From: Brumimicrobium mesophilum
GTDB taxonomy: Bacteria; Bacteroidota; Bacteroidia; Flavobacteriales_D; Crocinitomicaceae
Assembly (NCBI RefSeq): GCF_003025005.1
Contig: NZ_PVSS01000010.1
Coordinates: forward strand, 1-64,000
Direction of reading: 5' to 3'
DNA: 64,000 nucleotides
Shown here: piece after piece, positions 1 to 64,000 of the stretch
Position numbering within the stretch: position 1 is the stretch's first letter
How the letters are laid out: each line of letters opens with the position of its first letter
Position numbers and translations under genes: made by a program
The notes under the pieces: generated by a model
Told to the model about the DNA's origin: nothing
Databases searched by the model: none
What the model saw: only the letters and a program-made list of their open reading frames with translations

Positions 1-47
1 TTTTCAACTCTCAATATCCTGACAATTTGCTTTCAAATTGTTTCCCT

Positions 48-200
48 GCTCGTTTGCGGGGTGCAAAGATACTGAGACTTTTTACTTAAACAAGCTTTTG
101 TTAAAAATAAATTAAATCTTTTTTCTTTTCAATGTTATTCAGAAGTTCTAACTCCTTTCTAACTAAACACCGCTCGTTTGCGGGGTGCAAAGATACTGAG
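48..200 (-). repeat. Direct repeat pair carrying tandem promoters
   Basis: A 29-base segment at 48-76 is repeated identically at 172-200, an offset of 124 bases. Each copy holds the -7 element of a leftward promoter plus the first bases of the presumed transcript (GC-rich, ACCCCGCAAACGAGC on the minus strand). The sequence between the copies is AT-rich and not repeated. The duplication looks like a tandem P1/P2 arrangement rather than a mobile repeat. Seen directly in the sequence. Confidence 0.8.
64..93 (-). promoter_or_regulatory. Leftward promoter P2, proximal to the window edge
   Basis: On the minus strand TATCTTTG (71-64) fits the Bacteroidota -7 consensus TAnnTTTG exactly, and TTG (93-91) lies 19 bases upstream as the -33 element. 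The transcript would start near 57 and run off the left end of the window. The first 47 bases contain a small hairpin (CAATTTG, AAAG, CAAATTG) that would sit in the leader. The driven gene is not visible. An rRNA or tRNA operon is plausible from the strength and duplication of the promoter, but that is inference. Confidence 0.7.
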
Positions 201-217
201 CTTTTTTTCATTAACAA
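188..217 (-). promoter_or_regulatory. Leftward promoter P1, distal copy
   Basis: Minus-strand TATCTTTG (195-188) with TTG (217-215) exactly 19 bases upstream. Both elements match those of the proximal promoter at 64-93 and the initially transcribed region is identical. Transcription from here would pass through the second promoter and leave the window on the left. Confidence 0.7.
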
Positions 218-367
218 GGGTTTAGTAATACTATTTTAAAATTAATTTAATTTAAATTCGTAATCGGCTTAAAATATTGGAGTTAGATACATATTTTTTT
301 GAAATTCATAGAACAAAGGTTCAAGGCAATAAAGCACTCAAAATATTATCTCTATATAAGGTATAAA

Positions 368-390
368 ACCACGAAACTAAGGTTCGTGGT
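368..390 (-). terminator. Hairpin after the VWA gene
   Basis: ACCACGAA and TTCGTGGT form an 8-base-pair stem with a 7-base loop. Read on the minus strand it is followed by a short T-rich run. It lies 36 bases beyond the stop codon of the minus-strand gene at 426 and separates it from the leftward promoters. Confidence 0.5.
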
Positions 391-425
391 AGTTAAATAA
401 GAGTCAGAGGTAAAATAGATAAAAC

Positions 426-2681
426 CTATTCTCGATCTAAAAGTTGTAAGATTAGATTTTTTAGTTCAAGCTCTTTTTCTGTTGTTGCACTAAATTTTTT
501 CACTTGATCTAACAAAACATCCTTTGTTAAATCTCCTTTAAAGGCAGAATCACGCAGCTCTAAACCAAGAGAAATTACGAGATTTAGTAATTCATAATCT
601 TCCATCTGATGATTCTCCAATATTTCAAAATCTCTTTGAACACTAGCTGAATCCTCAAATGGTTTATAACGAAGCTTTACATAAGCCAATTGGGAAGATC
701 CTAATTTGCTTTTTTGCTTAACAAATTGATTTTCCAATGAAGACGCCTTTCCCCTCTCCACTTCAAATACAGCCGTTACAGAATGTCCATAACCTAATTC
801 TCCGCCGTCTTTGGTATCATCGTTAAAATCTTTTGGTTTTAATAACCTGTTTTCGTATCCAATCAAACGATAATTAGAGACGAGTCTTGGGTTAAATTCA
901 ACATTTAACTTCACATCTCTAGCGATATTGATCATGTTCCCTGCATTATTCAGTACATTTTTCATATCCGCTAATGATTGGATATAAAAATGATTCCCAT
1001 CTCCCCTCTTGGCTAATGTTTCCAAAGTACTGTTCTTATAATTCCCCATTCCAACACCCAAAGCAGTTAAGTAAATCCCTTGACCACGTTTTTCCGAGAT
1101 ATAGTTTTCCAAATCACCCGGGCTATTGATTCCCACATTGAAATCTCCATCAGTCCCAAGAATGATTCTGTTATTGTAACTCGGATCGAAATTGGACTCC
1201 GCTTGACGATACGCTTCCTTAATGCCCCCTATTCCGTTCGTACTTCCTCCAGAAGATAATTTTGCAAGTGCTTTCAAAATAACCTCTTTATTTTCACAAC
1301 TTGTTGATTTCAAAACCACTCCACTATATCCTGAATACGTTACAATCGAAATGCGATCGTTAGGGTGAAGATCTTTAACGAAGCTTTTCAACCCATTCAC
1401 AATTAAAGGTAATCGATTCTGAGAACTCATAGAACCTGAAACATCCAGTAAAAAAACAAAATTGTGAGGTTTTCTAATCTCATTGACAGGAAAGTCTTTC
1501 GCTTTTAAGTGAACCGTAACAAGTTCATTGGCATTATTCCAACTGCATTCCGATCTTGAAAGTTCAACATTAAACAATTCGTCTTCGCTCACAGTTACAT
1601 CTTTATATTGAAAAGCATTAATCATTTCCTCCAATTTCACAGCATCTCGTTGAATTTTTCTCCCTGATTTCACAGAATATTTCAAATATTCCCATGCGGC
1701 TTGATCCACATCTAAACCAAATGTCGCATTAGGGTGGTTTAATGGTGACAGAAAATCGTTTTCATAAATCGGAAGGAATTCATCATAATTCATAATCTCT
1801 GTTTCAGGTATATCAAAATCTGAATAGTCCACGGTTTCCGCATAGACAACTGGTGGAGATGTATGCATTAAAAATTTATCCATTTCAATTGGCTTAGATT
1901 CAACACTAATGATTCCGCCTGTTACATCACCATAGTTTGCTGGAATAGATCCTTTGTAGACCTTAACACTTCCAATATAAGAATTCGGTAAATTAGGAGA
2001 ACCTTGAATTTTGACACCGTCTACATAATAGTGAGTCGCATTTTCCCTACTCCCCCTGAAACTTAATTCACCATTACTTTCATTTAAATTAACTCCTCCC
2101 ACAGTTGACGCAACTCTATTGGCAGACCTCACTGGCATTTGTGAAATATCTTGTCTTAATATAACACGAGAATAAGCACCTCCATCTTTACTGATGAAAG
2201 GTTCTTTGTATGCAACAATCATCACTTCTTCAATATGAATTAAGGATGAATTATTAGCACTAGGGAAGTTTTGAATTGATTGAATCCGGTCTTCCCTCGT
2301 CAAATTTGCATTTGGTTTTCCATTAATTGATTTTTCAGATACTTTACCACTTAGTTGCTGCAGTTTTAAATTTGAAGAATCCAATAAAACAGTATATTGG
2401 AATAACTGTTTGGGTTGTATATACACTTCTTGCTCTTCAAGATGATTTTCAAATATAAAAGTGACCAAAGCTGATCCTGAATTCAAATTTTTGAAAAGCA
2501 CTTTTCCATCTGGCTGCGTGACACCCTCCCAACACAATGAATCTTGAAACACTTCAATTGCAAGTCCTTTAATAGATTCAAGATTGCTCTTTGCTTTACA
2601 TTTTATCAATAAACTGCCTGTGTCTTGAGCGCTAATGAGTGTTGATAGCCCTAATCCGAGTAATAAAATTAAATTTTTCAT
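426..2681 (-). CDS. YfbK-type von Willebrand factor A protein with N-terminal TonB-plug domain
   Basis: A secreted or envelope protein of 751 residues. Order of parts: signal peptide (1-18, ending SAQ), a carboxypeptidase-like regulatory domain (about 20-105), a segment like the plug of TonB-dependent receptors (about 150-265, with SFRGSRENATHYYVDG and the end GDVTGGIISV), the N-terminal domain found in YfbK proteins (about 300-400), a VWA domain with an intact MIDAS motif DVSGSMSS (413-420), and a C-terminal YfbK-type domain (about 580-751). There is no outer-membrane barrel, so the plug cannot be part of a normal receptor. Its role is unknown; VWA domains usually mediate metal-dependent protein binding. 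It lies downstream of the M56/BlaI pair on the same strand, but a hairpin at 2893-2929 separates them. Confidence 0.8.
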   Translation of the reverse strand: MKNLILLLGLGLSTLISAQDTGSLLIKCKAKSNLESIKGLAIEVFQDSLCWEGVTQPDGKVLFKNLNSGSALVTFIFENHLEEQEVYIQPKQLFQYTVLLDSSNLKLQQLSGKVSEKSINGKPNANLTREDRIQSIQNFPSANNSSLIHIEEVMIVAYKEPFISKDGGAYSRVILRQDISQMPVRSANRVASTVGGVNLNESNGELSFRGSRENATHYYVDGVKIQGSPNLPNSYIGSVKVYKGSIPANYGDVTGGIISVESKPIEMDKFLMHTSPPVVYAETVDYSDFDIPETEIMNYDEFLPIYENDFLSPLNHPNATFGLDVDQAAWEYLKYSVKSGRKIQRDAVKLEEMINAFQYKDVTVSEDELFNVELSRSECSWNNANELVTVHLKAKDFPVNEIRKPHNFVFLLDVSGSMSSQNRLPLIVNGLKSFVKDLHPNDRISIVTYSGYSGVVLKSTSCENKEVILKALAKLSSGGSTNGIGGIKEAYRQAESNFDPSYNNRIILGTDGDFNVGINSPGDLENYISEKRGQGIYLTALGVGMGNYKNSTLETLAKRGDGNHFYIQSLADMKNVLNNAGNMINIARDVKLNVEFNPRLVSNYRLIGYENRLLKPKDFNDDTKDGGELGYGHSVTAVFEVERGKASSLENQFVKQKSKLGSSQLAYVKLRYKPFEDSASVQRDFEILENHQMEDYELLNLVISLGLELRDSAFKGDLTKDVLLDQVKKFSATTEKELELKNLILQLLDRE

Positions 2682-2892
2682 GGTTTCTTTTTTGATTTAG
2701 ATGCAAGCGATAATCAAATTCCATAAAGGCTCATAAATTAGTGGAAAATTGTGAGGTTTTAATGGCTAAGCTTCAATGATGAAGGTTTAACGTGGGTTGG
2801 GGTTTGAATCTCTTCTGCGAAGTGATTCTAATTGGTTTACAGCGAAGTAATGTGGCGGTGGAAGGGAATAGATAATTGAAAAAGGTGGTAAA

Positions 2893-2929
2893 AAAAGTAA
2901 CCACGAATCGAAGAAACGTGGTTACTTTT
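2893..2929 (-). terminator. Hairpin terminator after the M56 gene
   Basis: AAAAGTAACCACG pairs with CGTGGTTACTTTT around a loop of about 11 bases. The stem starts and ends in A/T runs, so it can act in either direction. It lies 28 bases beyond the stop of the M56 peptidase gene at 2957. Confidence 0.7.
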
Positions 2930-2956
2930 ACCTAAACATTTTGTTCTGGTACAGTG

Positions 2957-4159
2957 CTATTCTTTTTTGTCGAGGTTAAAATTTATCGGCACTCGAACTA
3001 TGCATGCCACATTTGTATCATCCTTAACTGCAGGGATCCAGTCGGGCATAGCCTCAAAAACTCTTATAGCTTCGGCGTCGATGTGTTCATCTACTCCTCT
3101 GAGAATTTTGACTTTCGTGACTTCACCGGTTTTTGAAATTACTGCTTCAACAAATACCTTTCCTTGGGAATTATTCTCCATTGAAACTTTCGGATATTTG
3201 ACTTCATTGGAAATAAATTTCATTAATCCTTCACTTCCTCCTTTAAATTCAGGCATGACATCTACATCTTCAACAGGATCATTTCCTTTTTGATTCAATT
3301 GCTCATGAATAGGTGTTACTAATTCTGTTTCCGCAGTAGGTAAAAAATTACTGCTCATCATTCCCACGGATAAAACCGGGAGAATTAAATAACTCAACAC
3401 TGAGCTTGTTTTTCGATTCATTCTCATAACTCTTGATTTTAAATTAGACATATTACTTAAGGGTAGTCGCAATTGGTTGTATTTTAAATTTAATCGTTGT
3501 TCCAACAAGAAAAGTGTGTAATCTTCTCTGCTAATATCAGCTAGCACTTCTTGATCCGCCAAATACTCATGATTTTTTTCAATATCTGCTTTCCATAGGT
3601 AAATTCCTGGATTAAACCAGCAAATTGTTTGAACAATCAGAGCGAAAACACGTTCAGCTGAGTGCATTTGACGAATGTGAGCAAATTCATGAGCCAATAT
3701 TATTTTCCTTTCCGCATCGGTTAAGTTTTCCTTGATGAAAATGATATTTCCAAATGAAGCGTTAAAATCCGAGACGTAAACTTTACTCCCTCTATATTTC
3801 TCTAAGAAATTAGAACGCCTTATTAATTGAAATAGCTTGATGAAATTATAAATGTGTATTGCACTGAAAGTCACAACGCCAGACAAATAGATAATCCCCA
3901 ACCAATTTGTTACTGAAATTTCAGCATAGGTTTCCAAAGCGGCTTGCTGGGAGTTTGTGACATTAATCAAATCGAACTCAACTAAAAAACCAACTGATTG
4001 AGATGTCAACACATTATTAATGTATAATACCATCAATAGAAACATTGGCATCATTATTAACAACCTTCGGTTCCATAAGATTTTTCCATTCTTATCGAAT
4101 AGTGCGCGATAAATAACGGCGAGGACAAGAAAATAAACATTAAAAAGTAGGAATTCCAT
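2957..4159 (-). CDS. BlaR1-type M56 family membrane metallopeptidase with TonB C-terminal domain
   Basis: A 400-residue sensor peptidase. The N-terminal half has about four membrane segments (near 1-20, 33-50, 85-110 and after the peptidase). The M56 zinc motif HEFAH is at 157-161 with a candidate third ligand in EKNHEYLAD (E198). After a further membrane segment (about 255-275), residues 300-400 form a TonB C-terminal-like domain (GKVFVEAVISKTGEV and DAEAIRVFEAMPDW). In BlaR1/MecR1 systems the peptidase senses an envelope signal and causes inactivation of the BlaI repressor. Here the extracytoplasmic part is TonB-like instead of penicillin-binding, so the signal is probably not a beta-lactam. 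It follows blaI by 5 bases when the ATG at 4159 is used, so the two are one operon. Confidence 0.9.
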   Translation of the reverse strand: MEFLLFNVYFLVLAVIYRALFDKNGKILWNRRLLIMMPMFLLMVLYINNVLTSQSVGFLVEFDLINVTNSQQAALETYAEISVTNWLGIIYLSGVVTFSAIHIYNFIKLFQLIRRSNFLEKYRGSKVYVSDFNASFGNIIFIKENLTDAERKIILAHEFAHIRQMHSAERVFALIVQTICWFNPGIYLWKADIEKNHEYLADQEVLADISREDYTLFLLEQRLNLKYNQLRLPLSNMSNLKSRVMRMNRKTSSVLSYLILPVLSVGMMSSNFLPTAETELVTPIHEQLNQKGNDPVEDVDVMPEFKGGSEGLMKFISNEVKYPKVSMENNSQGKVFVEAVISKTGEVTKVKILRGVDEHIDAEAIRVFEAMPDWIPAVKDDTNVACIVRVPINFNLDKKE

Positions 4160-4164
4160 AATTT

Positions 4165-4524
4165 CTATTTTTTTAGGGTTCTCATAATATCATCTAAGTC
4201 TTGAATACTTAATTCTTCTTTTTTCACTAAAAATGAAAGCATCTTTTGAGGAGAACCATCAAACAGTTTGTTCATCACCTCCCCCATTTGTTGTTTCGAA
4301 TAATCTTCCTTACTAATGATTGGAAAATATTCATGGGTTTTTCCATATGCTTTATAACTGACTGCCTTTTTATCGACTAAAATTCGAATAATTGTGGACA
4401 CAGTGCTGTACGCTGGTTTTGGATTACTTAACTCTTTAATCACATCTTTTACGAACGCTCGCTCCAACTTCCAGAGGATGTGCATGATTTGTTCTTCTGC
4501 TTTTGTTAATTCGATTTGATTCAT
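4165..4524 (-). CDS. BlaI/MecI/CopY family transcriptional repressor
   Basis: A winged-helix repressor of 119 residues, starting MNQIELTKAEEQIMHILW. The signature helix-turn-helix region PAYSTVSTIIRILVDKKAV is present. Proteins of this family bind palindromic operators as dimers and are inactivated by the partner M56 peptidase, which is the next gene. An upstream in-frame ATG at 4554 would add 10 residues, but the promoter at 4552-4582 would start transcription downstream of it, so the ATG at 4524 is chosen. The operator candidate is the perfect palindrome at 4582-4615, which implies autoregulation. Confidence 0.92.
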   Translation of the reverse strand: MNQIELTKAEEQIMHILWKLERAFVKDVIKELSNPKPAYSTVSTIIRILVDKKAVSYKAYGKTHEYFPIISKEDYSKQQMGEVMNKLFDGSPQKMLSFLVKKEELSIQDLDDIMRTLKK

Positions 4525-4551
4525 AAATACGTCTGTGTTTCTGTTCTGAAG

Positions 4552-4582
4552 CAAATGTATAACTATTTATTTAATTACACAA
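4552..4582 (-). promoter_or_regulatory. Promoter of the blaI-M56 operon
   Basis: Minus-strand TACATTTG (4559-4552) is a -7 element and TTG (4582-4580) lies 20 bases upstream as the -33 element. The -33 element touches the edge of the large palindrome at 4582-4615, so a bound repressor would block polymerase. The predicted start of transcription near 4545 rules out the ATG at 4554 as the translation start. Confidence 0.65.
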
Positions 4583-4615
4583 CTATAGATTTAGTTATAA
4601 AACTAAATCTATAGT
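4582..4615. promoter_or_regulatory. Operator-like perfect palindrome, probable BlaI-type repressor site
   Basis: Two 15-base arms, ACTATAGATTTAGTT and its exact reverse complement, flank a 4-base spacer ATAA. Each arm is itself close to palindromic around ACTAnnnnTTAGT, so the site could bind two repressor dimers. It lies between the divergent blaI and mtaB genes, next to the -33 element of blaI. Seen in the sequence; repressor binding is inferred from position. Confidence 0.65.
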
Positions 4616-4705
4616 CAATTAGATAATTTTACAACTTATATTTCAAAACCCAAGCTTTCTTACCAGACATTAAAAAATTTATAGAATCTTTTAATGGTTT
4701 ATTCT

Positions 4706-4713
4706 TAATTTTG
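4706..4713 (+). promoter_or_regulatory. -7 element close to the mtaB start codon
   Basis: TAATTTTG matches TAnnTTTG. It ends only 8 bases before the mtaB ATG at 4722, so a transcript from it would have almost no leader. No clear TTG element is seen at the expected distance, so the promoter is weakly supported. Confidence 0.4.
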
Positions 4714-4721
4714 CGGTTATT

Positions 4722-6023
4722 ATGAGTCAATACAAGAAAGTAGCGTTTTATACATTGGGGTGCAAACTGAATTTTTCGGAAACAAGTACTATTGCAAGAA
4801 GCTTTGAAGAAGCTGGTTATGCTAAAGTCGATTTTGATGACAATCCGGACATATTCGTAGTAAACACATGTTCAGTAACTGAAAATGCTGATAAAAAATG
4901 TGTTCAATTAGTAAAAAAAGCCAAAAAGGTTAATCCGGATAGCTTTGTTGTAATTATTGGCTGTTATGCACAATTGAAACCAGAAAAAATCGCCAACATT
5001 TATGGTGTAAACATGGTATTAGGCGCAAATGAGAAGTTTGACATCATAAAGCACATCGAAAACACAGAGTTTCACGAAGGAGTGACTATAGAATATGGAA
5101 AAATCAAGGAAGTCCAAGATTTCGAACCTTCATTTTCCTATGGAGACAGAACGCGATCTTTCCTTAAAATTCAAGATGGCTGTGATTACTTTTGTACTTT
5201 CTGTACCATTCCATTAGCTAGAGGAAAAAGTAGAAATGCCTCAATTGAAGAAACTTTAAACGAAGCTAATAAAGTAGCCGCAACAGAAGTTAAAGAAATA
5301 GTGTTAACGGGAGTAAATATCGGTGACTTTGGCCAAGGAGGAGAAGAGAATTTCTTTGGTTTAATAAAAGAATTAGATGAAATAAAAGGAATTGATCGAT
5401 TTAGGATATCTTCAATTGAGCCAAATTTATTAAGCAATGAAATCATCGACTTTTGCTTGAATGATTCGAAACATTTTGTTCCTCACTTTCACATTCCTTT
5501 ACAATCTGGTTCTGATGAGTTATTGGTAAAAATGAGACGTAAATATTTGAGATCAACTTATACTGACAGAGTTGAACAAATCAAAAGTATTGCTCCAAAC
5601 GCTTGTATTGGAGTAGATGTTATTGTTGGTTTTCCAGGGGAAACAGAGGAAGCGTTTATGGAAACTTACGATTATTTGAATGAATTAAACATTTCCTATT
5701 TACATGTTTTCACATATTCTGAACGAGCGAATACTACGGCCAACAAAATGGACGATGTCATTCCAATGAATATCAGAAAGGAAAGAAGTAAAATGCTCAG
5801 AATTCTGTCTGAAAAGAAAAAGAGAGCCTTTTATGAATCTCAAATAGGCAAAAGCGGTATAGTTTTATGGGAAAGTCAAAATGATGATGGTTATATTAAC
5901 GGATTCACTGAGAACTACATTAAAGTAAAACACCCTTATGACGAAAGTTTGGAAAATAAAATGATGGAAGTTAATTATTTATCGATAGGTGCAGATGGAC
6001 TGATGTTTGCGGAAATTGTCTAA
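4722..6023 (+). CDS. mtaB: tRNA (N6-L-threonylcarbamoyladenosine(37)-C2)-methylthiotransferase MtaB
   Basis: A radical-SAM methylthiotransferase that adds a methylthio group to t6A37 in tRNAs reading ANN codons. The 433-residue length is normal. The N-terminal UPF0004 domain holds cysteines C14 (TLGCKLN), C50 (NTCSVT) and C81 (IGCYAQ), which ligate one iron-sulfur cluster. The radical-SAM cluster motif CDYFCTFC is at 154-161. A C-terminal TRAM-like region follows (about 370-433). The TLGCKLN start and overall pattern separate it from MiaB and RimO. It is divergent from blaI and convergent with the next gene. Confidence 0.95.
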   Translation: MSQYKKVAFYTLGCKLNFSETSTIARSFEEAGYAKVDFDDNPDIFVVNTCSVTENADKKCVQLVKKAKKVNPDSFVVIIGCYAQLKPEKIANIYGVNMVLGANEKFDIIKHIENTEFHEGVTIEYGKIKEVQDFEPSFSYGDRTRSFLKIQDGCDYFCTFCTIPLARGKSRNASIEETLNEANKVAATEVKEIVLTGVNIGDFGQGGEENFFGLIKELDEIKGIDRFRISSIEPNLLSNEIIDFCLNDSKHFVPHFHIPLQSGSDELLVKMRRKYLRSTYTDRVEQIKSIAPNACIGVDVIVGFPGETEEAFMETYDYLNELNISYLHVFTYSERANTTANKMDDVIPMNIRKERSKMLRILSEKKKRAFYESQIGKSGIVLWESQNDDGYINGFTENYIKVKHPYDESLENKMMEVNYLSIGADGLMFAEIV

Positions 6024-6082
6024 TTAATGCGACCTACCCAACATTAGAAAGTAATCTTGAGTTAAAAACTTTTCTCTAAAAT

Positions 6083-6853
6083 TTACTGTTCAATTGGTCC
6101 ATTCTGAAACTGAACGCCTTTTTTTCTATTTTGATTATGAAAGAAGTATCTCAGATTCAAGGAGAAGGTAGATCCTTCAACCACCCCAAAACCAACAGTT
6201 TTATTAGTTCCATATCTATATTCTGTTGCAATTGCAAGAGTTGGAGAAAAAGGAACTCGACCTGAAAGCCCTAAATAAAAAGTTCCACTTTTTTCGGTTC
6301 TATATTCGAAACCTACATCTGCGTTTGCGTTAAAGTCAAAAAACCTAGACCTCCTACCTTCGAAGATAAATAAATGCTTTCCTTCTGGATTAATTTGAGA
6401 TCTAATATTGGATGCATTAAAGTTTCCAGACGCACCAATACTTACATTCATAAACATTTGTTGACCTAATTTTATATAAACCAAAAAGTTAACTGGCACT
6501 TCAAAACTTACATAACCCAGTTCATCTTCAGCATATACATTTGAATCTGCAACACTATAATTCGCCCTATAATTTCTTCTGATATAATTCAGTCCTGTTT
6601 CAATAGCAAGAAGATCGGTTATGCCCACTCTGACAATTCCTCCATAAGAATATCCAAATATTGGTGAAATTGTAGAAGTAAAACCATCTTCTGTAATATC
6701 AAATGGTCTATCACCAACAACACTAATTGGAATTAATGGCTTAACCTGAACACCAAAATAGTTTTCAGCCTTATTTCTGTGGCTTTGGGATAAAACCTGC
6801 GAATTGCAAACAAGAAGTGTAATAAGTAAGAAAAGTAAATTATATATTTTCAT
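6083..6853 (-). CDS. Outer-membrane beta-barrel protein, PorT-like size
   Basis: A 256-residue protein with a signal peptide (1-22, ending VLSQS) and alternating hydrophobic and polar residues typical of a small barrel: SYGGIVRVGITDLLAIETGLNYI, QQMFMNVSIGASG, and strands ending in aromatic residues (NLRYFFHNQ). No enzyme motif is visible. Its start codon overlaps the stop of the small membrane protein gene upstream (ATGA at 6850-6853), so the two are translationally coupled. The function is unknown; small barrels of this kind are common in Bacteroidota. Confidence 0.75.
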   Translation of the reverse strand: MKIYNLLFLLITLLVCNSQVLSQSHRNKAENYFGVQVKPLIPISVVGDRPFDITEDGFTSTISPIFGYSYGGIVRVGITDLLAIETGLNYIRRNYRANYSVADSNVYAEDELGYVSFEVPVNFLVYIKLGQQMFMNVSIGASGNFNASNIRSQINPEGKHLFIFEGRRSRFFDFNANADVGFEYRTEKSGTFYLGLSGRVPFSPTLAIATEYRYGTNKTVGFGVVEGSTFSLNLRYFFHNQNRKKGVQFQNGPIEQ

Positions 6854-7251
6854 TCTTCAATTTGATGTATTTCTAACTGTTGTTCTAATAAATCATTTCG
6901 AGAGCAATAACCAACCGTAGCAAGAATCATCACCCCCATTGAGAAAAGAACTAACGACCATCGAAGGAATTTATTGCCAATCAAGAAGCTTCTATTTCTT
7001 CCTTCAACATCAAAATTAATTCGTTCAACTTTAGCGAAATCTCTGTTATGGATCCCAAAAAGAATATAGGATTTCCCCCTTGTATCTTCTTGTCCTTTTT
7101 CGAACCAAATTCGATCACTTTTTAGCGTCTTCTCAAAGTCGTCAGCTTTTATCTTATTAGCGAAACGAAAAACTATGTAGTTAGGGTTGGAAGGATGGCG
7201 AATATAATTCACCAAGCCTAAATCTATTATATTTTCTACTTTTGAATCCAT
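6850..7251 (-). CDS. Hypothetical small membrane protein
   Basis: A 133-residue protein I do not recognise. Residues 1-90 are soluble and charged, with NYIVFRFANKIKADDFEK and EDTRGKSYILFGIHNRDFAKVERIN. A single membrane segment lies near 97-115 (WSLVLFSMGVMILATVGY). The N-terminus would be cytoplasmic. The gene overlaps the nitroreductase gene upstream by 16 bases and the barrel gene downstream by 4 bases, so the three form an operon. Confidence 0.7.
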   Translation of the reverse strand: MDSKVENIIDLGLVNYIRHPSNPNYIVFRFANKIKADDFEKTLKSDRIWFEKGQEDTRGKSYILFGIHNRDFAKVERINFDVEGRNRSFLIGNKFLRWSLVLFSMGVMILATVGYCSRNDLLEQQLEIHQIEE

Positions 7252-7823
7252 TCTGTTACATATTCTATTGGTTTACGTTGACCTTTTGGCCATTCTCCCC
7301 CAGGGTATCCAACATAAAAGAGTCCAAGACATAGGTCTTTTGGTCCGATATCTAAAAATTCTTTCATCTCATCAGAGTATACCATTTTTGGAGTAGCCCA
7401 AAAACCTCCTAATCCATACGCTGTACAAGTAAGATGTATATTTTGAACGGCACAAGCGACTGCTGCAATTTCTTCAATTTCTGGAATCTTTTCAGAAGCT
7501 TGCCTTTCCATACACACAGCAATAATCGCAGAAGCCTTTGCAGGTCTTTCAGTCATTCTGTTCAACTTTTTAGCAATTTGTTTATCCTCTGGTACAGTTT
7601 TTAAATAAAGGTCACGCATAAATTCACCCAAGCGTTTCTTACCTTCATCCATAAACACTTTGAATCTCCATGGCTGTGTTAAACCGTGAGTGGGTGCCCA
7701 AATCGCATTATTTAATAATAACTCAATTTGTTCCTTATGCACTTTTCTATCACTAAAAGATTCTGGAGAAATAGTTCTTCTATCCTTAATTAATTCAGTT
7801 ACCTCACTTAAATTATATTTCAT
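7236..7823 (-). CDS. Nitroreductase family protein
   Basis: A 195-residue FMN-dependent oxidoreductase of the nitroreductase fold, usually NAD(P)H dependent. The N-terminal phosphate-binding stretch IKDRRTISPESFSDRKV and the following NAIWAPTHGLTQPWRF are typical, as are the AVACAVQNIHLTCTAYGLGG helix and the C-terminal KPIEYV. The substrate cannot be read from sequence; members reduce nitro compounds, quinones or enones. It is the first gene of the three-gene minus-strand cluster. Confidence 0.88.
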   Translation of the reverse strand: MKYNLSEVTELIKDRRTISPESFSDRKVHKEQIELLLNNAIWAPTHGLTQPWRFKVFMDEGKKRLGEFMRDLYLKTVPEDKQIAKKLNRMTERPAKASAIIAVCMERQASEKIPEIEEIAAVACAVQNIHLTCTAYGLGGFWATPKMVYSDEMKEFLDIGPKDLCLGLFYVGYPGGEWPKGQRKPIEYVTEWIQK

Positions 7824-8036
7824 TTTTTGATGCTTTATTCAATTTGTAAAGATATTATGAATATTGTGAGTAGGTGGCATAAAGAGGATAGTATTTTTAT
7901 AAAACCAATATATGCAATCTTGTTAAAGAAACAATAATCGTTCAGCTAAAAAAATGCGGATTTCTCAGTTGTGGCTGAAAACTATTTTGTTGGTAGTTTA
8001 CTGATAATTATAAAAAGTGAAGGAAAAGGGAAGAAT

Positions 8037-8765
8037 TCATTCAAATATTGTTTGAATTACATCATTCTTATGGAATGGTTCGATGAACTGAAGTAGTTTT
8101 TTTGAATTTGTATCAATAGCAATTATTCTATTACAATATTCGAAGCATAAATCTAAATCGTGTGAAGAAATAAAAACTATTTGATCATTTAGTTGTGCAA
8201 TTTCTTTCAACAGCTGTAATACTTTCCTCCTATTGATATAATCAAGAAATGCAGTTGGCTCATCAAGAATCATGATTTTAGCATCTTGGGCAAGTGCTTT
8301 ACCAATCATAGCTATTTGTCGTTCACCATCACTTAAATTAAGTGTGTTTTTATCGGCAAACTTTGACAGCCCTAACTGATCAATCACCTTCTGAACTACT
8401 AATTGATCATCCTTAGTTAATTTATTCAACAAGTTGGTATAAGGTGCTCTACCCATTGCCACAAGATCAAAGACAGACAAATGGTCAACACCATCAAATT
8501 TAGAAGGCACAAAACTCAAATACTTGGATTTTTCAATTCTATTGAGGTTGGACCAATTCTCCCCATCAATATTAATCGCACCGGACAATATCTCTTGATG
8601 ACCTAATATGGAATTGAATAATGTTGTTTTACCTGAACCGTTTGGACCAATCACAGCGACAAAGTCACCTGGTTTAAATGACATGCTATCTACTTCAAAG
8701 AGAATCCTTTGTTCTGAATGTTTCTTTTGAGCGAAACCTATATGTAATTCTTCAAATTTAAGCAT
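8037..8765 (-). CDS. Iron/cobalamin-type ABC transporter ATP-binding protein, BtuD/FecE-like
   Basis: The ATPase of an inner-membrane importer. It has Walker A GPNGSGKT (about residues 40-47 from the chosen start), a signature LSDGERQ and Walker B IMILDEPTAF. Length (242 residues) fits BtuD/HmuV/FecE. The ATG at 8765 is preferred over the one at 8789, because TAATG links it to the stop of the permease gene and the extra eight residues are not needed. It ends the operon with the permease and binding protein. The neighbouring riboswitch operon argues for corrinoid rather than siderophore as substrate. Confidence 0.85.
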   Translation of the reverse strand: MLKFEELHIGFAQKKHSEQRILFEVDSMSFKPGDFVAVIGPNGSGKTTLFNSILGHQEILSGAINIDGENWSNLNRIEKSKYLSFVPSKFDGVDHLSVFDLVAMGRAPYTNLLNKLTKDDQLVVQKVIDQLGLSKFADKNTLNLSDGERQIAMIGKALAQDAKIMILDEPTAFLDYINRRKVLQLLKEIAQLNDQIVFISSHDLDLCFEYCNRIIAIDTNSKKLLQFIEPFHKNDVIQTIFE

Positions 8766-9763
8766 TAGAATTTCTTCATAATTATCCACATTACTACCGG
8801 AGCTCCTATTAATGCAGTTAATGCATTGAGCGGTAAACTTACAAAAGGAGCTAAAAGTTGCATTGCAATATCACAAACAACTATTAACATTGCTCCACCT
8901 ATCAAACTACCTACTAATAAATGATAGTGATTTGTGGTTTTATAAATCATCTTAATCATATTTGGAACAACAAGTCCGACAAAAGCAATTGGTCCACAAA
9001 ATGCAGTAACAACTCCAGTCAAAATAGAAGTAGCTAGAATAATTAAAAAACGAATAGTCTTCACGTTAATCCCCAGCAATGAAGCACTTTTTTCACCTAG
9101 GAGCAAAAGATTTAATGGCTTTACCAATACGATTGATAGCACAGCACCTAGGGTAATAACGAATGCTAAAACACCTAACTGATTGAACTCAACCCCCTGT
9201 AAAGAACCAAAACTCCACAGCATAAAAGTTTTTAGATTATTAGGGTCTGCATAAGCTTGCAACACACTAACCAAGGCGCCTGCAAAACTTCCAAACATAA
9301 TTCCCACCAATAATAAAGAAACTTTATTTTTTACAAAAACAGAGCAGAAAAGGATAAACAGACCAGCTCCTAACGCACCAATAATTGCGGCGGTCACAAT
9401 TCCAAAATCGCTTCCAAAAATATAAAAAGAAGACATGGTACTTATGGCTACAAGCAAAGATGACCCTGAATTGATACCAAGAACATAAGGACCTGCTAAT
9501 GGGTTTTGAAACAAAGTTTGCATTAGCAAACCTGCAACTGAAAGGGCTCCACCTGCTAAAACAGCTGTAATTACCCGTGGAAAACGAAAAACCCTAACAG
9601 TTAACTCTGCTGTTGATGTAGAATCGTAATTAAATATACCATTAAAAATATCTAGGAAACCTACATGAAAACTCCCTAAAGTGAGATCAATAATTATTAA
9701 CCCTAGAAGAAGTGCTAATAATAGCAAACTCAATTTCCAATACTTCTTATTTAGGATGTTCAT
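8765..9763 (-). CDS. FecCD/BtuC-type ABC transporter permease
   Basis: A 332-residue inner-membrane permease with about ten hydrophobic segments. Family signatures are PRVITAVLAGGALSVAGLLMQ, the segment NPLAGPYVLGINSGSSL, and GPIAFVGLVVPNM, which forms the coupling region to the ATPase. FecCD permeases import siderophores, heme or vitamin B12 as a dimer. The stop codon overlaps the ATPase start. With the ATPase and the upstream binding protein it makes a complete importer facing the cobalamin-regulated operon. Confidence 0.9.
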   Translation of the reverse strand: MNILNKKYWKLSLLLLALLLGLIIIDLTLGSFHVGFLDIFNGIFNYDSTSTAELTVRVFRFPRVITAVLAGGALSVAGLLMQTLFQNPLAGPYVLGINSGSSLLVAISTMSSFYIFGSDFGIVTAAIIGALGAGLFILFCSVFVKNKVSLLLVGIMFGSFAGALVSVLQAYADPNNLKTFMLWSFGSLQGVEFNQLGVLAFVITLGAVLSIVLVKPLNLLLLGEKSASLLGINVKTIRFLIILATSILTGVVTAFCGPIAFVGLVVPNMIKMIYKTTNHYHLLVGSLIGGAMLIVVCDIAMQLLAPFVSLPLNALTALIGAPVVMWIIMKKF

Positions 9764-9843
9764 TATAAAACAAAGGTATCAACACGAAATTAAAAAAGGG
9801 CTTTTAAGTTTGACTATTTTATAGTTATTAAAATAAAGCACTT

Positions 9844-10959
9844 TTATTCTGCAATTAATTCATAAAAATTCAACTTATCATCTTCAAATAATTCGGGATG
9901 AAAAATTTTTCCTAAATCTTCCAATAACAGATGTGGTTCAATTGGAGAGTTTTCCCAAAAACAATTGTTGTTTCCAAAATAACTGTAAAGCTTCCCTGTT
10001 CTCATGGCTTTTAGCATCTTAAACTTCTGACTTTGATTCAGTAATTCTTTTTTGGATGAGGCACCAGCATTTAACCAAAACTCCGTATCCACATTTTTAG
10101 TTATTGTTTCTTCGAGGCTTAAATTTAAACTTCCTACTCCTTTAGTTTTTGCGTAAACGTAGTCGATGTTGGCATCTTCAAACAATATGGCCATATAACT
10201 ATCTCCGGCTGGAACATTAAATATATCACCAAAATAAGTTCCCGCGAAAGCTGTTGAACCCTTTTCTTGAATTTTTAATTTATCCTTGATATTATAATAC
10301 TTAGCTTTTATTTCATCAAATATTGCACTTGCCTTCTGTTCTTTCTGGAATATTGCACCATAAACCTTTATCCACTCGGCTCGTCCTAATGGATGTGTTT
10401 CCTTCCATTCCAAAATTTTAAAAGTTTTTAAATTGGCTTGTTTTAATTTACTTAGAATAGGTGCACTATCATCGAATCCCGAATAAAAGATAATATCAGG
10501 ATTAATTGCGATGAATGCTTCAGCATCAGACATACCAAAATGTCCAACTTCTTTAACAGCAGCTTCACTTAATGGGTTGCATAGAAGATTAAAGTCTGAA
10601 AAGCCAGTGACTTTTTCTTCTAAACTTAACTTCCTCATCATTCCCAATTGGGTTGTAGACATGGCCACAACACTACTCATATTCTTTGGAAACAAATCAG
10701 GACTTGATTGATCAGTTTTAGAAATTTTATATGAATCAACAATTTCTTTAGTATCCGGATCTATGATATTGATCTCAATAAAGGATATATGATAAATAAT
10801 TTGAAAACCTTGAGCAAAATCATTTTCGAGTGTAAATTCATCCGAAATTTCCTCGATCTCAGCAAACTCTTTTTTTTCTTCAGCAGCACAAGAGCCAAGA
10901 ATAACAAGCATCAACATGCTAATAAAAATAGATTTAATGAGTAGTAACTTCTCTTTCAT
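9844..10959 (-). CDS. Periplasmic binding lipoprotein of the corrinoid/iron ABC importer, BtuF-like
   Basis: A 371-residue class III binding protein with a lipoprotein signal (lipobox LGSC, Cys about 24). The two lobes are seen from about 90 to 340, with VVAMSTTQLGMMRKL, EAFIAINPDIIFYSGFDDS and a long linking helix near RAEWIKVYGAIFQKEQKASAIFDE. It would deliver substrate to the permease encoded 80 bases downstream. The protein is longer than E. coli BtuF; iron-complex binding proteins of Bacteroidota are often about this size. Substrate assignment to corrinoids rests on the adjacent riboswitch operon. A candidate minus-strand -7 element TAATTTTG lies at 11000-10993. Confidence 0.82.
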   Translation of the reverse strand: MKEKLLLIKSIFISMLMLVILGSCAAEEKKEFAEIEEISDEFTLENDFAQGFQIIYHISFIEINIIDPDTKEIVDSYKISKTDQSSPDLFPKNMSSVVAMSTTQLGMMRKLSLEEKVTGFSDFNLLCNPLSEAAVKEVGHFGMSDAEAFIAINPDIIFYSGFDDSAPILSKLKQANLKTFKILEWKETHPLGRAEWIKVYGAIFQKEQKASAIFDEIKAKYYNIKDKLKIQEKGSTAFAGTYFGDIFNVPAGDSYMAILFEDANIDYVYAKTKGVGSLNLSLEETITKNVDTEFWLNAGASSKKELLNQSQKFKMLKAMRTGKLYSYFGNNNCFWENSPIEPHLLLEDLGKIFHPELFEDDKLNFYELIAE

Positions 10960-11334
10960 GATTAATTTTAAAAGTAATTTATTAATTTATAACAAAATTA
11001 AACGGTTTAATTAATACATAGTTCGATTAATAGTTAAAAAAACTATTAGCTGAGATTAAACTAAATAATTTTGCATTCTATTTATAAATTCTAGATTCAA
11101 CACCCCCCTAAATCAAATAATTAAACCTCTCTTTTCTAGACACTTTCCACGAAACACAAACCACTATTATTCAACTTTAGAATAATAATTTTTAAAATAA
11201 TGAATCGAATAAAAATTCAATATGATTACTGAATAATTTCATAAGACAAAAAAAATATGGATATTTACAAGATTATAAAATAATTGTAACTTATTACAAA
11301 TAAATACCGACTATAAAATTAATTTAAAAACTAT
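10960..11334. other. AT-rich divergent intergenic region
   Basis: This 375-base stretch separates the ABC importer from the small lipoprotein gene. It holds a minus-strand TAATTTTG (11000-10993) and a plus-strand TAATTTTG (11066-11073), both possible -7 elements without a clear -33 partner. I see no open reading frame of note and no cobalamin-riboswitch boxes facing the ABC importer. Confidence 0.5.
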
Positions 11335-11790
11335 ATGAAAACTATAAAACTACTTTCTTTAGGCTTACTTCTTTCAGGTGGAATACTATTTTCAAGTTGT
11401 AAAAAAGAAGGATGTACAAACCCAGTAGCTGAGAATTATGATGCCAAGGCAAAAACAAGCGACAAATCTTGCACCTACAGTGTTGATGTTGTTTTTTGGT
11501 TTGACGAAGTAACATCCCAAGCTCTTATGGGATCTGGAATTGATAAATTAAAGTTCTATTTGAACGAAGAAAATATAGGGACTTCAAACACCGATATTTT
11601 CTGGGAAGAAGCTCCAAAATGTGACGAAGGTGGTTCAATAAGATTCACTAAAACATTAGAGAAGGCTAGTTTTGAACCGTTTTATTACTATGTAACAGAT
11701 GCGGATGACGAAGATCAAGAAACAATTTGGTCTGGAATAACACAATTAGATACTGATTCATGTAGAGTTATAAGATTAACTGACTTCTAA
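11335..11790 (+). CDS. Small cysteine-containing lipoprotein
   Basis: A 151-residue lipoprotein with lipobox FSSC (Cys about 22). Just after it comes CTNPVAENYDAKAKTSDKSC, a version of the Cys-bracketed CxxPxAxNYxxxAxxxDxSC motif that is frequent in Bacteroidota surface proteins. The rest (YSVDVVFWFDE onward) looks like one beta-rich domain with two more cysteines. Function unknown. A terminator follows it, so it is not part of the riboswitch operon although it lies beside it. Confidence 0.65.
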   Translation: MKTIKLLSLGLLLSGGILFSSCKKEGCTNPVAENYDAKAKTSDKSCTYSVDVVFWFDEVTSQALMGSGIDKLKFYLNEENIGTSNTDIFWEEAPKCDEGGSIRFTKTLEKASFEPFYYYVTDADDEDQETIWSGITQLDTDSCRVIRLTDF

Positions 11791-11817
11791 TTCAACATTA
11801 CAATATTTACTTATTTT

Positions 11818-11850
11818 GTCCGTATTTCTATCTTGAAATACGGACTTTTT
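11818..11850 (+). terminator. Intrinsic terminator after the small lipoprotein
   Basis: GTCCGTATTTC pairs with GAAATACGGAC, an 11-base-pair stem with a 6-base loop, followed by TTTTTC. It isolates the lipoprotein gene from the cobalamin-regulated operon. Confidence 0.88.
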
Positions 11851-11866
11851 CTTTTATTGCATTCAC

Positions 11867-11896
11867 TTGTTTAATCCAATAATCAACTTATCTTTG
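11867..11896 (+). promoter_or_regulatory. Promoter of the cobalamin-regulated operon
   Basis: TTG (11867-11869), a 19-base spacer, and TATCTTTG (11889-11896) fit the Bacteroidota -33/-7 consensus exactly. Transcription would begin near 11902, at the first helix of the riboswitch. Confidence 0.8.
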
Positions 11897-11899
11897 TGC

Positions 11900-12072
11900 C
11901 ACGTTTTAGGGTGTATGTGAGAATCATACAATAAGGAATCTTGTTAGAATCAAGAACTGTATCTGCAGCTGTAAGCTTTATTAGTTCTTTTCATTAAACC
12001 ACTTACATGTCACTCGACAGTTGGGAAGGTAGAAAAGAAAAAAAGTGAGTCAGAAGACTTGTCTAAAATGCG
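11900..12072 (+). promoter_or_regulatory. Cobalamin riboswitch
   Basis: Recognised by conserved boxes in the right order: AAGGAATC (11933-11940) then a small CTTG/CAAG hairpin; ACTGTATCTGCAGCTGTAAG (11956 onward), matching the consensus ending in the GTAA box; CCACT (11999-12003) paired with GGGAAGGT further on; and the B12 box AGTCAGAAGACTTG (12048-12062). The outer helix pairs CGTTTTAG (11902-11909) with CTAAAATG (12063-12070). It lies directly after a good promoter and about 150 bases before the DUF4465 gene. In this class adenosylcobalamin or methylcobalamin binding lowers expression. The expression platform probably lies in 12073-12215, where AAGTCGGACTT offers a small hairpin. Confidence 0.9.
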
Positions 12073-12219
12073 TTTAAGGAGACTTCAGAATAAAGTCGGA
12101 CTTATCACATATACTGCATTATTTTAGGTCTGCTGTATTGATATTTCTATTCTTTCAGGGCTAAAGCTCAATTTGATGTCTTCATTTTATTAATTGTTTA
12201 ATTCATTAAAACTTAAAAA

Positions 12220-13185
12220 ATGAAGAAATTTTACTTTTTAGCAAGTGCGCTACTTGCTGTAACAACTCTAAAAGCGCAAACTACTGTTGACTTCGAAGAC
12301 TTATCTCTTGCGTCAGAATCTTATTACAACGGTGATGATGAAGCTGGAGAATTCGTTTCTGGCAACGTGACGTTTCAAAACACTTACACTACAGCTTGGG
12401 GTTCTTGGACTGGATTTAGTTATTCAAACGTAACTGACGTAACAACTCCAGGTTTTGCGAACCAATACAGTGCTATTCCAGGAGGAGGTTCAAATGGATC
12501 AGAAATTTACGCAGTATATTTTAGTTCAGATACTCTTTATTTCCCTGGAACACATGCTAGTTTAACAAGTGTTGATTTAACAAACACTACTGTTGGATAC
12601 TTTTCAATGAGAGATGGTGATGCATTTGCTAAACAATTTGGTTCAACAACAGATGCAAGCGGAGTTGATGACGGAACTAACGGAGAGGACTTCTTTAGTA
12701 TTATGATTTATAACCATGATGAAATGGGAATGAAGACTGATTCAATAGAATTCTTTTTGGCTGACTATAGATTTCCCGACAATAATGATGATTACATTAT
12801 CGATTCATGGACAACTGTAGATCTGTCTACTTTTCATAATGTTAACTACTTAACTTTCGGATTTAAATCGACAGATATTGGTTCGTTTGGAATAAATACT
12901 CCTTTATATTTTGCAATGGACAACCTTGTTTATGATAACACCTCTAGTTTATCTGTAAACGAAAAAGCGAACTTTGCAATGTATCCAAACCCTGCGCAAT
13001 CTACTTTGAATATCGAAGGTGATGCAGGAGATTATAAAATTTACAATACAAACGGTTCAATCGTTAAAGAATTTAAACACTCTAACATCAGTAAGGTTGA
13101 TATTTCTGACTTGAATCCAGGAATATACCTTGTTAAGGTTTCTACTAAAAATTCTTTCGGGACAAGAAAGTTAATTGTACAATAA
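12220..13185 (+). CDS. DUF4465 T9SS-secreted protein, BtuH-like corrinoid-binding candidate
   Basis: A 321-residue secreted protein. It has a signal peptide (1-19, ending LKAQ), a DUF4465 domain (about 22-240, starting TVDFEDL and containing SYYNGDD, WGSWTGFSYSN and SIMIYNH), and a T9SS type A sorting domain (about 250-321, YPNPAQSTLNIEG to RKLIVQ). It is the first gene after the cobalamin riboswitch. From general knowledge, BtuH-type surface proteins that bind B12 in gut Bacteroides include DUF4465 members; I recall this but cannot check it here. T9SS would place the protein on the cell surface, where it could capture corrinoids for the receptor encoded next. Confidence 0.88.
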   Translation: MKKFYFLASALLAVTTLKAQTTVDFEDLSLASESYYNGDDEAGEFVSGNVTFQNTYTTAWGSWTGFSYSNVTDVTTPGFANQYSAIPGGGSNGSEIYAVYFSSDTLYFPGTHASLTSVDLTNTTVGYFSMRDGDAFAKQFGSTTDASGVDDGTNGEDFFSIMIYNHDEMGMKTDSIEFFLADYRFPDNNDDYIIDSWTTVDLSTFHNVNYLTFGFKSTDIGSFGINTPLYFAMDNLVYDNTSSLSVNEKANFAMYPNPAQSTLNIEGDAGDYKIYNTNGSIVKEFKHSNISKVDISDLNPGIYLVKVSTKNSFGTRKLIVQ

Positions 13186-13192
13186 TTCCAGA

Positions 13193-15178
13193 ATGATTTT
13201 ATTGGGCACAAATAATAAGGTTTTACATGTTTTCAGGACATGTATCTTAATATTTGTGCCTTTTTTAGTGACTAGTCAAACCGACACTACAGTATTTCAA
13301 GAAGTCATCATTAAAGGTAGACATTTAAAAATTGATCAACATACTACTTTAAATGAGTCCCAAATAAAAACTCTTGCCCCAAACGATTTAGGTACTTTAC
13401 TCCAATATATTAATGGAGTAACTATAAAAAACTATGGTGGAATTGGTGGAATGAAAACACTTTCTCATAGAGGCTTGGGAGGAGAACATACACAACTTAT
13501 TATAGACGGATTACCTGTAAGCAATCCTCAAAATGGTCAAACAAATCTTGCTAACATCCAGCTAAACAATGTAGAAGAAGTTGGGTTAAGCCATCAAACG
13601 ACAAATCAACTTATTCCTGTTTCTGCATTAATAAAAGGAAGTTCGTTACAATTAAAGACATTTGACCAACAATTCTCACGAAAGAAGTTTGCACTTAAAA
13701 GTAGTATTACGGTGGGAAGTTTTGGTCAAAAAGAGGCATTTGTTGGAATAAAAAAATCTAATGACAATGCATTTATTAGTTTTAATGGAGGCTCTAGAAC
13801 ATATGAAGGAGATTATCCTTACAAATTACCATTTGGAAATCAAAACCAAGAAGTTAATCGTAGAAATAACGAATTAGAGGATTATCATTTCAACATTGGT
13901 TCAGGAATTAAATGGAGAACACATTTAACTAGCCATCAATTAAAATTCTCAGGAAAAAGAAATGTTATCCAGCAAGAGTTACCTGGAGCGGTAATCTTTT
14001 ACAATAACTTAGCACAAGAAACTTTAGAAACAGAGAACACGAGTGCTGGATTAAATTATAGTTTAATCAATACGAAAATAGCATTTAAAGCATTTGGACA
14101 ATATTCTCATCGCTTTCTTCATTACCATGACCCAACTTATCTAAATTCCGATGGTTTTTTAGATAATCAATACACAACAAATTCATTAGAAGGAGGATTT
14201 CATTTTAGGTATAAATGGAAAGATTTTATTTTTCACTTAGGAAATGATTTTGGCTATGATGCCTTAAAAAGTTCTCGAAATTTAGGAGAACCAGAAAGAC
14301 AGACCAATACTGCGATGATGAAATTAAAATATAACACCAAATATTTCAATATTGAAGCTAGTGGTTTTTCACAAACTTTTATAGATCAAAATTCTATTCA
14401 AGCACACCGAAACAACTATCATAAATTTCATCCTCAATTTTCTTTCTTTACTTCGGACTCCCTTTTCAAAGGGGTTCAGTTCTTTGTGTGGTATAAGCCA
14501 TCTTCAAGAGCTCCTTCATTCAATGAATTGTATTTTTCTCAAGTAGGGAACAAAGAATTAGTACCTGAAGAATCGTCTCAAATTAATCTTGGAACAAGAT
14601 ATATTAAAACCTATCGAAAATTAGAAATACAAATTCAAGCAAATTTGTTTAAAAACAGAGTAGATAATAAAATTATCGCCTTACCAACACAGAACTTATT
14701 TGTTTGGTCAATTCAAAACATAGGAAAAGTTGATATTCAAGGTGGTGACATTCATATCAATGCAAAATATAAATTAAACCGAAATTGGAGACTAAACATG
14801 CAGGCAGGAATAAGCTATCAAGAAGCATTAGATATCAGTGATTCCCAATCTCCAACATATAGAAATCAGATTGCTTATACTCCATCAATTACAGGAAACG
14901 CGATGGCTAGTCTTTTTTACAAAAAAACAGGATTACACTTTACCACTCTATATATTGGGGAACGTTACAGTTTAAATGAAAACACTATTGGTAATCTACT
15001 GGAGCCATATTTTATTATGGATTTATCAGCAAATTACGCCTTTGAATTCAGTAAGAAACAAAAATTAACTTTACATACAGGAGTTAAGAACTTAGGAGAT
15101 ACATCTTACAATTTCATTAAACATTTCGTAATGCCTGGAAGAAATTACTTTATAAAACTGAGTTATGAATTTAATTAA
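13193..15178 (+). CDS. TonB-dependent outer-membrane receptor, BtuB-like
   Basis: An outer-membrane transporter of about 661 residues. A signal peptide precedes the plug domain (about 35-160, EVIIKGRHLKID, NDLGTLLQYINGVTIKNYGG, LSHRGLGGEHTQLIIDGLPVSNPQ), and the rest is a 22-strand-type barrel ending in aromatic YEFN. It lacks the N-terminal carboxypeptidase-like domain of SusC proteins and has the short length of vitamin/siderophore receptors. ATG 13193 is chosen over the TTG at 13175, which overlaps the upstream gene. The riboswitch and the flanking surface proteins point to cobalamin or related corrinoids as substrate. Confidence 0.88.
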   Translation: MILLGTNNKVLHVFRTCILIFVPFLVTSQTDTTVFQEVIIKGRHLKIDQHTTLNESQIKTLAPNDLGTLLQYINGVTIKNYGGIGGMKTLSHRGLGGEHTQLIIDGLPVSNPQNGQTNLANIQLNNVEEVGLSHQTTNQLIPVSALIKGSSLQLKTFDQQFSRKKFALKSSITVGSFGQKEAFVGIKKSNDNAFISFNGGSRTYEGDYPYKLPFGNQNQEVNRRNNELEDYHFNIGSGIKWRTHLTSHQLKFSGKRNVIQQELPGAVIFYNNLAQETLETENTSAGLNYSLINTKIAFKAFGQYSHRFLHYHDPTYLNSDGFLDNQYTTNSLEGGFHFRYKWKDFIFHLGNDFGYDALKSSRNLGEPERQTNTAMMKLKYNTKYFNIEASGFSQTFIDQNSIQAHRNNYHKFHPQFSFFTSDSLFKGVQFFVWYKPSSRAPSFNELYFSQVGNKELVPEESSQINLGTRYIKTYRKLEIQIQANLFKNRVDNKIIALPTQNLFVWSIQNIGKVDIQGGDIHINAKYKLNRNWRLNMQAGISYQEALDISDSQSPTYRNQIAYTPSITGNAMASLFYKKTGLHFTTLYIGERYSLNENTIGNLLEPYFIMDLSANYAFEFSKKQKLTLHTGVKNLGDTSYNFIKHFVMPGRNYFIKLSYEFN

Positions 15179-16217
15179 ATACCTTTTCATTTTTCTATTG
15201 ATTTTCTCTTCATGTAAGAAGGATGAAATAGAGCCTGCTGTATTGTCTGACAATTTTTCGAATGGAATATTGGTTTTGAGTGAAGGACTTTTCCAACATA
15301 ACAATAGTACATTAACCTGGATTAATAATGAAACCGGAGAAATAACTTACGATATATTCCTTCAAAAAAACGAACGTCCAATAGGAGACACAGGAAACGA
15401 CATGATGTTTTACGGAGGGAAGATTTATATTGCCGTTACTGGAGCAAGTACAGTTGAAGTTTTAGATAAAAATACATTAAAAAGTATTCAACAGATTCAA
15501 TTTGATTACAATAATCAATCTCAAGAACCTAGAAGTATAGCATCCGCAGATGGAAAAGTATTTGTATCAAGCTTTGACGGATATGTTTCAGTAATTGACA
15601 CTACGTCTTTACAAATCACGAAAAGAATAAAAGTAGGTAGAAACCCAGAAGGAGTTTGTATTTCAAATCAGTCTCTTTTTGTAGCCAATTCAGGCGGACT
15701 AGATTTTCAAAACGTAGATACTACGGTTTTTGAAATTGATTTAAACACACTAGAAGTTATCGACACATTTGTTGTAGGAGACAACCCAGGTTCAATAATT
15801 TCAGATAATTTTAACAATGTTTATGTTGTAAAAAGGGGAGACTACGCATCGAATTCTTCAGAATTGGTGCGCATAAATACCATCACCAAAGAGGTTACTA
15901 ATCTTGGACACGCAGCAACCACAATGGCCCTTAGAGATAATCAATTATACATTAGTTATTTTAATTTTAACACAGGAACATCGGCGGTTTCAATCTTTGA
16001 CTGTTTTTCACAAAGTATCATCAACAGTAATTTCATCAACAATCAGGATATTACTACGCTTTATGGTGTAATTCCATATAAAACTGATGAATTGATATGC
16101 CTAGATGCAATGAGTTTTACCAATACAGGTTATTTACGTTTTTTTAATCAAACAGGGACATTAACCAACAGCTTAAAAGTTGGATTAAATCCAAATTCAA
16201 TAATACATTATGAATAA
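15165..16217 (+). CDS. YncE/DUF5074-like beta-propeller lipoprotein, BtuG-like
   Basis: A 350-residue lipoprotein (lipobox FSSC, Cys 17). The body consists of repeated four-stranded blades with YncE-like wording: NSTLTWINNETGEI, VEVLDKNTLKSIQQIQF, VSVIDTTSLQITKRIKVGRNPEGVCI, VFEIDLNTLEVIDTFVVGDNPGSII. It overlaps the receptor gene by 14 bases. In gut Bacteroides, BtuG is a surface-exposed seven-bladed propeller that caps BtuB and binds B12 very tightly. The position beside a BtuB-like gene in a riboswitch operon strongly supports the same role here. Confidence 0.88.
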   Translation: MNLIKYLFIFLLIFSSCKKDEIEPAVLSDNFSNGILVLSEGLFQHNNSTLTWINNETGEITYDIFLQKNERPIGDTGNDMMFYGGKIYIAVTGASTVEVLDKNTLKSIQQIQFDYNNQSQEPRSIASADGKVFVSSFDGYVSVIDTTSLQITKRIKVGRNPEGVCISNQSLFVANSGGLDFQNVDTTVFEIDLNTLEVIDTFVVGDNPGSIISDNFNNVYVVKRGDYASNSSELVRINTITKEVTNLGHAATTMALRDNQLYISYFNFNTGTSAVSIFDCFSQSIINSNFINNQDITTLYGVIPYKTDELICLDAMSFTNTGYLRFFNQTGTLTNSLKVGLNPNSIIHYE

Positions 16218-17196
16218 AACTATACTTTTATTACTAAGTACATGCTCAGGTATGGCGTTTGGACAATCATACGCACCTGCTGCTGGAGAACCAAATTCTA
16301 CTGCAATAGCTTTTGACGATTCAAAGTTTGTTGCGTGGGCCACAAATATAGAAATAGAACGTGGATATGTTAATATCAGTGACACTTCTGTTTATTATGA
16401 CAATTCTAATAAGGCTACATTTGGTGAACCTTCAGATGCCATTGGACCAGCAACGAATAACTCAACGGATGTTGTTTCATTAGGCGATAAGGGAGTAGCA
16501 ATTGCAACATTTGCAACACCTATTGCTAATGGAACAGGACCTGATTTTGCAATTTTTGAAAATGGATTTTCTGACAACTTTTTAGAATTAGCACATGTTG
16601 AGGTCAGTTCTGATGGCATAAATTATTTTAGGTTTCCTTCACATTCCGAGACACAAACTGAAAATTCTATTGGTGGTTTCGGATTTTTAGACCCAACCTA
16701 CCTTTATAACTTAGCAGGAAAATATAAAGTAGGCTACGGTACACCATTTGATTTAGAAGAATTAAAAGACAGTATAGGTTTAAATGTTAATTCAATCACC
16801 CATGTTAAAATCATAGATGTTGTAGGTTCTATCGACGAACATGGGACGAAAGATTCATATGGTAACAAAATCAATGACCCATTCCCTACTCCATACGGCT
16901 CAGCAGGTTTTGATTTAAATGGAATTGGTGTAATAAATGAGGAGACTTTAGGCCTAACAAAGGAAGAAATTAGTTTTAATCTATTTCCGAATCCAAGCAA
17001 TGGCATTATCAACATTGAATTCACAGGTAGTAATGATATGGAGGTCAAAATCTACAACAACACCGGGCAACAAATTAAACAATTTGTTCTTAACGAAATA
17101 AACAAGTCTATATCATTAGACTTAAACAAAGGAGTTTATTTTATCCATGGTTCAAGCCAATACAGAACGAATACTCAAAAAATCGTGATTCAATAA
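16210..17196 (+). CDS. T9SS-sorted surface protein of the cobalamin operon
   Basis: A 328-residue secreted protein with a signal peptide (about 1-18, ending AFGQ) and a T9SS type A sorting domain (about 250-328, LFPNPSNGIINIEF to QKIVIQ). The main domain (20-245) contains DSKFVAWATNIEIERGYVNI, SLGDKGVAIATFATPI, PDFAIFENGF, LAHVEVSSDGINYFRF and STPYGSAGFDLNGIGVIN-like wording near its end. The FENGF and DVSSDG pattern resembles lectin-like beta-sandwich domains. It overlaps the propeller gene by 8 bases and so is under the same riboswitch. The molecular role is not known; a surface corrinoid-binding or cap function is the natural guess. Confidence 0.78.
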   Translation: MNKTILLLLSTCSGMAFGQSYAPAAGEPNSTAIAFDDSKFVAWATNIEIERGYVNISDTSVYYDNSNKATFGEPSDAIGPATNNSTDVVSLGDKGVAIATFATPIANGTGPDFAIFENGFSDNFLELAHVEVSSDGINYFRFPSHSETQTENSIGGFGFLDPTYLYNLAGKYKVGYGTPFDLEELKDSIGLNVNSITHVKIIDVVGSIDEHGTKDSYGNKINDPFPTPYGSAGFDLNGIGVINEETLGLTKEEISFNLFPNPSNGIINIEFTGSNDMEVKIYNNTGQQIKQFVLNEINKSISLDLNKGVYFIHGSSQYRTNTQKIVIQ

Positions 17197-17254
17197 GAAA
17201 AGGATTTACAAAACATACATCAATAGCTGTAACTGTTATTTACCAGCCCCAAAT

Positions 17255-17285
17255 TAAGCGTCATTTAAAAGTGGCGCTTTTTTTG
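17255..17285 (+). terminator. Terminator of the cobalamin uptake operon
   Basis: AAGCGTCATTT and GTGGCGCTT form a stem with a G-T pair and an A-rich loop, followed by TTTTTTT. It closes the riboswitch operon 60 bases after its last gene. Confidence 0.85.
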
Positions 17286-17363
17286 ATTAATAGTGTAACA
17301 TTTGCTGGTTAAAAGCGTTATAAAAAAACGTATATTTCGCACTTCTTATTATAGAACAATCAT

Positions 17364-19406
17364 ATGAATAAACTATATCCACTTTTCATTTTTCTTTTCT
17401 TAGCACCTGCAATTATTTTTTCTCAAGAAGAGGATGAAGCTTGCTTGCCTCCCAGTAAGAAGATATTAAAACTTATTGAAAAAGCAAAACAACAAGCTCC
17501 ACCAGAAGCGTCTAAACTTTTTAGAGAGGCTATGGATGCCGAACCTGATAATGCCATGGCCTATTATGAATTTGCCATGTATGCCTACAATAAAGGCTTG
17601 GATATTTATGAAAAAGACCCCGATCCTAAACGTGGAGATACTTACATGAATGTTGCTGAAAAACTATTTAAACAAACAATTGACAGGTGTTCAGATTATC
17701 ATTCAAATTGCTACTATTATTTAGGAGTTATTAATTATACTTTCTCAAAGAATAAAGAAGCAAATGATTATTTTAGAAAATTACAATCTTTTGAGCATGA
17801 TGAAGTAAGCCGTTATTCTAATGATCATGAAAAAAGGCTAAAAGATATTGCTGAAGTTTTATCAAAATTCAAGGAGGAGCAATCTTTTTTGGAAGAAGAA
17901 GTTCCATTTTCTCCAATTAAAGTAAAGAATGTGAGTACATCACAAGATGAGTACTTCCCAATGATATCACCTGATAATGAATTGATTTTCTATACTAGAC
18001 GTGTAGATAGAACGGCAAAAGGAGATATCGTTTCGAGTATCAGAGAAGAGTTTACTTGGTCAAAAAGAAAAGACCCTTCATTCCCATTCGATCGAGGAAA
18101 TCCTTTGAGTCCACCCTTTAATGATGGTTATTTTGACAGTTATGGTGCTGCAACCTTATCAGTGGATAACAAAGAAATGATAATTTGCGCTTGTAGAGAT
18201 GAAAATGTAAAAAATCAAACATACAGAAATTGCGACTTATATGTTACTTATTATGAAAGAACAGGTGAAGGTGGCAATGATTATGTTTGGTCAGAATTAG
18301 AAAATTTAGGAGACGGAATTAACACAATTGATGGTTGGGAAGGACAACCGACAATGTCTGCTAATGGTAAAACTTTATATTTTACGGCTATTCGTTCAAG
18401 TACGGAAAACGACGATATATTCTTTTCACAACGATTATCTGACGGTTCATGGGGGCCTGCACAACCCTTTACAGAAATAAATACTCCAGGTAAAGATAAA
18501 AGTCCTTTCTTCCATCAAGATAGTGAAACTTTTTATTTTGTTTCAAGTGTAAATCAAGAAAGGAAAGGACTGGGAGGTACAGATATTTTTTACATGAGAA
18601 AACAAGACAATGGAGGATGGTCAAAACCAAAAAACATCGGTTATCCTATCAATACGGAAGGAGACGAAATTGGGTTATTTGTATCCATTGATGGTAAAAA
18701 TGCCTTTTTCTCATCACGTCAAAAAGGAATTTGGGACATTTATTCTTTCGAATTGTATGAAGAAGCACGTCCAAAAGCAGTTATTGTGGTAAAGGGACAA
18801 TTGAACAACACAGAAAACACACCAATTAAAGATGTTGAAATAGAAATTGCCTACTCCAACTCTGACGAGGTTGAAAAAATAAAAGTCAACGGTAATGATG
18901 GAAAGTACGCAGCAATAATTAAGGCTGAAGACCAAGAAGACGTAATGATAAATGTCAAAAAAGAAGGACATGCTTTCGACTCTCAAATCATCACGAAGGA
19001 GGAATTAGCAAAAGGAAAAACAATTCGTTCTAAAAACATGGATGTTCGGAAAATTTCAGTTGGGGAACCATATACGATAAATGATATATTATACAACACT
19101 GCATCTGCTGAACTTTCAGACCGAGCGAAATTCATTTTAAAACAATTTGTACGATTTTTACATGAAAATGAAGAATTTTCTATATTAATTCAGGGGCATA
19201 CAGATAATGAAGGTAACGCAGGAAATAACTTAAACCTTTCAGAAAGAAGAGCTCAAAAGGTGATGGACTTCCTTGTTTCAAATGGAATTGAAAAATCTCG
19301 TTTATCTGCTAAGGGATATGGCCAATCGCTACCAAAAGTTCCTAATACAAGTGAAGAGAACAAGCGAAAGAACCGTCGTACAGATTTTGTTATTCAGAAA
19401 ATGTAA
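17364..19406 (+). CDS. PorE-like envelope protein: TPR, PD40 propeller, CNA-B/CRD-like and OmpA domains
   Basis: A 680-residue periplasmic protein with a signal peptide (1-20). TPR-like helices span about 25-170 (DNAMAYYEFAMYAYNKGLDI, YYYLGVINYTFSKNKEANDYF). PD40 propeller blades span about 185-470 (SQDEYFPMISPDNELIFYTRR, GQPTMSANGKTLYFTA, KDKSPFFHQDSETFYFVSS). A carboxypeptidase-regulatory-like domain spans about 480-565. The OmpA domain (about 570-680) has the peptidoglycan-binding motif HTDNEGNAGNNLNLSERRA. This order matches PorE, the peptidoglycan anchor of the T9SS. Bacteroidota carry many proteins of similar plan, so the exact role is uncertain, but T9SS cargo is encoded next door. Confidence 0.85.
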   Translation: MNKLYPLFIFLFLAPAIIFSQEEDEACLPPSKKILKLIEKAKQQAPPEASKLFREAMDAEPDNAMAYYEFAMYAYNKGLDIYEKDPDPKRGDTYMNVAEKLFKQTIDRCSDYHSNCYYYLGVINYTFSKNKEANDYFRKLQSFEHDEVSRYSNDHEKRLKDIAEVLSKFKEEQSFLEEEVPFSPIKVKNVSTSQDEYFPMISPDNELIFYTRRVDRTAKGDIVSSIREEFTWSKRKDPSFPFDRGNPLSPPFNDGYFDSYGAATLSVDNKEMIICACRDENVKNQTYRNCDLYVTYYERTGEGGNDYVWSELENLGDGINTIDGWEGQPTMSANGKTLYFTAIRSSTENDDIFFSQRLSDGSWGPAQPFTEINTPGKDKSPFFHQDSETFYFVSSVNQERKGLGGTDIFYMRKQDNGGWSKPKNIGYPINTEGDEIGLFVSIDGKNAFFSSRQKGIWDIYSFELYEEARPKAVIVVKGQLNNTENTPIKDVEIEIAYSNSDEVEKIKVNGNDGKYAAIIKAEDQEDVMINVKKEGHAFDSQIITKEELAKGKTIRSKNMDVRKISVGEPYTINDILYNTASAELSDRAKFILKQFVRFLHENEEFSILIQGHTDNEGNAGNNLNLSERRAQKVMDFLVSNGIEKSRLSAKGYGQSLPKVPNTSEENKRKNRRTDFVIQKM

Positions 19407-19407
19407 T

Positions 19408-20718
19408 TTACTGATTAAGGTTATCTTCATTAAGTACTTTGAGTGATCTCAGATCTGAACCTGTAACTTCTTGGTGAAGCTGTAATTCAAACCTATCCAC
19501 AATAGCGAATAAATGGTCGAAAATATCGGCCATAACAACTTCATATTCGGCCCAAACTTTAGTTTTAGAAAAACAATATAATTCTATTGGCAAGCCTTTG
19601 GTTTCTGGCTGAAGTTGACGCACCATCAAAGACATTTCTTGATTCAAATCTATATTATTCTTCAAGTAATATTCAACATATCTCCTAAATAAACCAACAT
19701 TAGTTGAACGACGTGCATTAATTTGATATTCATCCAAAAGTCCATGTTCTTTATTATACTCTTCAACATCTCGCTCTTGTTCTTTAATGAATTCAGATAA
19801 TAGTTTCACTTTGGACAGCCTTTCAATCAAGGCATCATCAGCAAATTTTATAGATTCAATTTTAACGTTTAAAGATCGTTTAATTCTTCTTCCCCCTGAA
19901 TTTGCCATTCCTCTCCAGTTTTTGAAACTATCAGAAATAAAACTATAGGTTGGAATTGTGGTAATGGTCTTGTCAAAATTTTGAACTTTAACTGTAGTTA
20001 GGTTAATTTCAACAACATCTCCATCCGCCCCAAACTTTTCCATAGTCACCCAGTCACCAATTCGAAGCATATCATTAGCTGAAATTTGAATACTTCCTAC
20101 AAATCCAAGAATAGTATCTTTGAATACTAAGAGCAAAATAGCTGTCATTGCCCCCAAAGATGTTAAGAAAACCAATGGAGATTTATTGGTAATAACTGAA
20201 AGCAAAATTATTACAAAAATAATCGAGATAATCAATTTTACTGTTTGAACATAAGCACCAATAGGTTTATCAGAAAAATAAGGCTTATCTTCTAAAACAA
20301 CTCTAACTGCATTTAAAAATCTGCGAATACTTACTAAAATCACCAAGACAATCAAGAAATCATTGAATCTAATTGTAAATTCCAAAGCGTTAGGAAATGA
20401 AAAGAATACAATTGAAAACAAATAATCCATAAATAATAACGGAAGAATATGGGCAATTGCATTGAAGAATTTTTTCTCTACCAATAAATCATCTAGTTTT
20501 GTTTTACTTCTAAGTGCTATTGATTTTATTACAACAAGAAGCACTTCTTTAGTTAAAAACCAAATTAAAATAGACAAAACAGCCATTCCAGAAAGTAATC
20601 CCAACATCCATAAAAATTCATGATTTTGAAATTCTGAATTGCTTAATAATTCTTCAATCGGTGCTAATTTGTTGATAGAATACAAGCTTTTAATCCAATT
20701 AAAAATTAACTCTTTCAT
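19408..20718 (-). CDS. MscS family mechanosensitive ion channel
   Basis: A 436-residue inner-membrane protein with about five membrane segments in residues 30-200. The pore-lining helix and following beta domain are recognisable: SPLVFLTSLGAMTAILLLVFKDTILGFVGSIQI, then MLRIGDWVTMEKFGADGDVVEINLTTVKVQNFD and TIPTYSFISDSFKNWRG. The C-terminal part is soluble. Such channels release solutes on hypo-osmotic shock. It is convergent with the PorE-like gene, with one base between stop codons. A minus-strand -7 element TACTTTTG lies at 20745-20738. Confidence 0.92.
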   Translation of the reverse strand: MKELIFNWIKSLYSINKLAPIEELLSNSEFQNHEFLWMLGLLSGMAVLSILIWFLTKEVLLVVIKSIALRSKTKLDDLLVEKKFFNAIAHILPLLFMDYLFSIVFFSFPNALEFTIRFNDFLIVLVILVSIRRFLNAVRVVLEDKPYFSDKPIGAYVQTVKLIISIIFVIILLSVITNKSPLVFLTSLGAMTAILLLVFKDTILGFVGSIQISANDMLRIGDWVTMEKFGADGDVVEINLTTVKVQNFDKTITTIPTYSFISDSFKNWRGMANSGGRRIKRSLNVKIESIKFADDALIERLSKVKLLSEFIKEQERDVEEYNKEHGLLDEYQINARRSTNVGLFRRYVEYYLKNNIDLNQEMSLMVRQLQPETKGLPIELYCFSKTKVWAEYEVVMADIFDHLFAIVDRFELQLHQEVTGSDLRSLKVLNEDNLNQ

Positions 20719-20753
20719 GCTTTTAATTATTTTTAGGCAAAAGTAATAAAACT

Positions 20754-21305
20754 ATGCGTCCTAAGGTTCAATTCCATATATTAAGCTGGATTACTCTAAT
20801 TCTATTTCCAGCAATTGGGTTGACATTGTTATATTTTTTTGATGAAATTGAGCTCATTTCTGTATTTGAGTTTGACCATGTTTTTAGTCCTATGACTTTA
20901 ATAGGGTTAGAATTTGGGTTCATGTACGGTTTTTTTGTAATTGCTGTTTCCCAATTACCAGTTTTTGAAGAAATGTCAACACCACAAATAAGAATGCTGA
21001 AGAGCTTAAAATTAAATTGGTTGGATATAATTTTCATGTCATTTTGTGCTGGGTTTGGTGAAGAAATTCTTTTTCGCGCGGGAATTCAAACATGGCTAGG
21101 TCCATGGTTTACATCATTTTTATTTATTGCTGTACATGGTTATTTCAATCCTAAATCATGGAAAAAAAGTATGTTGGGGGTTTTATTACTACCTTTTATA
21201 TTAATTCTTTCGTTTACTTATGAGTTGTTTGGCCTTTGGTTTTGCGTAGCGGCTCACTTTTCTTATGATTTGCTCATGTTTATGGGAGTTATTCAAAATA
21301 AATGA
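20754..21305 (+). CDS. CPBP family intramembrane glutamic protease
   Basis: A 183-residue membrane protein. The CPBP (Abi/Rce1) motifs are in order: EEILFR (E103, E104, R108), FIAVHGYFNP (H128) and AAHFSYD (H168 and D172 in place of the common Asn). These residues form the active site in membrane helices. Family members cleave prenylated proteins, act in bacteriocin immunity or have unknown substrates. The gene is divergent from mscS with 35 bases between starts and convergent with the TPR gene. Confidence 0.85.
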   Translation: MRPKVQFHILSWITLILFPAIGLTLLYFFDEIELISVFEFDHVFSPMTLIGLEFGFMYGFFVIAVSQLPVFEEMSTPQIRMLKSLKLNWLDIIFMSFCAGFGEEILFRAGIQTWLGPWFTSFLFIAVHGYFNPKSWKKSMLGVLLLPFILILSFTYELFGLWFCVAAHFSYDLLMFMGVIQNK

Positions 21306-21315
21306 AACATTTTAA

Positions 21316-22599
21316 TTAGCTTTTAAATTTCTGATAACGTCGGAAAACATAAATAATTCCCGATAATAACATTATGCTCATAACAATCATCCAAGCCCAT
21401 TTTCTAAAAACACTTTCATAGTCAAAAACCGTTTCTTGAAGATCATCCTCTCTTGTACCAAAAGAATTTAGATACTCCTTTTCAGATTGAGAATAGCTTG
21501 ATTTAAGTGCGTTTATTTCCTTATAACTTTGGTTCTTTGCTAATTTTTCTTGAACTAAAATAATCTTATTTAAAGCAGAGATTTGATCTTCAAGATTATT
21601 TAATGAGTCGTGTAAAATAGCAATCTCAGTTAACGCATCTTTTTGACCAATTAAATTATTAGATTCCTCAGCTATTTTCAAGGATATAGAATGATTAACT
21701 ATTGCAGAATCAAGCTCACCAATTCCAAAATAAAAATCCCCTAAATTATAATATCCCTCAGCAACATAATACTTGTTTCCCTCTTTAATCCGATAATTCA
21801 GTGCTACCCTAAAATATTGTTCAGATTTTACAGTGTTTTCTGATATATATTCGGCTATAGCCAGGTTAGTATATCCGTTTGATATAGCGCGAAGATCGTT
21901 TGCTGCCATACCAGTCTCCATACTTTTAGTAAAATAGTTTCTTGACGAATCAATATCATTTTGAGCTAAATACAACTGTCCCATCAAACCAAAGGCTGAA
22001 GTTAGCTTACCTAAATCTTCTTCTATTGAAAAATAATTTATATATTTTTCAATCATTTCTTTAGCAATATCATATTTACCACGATACAAATTAATACGAG
22101 ATAAATTAAATATTGACAATAACTCAAACCTTATATCTTCGGAATTGATGGCGTAAGCCGAAGATTTGTTGTAATAAACTTCTGCTTTAGAAATATTACC
22201 TTGTAGAAAAGCTGAATTTCCAAGGTCAATATAAACCATTGCAAGCATTGTATCGTTATGAATATTGAGATAATAATTTTCTGCCCTAGTCAATTTAGCA
22301 TCAGCTTCTTCGAAAAGCGAAGCGTTCATTAAATATGTAGCAATTCCATAATTTGATAATGCAATGGCTTCTTGACTATTACTCCTTACCCCCTCAGTAG
22401 TCAGATCATTTACATAATAAAGAATACTATCTTTCTTTTCCAGATCAAAAATGGGAGCAAAATAAAAAAACAAAGCCATTTTCTCCTCTAACGTTGCTGT
22501 TTCATATGCCACAAGCTTTTCATGAATATCTTTTTGACCAATTACCTTATTAATGGTTAAAAGAAAAATAAGAATGAATACAGATTTGAGAATTTTCAT
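21316..22599 (-). CDS. TPR-repeat protein with C-terminal membrane anchor
   Basis: A 427-residue protein with a signal peptide (1-21) and at least six TPR-like repeats from about 60 to 330 (AMVYIDLGNSAFLQGNISKAEVYYN, YVAEGYYNLGDFYFGIGELDSAIVNHSISLKIAEES). A coiled region follows (about 335-375) and a single membrane segment near 400-418 (WAWMIVMSIMLLSGIIYVF). The plan resembles the sensor part of Bacteroidota TPR-type histidine kinases or regulators, but no kinase or DNA-binding domain follows, so it may be a truncated relative or a scaffold protein. Confidence 0.75.
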   Translation of the reverse strand: MKILKSVFILIFLLTINKVIGQKDIHEKLVAYETATLEEKMALFFYFAPIFDLEKKDSILYYVNDLTTEGVRSNSQEAIALSNYGIATYLMNASLFEEADAKLTRAENYYLNIHNDTMLAMVYIDLGNSAFLQGNISKAEVYYNKSSAYAINSEDIRFELLSIFNLSRINLYRGKYDIAKEMIEKYINYFSIEEDLGKLTSAFGLMGQLYLAQNDIDSSRNYFTKSMETGMAANDLRAISNGYTNLAIAEYISENTVKSEQYFRVALNYRIKEGNKYYVAEGYYNLGDFYFGIGELDSAIVNHSISLKIAEESNNLIGQKDALTEIAILHDSLNNLEDQISALNKIILVQEKLAKNQSYKEINALKSSYSQSEKEYLNSFGTREDDLQETVFDYESVFRKWAWMIVMSIMLLSGIIYVFRRYQKFKS

Positions 22600-22745
22600 A
22601 AAATATACATAGTGTAACTAAAATTTAAATACGATTGAATTGGTCTAATTACTAAAAACCAATTAGCTAATTATTATAAAGATAAGAGCATTTATTAAAT
22701 ATCATAAAGAATGTTTAGACTAATATTAAGCATAATACTTTTACT

Positions 22746-22775
22746 TTGATATGACCTTATGATTGGTTATTTTTG
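22746..22775 (+). promoter_or_regulatory. Promoter of the P5C dehydrogenase gene
   Basis: TTG (22746-22748), a 19-base spacer, and TATTTTTG (22768-22775). Transcription would start near 22782, which lies after the in-frame ATG at 22759 and before the ATG at 22801, and so decides the start codon of pruA. Confidence 0.7.
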
Positions 22776-22800
22776 TCTGAATTTTAAAAAGAATCTTATT

Positions 22801-24429
22801 ATGGCAAACGCGCATTTCAAAGTACCGGTAGCGATTAATGAAGCTGTCAACTCATATGAACCAAATTCTCCGGAAGTAAATTCTTTACTAGGGAAATATA
22901 AAGAGATGTACAATCAGGAACCGATTGATGTTCCAATGTATATTGGGAACAAAGAAGTTACGACTACAGACAAAAGAGTTTTAACTTCACCTCATGATCA
23001 TAAAAAAGTTTTAGGTCATTATAACTATGGTGAAAAAGAACATGTTTCCCAAGCAATCGATGCGGCAATGGCCGCAAAAGAGAAATGGTCTAACTTACCA
23101 TGGGAAGAAAGAGCTAGTATTTTTTTGAAGGCTGCAGATTTAATTTCAGGTCCATATCGTGATAAAATTAATGCTGCAACCATGCTAGGTCAATCAAAAA
23201 ATGTTTATCAAACAGAAATTGACGCAGCTTGTGAAACCGCTGATTTCTTCAGATTTAATGTACAATATATGTCTGAGATTTATGCTGAACAACCTGAATC
23301 TTCTCCTGGTGTGTGGAACAGATTAGAATGGCGTTCTTTGGAAGGTTTCGTATTGGCAATTACTCCTTTTAATTTCACTGCAATTGCTGCTAATCTTCCT
23401 TCAGCACCTGCAATGTTAGGAAACGTTGTGGTTTGGAAGCCTGCCGAAACTCAAATATATTCAGCTAATGTTTTAATGGAGATTTTCAAAGAGGCAGGTG
23501 TGCCAGATGGAGTAATTAATATGGTTACAACAGGAGGTGCAAACATCAGTGATGTTGTATTCAAACATAAAGACTTCTCAGGACTTCATTTTACGGGTTC
23601 AACAGGTGTATTCCGTACTTTATGGAAAACTATTGCCAATAACATCGAAAATTATAAATCTTACCCGAGAATTGTTGGTGAGACAGGAGGAAAAGATTTC
23701 ATCATGGTTCACCCTTCTTCAAAACCAGATATGGTAGCTACAGCAATTGCTCGTGGTGCTTTCGAATTCCAAGGACAAAAATGTTCAGCAGCATCTCGTG
23801 CATATATTCCTAATAATCTTTGGGATGACGTCAAGAAAAACGTTGTAGAACAAGTGAATTCATTCAAAATAGGTTCTCCGGAAAATCCAAAAAACTTCGT
23901 TACAGCAGTTATTAATGAGAAAGCTTTTGATAGCATTACAGCTTATATCGATTATGCAAAAGAAAGTAAAGATGCTGAAATCATTGTAGGTGGTAATTAT
24001 GACAAATCAAAGGGATACTTTATTGATCCTACGATTATAGTAACTACGGATCCTAAATTCAAATCAATGGTTGAAGAAATCTTTGGTCCTGTGATTACAA
24101 TATATGTTTACGACGAAAATAAATTTGATGAAACCTTAACTTTGGTTGATGAAACATCGGAGTATGCATTAACAGGTTCAATTATTAGTCAAGATCGTTA
24201 TGCAATTAGCCATGCTTTACGAAGATTAGAAAACTCTGCAGGAAACTTCTATATTAACGACAAACCAACTGGAGCTGTAGTAGGTCAACAACCTTTTGGC
24301 GGAGCTCGTGGATCTGGTACAAATGATAAGGCTGGTGCCAAACTTAATTTATTACGTTGGGTTTCTGCACGTACAGTTAAAGAAACATTTGTTCCTGCAA
24401 CTGACCATAAATATCCATTTATGGGATAA
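22801..24429 (+). CDS. pruA: L-glutamate gamma-semialdehyde (delta-1-pyrroline-5-carboxylate) dehydrogenase
   Basis: An aldehyde dehydrogenase of 542 residues that oxidises glutamate semialdehyde/P5C to glutamate with NAD, the second step of proline breakdown and the last of ornithine breakdown. Visible motifs are the N-terminal ANAHFKVPVAINEAVNSYEP region, ALDH cofactor segment AITPFNFTAIAANLPSAPA, catalytic Glu in VGETGGKD and catalytic Cys in GQKCSAASRAY. Length and motifs fit the single-domain enzyme without a proline dehydrogenase part. The ORF extends to 22759, but the promoter at 22746-22775 favours ATG 22801. Confidence 0.95.
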   Translation: MANAHFKVPVAINEAVNSYEPNSPEVNSLLGKYKEMYNQEPIDVPMYIGNKEVTTTDKRVLTSPHDHKKVLGHYNYGEKEHVSQAIDAAMAAKEKWSNLPWEERASIFLKAADLISGPYRDKINAATMLGQSKNVYQTEIDAACETADFFRFNVQYMSEIYAEQPESSPGVWNRLEWRSLEGFVLAITPFNFTAIAANLPSAPAMLGNVVVWKPAETQIYSANVLMEIFKEAGVPDGVINMVTTGGANISDVVFKHKDFSGLHFTGSTGVFRTLWKTIANNIENYKSYPRIVGETGGKDFIMVHPSSKPDMVATAIARGAFEFQGQKCSAASRAYIPNNLWDDVKKNVVEQVNSFKIGSPENPKNFVTAVINEKAFDSITAYIDYAKESKDAEIIVGGNYDKSKGYFIDPTIIVTTDPKFKSMVEEIFGPVITIYVYDENKFDETLTLVDETSEYALTGSIISQDRYAISHALRRLENSAGNFYINDKPTGAVVGQQPFGGARGSGTNDKAGAKLNLLRWVSARTVKETFVPATDHKYPFMG

Positions 24430-24451
24430 TACTATAGAAAAAATACTGTCT

Positions 24452-24486
24452 AAAAGTCCAAAATTTAAATTTTGGACTTTTTTTTA
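24452..24486 (+). terminator. Terminator after pruA
   Basis: AAAGTCCAAAATTT and AAATTTTGGACTTT form a long stem with almost no loop residues, followed by a run of T. Confidence 0.88.
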
Positions 24487-24607
24487 CCCAAAAAAAAATA
24501 GAAAAGCGATTAACAAAAGCAATACACCAAAGAAAAGTTTATCTTTTATCAACAATCCAACTATTATAAATCCTAGGAAGGCAAATAAAAAATCACCAAT
24601 TTATATT

Positions 24608-24615
24608 TACTTTTG
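24608..24615 (+). promoter_or_regulatory. -7 element just before ftsB-like gene
   Basis: TACTTTTG matches TAnnTTTG and ends 6 bases before the ATG at 24622, which would give an almost leaderless transcript. No TTG is seen at the usual distance. Confidence 0.4.
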
Positions 24616-24621
24616 TGGTAA

Positions 24622-24909
24622 ATGAAAAGACTGAAGCACTTTAAAAACAAATATGTTATTACATTAGTAGTATTTTCTGTCTATGTTTTGTTTTTAGATG
24701 ATGTTGATGTTTTCAATATTATCCGTCAAGAAATAAAACTCAATAAGTTAGAAAATGAAAAGGAAGATCTTCAGGAAAAATTCATTGAAACAAAAACGAC
24801 TCTTGATCAACTTGATGATACAGACGCATTAGAAATTTTCGCAAGAGAACAAAAGCTATTTAAACGTGACAATGAAGATATTTTTGTAATTGTGAAAAAA
24901 AACGAATAG
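24622..24909 (+). CDS. FtsB/DivIC family septum formation protein
   Basis: A 95-residue bitopic membrane protein: a short basic cytoplasmic N-terminus, one membrane segment (about 11-26, YVITLVVFSVYVLFL) and a coiled coil (about 35-70, IKLNKLENEKEDLQEKFIETKTTL) followed by the conserved DDTDALEIFAREQKLFKRDNEDIFVI, which matches the typical LExxARE end of the family. Proteins of this family join FtsL and FtsQ in the divisome. The short length is normal. Confidence 0.88.
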   Translation: MKRLKHFKNKYVITLVVFSVYVLFLDDVDVFNIIRQEIKLNKLENEKEDLQEKFIETKTTLDQLDDTDALEIFAREQKLFKRDNEDIFVIVKKNE

Positions 24910-24943
24910 ACCAGCCGATTCAAAATCATGAAATTTATAAGAC

Positions 24944-24977
24944 AAAAATGCGCAACATTCGAAATATTGCGCATTTT
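24944..24977. terminator. Bidirectional terminator
   Basis: AAAATGCGCAA and TTGCGCATTTT form a stem with a loop of about 10 bases, flanked by A and T runs. It lies between the convergent ftsB-like gene and the minus-strand gene at 25000, serving both. Confidence 0.88.
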
Positions 24978-24999
24978 ATATTTATACTAACAGTTTGTT

Positions 25000-25503
25000 C
25001 TAACCGATGTCCTTTTGAACAACTTCCCCTTTTGATAAAATCTTTGACTTCGCAAAAAGCGATATATATTCTGACTGGATGGGATCACCTAAATGAAAGC
25101 GAACAAAATTCATAAATTTATCCTTAAAATCACCCATGATGTCACTTTCATAAATCACATCAAAACTATACAAATCAATATTTTTATGCATAAAAAGCTT
25201 AAGCTGCTCTCTATCAGTTAAAAAATCAATATTGGCTATTATTACCTTTTTACCTATTGGATTTAAAGGAGACGTAATAGGATTTTGAAAAAGAATTAAG
25301 TCTGCAGATTGAATTACATCATCACTTTTGTCACGAATAAAACAACCTTCCAATGCATATTCATTATCACTATATCCACATTCTATTCCAGCATTTGACT
25401 GAATGAATACATCTACCAGTTTACTTAAAGCTCGCATATCTTCAGGTGAAGGCATTGCAAGTGTACTACATACATCTCCTTTAACAATTCCAATATTGAT
25501 CAT
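25000..25503 (-). CDS. Alanine dehydrogenase/transhydrogenase N-terminal-like protein, lacking the NAD domain
   Basis: A 167-residue protein. It begins INIGIVKGDVCSTLAMPSPEDMRAL and continues VFIQSNAGIECGYSDNEYALEGCFI and QSADLILFQNPITSPLNPIGKKVII, which follows the order of the N-terminal domain of alanine dehydrogenase and NAD(P) transhydrogenase alpha (KE..RVA.TP, G.GFSD..Y...GA, aDiiLkV..P). The usual catalytic Arg/Lys positions look replaced, and no NAD-binding half follows; the gene ends before a terminator. It starts 11 bases after the glutamate dehydrogenase gene, so it is co-transcribed and may act with that enzyme. The assignment is a tentative reading of a distant similarity. Confidence 0.5.
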   Translation of the reverse strand: MINIGIVKGDVCSTLAMPSPEDMRALSKLVDVFIQSNAGIECGYSDNEYALEGCFIRDKSDDVIQSADLILFQNPITSPLNPIGKKVIIANIDFLTDREQLKLFMHKNIDLYSFDVIYESDIMGDFKDKFMNFVRFHLGDPIQSEYISLFAKSKILSKGEVVQKDIG

Positions 25504-25514
25504 AGTTGAAAATT

Positions 25515-26789
25515 TTAAGGGAATACTCCTCTTTCCATATAAGTTTGCTCAATTCTTTCAAGTGCGGCAATGTAAGCTCCAGTTCTCCAGTCAGTATTAT
25601 ATTTATTTGCTGTATTTACTGTTCTTTCAAAAGCTTCACTCAATTTTTCATCAATCATTTTAAGCACTGTGGCGATATTATAGTCTTCACTTCTTTTATT
25701 TTGCAACCATTCATAGTAACTTCCTGTCACTCCTCCAGCGTTACATAAAATATCTGGAATAATATCTATACCTCTATCTAACAAAATCCTTTCACCATCA
25801 TAATCAATTGGGCCATTTGCTCCTTCTGCAATTAAACTTGCTTTAATGTCATTTGCATTTGCTCCAGTAATTTGATTACCTAATGCGGCAGGTATAATTA
25901 TATCACAATCTAATGAGAAGAATTTACCATTGTCTATCTTTTCCGCATCTGAAAAACCAGCTATGTTTCCTTTATTATTTCCTACGTGATTATGAAGTGT
26001 TTCTGTATCTATTCCATTTTCATTGAAAATAGTTCCACTAGCATCCTGAACAGCAATTAACTTAGCACCTAATTCTAACATGAAATGAGAGGTCCAAAAC
26101 CCAACGTTTCCAAATCCTTGAACAATAAATTTCTTACCAGAAAGATCTATACCTTTCAATTTAGCCCAAGATTTAATTGATGCCACAACTCCATAACCAG
26201 TTGCCCTATCTCTTCCTTTTAATCCTCCAGAACCAACAGGTTTACCCGTAACTACATGCAAATTTAGCATTCTTGTAGAAGGTGACTTAGTAGAAGCAAA
26301 AGTATCTGCTATCCAAGCCATAATTTGAGGATTTGTGTTTACATCCGGAGCTGGAATATCTACATCAGGACCAATATTCTCACCAAGTGAATAAGTAAAA
26401 CGTCTTGTAATTCGTTCTAATTCATTCATTGAATATAAACTTGGGTCGATTGTAACTCCTCCTTTTCCTCCTCCATAAGGAAGACCAACAAGTGATGATT
26501 TCCATGTCATCCAAATTGCTAAAGCTCTTGCAACATCAATATCAACAGTTGGGTGGAAACGCAAGCCTCCTTTATATGGTCCCAAAGAATTGTTATGCTG
26601 AACGCGATAACCATTAAAAACCTCTATTCTACCATCATCCATCTTTACTGGAAAATGAACACTTATTTCACTATTTGTTGATGCTAAGATCTTTCTTATT
26701 CCTTTATCTAACCCCATAACATCTGCAGCATAATTGAACTGTTTCATGACATTATCATACATGCTAGATTTTTTGGTCTTATCAGCCAT
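25515..26789 (-). CDS. Glu/Leu/Phe/Val dehydrogenase, probably glutamate dehydrogenase
   Basis: A 424-residue cytoplasmic enzyme that interconverts glutamate and 2-oxoglutarate with ammonia. The substrate site PYGGGKGGV with its catalytic lysine, the DVDIPAPDVNTN segment, the Rossmann motif FIVQGFGNVGFWTS and the C-terminal IPDILCNAGGVTGSYYEW are all intact. Length fits the hexameric 50-kDa class. With pruA and rocD nearby it completes the route from proline and ornithine to 2-oxoglutarate. A minus-strand -7 element TATATTTG lies at 26866-26859. Confidence 0.93.
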   Translation of the reverse strand: MADKTKKSSMYDNVMKQFNYAADVMGLDKGIRKILASTNSEISVHFPVKMDDGRIEVFNGYRVQHNNSLGPYKGGLRFHPTVDIDVARALAIWMTWKSSLVGLPYGGGKGGVTIDPSLYSMNELERITRRFTYSLGENIGPDVDIPAPDVNTNPQIMAWIADTFASTKSPSTRMLNLHVVTGKPVGSGGLKGRDRATGYGVVASIKSWAKLKGIDLSGKKFIVQGFGNVGFWTSHFMLELGAKLIAVQDASGTIFNENGIDTETLHNHVGNNKGNIAGFSDAEKIDNGKFFSLDCDIIIPAALGNQITGANANDIKASLIAEGANGPIDYDGERILLDRGIDIIPDILCNAGGVTGSYYEWLQNKRSEDYNIATVLKMIDEKLSEAFERTVNTANKYNTDWRTGAYIAALERIEQTYMERGVFP

Positions 26790-26955
26790 CTCCTTTATTT
26801 TAAATTATCATTTTAGGATTAAAACAATTCCAATCCTTTTCTATTTAACTCTATCTATCAAATATAATATTTTGATATTTCTAAAACCTATTTTATTTAA
26901 CTTTTTAAGTAGTGATTGTCATTAAAATTGTAATCCTATTAATTTAATATTGGAT

Positions 26956-27447
26956 TTAATATTCAGTTTTATCCAACTTTTCATCCCATTCTTGAAAAGC
27001 AATTATTGCTTCATCTCCCAAAAACTGAATCGTTTTAATACTTCTATGCTCTATTGGCTTTTCAATTTCTTCATATATAAAAGAATCATCAAAGCCAATA
27101 TTCGCAGCGTCTTTTTTAGTATTAGCAAAGTATAACTTATCGATTCTTGACCAGTAAATTGCACCCAAACACATAGGACAAGGCTCGCATGAAGAATAAA
27201 TTTCGCATCCTATCAGCTCATTCGAATCTATTGCCTTGCAAGCCGCACGGATTGCGTTAATTTCAGCATGCGCCGTAGGGTCCTTATCAATTGTAACACT
27301 GTTTGAAGTTGAGGAAATTATTTTACCCTCTTTTACGATTACAGCTCCAAAAGGTCCTCCTCCATTTGAAATGCTTTCTCTTGAAAGCTCAATAGCTTTG
27401 CGCATAAACCCTTTTTGTAACTCATTCATGTAAATTCTATTTTTCAT
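26956..27447 (-). CDS. Nucleoside/guanine deaminase of the cytidine-deaminase-like fold
   Basis: A zinc-dependent deaminase of 163 residues. The metal-binding motifs are HAEINAIRAA (His and catalytic Glu) and PCPMC (two Cys ligands). The sequence FMRKAIELSRESISNGGGPFGAVIVKEGKII and the conserved end EYxxPI-like IEKPIEHRSIKTIQFLGDEA fit guanine deaminase better than TadA. Two start codons six residues apart (27447 and 27429) are possible. It is a single gene between the glutamate dehydrogenase and dnaJ. Confidence 0.88.
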   Translation of the reverse strand: MKNRIYMNELQKGFMRKAIELSRESISNGGGPFGAVIVKEGKIISSTSNSVTIDKDPTAHAEINAIRAACKAIDSNELIGCEIYSSCEPCPMCLGAIYWSRIDKLYFANTKKDAANIGFDDSFIYEEIEKPIEHRSIKTIQFLGDEAIIAFQEWDEKLDKTEY

Positions 27448-27583
27448 AAATGTATTAAAACATCAGAGAATTCAAAAGTTTTATACTATATAATAGACAC
27501 TTTAGTAAACAGTTTGGTAAGAAGCAAACGATTTTCCCTTAAATTGGCTAAGTTGATTTCATTTATTAAAATAACATGTAACG

Positions 27584-27617
27584 AAAAACACCCATCCTGT
27601 ATCAAGAATGGGTGTTT
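27584..27617 (-). terminator. Terminator after dnaJ
   Basis: AACACCCAT and ATGGGTGTT form a 9-base-pair stem with a loop of about 12 bases. On the minus strand it is followed by TTTTTCG. It lies 24 bases after the dnaJ stop codon. Confidence 0.85.
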
Positions 27618-27640
27618 CAATTATATTATAAAATGCTAAA

Positions 27641-28768
27641 TCAATTGCTAAACATATCTTTCACGCGTTGAAAAAATCCTTTTTCTTTCCCATCTGGATT
27701 TGGTTGAAAATTTTCACTCTCACGCAATTTCTCCATGGCTTCTTGCTCTTCTTTCGAAAGACTCTGAGGAGTCCAAATATTAATATGAACAAATTGATCT
27801 CCGTTTCCATAATTTTGAACACTTGGCAAACCTTTACCTTTCAATCGAAGCATTTTTCCACTTTGTGTTCCAGGCTCAATTTTAATTCTTGCTCTACTTT
27901 TTATTGTTGGCACTTCTATTGAAGCTCCTAAAGCTGCATCAGCAAAATTAATGAATGCCTCATAATGCACATTCTGTCCATCACGGCGTAATTCTTCGTG
28001 TTCTTTTACTTCAATAACAACCAATAAATCTCCAGCAATTCCATCAAATGGACCTGCATTTCCTTTTCCACTCACAGAAAGTTGCATTCCATCTTCAACT
28101 CCTGATGGAATATCCAATTCGATAACTTCCTCCTTACGTTCCAAACCTTGATTGTCTGCTCCTGAAGGTTTTTTATCAATAATTTTACCTGTTCCTTGAC
28201 AATTTGGACATGTCGTTGCAGTTTGCATTGCTCCAAGGAAAGTTTGTGTTACGCGATTAACTCTACCAGCACCATGGCAAGTGCTACATTCTTTAAAAGT
28301 AACACCATCAGCATTGACTAACTTATTTACGCGAATTTTCTTTTTCACGCCATCAGCTACCTCATCCAAGGTCAGTTTAATTTTCACACGTAGATTGGTT
28401 CCTTTAGCAGTTCGTTGTCGTGCATTTCCGCCACCTCTTCTGCCACCAAATCCACCGCCACCTCCACCGAAGATGTCACCAAATTGAGAGAATATGTCGT
28501 CCATATCCATTCCTCCACCGAAGCCACCTCCAGCAGAACCGTCAACACCAGCATGACCAAATTGATCATATCTCTGTTTTTTTTGGTCGTTTGCCAAAAC
28601 TTCATAAGCCTCTGCAGCTTCTTTAAATTTATCTTCTGCCTTTGAATCATCAGGATTCTTGTCAGGATGATACTTTAAGGCGAGTTTACGGTATGCTTTT
28701 TTAATTTCAGGTGCAGTCGCGTTTCGACCAACACCTAATACTTCATAATAATCTCTCTTTTGACTCAT
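27641..28768 (-). CDS. dnaJ: Molecular chaperone DnaJ with reduced zinc-finger domain
   Basis: The Hsp70 co-chaperone that delivers unfolded protein to DnaK and stimulates its ATPase. The J domain (1-70) has HPD at 34-36, followed by a Gly/Phe-rich region (about 71-115). The zinc domain keeps only two CxxCxGxG motifs, at 161-168 and 187-194. The outer pair, which makes zinc centre 1 in standard DnaJ, is missing: the positions read [10 protein letters not shown] and [12 protein letters not shown]. The two C-terminal substrate-binding domains are present (to 375). It starts 8 bases after grpE. Confidence 0.95.
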
Positions 28769-28776
28769 AATTGTTT

Positions 28777-29358
28777 TTATTGACCTACTACGACCTTAGC
28801 GTATCGTAGTACTTTGTCATTTAAAAAATATCCTTTCTCAACTACATCTACTACCTTTCCTTTCATTTTTTTATCGGCAGGAATATTCGTTATAGCTTCA
28901 TGGTGATCAATGTCGAAAGTCTGACCTTTGCTATCCATAGCTTTCACTCCTTTTGCTACAAGAATATTTGTGAATTTGTTATATATCAATTGGAAACCTT
29001 GTTTGATTGCATCTGCATCATCAGAGGTTTGATTGTTTTCGATAGCACGTTCAAAATCATCCAATACAGCAAGCATATCTTTTACAACACCTTCACTAGC
29101 ATTTGAAATAAGATCTCCTTTTTCTTTGATTGTCCTTTTCCTAAAATTCTCAAAGTCAGAATAAAGGCGTAAATATTTATCATTTAAACCTGTGATTTTA
29201 TTCTCAAGTTGTTCTTCCACAGATAATTCTGGAACTTCTTCTTGATTGCTTTCATTTTGAGTATCTACAGCTTGTTCGGCTGAATTATTTATTTCATCAG
29301 CTGTATGCTTTTCTTGCTCAGCAGCTTCTTGTCTGTCTTTTCTTCCCATTTTAGTCAA
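28777..29358 (-). CDS. grpE: Nucleotide exchange factor GrpE
   Basis: A 193-residue protein. The N-terminal 55 residues are acidic and low in complexity ([19 protein letters not shown]); then comes the long dimerising helix (about 60-120, [32 protein letters not shown]) and the beta-domain that opens DnaK (about 135-193, with [23 protein letters not shown] and the ending [19 protein letters not shown]). GrpE releases ADP from DnaK. It is the first gene of a grpE-dnaJ operon; dnaK is not in the window. Confidence 0.95.
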
Positions 29359-29498
29359 TTTTTAAACTGAAATCCATTACGCAAATTCATTGCCATTAAG
29401 GTTATGGGGACAATCTGTCATAGAAGCATAGTATTTATTGATAAAATGTCAGTTTAAGCAGACAAAAAACCATGACAAATTGAATTACAAGACAGAGA

Positions 29499-29514
29499 TA
29501 ATTTTGTAATTTTG
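29499..29514 (+). promoter_or_regulatory. Tandem -7 elements before yaaA
   Basis: TAATTTTG occurs twice in direct succession (29499-29506 and 29507-29514). TTA rather than TTG lies at the normal -33 distance from the second copy. Transcription would start near 29520, leaving a leader of about 14 bases before the ATG at 29534. Confidence 0.45.
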
Positions 29515-29533
29515 AGAATCAAATTTAAGCTCA

Positions 29534-30298
29534 ATGAAAATTTTACTGTCCCCTGCAAAATCCTTAGATTATAATCAAGAAATTGAAGTTCCATTTACAG
29601 GAAAATCACATTTCATAGAAAATGCTGATTACTTAGCAAAAAAACTTCAAAAGATGTCTAAAAAGAAATTGGGTAAACTCATGCATATTTCTGATAATTT
29701 GGCTGATTTGAATTACACTAGATATCAAGAATGGGAGAAACCAGAAACTGAAAATAAAAATTCTAAACCAGCTGTCACAGTTTTCACAGGGGAAGCATAT
29801 AAGGGATTAGATGTTTCAACTTTCTCAGTTAAAGATTTCGAAAATGCACAAAAAGATTTGATGATTCTCTCAGGTCTTTATGGTATTCTTAAACCGCTAG
29901 ATTTAATGTATCCCTATCGATTAGAAATGGGGACGAGTTGGAATGTTACCCCAAAAACAAAGAATCTATATGAATATTGGGGAAGTAAATTGGCTGAATT
30001 TATAAATAAGGAAACCAATGAAGATGAAGTTATTGTAAATCTAGCATCTAACGAATATTTTAAAGCAGTAGATAAAAAGGTGCTGAAAGCAAGAATTATC
30101 ACTCCAGTCTTTAAAGATTTAAAAGGAGATAAATTCAAGATCATTATGATGTATGCTAAACATGCACGAGGAGCTATGACCAGAGATATTATTCAAAATC
30201 AGTATAAAAATGTTGAGGACTTGAAAGGATACAATGTGGATGGATACAGTTATAGCGAAAGTTTATCAAATGAAGACGAGTGGGTGTTTGTGCGTTAA
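29534..30298 (+). CDS. yaaA: Peroxide stress protein YaaA (DUF328/UPF0246)
   Basis: A 254-residue cytoplasmic protein. It starts MKILLSPAKSLDYN, the hallmark of the family, and has the conserved ILSGLYGILKPLDLMYPYRLEMGT and VNLASNEYFKAV blocks and the KHARGAMTRDII stretch. In E. coli YaaA lowers intracellular free iron and protects DNA during hydrogen peroxide stress. Length is typical. It is a single-gene unit divergent from grpE. Confidence 0.93.
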   Translation: MKILLSPAKSLDYNQEIEVPFTGKSHFIENADYLAKKLQKMSKKKLGKLMHISDNLADLNYTRYQEWEKPETENKNSKPAVTVFTGEAYKGLDVSTFSVKDFENAQKDLMILSGLYGILKPLDLMYPYRLEMGTSWNVTPKTKNLYEYWGSKLAEFINKETNEDEVIVNLASNEYFKAVDKKVLKARIITPVFKDLKGDKFKIIMMYAKHARGAMTRDIIQNQYKNVEDLKGYNVDGYSYSESLSNEDEWVFVR

Positions 30299-30501
30299 CT
30301 CGGCATCTAGTAAGGAACATTGAGAAAGGGTAGTGTTTAGGAAAGAGCCTTGTCCTTATTGGTTAAATACTCTATACTTCTTATCTTAGACTGAATACTC
30401 ACAATTGAGTTTTTTAATTCTGTATTGATTAACTATATTTGCAAGAGCCTTGGTGTTTTGACAGACATAACACATTTTATAAATTTCAAAAAACAAATTA
30501 T

Positions 30502-31746
30502 ATGAATACAACAACAGAAAAACTATCTTCAGAAGACATAATCAAAATGGAAGAGAAATATGGAGCTCATAACTATCATCCACTTCCAGTTGTTTTGGCT
30601 AAAGGAGAAGGTGTTCACGTTTGGGATGTTGAAGGAAAACATTATTACGATTTTCTTTCTGCTTATTCTGCCGTAAATCAAGGTCACTGCCACCCTCACA
30701 TCATTGGAGCTTTAAAGAAACAAGCAGAAACATTGACGTTAACATCTCGTGCTTTCTACAATGATGCTTTGGCCCCTTTTGAGAAATATGCAACTGAAAC
30801 TTTTGGGTTTGATAAAATTTTAGCAATGAACTCTGGTGCAGAAGCAGTAGAAACAGCAATTAAAATTTGTAGAAAATACGCATATGAGCGCAACGGAATT
30901 CCGGAAAACCAAGCGAAGATTATAGTTTGCGAAAACAACTTTCATGGGAGAACTACAACTATTATTTCATTCTCTAATGATGATAATGCACGCGATAACT
31001 TTGGACCTTACACTCCAGGATTTATAAAAATCCCTTATAACGATACAGCTGCTTTGGAAGAAGCTTTAAAACAAGACAATGTTGCTGGATTCTTAGTTGA
31101 ACCCATACAAGGGGAAGCAGGAGTTTTTGTTCCTGATGAAGGTTATTTAGCTAAAGTTCGTGAATTGTGTACAAAAGCAAACGTTTTATTTATCGCTGAT
31201 GAAGTTCAAACTGGAATTGCACGTACAGGTAATATGTTAGCTTGTGATCATGAAAATGTAAAACCAGATATGGTTGTTTTAGGTAAAGCAATTTCTGGTG
31301 GTGTTTATCCAGTATCTGCTGTTTTGGCCAATGATGATATAATGGGTGTAATCCAACCAGGTCAACATGGTTCTACCTTCGGAGGAAATCCTTTGGCTGC
31401 TGCAGTTGCAATTGCTTCTCTGGAAGTTATTGCCAATGAGAACTTAGCAGCAAATGCAGATAAAATGGGGAAATTGTTCCGCAAGGAAATGAACCGAATG
31501 ATTGAAGATACAGATTTAGTAAATAAAGTACGAGGTAGAGGTTTATTGAATGCTATTTTAATTAACGATACGGAAGAAAGTACAACGGCATGGGATCTAT
31601 GTATGGCCATGAAGGAAAATGGATTGATAGCAAAACCAACACATGGAAATATTATTCGTTTCGCACCTCCTTTAGTAATCAATGAGGAGCAATTAATGGA
31701 ATGTGTTGCGATCATCGAAAAGACAATCAAAGAATTTAAAAAATAG
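30502..31746 (+). CDS. rocD: Ornithine--oxo-acid transaminase
   Basis: A class III PLP aminotransferase of 414 residues, converting ornithine and 2-oxoglutarate to glutamate semialdehyde and glutamate. It has [55 protein letters not shown] and the PLP lysine in [14 protein letters not shown], all in the ornithine aminotransferase form. The ORF could begin at a TTG at 30439, but that lies inside a candidate -7 element (TATATTTG, 30434-30441), so ATG 30502 is chosen. Its product feeds the P5C dehydrogenase encoded 6 kb upstream. Confidence 0.94.
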
Positions 31747-31785
31747 TCCACATATTTAAACTAATTTCAAAAGTATTTGAATTGA

Positions 31786-31820
31786 AGGCTGACCTCGAAT
31801 AATCGAGGTCAGCTTTTTTT
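31786..31820 (+). terminator. Terminator after rocD
   Basis: GCTGACCTCGA and TCGAGGTCAGC form a perfect 11-base-pair stem with a 4-base loop, followed by TTTTTTT. Confidence 0.92.
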
Positions 31821-31909
31821 GTTTTGACTAAGACGTTCAATGTATTATCTAAATTTCTCAAGCCCGAAATTTGTAAATTTTATTATTTTAGTGCTACAGA
31901 CAACATTTA

Positions 31910-32758
31910 ATGAAGGAAGAAAAAAAGCAACAAGAAGAACATCAGAAAAATTTAGAAAAACAATCCGATGAAATTTCAGCATCAGAAAAATATACGGAAA
32001 TTCTCAGTCGGGTAATACACGAAGGCGAGGAAATTTTCAATATTAAGAAAAAAGCCCTTTTCTTAAGTTCTTGCATAGCAGGTTTAGAAATTGGATTTAG
32101 TTATGTTTTAGTGAGCACATTGTATTTCCTCTTAGAAGGAACGATGGGTGAATTTGCTATTTATAGATTATTTGGATTTGTTTATCCTGTCGGATTTGTA
32201 TTGGTAATTCTAGGAAAATCAGCTCTTTTTACAGAACAAACTTCAGTACTAACTTTACCTGTTTTAAATGGTCAAAGAAGTATTTGGGAAATGCTTAAAC
32301 TTTGGGGAATTGTCATTTTCGGAAATATTATTGGTGGTATAATTTTCATTTTTGCCATCACTCCACTCGCTCCTAAGCTGGGAATATTCAATCAAGAAAC
32401 CATGGTAAAAATAGGAACTCATGTCATTGACCATGATTATTGGGTACTTTTTGTAAGTGCTATCTTAGCCGGTTGGCTCATGGGCTTATTGACATGGCTT
32501 CTTAACAGTACAGTAAAAAGTTTAACACGAATTGTAATTATAATAATGATTACAGGAACGATAGGTTTTGTTGGGTTTCATCATAGTATTGTAGGAAATA
32601 TCGAGGTTTTTGGTGCTTTTATAAATTCAGACTCCATTTCAATCACAGACTACTTGATGTTTCTACTCTTGACTTTGACTGGTAATGGTGTAGGAGGAGC
32701 GATTGTTGTTGGATTATTTAAATATAGAATTTTCGAATCCAACTCCGGATCAAATTAA
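31910..32758 (+). CDS. Formate/nitrite transporter (FNT) family channel
   Basis: A 282-residue inner-membrane protein. The first 50 residues are charged (EEKKQQEEHQKNLEKQSDE), then six membrane segments follow. FNT-like features are FLSSCIAGLEIGFSYVLVS, LGKSALFTEQTSVLTLPVLNGQRS, GNIIGGIIFIFAI and the late GNGVGGAIVVGLFKY (GN.vGG). The family moves small monovalent anions such as formate, nitrite and lactate. The long charged N-terminus is common in the YfdC-like branch, so the substrate is uncertain. Confidence 0.87.
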   Translation: MKEEKKQQEEHQKNLEKQSDEISASEKYTEILSRVIHEGEEIFNIKKKALFLSSCIAGLEIGFSYVLVSTLYFLLEGTMGEFAIYRLFGFVYPVGFVLVILGKSALFTEQTSVLTLPVLNGQRSIWEMLKLWGIVIFGNIIGGIIFIFAITPLAPKLGIFNQETMVKIGTHVIDHDYWVLFVSAILAGWLMGLLTWLLNSTVKSLTRIVIIIMITGTIGFVGFHHSIVGNIEVFGAFINSDSISITDYLMFLLLTLTGNGVGGAIVVGLFKYRIFESNSGSN

Positions 32759-32819
32759 AAATAATTGCGAACGGATTTCCTCTTCAGGATAGCTAGGAAT
32801 AAATGAATTAAAAACTTTT

Positions 32820-33097
32820 TCAAAACATCTTTACCCTTCTAAACCATTCTTCTTTTTCTTCTTTAATAATTTCTTTCATCTCATCCATTTCCGCTTGATG
32901 AACTTTTCCCTGTTCATTTAAAAAGGAATAGAATTTTCTAAAACTAGAAATATTTTCTTTGATCGTGGCTTCAGTAGACCATATAGCGACTCTTATAAAA
33001 TAATCTCCTAAACTTGAAAATCCTTTATTAATTTGTTGTTTTCAAGCTTGGTTTTTTCAACCAATTCCTCCCAAACAATAAATTCTTTATCTTTCAT
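32820..33097 (-). pseudogene. Small hypothetical gene with a single-base frameshift
   Basis: Read from ATG 33097 the minus strand gives 27 residues (MKDKEFIVWEELVEKTKLEN...KDF) and then a stop two codons later. One frame over, translation continues SSLGDYFIRVAIWSTEATIKEN to WFRRVKMF and stops at 32820. Adding one T to the run at 33020-33017 restores a single ORF of 92 residues. The span is 278 bases, one short of a multiple of three. The protein would be charged and helical; I do not recognise a family. Real decay, sequencing error or slippage are all possible. Confidence 0.65.
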
Positions 33098-33216
33098 TTT
33101 TAATCATTTACGAATTTGCAAATTACAAAAATTATATAATACAATATTGAGACAGTTGGATTTAATATTTGAAAAAACTTAAAATTGCCATGACCAACCA
33201 ACATTGCGTAATTCAC

Positions 33217-34293
33217 TTATTCAACAAAACCTTCCCAACGCTTCATGTATTTTATGAAATCCTCACCTAATCCCTCTTTCTTTAAATAATCAGCTGAAAC
33301 TGGAGTCTTTGTTGATTCGAAATTTGGGTTTTCCATTACTCCTTGAGGGAAATCATGATGTAAAATACCAGATTTACCTATTGAAACAAAATCAACTCCT
33401 GAATCCAATACTTTTTGAACATCTGATCCATTTATGATTTTCCCAGCCACAGTTAGTTTGATATTCTTGTAATCTAATTCTGTGAAATGACTAAGCAGAG
33501 ATTTTTCTTGATAATCCTTAATTTCTGGCATTTTAAAAACATCCCAAAGTGAAACATCAAGAAAATTGATAATTCCTTCATCTATAAAACGTTGACAAAC
33601 TTGCTTCACTTCAAGCAAATCCATTCCAAATCTTTCTGGTGAAAGTCTAACTCCTAGCAAGAACTCTTTTCCACAAGTTGCTCTGATTGCATTCACAATT
33701 TCAAAAAGTAAACGTGATCTATTTTCTAAACTTCCACCATACTTATCAGTTCTAAAATTGATTTCTGAACTTAAGAACTGTGTTAGAATATATCCGTGTG
33801 CTCCATGTACTTCCACTCCATCGTAACCAGATTTCTTAGAACGAATTGCAGCATCAATAAAGTCAGATTTTAATTGATTAACCTCTTCAATAGTTAATTC
33901 TCTCGCTCCAGTATCTTCATTACCCGATGGACAAACTGGTGCTTCACCAATCAATTCGGAAGGAGTTCGCATACCTGCATGGTGCAATTGAACTACCGCC
34001 AAACTTCCGTGCGACTGAATTTCTGCAGCTAATTTCGTATGTCCTTCTATATGTGAATCAGAAAAAATCCCGAGCTGACCAGGAAAACCTTGACCGATTT
34101 TCTGAACATGAGAAGCACAAGTCATCACCAATCCAAATTGACCTTCTGCTCGCATTGACAACCATTTGAATTCATTGTCAGAAAGCGTTCCATCCTCATT
34201 ACTTTGAGTGTTCGTCATTGGGGCCAACATGAAACGATTTTTCATTGTAGAACCATTGGAAAATTCCATTGGAGTTTGTGGAGATACTTTCAT
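33217..34293 (-). CDS. NADH:flavin oxidoreductase, old yellow enzyme family
   Basis: A 358-residue FMN-dependent TIM-barrel ene-reductase. Motifs: NRFMLAPMTNTQSNEDGTLSD at the FMN site, VVQLHHAGMRTPSE, GYDGVEVHGAHGYILTQFLS with the substrate-binding His, and the ending VDFVSIGKSGILHHDFPQ. No iron-sulfur cluster or second flavin domain follows, so it is the short form. Substrates are usually enones or xenobiotics and cannot be predicted. It is preceded by an unrelated broken gene and stands alone. Confidence 0.9.
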   Translation of the reverse strand: MKVSPQTPMEFSNGSTMKNRFMLAPMTNTQSNEDGTLSDNEFKWLSMRAEGQFGLVMTCASHVQKIGQGFPGQLGIFSDSHIEGHTKLAAEIQSHGSLAVVQLHHAGMRTPSELIGEAPVCPSGNEDTGARELTIEEVNQLKSDFIDAAIRSKKSGYDGVEVHGAHGYILTQFLSSEINFRTDKYGGSLENRSRLLFEIVNAIRATCGKEFLLGVRLSPERFGMDLLEVKQVCQRFIDEGIINFLDVSLWDVFKMPEIKDYQEKSLLSHFTELDYKNIKLTVAGKIINGSDVQKVLDSGVDFVSIGKSGILHHDFPQGVMENPNFESTKTPVSADYLKKEGLGEDFIKYMKRWEGFVE

Positions 34294-34435
34294 TGATTTA
34301 TTGCGCTTTTTCGATTATATACTTTTTAAATAACAAAGCTGAATCTATTTTGTTGGAATAGGTTTACGAATTGATAAATTCGTTAATAACTTCGCTGATT
34401 GTAAAAGCTGTTCTTAATAATCAATTCGTAATTGA

Positions 34436-34678
34436 CTATTTAAATCTTTTCAAATTTTTCAAGTAAAGCTGCTCCACTTTATCTCTTGCCCAAGGTGTTT
34501 TTCTCAAGAAATTCAAACTTGATTTTACTGTGGGATTGTTTTGAAAACAGTTAATATTAATTCTATCACCTAAAGCCTCCCATCCATAATGTTCAACCAA
34601 GGTTTCTAAAATCGTCGCCAATTTAACTCCATGAAGTGGATTATTTGGCTGTTCTTGAGGTGTATTTTCTTCTTGCAT
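34436..34678 (-). CDS. VF530 family DNA-binding protein (DUF2132)
   Basis: An 80-residue protein. The conserved block [38 protein letters not shown] and [21 protein letters not shown] is nearly the family consensus and covers the whole protein. VF530 folds as a small helical domain and is described as DNA-binding; its cell role is not known. A repeat-like ATTCGTAATT motif lies just after the stop codon. Confidence 0.9.
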
Positions 34679-34751
34679 TTTATCTAAAAGAATTGTGTTC
34701 TTAAAAACATCTAATATAGTAAAATCAAAAGCTATCCTTCTTGAAAAGATA

Positions 34752-35540
34752 TTATTCTTTAACGCTAAGGTCTTTATAACTCATAACAACACGTTTAAAT
34801 ACTCCATCTTTTTCATATTGTATTAAGGCAGAATCATGGCCTAATCCAACTATTTTAACATAGTGTTTCACAAATTCTGTTTTATAAGTCTCCTCATTAA
34901 CGACAGCTTCGCGGTAGTAATCTTCATCGCCAACTTTAATATCAGTATTGACCAAGCCTTTGATATTATTTTCATAGAACATTTTATTTACAGAAATTCT
35001 TTTTATTCTAAATCTATCACGCTTGTTTGACATCATAACCTTAGCTTTAAACTCACCAAATCCAACAACTTTCCCTTTTACATATTCTCCCCTGTATTTA
35101 AGAAAAACCATTTCATCTATAACATCATAAAATCGAGGAGGCTCATTTACTAATCCTATAGGGTATTTATTAATATCTGTTTTTACGACTGCGTCTTCGT
35201 TGAAATCTACGATATCGGCAGAAACAACAACTTTTAACTTAGAAACAATTATAACATAAGAACGCTTAAAATCTACACTTACATTAGCTAGAGCTTGACC
35301 TTTGGATAGGGGATAATTTTCATATAGATTTCTCTTTGCTTCTAAAACTAGAGCATCCGTTCCTATACCTCCAATTCCAAAAACTTGGGTTGTATTTGAG
35401 GTTCCAATTGCATAATCTATCACTGTGAAATTTTCATCACTCAAAGATGCACTTCCTACCATAACACCCGAATGAAAGGCACAAGAATTAAATAAAAATG
35501 GCAGAACAAAAAGTAACGAAAGGCGAAAGAATAATTTCAT
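34752..35540 (-). CDS. Lipoprotein, first of a paralogous pair
   Basis: A 262-residue lipoprotein (lipobox FNSC, Cys about 20). The N-terminal 115 residues ([56 protein letters not shown]) are nearly the same as in the next gene upstream, while the C-terminal 140 residues are more diverged. I believe the conserved part belongs to a Bacteroidota family catalogued as DUF6567, but the name is from memory. Function unknown. The pair is separated by 99 bases and lies on one strand. Confidence 0.75.
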
Positions 35541-35639
35541 AGCAGTATTTAAATTAAAATTTTAGAATCTTCAAGATTAGTAATTGTGCACTAAAAATAA
35601 CAATTCGAATAACACCTCCCTAAAAAACAGCAAGAGTAA

Positions 35640-36467
35640 TTATTCTTTTAAACTTATATCTTTGTATTTGATCTTTGAGAACATAGTAACATCTTCTTGA
35701 TCATATTCAATCAAAGCTTCTTTTTGACCGAAAGCGAAAATATTTCCAAAGCGGTTAACTTCCATTACACCCCCATCCTTATCAACGATATGCTCAAGAT
35801 AAATTACTTCATCACCAATTTTAAAATTAGTTTCCAAAATCGCATCTTTTTCATTTAGGAAAAACAGTTTACTTATTGGCACTCTGTTTATTCCTAAGCG
35901 CCCTCTATTGTTATGTCCTAAAACTTTAACTTGTGTTTCTCCAAACCCAACAATTCTTCCAAGCTTCAATTCTCCATGTCGTTCATAATAAACATCCTCA
36001 CTAGTCAAGTTAAGTTGTGTTTCTCTTTTCTCATCTACTCTAATTGAAAAATCAGTGTTTTTTGATTTAACAACAGCTCCTTCATTAAAATCAATTACAT
36101 CAGCAGAAACCATAACCTTATTTTTCGATACAATTAAGAAGAATGATCTTTTAAAATCTACAGAAACATTTGCTAAAGCTTGCCCATCTGTTAATGGATA
36201 ATTGTGATATAAATTCCTTTTAGCTTCCAAAACTAGGGCATCAGTCGCTACTCCTCCCAATCCAAAAACTTTGAAAGTTTCAGATGTTCCAATAGCGAAA
36301 TCTACCACCTTAAAATTGGCATCACTCAAAGCTGCGTTTCCTGACATCACTCCTGTGTGAAAGGCACACGAATTTAATATTAGAACCAGTGCAAAAATTG
36401 ATGATATACGGGTAGCTTTTTCCATAGTAGTATTAAGAAAGGATAATAAAGGAATGATAATTTCCAA
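35640..36467 (-). CDS. Lipoprotein, second of a paralogous pair
   Basis: A 275-residue paralogue of the gene at 34752. From ATG 36467 the first 14 residues are hydrophobic and precede a second Met (MEKATRIS, codon at 36425), which gives a more normal lipoprotein signal with lipobox LNSC; the later start is likely. Shared parts are [43 protein letters not shown] and [13 protein letters not shown]. The C-terminal half has repeated short beta segments ending in residues such as GFGETQVKV and FAFGQKEALIEYD, suggesting a tandem small-barrel fold. Function unknown. Confidence 0.75.
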   Translation of the reverse strand: MEIIIPLLSFLNTTMEKATRISSIFALVLILNSCAFHTGVMSGNAALSDANFKVVDFAIGTSETFKVFGLGGVATDALVLEAKRNLYHNYPLTDGQALANVSVDFKRSFFLIVSKNKVMVSADVIDFNEGAVVKSKNTDFSIRVDEKRETQLNLTSEDVYYERHGELKLGRIVGFGETQVKVLGHNNRGRLGINRVPISKLFFLNEKDAILETNFKIGDEVIYLEHIVDKDGGVMEVNRFGNIFAFGQKEALIEYDQEDVTMFSKIKYKDISLKE

Positions 36468-36515
36468 TTTTGAATCAATAATACAAAATTAAAAACTTCT
36501 TAGTATCTTCAAGGC

Positions 36516-37232
36516 ATGAAAAATTCTATATTCATTATCAGCTTACTGTCCATATTGACTTTTACATCTTGTTCAAATTACGATTCTGGTCCAAACATTT
36601 CTAAAACCTTTCCTATATCAGAATTTTCTAACTTAGAATTAGAAGTCGTTGGTGAAGTCTATTTCGAACAAGCAGATAGTTTCTACATGCATGTTACCGG
36701 TGGTTCTAACTTAATTGAAGACCTTAAAATATCAAATGATGATGACGAACTTACAATAGAATTAAAAAACAAAGACAACTATTCTGGCAAGAAAAATGAT
36801 CTAACAATTCGTGTTGGTTCACCTCATCTTTCATTGGTTGATTTCAATAGTGTTGGTACATTTTTTATGGAAAACAATTTCAAAGGAAACCAATTAACCA
36901 TTGAAAACAATGGCGTTGGTGAAATAAAGATCAATGAAATTCATGTTACATCCATGAACTTAATATCCAAAGGTGTTGGAAAGGTTGAAGTTAAGGGAAC
37001 TGCTGTGAATACATTTATTAATTCTGAAGGAGTTGGCGAGATAGACAGTAAAGACTTAAAATCAAAAAATACAACTGTAAAATGTGAAGGTGTAGGAAGT
37101 ATTTCGGTTCACGCTTCTGAAAACATTGATATTTCATTATCAGGAATAGGAAATCTTGAATATTATGGAAATCCGAAAGAGATAAACACCAATATTTCAG
37201 GATTAGGGAAAGCCAAAAACATGGATAAATAG
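36516..37232 (+). CDS. DUF2807 (head GIN) lipoprotein
   Basis: A 238-residue lipoprotein (lipobox FTSC, Cys about 19) with a DUF2807 domain (about 35-225). The domain shows regular beta-helix-like repeats centred on xGVGxI/V: NGVGEIKI, KGVGKVEV, EGVGEIDS, EGVGSISV, SGIGNLEYYG, SGLGKAKN. The usual opening ISEFSNLELEVVGEVYFEQ is present. The family is predicted to be a surface or periplasmic adhesin-like fold; no activity is known. It is divergent from the paralogous lipoprotein pair. Confidence 0.85.
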   Translation: MKNSIFIISLLSILTFTSCSNYDSGPNISKTFPISEFSNLELEVVGEVYFEQADSFYMHVTGGSNLIEDLKISNDDDELTIELKNKDNYSGKKNDLTIRVGSPHLSLVDFNSVGTFFMENNFKGNQLTIENNGVGEIKINEIHVTSMNLISKGVGKVEVKGTAVNTFINSEGVGEIDSKDLKSKNTTVKCEGVGSISVHASENIDISLSGIGNLEYYGNPKEINTNISGLGKAKNMDK

Positions 37233-37276
37233 TTGAGTATTATACTATCAACTTTTATAGGAAAAAACTAAAAAAT

Positions 37277-37299
37277 CCAACTCATATGTTGGCTTTTTT
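37277..37299. terminator. Terminator between convergent genes
   Basis: CCAAC and GTTGG form a short stem with a 6-base loop, flanked by AAAAA and TTTTTT, so it can serve both the DUF2807 gene and the AAA ATPase gene. Confidence 0.65.
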
Positions 37300-37313
37300 A
37301 ATGACTTATTGTT

Positions 37314-38024
37314 TTATAAAATTCCCTCTTCCAACTTTGAAATCAAAAGTGACTTCACTTCCGTATTCACATAGTCCTTGACTTCTGCGAACGACAAATT
37401 ATACTTTCTTTCTATGATTCGCATTTCTTCAGGAAATGTAGAAAGCAATTTATCATAGAAAGTATCAAGAACCTCAACCGATGGCATATCAAAATCAATG
37501 CGCAATTGAAATCTTCGCATCAAAGCAGAATCTATAATTTCAGGGTGATTAGTAGCACAAATTAAAACCGCATTTTTTGGATAATAATCGATGAGTTGAA
37601 TAATTGTATTTACCAATCTTCTCATTTCTCCAACATCTTTATCGCTGTCATCTCTGGATTTTCCGATTTGATCAAATTCATCCAAAAAAAGCACTGACTT
37701 ATCTCTACCTGCCTTGTCAAAAACAAGTTTAATGTTTTGGGCAGTTTCTCCTATTCTAGAACAAATAATATTACTCAAGTTAAGAATCAAAATCTTTTTT
37801 CCTAAAGCATTTGCTATGGCCTTAGCTGTTGTAGTTTTCCCACATCCTGAATGCCCTTGTAACATCACCTTGTTGTTAACCGGCAGATTATATTTCGTGA
37901 GTTCTTCAACATACTTATACTCTTTGATAAGTGTTTGAATTTTTTTTCGGTTTTCTTGATTCAAAAAAACGTCTTCTAAAGAAACTACTTCTTTGTCTCT
38001 AATTACAAGGTCATGAATATCCAT
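37314..38024 (-). CDS. AAA+ family ATPase, small single-domain form
   Basis: A 236-residue ATPase with Walker A GHSGCGKTT (57-65), Walker B VLFLDEFD (111-118), sensor 1 in LICATNHPE and arginine finger region ALMRRFQLRIDF. It matches the core AAA domain of FtsH/26S-type ATPases with a short C-terminal lid, and no protease or other domain. Such stand-alone AAA proteins often work with a neighbouring substrate protein, but none is evident here. A minus-strand -7 element TATCTTTG lies at 38052-38045, close to the start codon. Confidence 0.85.
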   Translation of the reverse strand: MDIHDLVIRDKEVVSLEDVFLNQENRKKIQTLIKEYKYVEELTKYNLPVNNKVMLQGHSGCGKTTTAKAIANALGKKILILNLSNIICSRIGETAQNIKLVFDKAGRDKSVLFLDEFDQIGKSRDDSDKDVGEMRRLVNTIIQLIDYYPKNAVLICATNHPEIIDSALMRRFQLRIDFDMPSVEVLDTFYDKLLSTFPEEMRIIERKYNLSFAEVKDYVNTEVKSLLISKLEEGIL

Positions 38025-38059
38025 GGTTGAAATAAATTTGAGCGCAAAGATAAGAATAG

Positions 38060-38329
38060 AGATTTCAATTATGAATAAAAAAAAGTAGACTCAATAGTTG
38101 TTTAAATTTGCGCTGTAATGGAATGCGGAATAAAAATTAATGTTTGAGGTTTTATTATTAACGTGGGATGCTTTAATGGAACGCGGATTTTCGCAGATTT
38201 TCATCATACTTAAAACTAAAATCCGCGCTTATCCGCACTCGTAGATCCGCGTCATCCGCGTTCCTTCATCCTACCTAAGTCCAATCTCACGCCTTACACC
38301 ATTCGTAATTTGTAATTCCAAATTCGTAA
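38060..38329. repeat. Intergenic CGCGGAT repeat element
   Basis: In an otherwise AT-rich 305-base gap, GGAACGCGGAT (38178-38188) and its exact reverse complement (38254-38264) bracket a stretch in which ATCCGC recurs at 38221, 38231, 38245 and 38254 and its complement at 38184 and, in part, 38192. A degenerate earlier copy (TAATGGAATGCGGA) is at 38117-38130. The element could fold into a long imperfect hairpin. No ORF is seen. A related fragment lies at 44831-44880. Confidence 0.6.
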
Positions 38330-38749
38330 TTATTTTGTTGTCCTTTCCAACAGATAAAAAGCTAAATCATTTGAAGCCTTTTGATAAGCATACTTTGGTG
38401 AAAATGTATTTTCATTCTTCTTATAAAAAGCGCGCAAAGTAGCTGGAGCAATAAACTCAATTTCCACTTTAGGATACATTTGAATCAATCCTTCAATTTT
38501 AAATGAGATAGGTGAAGCTGCAAAAGTTCCTTTCGTACCTCTTTTAATTATTGCGATTTGATCAAAATTATTTCTTTCTAAAAAAGAATGAATCCCTTCA
38601 TGGATAGACTGAACCTCATTAGAATCCAAATGCTCTTTTAATTGAACTTTCTTTAGTTTATCTGAAATTTCAAAAATCCCTGATTCTGTTTTTTCTAGTC
38701 CACTGAAAATTCCTGTGCTTCCTTCTAAAGATATTCCTAGTACTTTCAT
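38330..38749 (-). CDS. DUF3010 family protein
   Basis: A 139-residue cytoplasmic protein. The start MKVLGISLEGSTGIFSGLEK, the middle FDQIAIIKRGTKGTFAASPISFKIEGLIQMYP and VEIEFIAPATLRAFYKK follow the DUF3010 pattern. The first strand and the later acidic and Lys positions are reminiscent of an RNase H-like fold, but I cannot show a catalytic centre. Function unknown. The stop codon lies inside an ATTCGTAATT-type repeat. Confidence 0.75.
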   Translation of the reverse strand: MKVLGISLEGSTGIFSGLEKTESGIFEISDKLKKVQLKEHLDSNEVQSIHEGIHSFLERNNFDQIAIIKRGTKGTFAASPISFKIEGLIQMYPKVEIEFIAPATLRAFYKKNENTFSPKYAYQKASNDLAFYLLERTTK

Positions 38750-38837
38750 TGTTTAGTTTTACTTTCACAATATACACATTGCTTTTTTAAACCACAGTCA
38801 TATCTAATTAGGATAATGACTGTGGAATAAATTTACA

Positions 38838-40205
38838 TTATTGAACAACTGGACTTCTGGTTAACCATCCTCTTCTACTTGCTGTTACAATCGCATAAGG
38901 TGTTATCCAGAAAAGAGTGAAAAAATAAAATATATTGTAACTAAAAATCCATAAAGCATTTCTTTTACTGCTTTTTACAGCGTAATATATTGCTGGAATT
39001 AAAGAAAATAGCGCAATACTGATTATTGTTGTGCTTAGGAAAAGAACAGGATAGAAGATCAAACTTAAGAACATTAAGATTAAAGTTGGATACGCAGTTA
39101 TGATTGTCAACCACTGATTAACCAACAAAATTCTAGGGTTTAGCTTATTATTAGTTCTAAAATCACTAAACGCAAATTTTGACATCATGATGTTCTCACG
39201 AACATTACTTCTTTCCCATCTAGTAAACATTTTTCTTAACACGCTATACGTTTCTGGAATGTTTGTTGCAACAAGTGCATTACTCTGAAACAAAGTATTG
39301 TATCCTTGTTTCATGATCATATTCGTCATGGCTCTGTCTTCACCGATGTCAGTTTTTACACCCATAAAAGTTTGGTCAATCCATTCTTCTAAACAACCCA
39401 TTACAGCTTCTTTGCGGTAAGCCGAAAGAGCACCAGGAGTACACAAAACACTTTTCATTTGACCTTGCGCGGCACGAATAAATCCAAAACTAAAAGCAAA
39501 ACTTACGTTTAACATTTTTGGAATAATTGCATCATTTGCATTTTGAATTTTCACGTTTCCTGCAACTGCACCACATTTTTTATCTACAACAAAAGGAGAT
39601 ACAAGATTTCTTAGCGTGTTTACATAGATTAATGAATCACTATCAATTGTAACGAATACATCTCCCGTTCCTAAATTAAAACCCCTGTAAAGTGCGTGCC
39701 TTTTACCTTTGTTTTCAGGCTGTTGAATAATTGTCAAGAAATCACCTAACTCAGCTTTCGCTTTTTTCATCCATTCCCATGTATCATCTACACTACCATC
39801 ATCAATGGCAATCAATTGGATTTTTTCTTTTGGATAATTACTTTTCGCAATACTTTGTAAAGTGTCGTAAACAAAAGCACCTTCATTGTAGGCGGGAACT
39901 AAAAGTGTAATGGTTGGCAATTCATCATCTTTCACAGATTCAATCGGTTTATATTTCAAATAATGAAATAGTAAGAAAGCGAAGAAATATAGTTTGAATG
40001 CTAGAATGAGCATTGTGAAGTAAAAAAGAATACTCCCAAAAGTCGAATTAAATTTTAGCGCTCCAAAATCTTCAAATTGATCCTGAAAAAAGTAGAGTAC
40101 AAAACCTGATCCTACGATTAAAAGAAGAGTATTTAGCAGAATTCCATAATCCTTTAATGACAAAATTGTCTTAGGATTTAACGATTTTAAATTTTTAACT
40201 ACCAT
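38838..40205 (-). CDS. Family 2 glycosyltransferase, hyaluronan/poly-GlcNAc synthase-like
   Basis: A 455-residue inner-membrane processive glycosyltransferase. Two N-terminal membrane segments (about 15-75) precede the GT-A domain with LIAIDDGSVDDTW, TIDSDS, the acceptor base motif EDRAMTN and the product-binding FTRWERSN (the RW of QxxRW). Three or four membrane segments follow (about 345-440). This plan fits synthases of poly-GlcNAc, hyaluronan or related polymers. No partner export or deacetylase gene is adjacent, so the product cannot be named. Confidence 0.87.
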   Translation of the reverse strand: MVVKNLKSLNPKTILSLKDYGILLNTLLLIVGSGFVLYFFQDQFEDFGALKFNSTFGSILFYFTMLILAFKLYFFAFLLFHYLKYKPIESVKDDELPTITLLVPAYNEGAFVYDTLQSIAKSNYPKEKIQLIAIDDGSVDDTWEWMKKAKAELGDFLTIIQQPENKGKRHALYRGFNLGTGDVFVTIDSDSLIYVNTLRNLVSPFVVDKKCGAVAGNVKIQNANDAIIPKMLNVSFAFSFGFIRAAQGQMKSVLCTPGALSAYRKEAVMGCLEEWIDQTFMGVKTDIGEDRAMTNMIMKQGYNTLFQSNALVATNIPETYSVLRKMFTRWERSNVRENIMMSKFAFSDFRTNNKLNPRILLVNQWLTIITAYPTLILMFLSLIFYPVLFLSTTIISIALFSLIPAIYYAVKSSKRNALWIFSYNIFYFFTLFWITPYAIVTASRRGWLTRSPVVQ

Positions 40206-40497
40206 TTTTTAAAGTGTTGAACAGTGAATATTTGTTTGCTTAGTAGATGATAAGTCTCTCCTAAAAGAGTGGTAAACTTACTGCATAATATCAATTCAAT
40301 TCACCGTTCATAACAAATTTTGGCCACTTATAACATTCGTTAACTATTAAAAATGGAGATGTATAGGACAGCAATCCAATATATTAAAAACCTTATACAC
40401 AAGATATTAGTAAAATCAAAAAGAATTGTTTATGGCTAAAAACAGGAGGATTTAGATAACATTTTTTAAGAATCGTAATTTGTAAAAAGATGCGAAA
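40206..40497. other. Intergenic region without clear function
   Basis: About 290 bases between the glycosyltransferase and the broken hydrolase gene. It contains one 28-codon plus-strand reading frame (40353-40439) rich in Lys and Ile without a visible ribosome binding site, and a short TCGTAATTTGTAA motif at 40472-40485. Nothing else stands out. Confidence 0.4.
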
Positions 40498-41225
40498 TCA
40501 TTCTAAGTTACTCAACATCTTATTCAAAATTGAACTGATCTCTTTTGCCCTAGTTAATACCATCATATGTGAACCGTTTTCAATAAAATAATTTGGACTT
40601 TTCACATTTCTAATTGGAATTGTATGGTCATTACTTCCATGTATGTGAATGATTTCTTTAGAATTGGACTTCCGCCTCCATCGAATAATCATTCTCGCTG
40701 TTCTTTTTAAATAATTTGGATCTTTACTTTCCAACATACTTTTGAAGGTTTCTTCATTTGTATTTCTGTCAGGCTCCACGATAGGCTGTAAGGTTTTCGC
40801 ACCCCAATACACTAACCGTGCTGGAAAAATCTCGAACAAAGGAATTGCTCGTTGAAATCTATACCTTATCGGAAGTTCCTTTCTGTTTTTAGCACTTGAA
40901 ATAATAACAACTTTCTCAGGGTTTAAAACTTCACTTAATTCTACACTCAACATTCCTCCAAGCGAAACACCAATAAGAGCAAAATTTTCAGTAGTGTCAA
41001 TCGAAGTAGAAAGTTGCTTGGCTAATTCTTGTAAAGATATTTTTTTACTGATGGTGTCGTATTCTAAATACCTAATTTTGAATCCATTTCTAAAGAATCA
41101 AAAATTCGATGATCAGAACCCTGACCGGGAAGAAAATAGATAGTTTCTATATTTTGAGCTTGACACAATTGAAATACGAACAGAAATACAATTAAAGTGA
41201 TTCTTTTTGATATTGTTTGTTCCAT
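40498..41225 (-). pseudogene. Secreted alpha/beta hydrolase interrupted by a single-base frameshift
   Basis: Translation from ATG 41225 gives a signal peptide (ending LCQAQ) and the start of an alpha/beta hydrolase, IETIYFLPGQGSDHRIFDSLEMDSK (residues 26-50), then a stop. One frame over it continues IRYLEYDTISKKISLQELAKQL, then the nucleophile elbow GVSLGGM and on to residue 242. Adding one A to the run at 41079-41076 joins the parts; the 728-base span is one short of a multiple of three. The His of HIHGSNDHTIP and the late Asp fit a hydrolase triad. An uninterrupted frame from 40953 encodes the C-terminal 151 residues, but that lacks the nucleophile Ser. Confidence 0.8.
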
Positions 41226-41310
41226 TATTTCTAAAATAAACTCAAAAATTAATTATTCACTTCATCCTTATTACATTCCAAAACTTATTCCTTGCTAATG
41301 GAAAATTAAA

Positions 41311-41338
41311 TAATTCGTAATTGATAATTTGTAATTAT
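41311..41338. repeat. ATTCGTAATT-type short repeat
   Basis: The segment reads TAATTCGTAATTGATAATTTGTAATT and ends at the stop codon of the transporter gene at 41335. Similar strings occur at 34423-34434, 38301-38333 and 40472-40485, each next to a minus-strand stop codon. Confidence 0.5.
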
Positions 41339-42702
41339 TTTTCTTTCTCCGCTAACTTCCTCAATCTACTAGCGCTCAAAACCTTTCTTCCTTTCACGCT
41401 TTCTTTTTTCGGAACGAAAATCAATAAAACCAATCCTACAGCGAAAAATGCTACAATTGAAAGTACAGAAGCCCTTAAATCTCCAGTCAAATATTCCATC
41501 AAACCGAAGAAGAACAATCCTAAAACAATTCCAATTTTTTCGGACACATCATAAAACGAAAAGTAAGAAGTATGGTCTTCAGTAGTAGGTAAGAATTTAG
41601 AATATGTAGAGCGAGAAAGTGCTTGAACTCCTCCCATAACCAATCCAATTCCGGCAGCTAAAAAGTAAAATTCAGTTGTAGATTCTAACCAATATGCCCA
41701 AATACACAGTAACATCCAACCAATCACTACAAAAATCAATGTTTTTAAATTTCCAATTAAACTAGAAATGTAAGACATTAAATATGCTCCTCCGGCTCCT
41801 AAAATTTGTATTAACAAAATAGCAATAATCAATCCTGTATCTCCTCCAGCGTCTCCCCAATCAATTTCTTTTTTGGCGAAAACAACAGCCATCAACATTA
41901 CGGTTTGAACTCCTGTATTAAAAAAGAAAAAGGACAACAAATAACGTTGTAACCTTTTGGTTTGACGAAATTCCTTGAAAACTCCTTTTAATTCTTGTAC
42001 CCCCTTAAAGATATACCCTGATTTTACATCACGCTTATAAACGTTATGTGGCAATCTTCGAAAAGTAAATTGCGCAAATCCCATCCACCATAATCCAACC
42101 AAAATAAAACTGTATTTGGTGTAGGATGGATCTCCAAGCATGATCATTGCCAAACATAAAACCAATAAAATCATACTTCCAAAATAGCCCATTGAAAATC
42201 CTCTTGCTGAGATATTATCGTGATTTTTTGGCTCTGCTATTTCTGGAAGATAGGCATTATAGAAAACCAAACTGTTCCAAAAACCAATACTGGCAAGAAA
42301 AATAGACAACATTCCCCATTCTATATTTGAAGGATCAAACCAATATAAAGAAATACTGGAAAGCGCACCTACATAACAGAAAAACTGCAAAAATCGCTTT
42401 TTACTCCCCGTAACATCGGCTATACCCGAAAGTAAAGGAGATAAAACACTTACCAACAAAAAAGAAGCCGCTAAAACATAAGAAAACAATACTGAATTCG
42501 ATAATGTGAATCCAAAAAACTCAACCATCACGTTTTCGTCTGGTAATAGCTTATCTCTGCCTACTGTTTTTAAATAATAGCTTTCTGTAACATTCGTATA
42601 GAAAACCGGAAATATTGCAGAGGATATCACCAAATTATAAACTGAATTTGCCCAGTCATAAAAAATCCATCCTTTTATAACACGCTTATTTCCTTTTTCC
42701 AT
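41335..42702 (-). CDS. UMF1 family MFS transporter (Atg22-like)
   Basis: A 455-residue membrane protein with about twelve hydrophobic segments. The start KGWIFYDWANSVYNLVISSAIFPVFY is diagnostic for this family, as are SPLLSGIADVTGSKKRFLQFF, GFWNSLVFYNAYLPEIAEP, ISARGFSMGYFGS and GGVQALSRSTYSKFLPTTEDHTSYFSFYD. Yeast Atg22 exports amino acids from the vacuole; bacterial members are uncharacterised permeases. It follows the E1 gene by 9 bases, so the two are likely co-transcribed. Confidence 0.92.
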   Translation of the reverse strand: MEKGNKRVIKGWIFYDWANSVYNLVISSAIFPVFYTNVTESYYLKTVGRDKLLPDENVMVEFFGFTLSNSVLFSYVLAASFLLVSVLSPLLSGIADVTGSKKRFLQFFCYVGALSSISLYWFDPSNIEWGMLSIFLASIGFWNSLVFYNAYLPEIAEPKNHDNISARGFSMGYFGSMILLVLCLAMIMLGDPSYTKYSFILVGLWWMGFAQFTFRRLPHNVYKRDVKSGYIFKGVQELKGVFKEFRQTKRLQRYLLSFFFFNTGVQTVMLMAVVFAKKEIDWGDAGGDTGLIIAILLIQILGAGGAYLMSYISSLIGNLKTLIFVVIGWMLLCIWAYWLESTTEFYFLAAGIGLVMGGVQALSRSTYSKFLPTTEDHTSYFSFYDVSEKIGIVLGLFFFGLMEYLTGDLRASVLSIVAFFAVGLVLLIFVPKKESVKGRKVLSASRLRKLAEKEK

Positions 42703-42711
42703 CGGTTTGTT

Positions 42712-44715
42712 TTAGTAATTCAATAATTCAGTTAAAACTGTTTCGAAACGCTTATTTGGTAAGAAGTTTTTCTCTAAATCTGCTTCAAAAGGAATTGGCG
42801 TATTTAAAGATGCCACTCTTCGAATTGGCGCATCTAAATATTTGAAACATGCTTCATTAATCTGAGTAACTATCTCCGCTCCTATTCCACCAATCTCTAC
42901 ATCTTCATGTAAAACAATAACTCGTCCTGTCTTTTTCACTGATTCAATGACAGTTTCCATGTCTAAAGGCGCTAAAGTTCTCAAATCTATTAAATCTGCA
43001 GAAATTGAAGTGTCATTTTCTAATGTTTCCAAAGCCCAATGCACTCCCAAACCATAAGTAACAATCGTTACGTCAGTTCCTTTTTTCAAGACTGCCGCTT
43101 TTCCTATTTCAGTAGTATAATAATCATCATAAATGTCTTCTCTCAAACTACGATAAAGGAATTTATGTTCGAAAAACAACACAGGATTTGGATCTTCAAT
43201 AGCTGCTGCCAACAATCCTTTTGCGTCTCCTGGAAATGCTGGATAAACAATCTTTAATCCTGGTGTATGGAAAAACCAAGCTTCCGTACTTTGTGAATGG
43301 AATGGTCCGGCTGCTACTCCAGCACCTGTTGGCATTCTCACCACAACATCAGCATTTTGTCCCCACCGCCAATGTAATTTCGCTAGATTATTCACGATTT
43401 GATTAAAACCTACTGTCACAAAATCGGAGAATTGCATTTCTACCATTGCTTTCATTCCAGCAATTGATAAACCAAGTCCAGCTCCAATAATTGCGGATTC
43501 ACATAAAGGTGTATTTCTCACACGGTCTTTTCCAAATTGTTCTACGAAGCCTTCTGTAACTTTAAAAACACCACCATAATCGCCAATGTCTTGTCCCATT
43601 AATACTAATTCTGGGAAGCGCTCCATAGATTGTCTCAATCCGTCAGAAACGGCGTCTACCAATCGTTTTTCACTTTTATTTTCTGATTCTGGCGCCACAA
43701 CAACTTGATTGTACTCCTTGAATAAATCTTTAATTTCCGTTTCTGTATCTGGAATAATTTTAGGTTCCGCTCCAGCGACATCTAAACCATTTTGAATTTC
43801 ATCCTTTATCTCTTTAGAGAAATCAGCAATCATCTCATCTGTCAATAAGCCTTCTTCTTTCAAGAAAAGTTCATAATTAACAACAGGATCTTTTTTGCTC
43901 CATTCATCTTGAATTCCCTCAGGATAATATTTCGTTCCCGAAGCTTCTTCATGACCTCTCATTCTAAAAGTCAAACATTCCAATAAAAATGGTCTTGGAC
44001 GCTCACGGATAGATTCTGCGATTTGCTTTACCGAAGTAATTACTTCCAAAATGTTGTTTCCATCGATTTGAAAAGCATCCATTCCATATCCTATTCCTTT
44101 ATCTACGAATTGTTTAAACCTGAACTGTTCATTACTTGGAGTTGACAATCCCCACTGGTTATTCTCAATTGTGAAAATCGTTGGCAATTGCCAAACCGCT
44201 GCAACGTTTAATGCTTCATGAAAATCTCCTTCACTTGCTCCACCATCTCCAGAAAATACCAAAGTTGCTTTCCCTTCTTTTTTGATATTAGAAGCTAGTG
44301 CAATTCCATCAGCAATTCCTAATTGTGGCCCTAAGTGAGAAATCATTCCAACGATATTATAATCCATTGTTCCAAAGTGGAAAGAACGATCACGTCCTTT
44401 TGTGAAACCAGACATTTTCCCTTGAAATTGAGCAAAAAGTCGCTCCAAAGGAATATCACGTGTTGTGAAAACACCTAAGTTCCTGTGCATTGGAAGAATT
44501 ACCTCATCCTTTTGCATCGCTAAAGTTGTCCCAACACTTATTGCCTCTTGTCCCCAACCAGAAAACCATTTTGAGATTTTCCCTTGACGTAAAAGAATCA
44601 ACATCTTTTCTTCAATAAGACGAGGTTTCAAAATGCGTTTGTATATATCAACAAGTTCACCATCAGTGAAATTTGTACGGTCGTAATCTATATGTCGTTG
44701 TAATAAGGTTTCCAT
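42712..44715 (-). CDS. 2-oxoacid dehydrogenase E1, fused alpha and beta subunits
   Basis: A 667-residue thiamine-diphosphate enzyme of a pyruvate or branched-chain 2-oxoacid dehydrogenase complex. The alpha half (about 1-330) has the cofactor motif GDGGASEGDF (156-165) ending in ENN (184-186). The beta half (about 345-667) has LMGQDIGDYGGVFKVTEGF, NTPLCESAIIGAGLGL and DLRTLAPLDMETV. The wording KWFSGWGQEAISVG fits the branched-chain type as well as many Bacteroidota oxoacid enzymes. The fusion is natural in this phylum. E2 and E3 genes are not in the window. Confidence 0.9.
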   Translation of the reverse strand: METLLQRHIDYDRTNFTDGELVDIYKRILKPRLIEEKMLILLRQGKISKWFSGWGQEAISVGTTLAMQKDEVILPMHRNLGVFTTRDIPLERLFAQFQGKMSGFTKGRDRSFHFGTMDYNIVGMISHLGPQLGIADGIALASNIKKEGKATLVFSGDGGASEGDFHEALNVAAVWQLPTIFTIENNQWGLSTPSNEQFRFKQFVDKGIGYGMDAFQIDGNNILEVITSVKQIAESIRERPRPFLLECLTFRMRGHEEASGTKYYPEGIQDEWSKKDPVVNYELFLKEEGLLTDEMIADFSKEIKDEIQNGLDVAGAEPKIIPDTETEIKDLFKEYNQVVVAPESENKSEKRLVDAVSDGLRQSMERFPELVLMGQDIGDYGGVFKVTEGFVEQFGKDRVRNTPLCESAIIGAGLGLSIAGMKAMVEMQFSDFVTVGFNQIVNNLAKLHWRWGQNADVVVRMPTGAGVAAGPFHSQSTEAWFFHTPGLKIVYPAFPGDAKGLLAAAIEDPNPVLFFEHKFLYRSLREDIYDDYYTTEIGKAAVLKKGTDVTIVTYGLGVHWALETLENDTSISADLIDLRTLAPLDMETVIESVKKTGRVIVLHEDVEIGGIGAEIVTQINEACFKYLDAPIRRVASLNTPIPFEADLEKNFLPNKRFETVLTELLNY

Positions 44716-45027
44716 GGTTTGAATTATATCTTCTTAAATTTGATAAACAAACTTAACATTAATCTTCATTTATGAATAAGGAGAGGGGTAAAATAATGAG
44801 AAATGTTTGGGAGGTTGGCAAGATGGGATGACGGAACACCGTTCCGAAAGTTTTCGGAAACGCAGATAGTCGCGGATTTTTTATTTAGACGGATAATTTA
44901 GGTTAGCTCATTAACTTTAGTTTATCCCTAGAAAATAGTTCGAAGCATTTCTCCCTTTTTGGAGAGCCTGTCCCGAAAAAATCGGGAGAGATACAGAGGG
45001 AGGATTTTTAAAACAATTTTGTAACCT
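44716..45027. other. Intergenic region with repeat fragments
   Basis: A 312-base gap. It holds a candidate minus-strand -7 element TAAGTTTG (44755-44748) for the E1 gene, two small palindromes (GGAAC/GTTCC at 44833-44845 and CCGAAA/TTTCGG at 44844-44857), a CGCAGATAGTCGCGGATTTT fragment like that at 38178, and a TCCCGA/TCGGGA hairpin inside a longer CTCCC...GGGAG inverted arrangement (44959-45005). These look like worn intergenic repeats. No ORF is seen. Confidence 0.5.
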
Positions 45028-45783
45028 TCAAAAATCTACAATTTTTAATTCTTTCTCTATTTTTTTCATCCAAAACTCTATTTCCTCTCCAAAAAACCCA
45101 TTTTCTGAAGATTTTGAAGCTTTTTTACAATATTCAAAGCTTTTAGCAATGTCTTTTGCAATAAAATCATTCCCATTATAGTACAATTCCATCATTTTCA
45201 TACAGGCTATTTCGCTCCCTAACTCACACGCGTTACCATAATATTTCAAGGATAATTCGACATTGAATACTTCAACCTTTGTATTCATATAGACTTTACC
45301 AAGATTAAAAAAACCTGTTGTTTTGAAAATGTCATCTTTGGTTAAAAAAGTAGCTAGTTCAATTATTTTATTATAGCTTAATTCATCGTAATCTTTATAG
45401 TATTTCAGTAGTTCATTTACACAAAGAACAGACCCTAAACCATAACCTTTTTCCCAACATGAAATTGCTTTTGGAATATCTTGCTTTATTAAATGGTCAG
45501 AATAAAAATATAAATCCCCTAGTTCCTCGGCAGCATCAGTTGAGCCCATTTCTAATGCTTTTTCAAGACTTTCTATCCCCTTTATTAATTTTTCTTTTTT
45601 TGACTTACCTCTTGAGGGATTTAATAAAATCTGACCATACAAAACAAGTAAATCTAATGATTCTAACCAATTAACAGATTCAATTAATTGAATTGCAGCA
45701 TTGTCCTTTTCATCCAAATACAAGTCATTAGCTCTGTCATAAACAACTTTCATTCTTTTAAGATTATCTATTAATAAATTCAT
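45028..45783 (-). CDS. Sel1-like repeat protein
   Basis: A 251-residue helical protein with several Sel1-type repeats in 75-235: GSTDAAEELGDLYFYSDHLIKQDIPKA, KTTGFFNLGKVYMNTKVE with YYGNACELGSEIACMKMMELYYNG, and KDIAKSFEYCKKAS. The repeats make a solenoid for protein-protein contacts. There is no signal peptide, so it is probably cytoplasmic. It is the last gene of a run of small minus-strand genes and overlaps the one before by 4 bases. Confidence 0.75.
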   Translation of the reverse strand: MNLLIDNLKRMKVVYDRANDLYLDEKDNAAIQLIESVNWLESLDLLVLYGQILLNPSRGKSKKEKLIKGIESLEKALEMGSTDAAEELGDLYFYSDHLIKQDIPKAISCWEKGYGLGSVLCVNELLKYYKDYDELSYNKIIELATFLTKDDIFKTTGFFNLGKVYMNTKVEVFNVELSLKYYGNACELGSEIACMKMMELYYNGNDFIAKDIAKSFEYCKKASKSSENGFFGEEIEFWMKKIEKELKIVDF

Positions 45784-46163
45784 TTATTTTCAAAAACCAA
45801 TCTTTTCGATCCATCATGATGAAGTTCCAAAAGCCAACTAAAATTAGTTGCAAAAATGTAATACACCCTAGAAACGCTAGATACAGCATCTATATTTTCA
45901 ATAATGTTTGAAAAGTCTGATTTAACAAGTGGTATGGCATAATTATCCCAAGCGATAAATGCATCCCCATTAGGAACTAAACTTAAAGCCTCTTTTGCAT
46001 TATTAAGCTCAAATCTTTCATTATATTTCTCGAATTCTAATCCAGAGGTAACGATAGAAAAGATGTTTTGCATTTTCTCCATAAGAATCCATTGTTCTGG
46101 ATCACCAACAATCTTATACGATTCTAATTTTTCAAGACAATGTCCAAAGCTTTTATTTTTCAT
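45780..46163 (-). CDS. Hypothetical protein of the small-gene island
   Basis: A 127-residue soluble protein without a signal peptide. I do not recognise it. It is rich in aromatic residues (GDAFIAWDNYAIPLV, SRVYYIFATNFSWLLELHHDG) and looks like a single alpha/beta domain. It sits directly after the membrane protein gene (one base between) and overlaps the Sel1 gene (ATGA). An immunity-protein-like role is conceivable given size and context, but nothing in the sequence proves it. Confidence 0.6.
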   Translation of the reverse strand: MKNKSFGHCLEKLESYKIVGDPEQWILMEKMQNIFSIVTSGLEFEKYNERFELNNAKEALSLVPNGDAFIAWDNYAIPLVKSDFSNIIENIDAVSSVSRVYYIFATNFSWLLELHHDGSKRLVFENK

Positions 46164-46164
46164 T

Positions 46165-46637
46165 TCAATTCTTCATTTCACAGTTTATTGACCTTCTTCT
46201 AGCTTGACTAAGCATCCTCTCTAATTCCAAAACGATACTTTCTTGGCGAAATAACTTCCTTATAAATCCAAAAGGAATATTTGCTTTAAAGATATATTTC
46301 TGACTATTAACTTCTAATTTGTATACTTTTAAAAGCGATGATAAAATGACAATTTTCCTAATTTTCAAATTTTCAATATTGCTTATACTAATCGGAGCAC
46401 TTAAGAACCTAGTTAAAATTACATTTCCTCCTTTGACATAAACATTACAGTCGAAGCAATTGATTTTAGTGTAGAAATATAGAAACAACCCATAGATAGA
46501 GAAGTAGACTAAATATCCCAAAGAATAAAACGTTTTTACTTCTAAATTGATTTGGATTGCAATTATAACAAAGGAACCAGACCAATAAAAATTAGGAAAT
46601 ATCTTAAAGAATTTTCAACTCCAAATATTTTTTTCAT
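46165..46637 (-). CDS. Small membrane protein, apparently frameshifted near its start
   Basis: The intact frame ends at 46165 and extends upstream past the TTG at 46521, with no ATG, through KIFPNFYWSGSFVIIAIQIN. A clear ATG with MKKIFGVENSL lies at 46637 in another frame. Adding one base in the T3A2 stretch at 46608-46604 joins them into a 157-residue protein; the 473-base span is one short of a multiple of three. It would have two membrane segments (about 18-32 and 40-60) and a soluble beta-rich C-terminal domain (VYVKGGNVILTRF, KVYKLEVNSQKYIFKA), similar to PH-like membrane proteins. Without the correction, a TTG start at 46521 would give 118 residues. Confidence 0.6.
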
Positions 46638-46677
46638 TTCAAATTTAAGTTTTAAGGATGTTTGATTAACTTAAAAA

Positions 46678-46872
46678 CTATTTCGAAGTTTTATTGTTAT
46701 TTAAATACCATGAAAATGCAAATCCTAGAATTCCTAAAAGTGAAGTTACTATCAATTTGATTACAAAACTAACCCCATAATAACTGCAAACCATAAATGG
46801 AATCATGGCTGACAAAGCGATAATTATGAAACTTTTTTTATCTGATTTGCTTAAGAATTCTTTATTTTTCAT
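46678..46872 (-). CDS. Small two-helix membrane protein
   Basis: A 64-residue protein: a charged start (MKNKEFLSKSDKKS), two hydrophobic segments (about 15-30, FIIIALSAMIPFMVCSY, and 35-55, VIKLIVTSLLGILGFAFSW) and a short basic tail. No family recognised. It lies within the island of small genes and on the same strand. Confidence 0.55.
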   Translation of the reverse strand: MKNKEFLSKSDKKSFIIIALSAMIPFMVCSYYGVSFVIKLIVTSLLGILGFAFSWYLNNNKTSK

Positions 46873-46905
46873 TAAATTTTCTTTTATAAAAAACTCTCAT
46901 CAACT

Positions 46906-47484
46906 CTAAAAATGTTTAGGGTCTTCTAACCAATCTTCATGCTTTTTAACCAAATAGTTATTATCTATCCATACTTCATAAAACTCTGAATTTAATTTAC
47001 AACTGACTTCATCAAGTATTTGATAATTTTTTATAACCGTTTTTCTATAAAGCATCTTCAATGAGTCAATTCTAAATGGGGCTTCAATAGTTTCATCCAA
47101 ATAATTTGAAAATACCATGTTCAAACTACCTTTGTGATAGAAAGAGACTCCACCATTAACCTCTTCAAAAACTATCATTTTAACATGGTCAGCTCCAATA
47201 CTGGCTAACTTTCTTTGCATTATAAGAAATAAAACACCTTGTTTTTTATTTTCTGGAATTATTAAACCATCTGGAACAAAGTTATATCTTTCAATTAATA
47301 CGTTTGGCATTATCTTTTTCCAGCTAGACAAAGTATCTTTGAAACTATCAAAAACTTGTTTCCCGAATTCTGTTTTGGCCCCTTCTAATAACAATCGATC
47401 CAAGCATTCCAATTGCTTCTTTTCATTATCTGCACAAGAGCTTATCAAGCAAATAAAAAGCAAACAACTTACTATTCTCCTCAT
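46906..47484 (-). CDS. Hypothetical lipoprotein of the small-gene island
   Basis: A 192-residue protein with a lipoprotein signal (lipobox ISSC, Cys about 17). The mature part is alpha/beta with KIMPNVLIERYNFVPDGLII, GVLFLIMQRKLASIGADHVKMIVFEE and SFYHKGSLNMVFSNY. No family recognised. The start overlaps the stop of the next upstream gene (47481-47484), so the two are coupled. Confidence 0.65.
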   Translation of the reverse strand: MRRIVSCLLFICLISSCADNEKKQLECLDRLLLEGAKTEFGKQVFDSFKDTLSSWKKIMPNVLIERYNFVPDGLIIPENKKQGVLFLIMQRKLASIGADHVKMIVFEEVNGGVSFYHKGSLNMVFSNYLDETIEAPFRIDSLKMLYRKTVIKNYQILDEVSCKLNSEFYEVWIDNNYLVKKHEDWLEDPKHF

Positions 47485-47915
47485 AGCTTTATTCTATTAA
47501 AAAACAGTAATATATTTACAATTATTAAAATAATTACACCGATAATTTTTATATAAAAAAGTACGCTATTTATCTCATAACCGGAATCCACACAATCAAA
47601 CCCATTACATTTCACAATAATCTTATCCTCGGAGTAATTTCGGCAACTTAACTTGTTCATCAGTACAGTATAAAGTTCCCCATCATCATTCTTCAATTTT
47701 AAATGACGATTAGACACTTTACGCAGATTGCATTTAGCTTGTTCTAAAGTTGAAAAATTCAACACCTTAACTTCACCACTTTCTAAGGTCTTTCTTAAAG
47801 AAACATCATGATTAACTGAATTCGCTAGTAATAGGATTAAAATCACAGAAAGTACATGAAGAACAAGTTTTAATTCTAAAATATTAAACCTCACACTACT
47901 TCTTTTCCTTTTCAT
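47481..47915 (-). CDS. Hypothetical membrane protein of the small-gene island
   Basis: A 144-residue protein with two membrane segments, at about 13-27 (LKLVLHVLSVILILLLANS) and 120-138 (FYIKIIGVIILIIVNILLFF). The loop between them (about 28-118) is extracytoplasmic if the basic N-terminus (MKRKRSSVR) stays inside, and holds four cysteines (CNLRKV, SCRNYS, KCNGFDC). No family recognised. It is the first gene of the island. Confidence 0.65.
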   Translation of the reverse strand: MKRKRSSVRFNILELKLVLHVLSVILILLLANSVNHDVSLRKTLESGEVKVLNFSTLEQAKCNLRKVSNRHLKLKNDDGELYTVLMNKLSCRNYSEDKIIVKCNGFDCVDSGYEINSVLFYIKIIGVIILIIVNILLFFNRIKL

Positions 47916-47929
47916 ACTCCATCCTTGCT

Positions 47930-47951
47930 ACCGCGCGATTCATCTCGTGGT
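47930..47951. repeat. GC-rich imperfect palindrome
   Basis: A 22-base imperfect palindrome with arms ACCGCGCGAT and ATCTCGTGGT, one mismatch and one G-T pair. Its base composition stands out from the AT-rich surroundings. It lies between the antiporter gene and the first gene of the small-gene island, as a REP-like element might. Confidence 0.45.
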
Positions 47952-47977
47952 TGTATTAAAACCTTAAAAGCAGTTTT

Positions 47978-49909
47978 CTACACCTTCTTCCCCACAAAAT
48001 GCACAATCAAGTACAACAACACTATCCCAACTCCAAAAGCCACCAAACTCGGAACTCCAAATGCTGTTGGAATCACACCAATAAACAACGCAACTGCTCC
48101 TACACTCAGCGCATACGGCATTTGTGTTCTCACGTGTTGAATATGATCACAAGACGTAGCTAAACTACTCAAGATTGTGGTATCTGAAATTGGCGAACAA
48201 TGGTCACCAAGCACGGAACCAGCTAAAACTGAAGCAATAGTATTGTACAAAATGGCCATTTCAGAGAAATTTGGATCTCCCGCCGCTACAGCAAAAGATA
48301 ACGGAATCACAAGTGGGTACATTAACGCCATTGTACTCCATGAAGAACCGGTTGAAAATGCAATAAATGCAGACAATACAAACGTTAATGCAGGAATTAC
48401 CCAAACATGTGAAAAATCGGAACCAAAGAAGGCTTTCAGGTATTCTGCTGTACTTAAACTTTCAGTTACTCCAGCTAGTGACCACGCAAGAATCAAAATT
48501 ACAACTGCTGGCATCATGGTATTTATTCCAACAATCATTGCGTCCATTGCTTCCTTCAAAGACATAATTCTTTGAGAAACGGTCATAACGATTGCTGCTG
48601 CTAATCCGGCCATAGAAGACCACAACAATGCAACATAGGAATCAGCATTTCCAATCACGATTCCTAGTTTTCTAAAGAACCCAACTGAATCTCCGCCTTC
48701 TGTTCCAATCGCAGCCCAAGTTCCATTACTTAAATCTATTCCTGCTGCCAGTAATTCGGTATTTGAAGCGGAAATTCCTGTCACCAACAAACCTAGGAAG
48801 GTTCCTGAAATCACGATAAAAATTGGAATGATTGCATTGTAGGCTTTAATTTTGGCGTTTTTCACAGGATTAAACTCTTCCAACTCACGATTCGTAACCG
48901 TATCCGCAGTAATTCCTTCTTTAATTGTTTTGACTTCTGCTTTGTACATTGGACCGAAATCACGTTGCTTATAGAGTAAGAAAAACACGAAGAATAATGT
49001 AAAAACAGGATAAAAAGAATACGCCAAAGAGTTAATAAAAATCCCATAAGCACTTTCTGCAATTACAACACCTTGCTGCATTTCAATTTTAGAAATTCCA
49101 TCGCTGATGTACGTTAACTCTGCACCAATCCAAGTTGTAATAAATGCTACGGCTGCAATTGGCGCTGCAGTTGAATCGACGATGTAAGCTAACTTTTCTC
49201 TAGAAATCTTCAACTTGTCTGTAATAGGTCGCATGGTATTTCCTACAACCAAAGTATTTGCATAATCATCGAAAAAGATGGCCAACCCTAAGAAATAAGC
49301 CGTTAACATTCCTGATTTACGATTCGTAGCGAATTTTATTAATCGGTTCACAACTCCTTGCATTCCTCCATTTTTGGAAATTATGGCGACAATGGAACCA
49401 ATAATAACGGAGAATAAAATCACCGAAGCATGTCCAGGATCGAGCAAGGCATCTAAAATATAATGATCTAAAACAGTAAAAAAAGCTGCAAAAATTCCTG
49501 AAACTCCTCCTCCGTAAAATCCAATTGTTGCTGCACCAATAAAGATCCCAAGGAATAAAGAAGAAAGAACTTCTTTAAAAATTAAAGCCAAGATAATAGC
49601 AATTAAAGGAGGTAACAAGGACAACCAACCGGGAATAACCAAAGGTTTTTCGAATTGAATATTTGTGTTTTCAAATTGAATGTTATCATTTTCCAAAACC
49701 ACATTCATCACATAATTATCTCCAGTTTTATTAAGGTTTAGCGTATCACCATTTAAAATCAAATATTCTAATTCAACTTCAGATTGAACTTGAATGTCAG
49801 TAGGAACATTTTTTAGAACTACTTCAGGAAAAATTACATTTTGGCTAAAAGCCATTTGTCCAGCAAATAAAAATGTGACAAAAAGAATTGTAGTGATCTT
49901 TCTAAGCAT
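47978..49909 (-). CDS. NhaC family Na+/H+ antiporter
   Basis: A 643-residue inner-membrane protein. Residues 1-90 are unusual: a cleavable signal (ending MAFSQ) and a periplasmic beta-rich stretch (VVLKNVPTDIQVQSEVELEYLIL). The NhaC domain follows (about 95-640) with about twelve membrane segments, IFFDDYANTLVVGNTMRPITDKLKI, ISREKLAYIVDSTAAPIAAVAF, FSTGSSWSTMALMYPLVIPL and GSVLGDHCSPISDTTILSSLA, all typical of the antiporter or of the related amino-acid/proton exchangers. It probably balances cytoplasmic pH and sodium. Confidence 0.88.
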   Translation of the reverse strand: MLRKITTILFVTFLFAGQMAFSQNVIFPEVVLKNVPTDIQVQSEVELEYLILNGDTLNLNKTGDNYVMNVVLENDNIQFENTNIQFEKPLVIPGWLSLLPPLIAIILALIFKEVLSSLFLGIFIGAATIGFYGGGVSGIFAAFFTVLDHYILDALLDPGHASVILFSVIIGSIVAIISKNGGMQGVVNRLIKFATNRKSGMLTAYFLGLAIFFDDYANTLVVGNTMRPITDKLKISREKLAYIVDSTAAPIAAVAFITTWIGAELTYISDGISKIEMQQGVVIAESAYGIFINSLAYSFYPVFTLFFVFFLLYKQRDFGPMYKAEVKTIKEGITADTVTNRELEEFNPVKNAKIKAYNAIIPIFIVISGTFLGLLVTGISASNTELLAAGIDLSNGTWAAIGTEGGDSVGFFRKLGIVIGNADSYVALLWSSMAGLAAAIVMTVSQRIMSLKEAMDAMIVGINTMMPAVVILILAWSLAGVTESLSTAEYLKAFFGSDFSHVWVIPALTFVLSAFIAFSTGSSWSTMALMYPLVIPLSFAVAAGDPNFSEMAILYNTIASVLAGSVLGDHCSPISDTTILSSLATSCDHIQHVRTQMPYALSVGAVALFIGVIPTAFGVPSLVAFGVGIVLLYLIVHFVGKKV

Positions 49910-50011
49910 GTGTTTTTTCGAATTTAGTGTTCGAATATAAGAATAATGACTGTTTAACAGATTTTATCAACATAAAAACATCAAAAAAGTCTATTCTTTT
50001 TTAAATATTAG

Positions 50012-50019
50012 TACATTTG
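50012..50019 (+). promoter_or_regulatory. -7 element of guaB
   Basis: TACATTTG matches TAnnTTTG and lies 34 bases before the guaB ATG. No TTG is seen at the expected -33 distance, so the promoter is only partly supported. Confidence 0.5.
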
Positions 50020-50047
50020 CGTGAATTTATTTACATATAAAAAATAG

Positions 50048-51526
<1,479 letters not shown>

Positions 51527-51619
51527 AATCTGAACACAATATTTTTTGATGTTAAGTGTTTAACACCTAATTAGAATATTATTTTCGTAAACGTTTTTAA
51601 AATTAAAGTATTTATAATT

Positions 51620-53581
51620 ATGTATTTGAAAAATTTTTTAGTGTCACTCATCGCTTTTTTAGCATTTTCCATTAACGTATGGAGTCAAAAGGATGGTGAA
51701 GTCGTTGTAATGACTGTCAATGGTGACCCTGTAACTCAAAGTGAGTTCCTACAAGTTTATTTAAAGAACAATGACAATCCAAAATACGATAAAGAAAGTT
51801 TGGATGAATACATGGAACTTTATAAAAAGTTTAAATTAAAAGTTGCTGAGGCTGAAGCTTTGGGATACGATACAATTCCATCTTTAAAAAGAGAGTTAAA
51901 AGGTTATAAAGAGCAATTATCTCACCCCTACTTAATTGATTCTAGTAAGTCAAGTGAATTACTTCATGAAGCTTATGACAGAATGAAATATGAAATAAAA
52001 GCATCACACATTTTAATTAATGTGAAACCAGATGCTTCACCTGCCGATACTTTAAAAGCATACAACAAAGCGATTGCTTTAAAAAACCGAATTGAAAAAG
52101 GTGAAGACTTCGGAAAAGTAGCAGTTGAAGGTTCTGAAGATCCTTCTGCAAAAGTAAATAAAGGTGATTTAGGTTATTTCACAGCTTTCCAAATGGTTTA
52201 TCCTTTCGAAACTGCTGCATACAACTTGAAAGTTGGTGAGGTTTCTATGCCATCAAGATCAAGCTATGGATATCACCTTATAAAGGTAACAGACAAACGT
52301 GAAGCCAGAGGAACAATTACAGCTTCTCACATTATGGTTTTTTTAGATAAGGATGCAGAAGAAGAAGACATTACAAATGCCGAAAAGAAAATCAACGAAA
52401 TTTATAAAGAATTAGAAGAAGGTGGTTCTTTTGAAAAATTAGCTCGTTTATATTCAGATGATCAAGGTTCTAAATCCAAAGGAGGTAAACTTCCTGCTTT
52501 TGGTTCAGGAACTAATCAAAGAATGGTAACCGAATTTGAAGACGCTGCATTTGCATTAAAAAATGATGGAGATTACTCTCGCCCTTTCAAAACAGACTAT
52601 GGTTTTCATATCGTTCAAAGAAATGAATTTAGCCCATTGGGTTCGTTAGAAGATTTAAAGCCTGAACTGCAACAAAAATTAAGTCGTGGTGATAGAGCTA
52701 ATCAATCGGAAAAAGCTTTTATCGCAAAATTGAAAGAAGAAAATTCTTTTAAAGATAAAGGAAGTAAAAGATTACCTTGGTTTTATGAAAATATCGACAG
52801 CACAGTTTTCAAAAAGAACTGGGAAACACCTGAGTTGAAGAAAAACAAGTGGATGTTCAAATACAATGAAACGAAGTATGACATGCTTTCATTTATGAAT
52901 TACATTTCTAGTAATAAGTCTACAACACAAATGCCAATTCAAAAATTTGTAGATCAAAAGTACAAGGAATGGCAATCAGCTGAAATCATGAACGATGAGA
53001 AAAACAGTTTGGAAATGAAATATCCAGCTTATAAAGCTTTACTGCAAGAATATCATGATGGAGTTTTATTGTATGAAATAATGAAGGACAAAGTATGGGA
53101 TAAAGCCATAAAAGACACAGTTGGTTTAAAAGCATATTTCGAATCAAACCAAAGTAAATACCAATGGCCTGATCGCATAGAAGCAATTATTTATTCTTCA
53201 AGTAAAAAGGACATGTTATTAGAGGCCCAACTTCTAAATGAAATCGATACATTAACAATGTATGATGTTTTAAGTAAAGTAAATGCAGATTCTCAATTAA
53301 ATCTAGAAGCAGAAAAAGGAAAATTCATTCAATCGGAAAATCCTTTATTGACCAACAGAACTTTAAACACTGGCGCAAACGACATTTTTAAAGAAGGAGA
53401 TAAATATTATCTTATTATTGTTGAAGAAAAACTTCCTGCAGGACCTAAAAAATTGCAAGAAGCAAGAGGTTCGGTAATTCAGTCTTATCAAGAATATTTA
53501 GAAGAAAACTGGTTGAGAGAACTGAGTGAAAAACACACAATTAAAGTGAACAACGAAGCATTATATTCTATTGGTGAGTAA
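51620..53581 (+). CDS. Periplasmic peptidyl-prolyl isomerase with two parvulin domains (PpiC/SurA type)
   Basis: A 653-residue secreted protein with a signal peptide (ending NVWSQ), an N-terminal helical SurA-like chaperone part (about 22-120, VNGDPVTQSEFLQVYLK), parvulin domain 1 (about 120-228, IKASHILINVKPDA to SSYGYHLIKVTDK), parvulin domain 2 (about 232-340, ITASHIMVFLDKD to DYGFHIVQRNE) and a long C-terminal region (340-653) with a further helical part. It probably helps fold outer-membrane proteins. It opens a five-gene operon. Confidence 0.9.
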   Translation: MYLKNFLVSLIAFLAFSINVWSQKDGEVVVMTVNGDPVTQSEFLQVYLKNNDNPKYDKESLDEYMELYKKFKLKVAEAEALGYDTIPSLKRELKGYKEQLSHPYLIDSSKSSELLHEAYDRMKYEIKASHILINVKPDASPADTLKAYNKAIALKNRIEKGEDFGKVAVEGSEDPSAKVNKGDLGYFTAFQMVYPFETAAYNLKVGEVSMPSRSSYGYHLIKVTDKREARGTITASHIMVFLDKDAEEEDITNAEKKINEIYKELEEGGSFEKLARLYSDDQGSKSKGGKLPAFGSGTNQRMVTEFEDAAFALKNDGDYSRPFKTDYGFHIVQRNEFSPLGSLEDLKPELQQKLSRGDRANQSEKAFIAKLKEENSFKDKGSKRLPWFYENIDSTVFKKNWETPELKKNKWMFKYNETKYDMLSFMNYISSNKSTTQMPIQKFVDQKYKEWQSAEIMNDEKNSLEMKYPAYKALLQEYHDGVLLYEIMKDKVWDKAIKDTVGLKAYFESNQSKYQWPDRIEAIIYSSSKKDMLLEAQLLNEIDTLTMYDVLSKVNADSQLNLEAEKGKFIQSENPLLTNRTLNTGANDIFKEGDKYYLIIVEEKLPAGPKKLQEARGSVIQSYQEYLEENWLRELSEKHTIKVNNEALYSIGE

Positions 53582-54431
53582 GTTCAAAACATATCATATT
53601 GAGAAGGTTGTTCTATGGAGCAGCCTTCTTCTGTTTTTATTTTCTTGTTCAGGAAATGGAGACGAAAAGATATGCCAAGTAGGTGATGAAATTTTGTATG
53701 AAACAGAATTGATAAATCGTATGGAACTTATAGATTCTGATCTTTCAGAACAAGAGTCCAAGGATAAGGCAATAGAAGAATGGATTCAAGAGCAACAAAT
53801 CGCATTAGAAATTGAGCATATTTCACCAGATGTAAAAAAAGCCCATGAAATAAGGGTAAGACATGAATTGATGCAACTGAATCTTTTTGAATTAGAGAAT
53901 AATTTTATTACTCAACATCTCGATTCTGTAATTAGTGAAGAAGAAATTCAAAGCTATTACACTTCACATCGAGAAAATTATAAAAGTGAATCCTTTATTG
54001 TCAGGGCGTTATATATTAAAATACCGGACACTTTAGCTACTGCATTGAAAATCGACAAAAGCTACTTGTTAAAGAATGATAAAGACCTCACAGAAGTAAA
54101 AAAAATTGCAAATCTTTACGCGACCAACTTTTATTTTGAAAAAGAGCGTTGGATTTATTTTGATGATTTAGTAAGAGAGATTTCAATTTCCGCCAATAAA
54201 AAAGAAGAGTTAGTTAAAAATCGTGGAAATGCGATTTTTAAAGAAAATGGTGAGACTCATTACGTAAACGTACTCGATTTCAGAACAAAAACTATATCTT
54301 CACCGATGGAGATTGAAAGAGCTGGAATTAAAAGACACATCCTTAAAAGAAGGGTGAATGATTTACGAAATAAAGCAAAAGAAACAATATTAGAAGATGT
54401 TAAAGAAAAGTATCCTATCAGTTATTATTAG
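53574..54431 (+). CDS. Parvulin-like lipoprotein partner with non-ATG start
   Basis: A lipoprotein of about 285 residues with lipobox LFSC (Cys about 26). It has the SurA-style opening CQVGDEILYETELINRMEL and a helical N-terminal part, then a stretch (about 135-255) that follows the parvulin layout in a degenerate form (SFIVRALYIKIPD in place of the usual I.ASHILI). It begins with GTG at 53574 or TTG at 53571, overlapping the upstream gene; no ATG is available. It overlaps surA downstream by 35 bases. Tight coupling suggests that the three proteins act together in the periplasm. Confidence 0.75.
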   Translation: MSKFKTYHIEKVVLWSSLLLFLFSCSGNGDEKICQVGDEILYETELINRMELIDSDLSEQESKDKAIEEWIQEQQIALEIEHISPDVKKAHEIRVRHELMQLNLFELENNFITQHLDSVISEEEIQSYYTSHRENYKSESFIVRALYIKIPDTLATALKIDKSYLLKNDKDLTEVKKIANLYATNFYFEKERWIYFDDLVREISISANKKEELVKNRGNAIFKENGETHYVNVLDFRTKTISSPMEIERAGIKRHILKRRVNDLRNKAKETILEDVKEKYPISYY

Positions 54432-55770
54432 TTTTGGTTTATCCTTTCTAGGAAATACTCAAATTTTATCTAATTCTACATCATCAGAAAAAATTATTGA
54501 TGAAATCGTTGCACAGGTTGGCGATCTTCCAATTTTACTTTCTGACCTTGAATCCCAAAAGCTTCAATTAAGAGGAGAAGGAATGGATGTGAATGACCAA
54601 ACAAATTGTTCCATTTTAGAAGAATTACTTTATCAGAATCTATTGCTAAACCAATCTAAAATTGATAGTATTGAAATGTCAGATGCACAGGTCAATGCCG
54701 AAATGGAAAATCGTTTGCGTACCTTAGAACAACAAATTGGTAGTCGTGAGAAATTAGAACAATTCTATGGTAAAACTTACACTCAAATTAAAGAAGAATT
54801 TCGTGAAATAATTAGAGACAGATTACTTTCTCAGGAAATGGAACGTCAAATTATTACTGATGTAGAGGTTAGTCCAAAAGATGTAAGGACATTTTTCAAT
54901 TCCATTCCTGAAGACAGTTTACCTTACATAAATGAAAAAATTGCTATTCAGCAAATTGTTATTTATCCGAAAATCACTCAATCCAGCAGAAATGATGTTA
55001 TTGAAAAATTGAATGGTTGGCGTGCAGATTTCGAAGCAGGAAACCGTTCCTTTTCGGCAGTAGCAACTATTCATTCAGAAGATCAAGGAAGTGCTAAAGA
55101 AGGTGGTAAAATCGAGGCTACACGTGGAATGATGGTTAAACCATTTGAAGCGGCAGCATTTGCACTCGAAGTTGGACAAATATCAGATGTAGTTGAAACA
55201 CAATATGGATACCATATTATTGAATTGCTTTCTCGAAAAGGTGATGATTATACTGTGAGACACATTCTATTAACTCCAGAAGTTGGTCGTCAAGAATTAA
55301 GAGACGCTGCTACTTTAATGGATGAATGTTATGCAAAATTGAAGAAATATGAAATTACTTGGGATCAAGCAGTAATTGCATATTCCGAAGATGATGATAC
55401 CAAACAAAATCAAGGTAATCTTTCAAATCCTTATACGGGAGATCAATATTGGGATGTTTCAAATATTAATCAAATTGATCCTCAAATCTTTGGTTTAGTT
55501 AATGGATTAGAAACAGGCGAAATTTCAAGCCCCGGGTTGTATACTGATATGAAAACTAGAAAAGACGGTGTTCGTGTAGTGAGAATTAAGAACAGAACAG
55601 AACCACATACAGCCAATTTAAAAGACGATTATAATTTCATTAAGAAAGCTGCAGAAAACAGCAAGAAGGAAGAAAAAATCACTGAATGGGTTAACAGTAA
55701 AGTTGGGAAAACATATGTTCGTTTTGATGAAAATTACTCATCTTGCAACTTCCGTTATTCTTGGAACTAA
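54397..55770 (+). CDS. SurA-like periplasmic chaperone and peptidyl-prolyl isomerase
   Basis: A 457-residue secreted protein. A signal peptide (about 1-21) is followed by a SurA N-terminal domain (DEIVAQVGDLPILLSDLESQKLQLRGEG), the helical core with EQFYGKTYTQIKEEFREIIRDRLLSQEM, and two parvulin domains at about 180-285 (EKIAIQQIVIYPK to YGYHIIELLSR) and 288-400 (YTVRHILLTPEV). It would receive outer-membrane proteins from the Sec machinery and pass them to the Bam complex. Confidence 0.92.
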   Translation: MLKKSILSVIISFGLSFLGNTQILSNSTSSEKIIDEIVAQVGDLPILLSDLESQKLQLRGEGMDVNDQTNCSILEELLYQNLLLNQSKIDSIEMSDAQVNAEMENRLRTLEQQIGSREKLEQFYGKTYTQIKEEFREIIRDRLLSQEMERQIITDVEVSPKDVRTFFNSIPEDSLPYINEKIAIQQIVIYPKITQSSRNDVIEKLNGWRADFEAGNRSFSAVATIHSEDQGSAKEGGKIEATRGMMVKPFEAAAFALEVGQISDVVETQYGYHIIELLSRKGDDYTVRHILLTPEVGRQELRDAATLMDECYAKLKKYEITWDQAVIAYSEDDDTKQNQGNLSNPYTGDQYWDVSNINQIDPQIFGLVNGLETGEISSPGLYTDMKTRKDGVRVVRIKNRTEPHTANLKDDYNFIKKAAENSKKEEKITEWVNSKVGKTYVRFDENYSSCNFRYSWN

Positions 55771-55794
55771 ACGCGTTAAAAAACACTTATCACT

Positions 55795-56748
55795 ATGTCA
55801 AATGTAAATGAATTAGATCAACTGGTTGAAAAATATAAAGCGCTTAAGAAGGAAATTCATAAGGTTATTATTGGACAAGAAGAAGTTGTTGATCAAGTTT
55901 TAATTTCAATGTTTTCTCGTGGTCATTGCCTTTTAGTAGGTGTTCCTGGATTAGCAAAAACTTTATTGGTCAACACTATTGCTCAATCTTTAGGTTTAAG
56001 CTTTAACAGAATTCAATTTACACCAGATTTAATGCCTTCTGACATTGTTGGTGCAGAAATCTTAAATGAAAATCGCGCTTTTCAATTTGTAAAAGGACCA
56101 TTATTCAGCAATATTGTTTTAGCCGATGAGATCAATAGAACTCCTCCTAAAACACAATCAGCTTTGTTGGAAGCAATGCAAGAACGTCATGTTACAGCAG
56201 CTGGAAAAACATATGATTTACCGAAACCATTTTTTGTTTTGGCAACTCAAAATCCAATCGAACAAGAAGGTACATACCCTCTTCCAGAAGCACAATTAGA
56301 CCGTTTTATGTTTAACATTTGGGTAGATTATCCAACTTTTGAAGAAGAAATGGCCATTGTGAGATCAACAACTCAAGACACAAACGTTACGGTTAATCAA
56401 ATCATGAGCAGTGAAGAAATCATGCGTTTTCAAGCATTGATTCGTGAAATTCCAGTTGCAGAAAATGTTTTGGAGTACGCTGTAAAACTAGTTGGTAAAA
56501 CAAGAATTAACGATACATCTGCACCAAAGTTAACCAAAGACTTTATCACATGGGGAGCAGGACCTAGAGCGTCTCAATATTTAATTATTGGAGCGAAATG
56601 CCATGCCGTTCTAAAAGGAAAATATGCGCCAGATATCGAAGATGTTCAAGCAGTTGCAAAACCAATTCTTCGTCACCGTCTTGTACGTAATTATAAAGCT
56701 GAGGCAGAAGGTTATTCAATGGATAAAATTATAAGTGAATTACTATAA
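55795..56748 (+). CDS. MoxR family AAA+ ATPase
   Basis: A 317-residue cytoplasmic ATPase with Walker A GVPGLAKT (49-56), Walker B in NIVLADEINRTPPKTQSALLEAMQE and sensor region LATQNPIEQEGTYPLPEAQLDRF. MoxR ATPases act as chaperones, commonly with VWA and DUF58 proteins in the bat operon of Bacteroidota. Here no such partner is adjacent; the gene follows surA by 24 bases. The only VWA protein in the window is 53 kb away. Confidence 0.93.
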   Translation: MSNVNELDQLVEKYKALKKEIHKVIIGQEEVVDQVLISMFSRGHCLLVGVPGLAKTLLVNTIAQSLGLSFNRIQFTPDLMPSDIVGAEILNENRAFQFVKGPLFSNIVLADEINRTPPKTQSALLEAMQERHVTAAGKTYDLPKPFFVLATQNPIEQEGTYPLPEAQLDRFMFNIWVDYPTFEEEMAIVRSTTQDTNVTVNQIMSSEEIMRFQALIREIPVAENVLEYAVKLVGKTRINDTSAPKLTKDFITWGAGPRASQYLIIGAKCHAVLKGKYAPDIEDVQAVAKPILRHRLVRNYKAEAEGYSMDKIISELL

Positions 56749-56811
56749 ACTTTGAAGTAATTATACCATTTGCAATTCCAACACGTTAATTGCATTAAAC
56801 AAGGTCATTTT

Positions 56812-59457
56812 ATGAGGATTTTTTCCATTTTACTTTTATTTATAACCATTGCAATTCATGGGATATCACAAACTGGAACAATTACTGGAAAGGTTGTAGA
56901 TAAAACAAACAAAGGATTTCCTGAAATTAGAGTTTATTTAAAAGAGGACGTGAAAGTCCGCACTGAAACCAATCTTGATGGTTATTTTGAATTTGAAGTA
57001 CCTAATGGAAAACAAACAATAGTTATTCAATTTGATGATGAAGTTCAAGAAAGAACTGTTGATGTTTTCGAAGGACAAACAGTAACAATTGACAAAGTAA
57101 AACTGAATGTTCAATACTTCTCAGGTATTAGCGTCGTAGGAAAAGGTGGAGACAACACCATTGGAGATTTACCAATGATTGATATGGGCTCTATCCCTTC
57201 TCCAAATGGTGGAGTTGAACGATATCTGGTCCTTACTACAGCTGCATCATCCAATAATGAATTGACAAACAATTACAATGTTCGTGGTGGAAGTTATGAT
57301 GAAAACCTTGTTTATGTAAACGGATTTCAAATTTATCGTCCTTTTTTAACCAGAAGTGGACAGCAAGAAGGAATGAGTTTTATCAATCCAAACTTGGTAG
57401 ATAATATCGCATTTAGTGCGGGAGGATTTACTTCGAATTATGGTGATCGATTGAGTTCAGTTTTGGATATTACTTATAGAACTCCAACAGGATTTAGAGG
57501 TTCATTTGACGCTTCTTTACTCGGCGTTTCAGTGCATATTGAAGATGAAGTTAATCCCCGTTTTAATTACATGATTGCTGGAAGATACCAAGACCAAGGC
57601 TATGTTTTGAATTCCTTGCCAGTAAAAGGTGCCTACAAACCACGATTTATGGATTTTCAATTTGTTGGAAATTATAATATAAAAGAGAATTTGATATGGA
57701 GTGTTTTGGGGCATTTCTCTTCAAATGATTATCGTTTTGCTCCTCAAACACAAGAAACAAAATTAGGTACCATTAGTCAACCATTAAGTTTCAAAGTATA
57801 TTTTGAAGGACAAGAAGTAACTCGTTTTCAAACCATGACAGGAGCAACTTCTCTAAAGTGGGAGGTAAATAAAAGAACTGATTTAGCCATTTACGCAAAT
57901 ATTTTCAATACTGACGAAAGAGAAACTTTTGACATTTTAGGAGAATATTTCATTAATGAATTAGAGAATGATCCTGCTAAAGAAGAATTTGGTGATTCGA
58001 TAAATACCGTTGGAATTGGAGCTTTTCTAGATCATTCGAGAAATAGACTTCAAGCAACAATTTATTCTTTAAGACACGAAGGAAGTTACCAATTTATGCA
58101 ACTAACCGAAGATGGACTAGATTACAATAGAAAAGGAAAATTGAGTTGGGGATGGTCTGCACAATACGAAGATTTCTACGATGTATTGAGTGAATGGAGT
58201 ATGATTGACTCAGCTGGATACAGCTTACCCAATGACAACCCGGACGAAATAGGATTTCAAGAAGTGATAAAAGCCAATAATGTTCTAACAACATGGAGAG
58301 TAAGCGGATTTACACAATACGCACAATCATTTGATAAATACATAGATAATTATCCTGTTGAAATAAAAATGGTGACTTATGATTCTCTTGGAAACAAAGT
58401 AAAATACCTGCATTATGACACCATTGAAAGATCAAGGTCTCAGTTTACATTTAATGCGGGATTAAGAGGTGGTTATACTGCGTTCAACAATGAATTTTAC
58501 GTTACACCACGCGCTAAATTAAGTTATTATCCAAGAAAATATTATATCAATAGTCAAGGTGATTTAAAAAAGCGCTTTGTTCGATATAATTTAAGTTCAG
58601 GACTGTATTATCAACCGCCTTTCTACCGTGAATTAAGAAGAATGGATGGAACGGTGAACGCAGATACCAAAAGTCAGAAATCTTTTCATTTTGTAGCCGG
58701 AGTAGATTATGCCTTTGAAATGTGGGAACGTAATTCGCCTTTCAAATTTACTGGAGAAGCATACTACAAATATTTATGGGATGTGAACCCTTATGGAATT
58801 GACAATGTTAGAATTCGCTACTTAGCTGAGAACATCGCAGTAGGACATTCTTATGGGATTGATTTGAATATTCACGGAGAATTTATCGACGGAACCTACT
58901 CATTCTTTAAGATTGGATTAATGAGAAGTATTGAGGATATTGAAAATGACGACTACTATTCGTATTTCAATTCAGATGGCGATGAAATCATCCCTGGTTT
59001 TACATTCAATGATACACCAGTTGATAGTGCTTTAAATTCTGTAGGCTTTATCCCAAAACCAACAGATCAATGGTTCACATTTGCAACACTAATTCAAGAC
59101 AGGATGCCAGGTATTGAGCAGTTCACAGCTCAATTAGGATTCAACTTTGGAACTAGACTTCCATATGGTCCACCAGACGACATTCGAAGGAAAGACACCT
59201 TACGTCAAAAACCATATTTCCGAGTAGACATAGGGTTTGGTTATGATTTCCTCTACAATAAAGAAAAGAAAGAGGACAGAAAGAAAATTTTTAGACCATT
59301 CACGGATATTCGACTAAATTTCGAGGTTTTCAATCTTTTAGGAATAAACAATGTCCTTTCACAGCAATGGGTTCAAGACACCCAAGGAAACTATTTAGCT
59401 GTTCCAAATTATCTAACGCAAAGAAGGCTTAATTTAAAGTTGATTCTGAAGTTTTGA
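56812..59457 (+). CDS. TonB-dependent receptor with carboxypeptidase-like regulatory domain
   Basis: An outer-membrane transporter of about 881 residues. After the signal peptide (ending HGISQ) come a carboxypeptidase-regulatory-like domain (about 20-105, GTITGKVVDKTNKGFPEIRVYL), a plug (about 110-230, ERYLVLTTAASSNNELTNNYNVRGGSYDENLVYVNG) and a large barrel ending LNLKLILKF. No SusD partner is adjacent, so it is not a polysaccharide utilisation locus. ATG 56812 gives a proper signal peptide; the ORF extends to 56770. Substrate unknown. Confidence 0.87.
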   Translation: MRIFSILLLFITIAIHGISQTGTITGKVVDKTNKGFPEIRVYLKEDVKVRTETNLDGYFEFEVPNGKQTIVIQFDDEVQERTVDVFEGQTVTIDKVKLNVQYFSGISVVGKGGDNTIGDLPMIDMGSIPSPNGGVERYLVLTTAASSNNELTNNYNVRGGSYDENLVYVNGFQIYRPFLTRSGQQEGMSFINPNLVDNIAFSAGGFTSNYGDRLSSVLDITYRTPTGFRGSFDASLLGVSVHIEDEVNPRFNYMIAGRYQDQGYVLNSLPVKGAYKPRFMDFQFVGNYNIKENLIWSVLGHFSSNDYRFAPQTQETKLGTISQPLSFKVYFEGQEVTRFQTMTGATSLKWEVNKRTDLAIYANIFNTDERETFDILGEYFINELENDPAKEEFGDSINTVGIGAFLDHSRNRLQATIYSLRHEGSYQFMQLTEDGLDYNRKGKLSWGWSAQYEDFYDVLSEWSMIDSAGYSLPNDNPDEIGFQEVIKANNVLTTWRVSGFTQYAQSFDKYIDNYPVEIKMVTYDSLGNKVKYLHYDTIERSRSQFTFNAGLRGGYTAFNNEFYVTPRAKLSYYPRKYYINSQGDLKKRFVRYNLSSGLYYQPPFYRELRRMDGTVNADTKSQKSFHFVAGVDYAFEMWERNSPFKFTGEAYYKYLWDVNPYGIDNVRIRYLAENIAVGHSYGIDLNIHGEFIDGTYSFFKIGLMRSIEDIENDDYYSYFNSDGDEIIPGFTFNDTPVDSALNSVGFIPKPTDQWFTFATLIQDRMPGIEQFTAQLGFNFGTRLPYGPPDDIRRKDTLRQKPYFRVDIGFGYDFLYNKEKKEDRKKIFRPFTDIRLNFEVFNLLGINNVLSQQWVQDTQGNYLAVPNYLTQRRLNLKLILKF

Positions 59458-59688
59458 CAAAGAAATCAATAGGCAATATTGAGTTTTGAGTAGTTTTCTT
59501 TGTACTTCCCTAAATAGTGTTGACCTATTTGGTTTATATTCTTTTACCCATATCCCACAATTATGATTCAGAAATTATTCTCTGGGAACGGAAAATTTTC
59601 AAAGACAAGTTTGCATTTATTCTGCACGAACCCTCAAGGATTATAGATCTTTGACAGCTCTAAGGAACTTTCAGATGATTTATAACTT
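59458..59688. other. Intergenic region without recognised features
   Basis: About 230 bases between the TonB receptor and the tRNA terminator. I find no ORF, tRNA, repeat or clear promoter in it. Confidence 0.4.
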
Positions 59689-59717
59689 AAAAAAGCCCTC
59701 CCTAAAGGGAAGGCTTT
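59689..59717 (-). terminator. Terminator of the tRNA-Arg gene
   Basis: AAAGCC, TCCC and their complements GGGA, GGCTTT form a stem with one internal mismatch and a 4-base loop. On the minus strand it is followed by TTTTTTAA. It lies 10 bases after the 3' end of the tRNA. Confidence 0.85.
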
Positions 59718-59726
59718 CACTCTTAG

Positions 59727-59800
59727 TGACCCCGGAGGGATTCAAACCCACAACCGCTGGAGCCGAAATCCAGTGCGCTATTCAGTTGCGCCACGGAGCC
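59727..59800 (-). tRNA. tRNA-Arg (anticodon UCG) with A19-U56 in place of G19-C56
   Basis: A full 74-base cloverleaf: acceptor stem GGCTCCG/CGGGGTC, D stem GCGC/GCGC, anticodon stem CTGGA/TCCAG with loop TTTCGGC (anticodon TCG), variable loop CGGTT, T stem GTGGG/CCCTC, discriminator A. CCA is not encoded. Arginine identity elements A20, C35, G36 and A73 are present. Two features are odd: the D loop reads AACTGAATA, with A at position 19, and the T loop reads TTTGAAT, with T at position 56, so the usual G19-C56 pair is replaced by A-U. Position 50-64 in the T stem is a T-T mismatch. Reading codon CGA. Confidence 0.92.
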
Positions 59801-59842
59801 ATTTTTTTTTTGGATTCGGGGTGAAACTAAATGTTTTTTAGC

Positions 59843-59869
59843 ATTCAGTTGCGCCACGGAGCCATTTTT
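59843..59869 (-). repeat. Partial duplicate of the tRNA-Arg 5' end
   Basis: On the minus strand, 27 bases here are identical to the first 21 bases of the tRNA-Arg plus 6 upstream bases (59780-59806), an offset of 63. The similarity continues in a weaker form upstream. The copy includes A19 of the D loop. It looks like a tandem duplication whose 3' part was lost. It lies between the tRNA and a candidate -7 element TAATTTTG (59930-59923), so it would be transcribed ahead of the tRNA. Confidence 0.8.
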
Positions 59870-60009
59870 ATTTTTGGATTTGTGGGGAATTTCTAAGTAT
59901 TTCCCAATAATAAATCACACGACAAAATTAAATTATTTTTCAATTCCTCCTCTAATAAACTAAAATATTATAGGTTTGTGTAAAACAACGAATTAAAACA
60001 CTCAATATC

Positions 60010-60705
60010 ATGAAATTACTTGGCTCAATTATCGTAACAATTTTCTTCTTTATGAATGTTAGCGCACAAGATTGTGAAAATTCCAAACTCCTGAAGGAAG
60101 GTACTAAATGGGAAATATCCAATTTTGATAAAAAAGAAAGGCTTACAGGAATCAACAAATATGAATCAATAAGTGAAGAAACAACTGCAAATGGTATGAT
60201 TTGGGTTATGAAAACAACGGGAGTTGATGCTGATGGAGAAGAATTTATTCCTGAATCAATGGTTACTATAGTTTGTGAAAATGGTACTTATCAAATGGAT
60301 TTCACCGAATTTTTACCTACAGAAATTTTAGCTAATCTACAAAACATGGAAGTTGAAATGGAAAATACCAATATCAATTTTCCATCTATACTTGATGTTA
60401 ATGCTAAATTAGAAGATGCCACAGCCACAATTACAGCGTCAACTTCAGGGGTTAGCGTTATGAACCTAAAATTAAATATCACAGATAGGAAAATAGAAGG
60501 AATAGAAACCATTGAAACAGAAGCTGGTAGTATGAAATGTTTAAAAATCACTCAAAATACAATAGTAACAAGTGGATTCATTAATCGCTCCCTAAAATCT
60601 ACCACATGGTTTCTTCCTACATTTGGCGCTGTGAGAACAGAAAGCTTCAATCAAAAAGGAAAGCTAATTGGAGTCTCTGAATTAACTTCATTGACCTTAC
60701 CTTAA
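60010..60705 (+). CDS. Secreted protein, DUF3108-like
   Basis: A 231-residue protein with a signal peptide (1-19, ending VSAQ). The mature part is beta-rich and reads as a layered sheet: EGTKWEISNFDKKERLTGINKYES, MTVT-like VTIVCENGTYQMDF, and an end typical of DUF3108 proteins with ETIETEAGSMKCLKITQN and STTWFLPTFGAVRTESFNQKGKLIG. These are predicted to be periplasmic lipocalin-like or LolA-like folds. It is a single gene convergent with the response regulator. Confidence 0.7.
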   Translation: MKLLGSIIVTIFFFMNVSAQDCENSKLLKEGTKWEISNFDKKERLTGINKYESISEETTANGMIWVMKTTGVDADGEEFIPESMVTIVCENGTYQMDFTEFLPTEILANLQNMEVEMENTNINFPSILDVNAKLEDATATITASTSGVSVMNLKLNITDRKIEGIETIETEAGSMKCLKITQNTIVTSGFINRSLKSTTWFLPTFGAVRTESFNQKGKLIGVSELTSLTLP

Positions 60706-60769
60706 GTTATTTCGTATTCCCTAAAATAATAAAGTGAGCAACCAAAAGGTATAGAAAAGAAAAATATAC

Positions 60770-61465
60770 TTAAGCATCAGATTCTACCGTGAGCTTAAAT
60801 CCAATTCCATGAATGTTTTCAATGACAACTTTTGAATCGGCTGCCACATACTTTCTTAGTTTTGTAATAAATACATCTAAACTTCTTCCAACAAAATAAT
60901 CATTCTTTCCCCAAACGGCATTTAATACCATTTCTCTGGCAACAACTTGATTTTGAAACTTAGATAAGATTTTTAAAATATGTGCTTCTTTTTTAGTTAA
61001 TTTTTTTTCACTACTTCCATTGGTTAAAATGTAATTAGAAATATCAAAGGTGTAGTCTCCAATTTGAACTTTTTCTTCATTCTCACTTCCTGCGTGGATA
61101 TTCACTCGTTTTAGTAATGCCTTAACTCTCAATTTCAATTCTTCTGAACTGAATGGCTTAGTTAAATAATCATCTCCACCTGCGTTAAAACCTTTAATTT
61201 TATCCTCAGTCATTGCCTTTGCTGTAAGAAATAAAATAGGAATGGTTAAATTTATTTTTCGCACATCCATTGCCAAACTAAATCCATCCTTTTTCGGCAT
61301 CATAACATCGAAAATGCATAAATCATAAGTCTCCTCATTAAATCGTTTGAAACCATCCATTCCATCGGAAGCAAGAGTTACATCATAACCTTCCATTTTC
61401 AATTGGTCTGAAATTACAAACCCCAAATTTGTGTCATCTTCTACTAATAATATCCTAGGTTTCAT
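60770..61465 (-). CDS. OmpR family response regulator
   Basis: A 231-residue DNA-binding response regulator. The receiver domain (1-120) has acidic pocket VEDD, phospho-acceptor D53 in CIFDVMMPKKDG, and Lys in YLTKPFSSEEL. The winged-helix effector domain (about 130-228) ends VFITKLRKYVAADSKVVIENIHGIGFKL. It is the second gene of a two-gene operon with the histidine kinase upstream, 6 bases apart. In Bacteroides the closest known pair is RprX/RprY, but the signal is not known. Confidence 0.94.
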   Translation of the reverse strand: MKPRILLVEDDTNLGFVISDQLKMEGYDVTLASDGMDGFKRFNEETYDLCIFDVMMPKKDGFSLAMDVRKINLTIPILFLTAKAMTEDKIKGFNAGGDDYLTKPFSSEELKLRVKALLKRVNIHAGSENEEKVQIGDYTFDISNYILTNGSSEKKLTKKEAHILKILSKFQNQVVAREMVLNAVWGKNDYFVGRSLDVFITKLRKYVAADSKVVIENIHGIGFKLTVESDA

Positions 61466-61471
61466 CTTAAT

Positions 61472-62821
61472 TTAATTTGTTTGAGGGGGAATCCAAAATG
61501 AAAATGTACTTCCTTGCCCAGCTTTACTTTGGACACTCATTTTCCCACCATGTTTATGTATAATAATTTTCACATAGAATAAGCCTAATCCAAACCCCTT
61601 AACATCATGCATATCTCCAGTTGGCACACGATAAAATTGATCAAAAACTTGCTTCAATTGTTCTTTTTCTATTCCTATTCCATTGTCTTGAACACTAATT
61701 TCTATACCTCCATTTTTATTCTTAGAGCTGACCTTTACTTTGATATTTTCTTTAGAATATTTTGAAGCATTATCCAATAAATTCAAAATAACATTGGTGA
61801 TGTGCACTAAATCAACATTAAATATAGCATTTGAAGCAGTCAATTCTAACTTTATTTCTCCACCGCTTTTAATCTGATTAAATCTAAAATTCTCAGCTAA
61901 TTCTCCAATCAATTCATGTAAATCTACTTCCTCTAATCGAAGCTCAAGATCATTGCTCTCAAGTTTAGCCATATTTAAAACTCGCTCTACTTGCTCTTCT
62001 AAACGCTTATTTTCTTTGTAAATTACCTCGGCATATCTTTTTAAACGTTCGGGGTCATTTGAAAAGTCGTTTTGCATTAACATTTCACTTGATAAACCAA
62101 TCGTTGAAATCGGTGTTTTTAATTCATGCGTCATATTATTTACAAAATCTGCTTTCACCTCTGAAGTTCTTTTCTGCTTAATTATTACCGAAAGCGAAAA
62201 AGCGAAAAAGATCAAGAGCACTCCAACTATAAACGCAACATATAGCCATGGAGAACTTTCTACCTTTAATTTATCACTGGGTTGAGATAATATTTCAGGA
62301 AAGAAAACAGTAAAGTAATGACCGTCTCTTTTCCATTCTAAAGCTGGTGATGTAACCCCAATAGAACTATCCGTTTCTGGAGCATAAAGTGAATCTCTAC
62401 TAAAACGAATTAAATTTCCATAAACAATGCTGTCATTGTAACAGTCATAAATACCATATTGAAAATTCTGGGTTATACTGTGTTCGTAAAAAGTGCGCTT
62501 TAAGAGCTGTTCAAGATAATAAGGATGTAAATTTTCGTTGATATCCACTAAAAAGTAATTGGAACTTTTTTGTTTTACTGCACCATATAAAAATGAGCTA
62601 TCTACATGGTGAGATCCTATTTCTTCAACGGCATTACGCAATGCAACCCTAACTGATTCTTCAAACTGTCGAACATTTAAACTGTCCTGACGTTCTTGAA
62701 GAATTAACGCATCTTTTTGTGCCTTAATTGTTCGGTTTATCCAGAAAACCTGAACCATCAAAATACTAATAATCGATAATACTCCGATTATGATAACAGC
62801 ATTTATGGTCCTTCTATTCAT
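61472..62821 (-). CDS. Sensor histidine kinase
   Basis: A 449-residue inner-membrane kinase. Membrane segments near 8-28 and 192-214 enclose a periplasmic sensor domain of about 160 residues. Then come the dimerisation domain with phospho-acceptor His in MTHELKTPIST (H232) and the ATPase domain with N box VILNLLDNASKYS, G1 box DNGIGI, F box QFYRVPTGD and G2 box GFGLGLFYV. It phosphorylates the response regulator encoded next. There is no HAMP domain between the second membrane segment and the kinase core. Confidence 0.94.
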   Translation of the reverse strand: MNRRTINAVIIIGVLSIISILMVQVFWINRTIKAQKDALILQERQDSLNVRQFEESVRVALRNAVEEIGSHHVDSSFLYGAVKQKSSNYFLVDINENLHPYYLEQLLKRTFYEHSITQNFQYGIYDCYNDSIVYGNLIRFSRDSLYAPETDSSIGVTSPALEWKRDGHYFTVFFPEILSQPSDKLKVESSPWLYVAFIVGVLLIFFAFSLSVIIKQKRTSEVKADFVNNMTHELKTPISTIGLSSEMLMQNDFSNDPERLKRYAEVIYKENKRLEEQVERVLNMAKLESNDLELRLEEVDLHELIGELAENFRFNQIKSGGEIKLELTASNAIFNVDLVHITNVILNLLDNASKYSKENIKVKVSSKNKNGGIEISVQDNGIGIEKEQLKQVFDQFYRVPTGDMHDVKGFGLGLFYVKIIIHKHGGKMSVQSKAGQGSTFSFWIPPQTN

Positions 62822-63070
62822 GGCCTAAAAATAAAGAGATTTGAAGTAATAAAGTGTTATTGTCAAGTTAAATTGTAAATCTAAAAAAAGAAATTCTACC
62901 GTTAGAAAAATCTATGATTTTGCCAATAGAAGAATTTCCTTTCTCTCTAAACTTGCTTAAGAATAATATCTAAAACCCTTTATTTAAATTCAAGCAATTC
63001 AATATCCGTGTTCTTGCGATTGTTGCCGTCGACAAGCTAATTCATCGAAGGTATCGTGGATGTCGAACTA

Positions 63071-64000
63071 TTAATCAATCACTTTTAATTCTTTTCCTAC
63101 TTTGATGAAAGCAGCAATGGCTTTATCAAGTTGTGCTTTAGAATGTCCCGCTGAAATTTGCGTACGAATTCTAGCTTTTTCTTTAGGTACAACAGGATAA
63201 AAGAATCCTATTGCATAAACTCCTTCGTCTAACAATTTGTCTGCGAACTTTTGAGATAAAGCTGCATCATAAAGCATAATTGGAACAATTGGAGAGTCTC
63301 CCTTCACAATGTCAAATCCTGCCTCTAGAATAGCTTTTTTGAAGTAAGTTGTATTTTCTTCTAAAGTATCTCTCAACTCAGTTGAAGAATTCAAAATCTC
63401 AAAAACTTTTAATGATGCTCCAACAATTGATGGCGCCAAAGAGTTTGAGAATAAATATGGACGAGAACGTTGACGCAACATATCAATCACTTCTTGATTA
63501 GCAACAGTATAACCTCCCATTGCTCCACCTAAAGCTTTTCCTAATGTTCCTGTGATGATATCCACACGGTCCATACAGTCATAATATTCTGGAACTCCAC
63601 GACCTGTTTTTCCAATAAATCCAGCTGAATGACATTCATCACTCATTACAAGTGCATCATATTTATCCGCTAAATCACAAATTTCATTCATTTTTGCGAA
63701 ATCTCCATCCATTGAGAATACTCCGTCTGTAACGATTATTCTATGGCGCTGGTCTTGCGCTTTCTTCAATTGCTCTTCCAAATCAGCCATGTCACTATGC
63801 TTGTAACGGTAACGTTGTGCTTTACACAAACGAACTCCATCAATAATCGAAGCGTGATTCAATTCATCTGAAATAATTGCATCTTCTGCTCCAAACAATG
63901 GCTCAAAAACACCACCATTTGCATCAAACGCAGCAGCATATAAGATTGTATCTTCTTTTCCGTAAAATTCAGCTATTTTGGTTTCTAACTCCTTGTGAAT
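63071..64000 (-). CDS. kbl: Glycine C-acetyltransferase (2-amino-3-ketobutyrate CoA ligase), 5' end outside the window
   Basis: A PLP enzyme of the alpha-oxoamine synthase family that converts 2-amino-3-oxobutyrate and CoA to glycine and acetyl-CoA, in threonine breakdown. The frame is open to the window edge, so 310 codons of about 397 are visible. Motifs: [54 protein letters not shown] and the PLP lysine in [14 protein letters not shown] frame beginning at the TTG at 63898 would be a truncation artefact. No threonine dehydrogenase gene is visible. Confidence 0.93.

Follow-up and report, generated by a model that had tools for sequence, protein, structure and literature searches.

A riboswitch-linked corrinoid acquisition locus of Brumimicrobium mesophilum with a predicted T9SS-exported protein that is probably a remote relative of BtuH

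Background

Vitamin B12 is a limiting, shared vitamin. The literature that we found on its capture at the cell surface centres on lipoproteins of gut Bacteroides, and the closest described system is operon 1 of B. theta (btuB1, btuGH, btuJ1; PDB 8BLW and 9FCT). One component of this operon belongs to the DUF4465/BtuJ family (PF14717, IPR027828), over 70% of which is called lipoproteins in PMC13398666; the same source reports that a Fluviicola taffensis member retained B12 on a nickel column, and remarks that DUF4465 genes often lie beside other DUF families structurally similar to the B. theta accessory proteins. This remark partly anticipates the protein that is the main subject here. Literature searches joining cobalamin, T9SS, riboswitch and Bacteroidota returned nothing; BtuG and T9SS were found together only in work on the BAM complex, and BtuH beside type IX/Por secretion, PEP-CTERM or LIC_13355 was absent among the matches listed.

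Here we analyze a window of 64,000 nucleotides, the whole stretch of Brumimicrobium mesophilum DNA under study (contig NZ_PVSS01000010.1, forward strand). Its corrinoid locus is very probably a B12-repressed capture and uptake system of a B12-dependent member of the Bacteroidota, in which the last gene product, hereafter P8, would be a T9SS-exported remote homologue of the BtuH domain. Most of the locus is known biology, and P8 is its new part.

Architecture of the locus

The original prediction of a riboswitch-linked corrinoid acquisition locus proved to be real, with the cobalamin riboswitch and the gene families found as claimed; domain searches agree with the proposed gene order, a minus-strand BtuFCD-type importer facing a plus-strand riboswitch operon. 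Like operon 1 of B. theta, the locus combines a riboswitch, a BtuB1-like receptor, a BtuG-like propeller with a BtuH-type domain after it, and a DUF4465 protein. It differs in that the BtuH-type domain is a separate and remote probable homologue, the DUF4465 gene comes first, T9SS tails take the place of lipid anchors on P8 and the DUF4465 protein, and the btuK and btuH1 genes were not seen in it.

The riboswitch had been placed within 11850-12220, and an Rfam search recovers the full RF00174 model (1-189) at 11891-12080 on the plus strand with 75.9 bits (E 6.3e-17) against a gathering score of 31.5 bits; at Rfam gathering scores the window yields no other riboswitch match. The fold of the leader 3' of the aptamer is no more stable than its shuffles (z -0.65). 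Terminator-like hairpins on the plus strand lie 5' of the riboswitch (11818-11845, 3' of a small ORF) and 3' of P8 (17256-17279). The number of such hairpins, three, is not above chance (shuffle mean 2.3, sd 1.6), so only their placement is suggestive. The small ORF (11335-11790, plus strand, 151 residues), absent from the earlier account, encodes a lipoprotein-like product between the importer and the operon; neither Pfam nor NCBIfam gives a match to it with E up to 0.1, and it is probably not part of the B12 system.

Overlaps of 8-14 bases had been claimed at two junctions of the operon and are confirmed between receptor and propeller (15165-15178, 14 bases) and between propeller and P8 (16210-16217, 8 bases). 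The DUF4465 and receptor genes overlap, by 11 bases, only if TTG 13175 is the start of the latter; ATG 13193 leaves a gap of 7 bases.

The first gene of the operon (12220-13185, plus strand) encodes a DUF4465 (BtuJ-type) protein, an assignment upheld by PF14717 at 156.6 bits (cut-off 25), with a signal peptide recognized by eye and a T9SS type A tail (PF18962, 55.9 bits, cut-off 27). Its solved relatives include PDB 9qpm (E 1.7e-18) and BtuJ1 (9fct, E 5.2e-18), and it shares with the family the full domain, the type of C-terminal targeting motif and the HI-loop tyrosine, Tyr230 in the motif INTPLYF, which corresponds to BtuJ1 Tyr245. The DE-helix tyrosine (BtuJ1 Tyr146), kept in 28 of 34 DUF4465 relatives, is missing: Val125 aligns at this position and Tyr127 lies two residues further on. 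The protein also differs from the family in not being a lipoprotein. A T9SS tail, which we take to be the domain IPR026444, is likewise present on 32 of the 34 DUF4465 ORFs of related loci. Thus the contrast drawn originally between T9SS-sorted proteins and the lipoproteins of gut Bacteroides holds here without being rare, IPR026444 being reported on 229 of 824 DUF4465 proteins (PMC12751083).

The second gene (13175-15178, plus strand; likely start ATG 13193) encodes a TonB-dependent receptor with a Plug domain (PF07715). Its proposed membership of the BtuB family stands in that its best solved relative is BtuB1 (PDB 8blw_A, E 2e-75), although it scores only 73 bits with TIGR01779, the NCBIfam BtuB equivalog, against a cut-off of 599.7. 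The third (15165-16217, plus strand) encodes a BtuG-like β-propeller lipoprotein, with a lipobox FSSC recognized by eye and the expected DUF5074 domain (PF16819, 59.1 bits, cut-off 27.2), and its best solved relative is the propeller part of 8blw_B (E 1.9e-59). Hence the best solved relatives of receptor and propeller are the B. theta BtuB1-BtuG1 pair of 8BLW and no other substrate family. A T9SS-tailed propeller-like protein (L052) encoded behind the strongest riboswitch of the genome was also considered as a BtuG relative and rejected: it finds no sequence in the PDB at E up to 1, lacks a DUF5074 match, and reaches one BtuG-like protein by BLAST only marginally (E 0.005).

Genome searches show that the host encodes MetH, methylmalonyl-CoA mutase and IcmF, with no match to the CobT, CobS and MetE models; it is very probably B12-dependent, without a sign of completing B12 synthesis. 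The genome also encodes the T9SS core protein SprA (2389.9 bits). With this and the above-cut-off Por_Secre_tail matches, the DUF4465 protein and P8 are predicted T9SS cargo.

P8 is likely a remote homologue of BtuH

The original prediction called the last gene product a T9SS surface protein, in keeping with its tail, and did not specify it further, even though no other part of the locus is as interesting. P8 (16210-17196, plus strand) consists of a putative BtuH-like jelly-roll domain (residues ~18-245) and a T9SS type A tail (258-327; PF18962, 43.5 bits, cut-off 27). The main domain has no Pfam match; in particular P8 is neither a DUF4465 nor a propeller protein by the Pfam families, and a single-sequence search for a structure matched only the T9SS tail. 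A profile of P8 relatives (A2) matched one entry among 177,635 PDB sequences at E up to 10, namely residues 389-497 of 8blw_B, its BtuH part (E 1.3e-5). A BtuH profile (A5) matches the same part at E 6.9e-101 and BtuH2 (7BIZ) at E 1.6e-82, and hhalign aligned the broader P8 profile A2 with A5 at 94.3% (E 9.7e-8). P8 and BtuH can be aligned mainly over the N-terminal core, and both share the motif SLG.GG...F...I.N..G.DF....N.F. Asn118 of P8, invariant in all 81 relatives compared, aligns with BtuH2 Asn399, which touches the phosphate of B12 (7BIZ, PMC8941943), and an equivalent of BtuH2 Phe401 is present in 68 of the 81. For the BtuH2 contacts His476, Tyr510, Trp511 and Trp577 no P8 counterpart was identified in the alignment. 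Relative to BtuH2 as described in PMC8941943, P8 shares the core motif with the Asn399 equivalent, the B12 locus and probably the fold class; it differs in its length (~230 as against 270-290 residues), in C-terminal pocket residues that are not recognizable and in the absence of a lipid anchor.

A structural model of P8 residues 14-244 has a pLDDT of 96.4, and in a Foldseek search 8blw_B comes first and is the only match at E at most 0.001 (E 5.1e-4; TM 0.44, rmsd 10.5), with BtuH2 7BIZ not among the best 50. An earlier model from 19 sequences was set aside as fold evidence (pLDDT 76.4, 8blw_B only ninth). Together, the profile comparisons and the model make it likely that P8 is homologous to the BtuH domain, and we take it for a surface protein, remotely BtuH-like, that would bind B12 and capture cobamides.

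One alternative is that P8 belongs to an independent jelly-roll family that arrived at corrinoid binding by convergence. The poor global superposition on 8blw_B would fit this, as would the weak score of the narrow P8 profile with BtuH (64.8% over 36 columns) and the lack of a P8 profile match to BtuH2 7BIZ at E up to 10. We nevertheless think it unlikely in view of the shared motif and the broader profile's hhalign score; furthermore, a BtuH query weakly (E 7e-5 to 6e-4) reached a family (f32) also reached by a P8 query, an overlap at the level of taxa and once of a genus (g112).

The P8 family across other loci

Alternatively, P8 could be a generic discoidin/CBM32-type T9SS surface protein, whose role is to bind a glycan or to hold the complex together and whose presence beside B12 genes is incidental. 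Several CBM32 and F5/8C (discoidin) domains follow closely behind 8blw_B in the Foldseek search (E 2e-3 to 1e-2), and B. theta BtuL offers a precedent as a locus protein for which no B12 binding was detected (PMC12751083). Against this stands the fact that the sole PDB sequence matched by the P8 profile falls in a B12-binding domain, and so does the genomic context of P8. Among 80 named loci, the best-matching ones, a covariance model (R1), used in place of a regular expression which had found only 7 of 16 known riboswitches, detects a cobalamin riboswitch in 68, with 69 of 69 matches on the P8 strand, and BtuB, BtuG or DUF4465 lies within reach in 64. In 14 loci, including two in Planctomycetota-titled records, the P8 ORF starts at most 500 bases from the riboswitch. 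We accordingly give the generic surface protein a low probability and retain P8 as a BtuH-like capture protein.

RF00174 was found in all 20 P8 loci scanned with it. R1 finds no riboswitch in 12 of the 80 loci, four of which have more than 6 kb upstream, and two of 18 further P8-family loci (L039 and L041) show neither a riboswitch nor BtuB/BtuG. The order DUF4465-BtuB-BtuG-P8 recurs in 16 of the 80, and six encode a DUF4465-P8 fusion. A T9SS tail is present on 78 of 81 P8 proteins and a PEP-CTERM-like end (the PEP-CTERM tail being IPR013424) on two, both from Planctomycetota-titled records. The same operon with a full SprA occurs in a record titled Glaciecola amylolytica (L090), which may be mislabelled and hence is not counted as evidence for Gammaproteobacteria.

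The NCBIfam model NF033170 (LIC_13355 family lipoprotein, Leptospira) matches the window P8 at E 0.008; within a limit of E 0.01 it matches 42 of the 81 P8 proteins, most strongly at 1.9e-6. The LIC_13355 family has been described as an adhesin-like lipoprotein (PMC11891782), and a B12 link of these lipoproteins is only a lead. Tentatively, and as somewhat short of an even prospect, P8 may be the founder of a widespread secreted cobamide-binding family remotely related to BtuH, whose tail follows the export system of the host (T9SS in Bacteroidota, PEP-CTERM in Planctomycetota), whose members are sometimes fused to DUF4465 as two-site capture proteins or embedded in proteins 1000-2400 residues long, and which may reach the Leptospira LIC_13355 lipoproteins.

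The minus-strand importer

The importer comprises a BtuD-type ABC ATPase (8037-8789, start GTG; PF00005, 96.1 bits), a BtuC-type (FecCD) permease (8765-9763; PF01032, 255 bits) and a BtuF-type substrate-binding lipoprotein (9844-10959; Peripla_BP_2 PF01497, 86.3 bits; lipobox LGSC read from the sequence), all on the minus strand. Its inclusion in the riboswitch-linked locus stands to the extent that it is present and divergent; no riboswitch was found at it, and the small ORF intervenes. The best NCBIfam models, the corrinoid ABC ATPase for 8037-8789 (145.1 bits) and BtuC for 8765-9763 (181.5 bits), together with synteny, suggest B12 as its substrate, as originally proposed, although both scores lie under the curated cut-offs (537 and 334). 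BtuF-type homologues were seen in 9 of the 80 named P8 loci; many of these loci do not extend far enough to include one.

That this importer instead takes up a siderophore or haem, with only the plus-strand operon related to B12, would agree with the mixed nature of the FecCD family, the lack of a riboswitch upstream of it in the Rfam scan of the window and the weak best PDB matches of the BtuF-type protein (iron-hydroxamate, E 8e-5, and enterochelin, E 9e-3, binding proteins), but is very unlikely given the best family models, the BtuF/BtuC-type pair that precedes P8 operons in further loci of Flavobacteriales and B. theta operon 4 (btuF2, btuC2, btuD2), which according to PMC12751083 is regulated like the other operons without an identified riboswitch. 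In the proteomics table of that source, the operon 4 proteins are unchanged.

Proposed mechanism and implications

We propose that at low cellular cobamide the riboswitch, judging from its aptamer, would permit expression of the four-gene unit. The DUF4465/BtuJ-type protein and P8 would be exported by the T9SS and act on the outer face or be released, with cobamide bound by the former, as shown in print for DUF4465 relatives, and possibly also by P8. By analogy with 8BLW, the BtuG-like lipoprotein would cap the BtuB-like receptor and hand the ligand over to it, and the divergent BtuFCD-type importer would carry it across the inner membrane. The BtuH domain, fused to BtuG1 as BtuGH in B. theta, would here be a separate gene product, with T9SS export in place of lipid anchoring.

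Should P8 bind cobamides, T9SS-exported and possibly released capture proteins would be in use in many other Bacteroidota, and a domain that Pfam does not match would gain a testable function. The fused or giant forms of P8 may also hold clues to how capture proteins hand over B12.

Organization of the riboswitch-linked locus

The cobalamin riboswitch of the original prediction is a clear RF00174 match (11891-12080, plus strand, 75.9 bits), and is followed on the same strand by genes for a DUF4465 protein with a type IX secretion (T9SS) tail (12220-13185), a TonB-dependent receptor (13175-15178), a DUF5074 propeller lipoprotein (15165-16217) and the T9SS-tailed protein P8 (16210-17196). The gene overlaps claimed at two junctions are real, with 14 bases shared by receptor and propeller and 8 by propeller and P8; the receptor probably starts at the ATG at 13193 and therefore does not overlap the DUF4465 gene. 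Terminator-like hairpins flank the unit, upstream of the riboswitch at 11818-11845 and downstream of P8 at 17256-17279; because their number is at chance level, they at most suggest its borders.

The best solved relatives of the receptor and the propeller are the two chains of the Bacteroides thetaiotaomicron BtuB1-BtuG1 (BtuGH) complex (BtuB1, 8blw_A, E 2e-75; BtuG1, 8blw_B, E 1.9e-59), as expected from their prediction as BtuB- and BtuG-like. The DUF4465 assignment likewise held, with matches to the solved proteins 9qpm and 9fct (BtuJ1). Trp60 and Tyr230 of the DUF4465 protein preserve Trp78 and Tyr245 of BtuJ1, and Val125 occupies the position of Tyr146, which is a tyrosine in 28 of 34 relatives. 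A DUF4465 protein of Fluviicola taffensis is reported to have held B12 through purification (PMC13398666).

On the minus strand are genes for an ATPase, a permease and a substrate-binding lipoprotein (8037-10959), with a small lipoprotein-like ORF (11335-11790) between them and the riboswitch unit. These are the genes of the predicted BtuFCD-type importer; in NCBIfam they stay under the equivalog cut-offs of the BtuC and corrinoid ATPase models. The PDB matches of the binding protein are weak and to siderophore binders, and the B12 role of this importer rests on context. The window also encodes a lone nitroreductase (7236-7823). In two loci of P8 relatives (L035, 3351-5045; L037, 3270-4955) a nitroreductase, perhaps BluB-like, is fused to CobT (PF02277 in L035) between importer and riboswitch.

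P8 is probably a remote homolog of BtuH

The main domain of P8 has no match in Pfam, and a single-sequence search of the PDB recovered T9SS tails only. A profile of 19 P8 relatives, searched against 177,635 PDB sequences with E-values up to 10, gave a single match, to residues 389-497 of 8blw_B (E 1.3e-5), which are part of the BtuH domain of BtuGH. This BtuH stretch as a query returned 22 matches in 14 of 395 Bacteroidota genomes; 18 of these from 11 genomes were aligned, leaving out three weak P8-like matches and a truncated one. By sequence this alignment represents the BtuH family, because it matches 8blw_B (E 6.9e-101) and BtuH2 (7BIZ, 1.6e-82). Profile-profile comparison of the P8 and BtuH alignments scored 94.3% (E 9.7e-8), whereas a narrower P8 alignment reached 64.8% over 36 columns; the homology is hence likely, but remote. 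P8 Asn118, invariant in all 81 relatives, aligns with BtuH2 Asn399, and Phe120, a phenylalanine in 68 of the 81, with Phe401; both are reported B12 contacts in BtuH2 (PMC8941943). The remaining contacts fall in regions without alignment to P8.

A structural model of P8 built from 87 sequences (pLDDT 96.4, pTM 0.92) retrieved 8blw_B first among 350,542 PDB chains in a Foldseek search (E 5.1e-4, TM 0.44 by query length, rmsd 10.5). It was the sole match with E of 0.001 or less, and discoidin-like and CBM32 domains were among the next. With an earlier, poorer model 8blw_B ranked ninth, and BtuH2 (7BIZ) was absent from the 50 Foldseek matches listed for either model. The predicted structure agrees with a relationship to BtuH, and is insufficient by itself. 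Separately, the NCBIfam model NF033170, for the Leptospira LIC_13355 lipoprotein, which is described in print as adhesin-like, matches 42 of the 81 P8 proteins.

Gene-neighborhoods of the P8 family

Across the phylum, P8 relatives turned up in 33 of 296 sampled genomes, counting that of the window, many of them as short, weak matches. Surroundings were examined for 18 of the 32 other genomes: 13 loci have a cobalamin riboswitch, 14 a BtuB- or BtuG-like ORF and 16 one or the other. The remaining two (L039 and L041) have neither, and gave no Cobalamin hit with E-values of up to 1. Named genomes yielded at least 544 P8 relatives when scanned, the best 80 of which were kept. Our own riboswitch covariance model matched in 68 of these 80 loci; all 69 matches are on the P8 strand, and the 68 counted riboswitches end upstream of the P8 ORF, with L094 having a second one between its two P8 ORFs. 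In the 12 loci without a match, the DNA available upstream is shorter than 2.5 kb in 8 cases and longer than 6 kb in 4. Since 14 of the 16 riboswitches used to build this model came from P8 loci, and two or more of the best 80 (L086 and L132 among them) lie on contigs equal in length to those of two of its sources, RF00174 was used as a check, and was present in all 20 P8 loci scanned.

BtuB, BtuG or DUF4465 lies in reach of P8 in 64 of the best 80 loci, and the exact gene order of the window recurs in 16. The closest named locus among the matches listed is that of Brumimicrobium oceani (P8 72% identical). In 6 of the 80 (L060, L072, L085, L096, L111, L113) a single ORF joins DUF4465 to P8, which would place two putative cobamide sites in one capture protein. 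The P8 domain also occurs in proteins of 1053-2383 residues with a riboswitch upstream, in Bacteroidales and Bacteroidetes records (L087, L091, L094, L109, L118, L130); it lies toward the C-terminus in those looked at (L087, L094, L109). In a record titled Glaciecola amylolytica (L090), whose title may be wrong, the operon is exactly that of the window, with T9SS-like tails, and a complete SprA is also present.

Sorting tails

T9SS tails are found on 78 of 81 P8 proteins, 32 of 34 DUF4465 ORFs and 13 of 39 propeller proteins scanned (37 of the 39 drawn from 69 in named loci). PEP-CTERM-like tails instead occur on P8 proteins behind a riboswitch in a record titled Planctomycetota (L064, 6848-7735) and one titled Phycisphaerae (L078, 6935-8615); in the latter the adjacent DUF4465 protein has one too. 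With an E-value limit of 0.01, 1 of the 81 P8 proteins matches Pfam's PEP-CTERM model. SprA, a T9SS core protein, had no match in either genome. Thus, the capture domains seem to be joined to whatever anchoring route the host has. We take the T9SS tail to be the C-terminal targeting motif IPR026444. This motif is reported on 229 of 824 DUF4465 proteins, and a mix of DUF4465 tails is already published (PMC12751083). For the P8 domain no report of such a mix was found in the literature hits, as far as these were covered.

Predicted B12 dependence of the host

At 99.82% completeness, the host genome contains three cobalamin riboswitches, that of the window among them. It encodes MetH, methylmalonyl-CoA mutase, an IcmF-like protein and SprA, and gave no match to one Pfam model each for CobT, CobS and MetE; this gene profile fits a B12 user dependent on import. 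The genome's strongest riboswitch lies at L052 (8127-10136), ahead of a gene for a 602-residue protein that resembles a propeller, has a HYR-like domain and carries a T9SS tail. A DUF255 thioredoxin-like protein comes next, and this may be a second B12 system at the surface. At L053 (8830-12035) the remaining riboswitch stands in front of genes for class I ribonucleotide reductase, which suggests that B12 shuts off this B12-independent enzyme.

Functional implications

Given the aptamer, gene order, sorting signals and family relations, we propose that low B12 would turn the four-gene unit on, and that the DUF4465 protein and P8 would catch cobamide at or beyond the cell surface. The BtuG-like propeller would cap the receptor, which would import the ligand with TonB energy, and the divergent importer would complete uptake. 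In B. theta a BtuH-type domain is fused to BtuG1, whereas here the BtuH-type protein is encoded by a separate gene behind btuG and is putatively exported by T9SS. The locus as a whole is well-confirmed and represents known biology. What goes beyond the published work found is P8, an unnamed, riboswitch-linked, secreted family that appears remotely BtuH-like, with a function as expected and putative cobamide binding.
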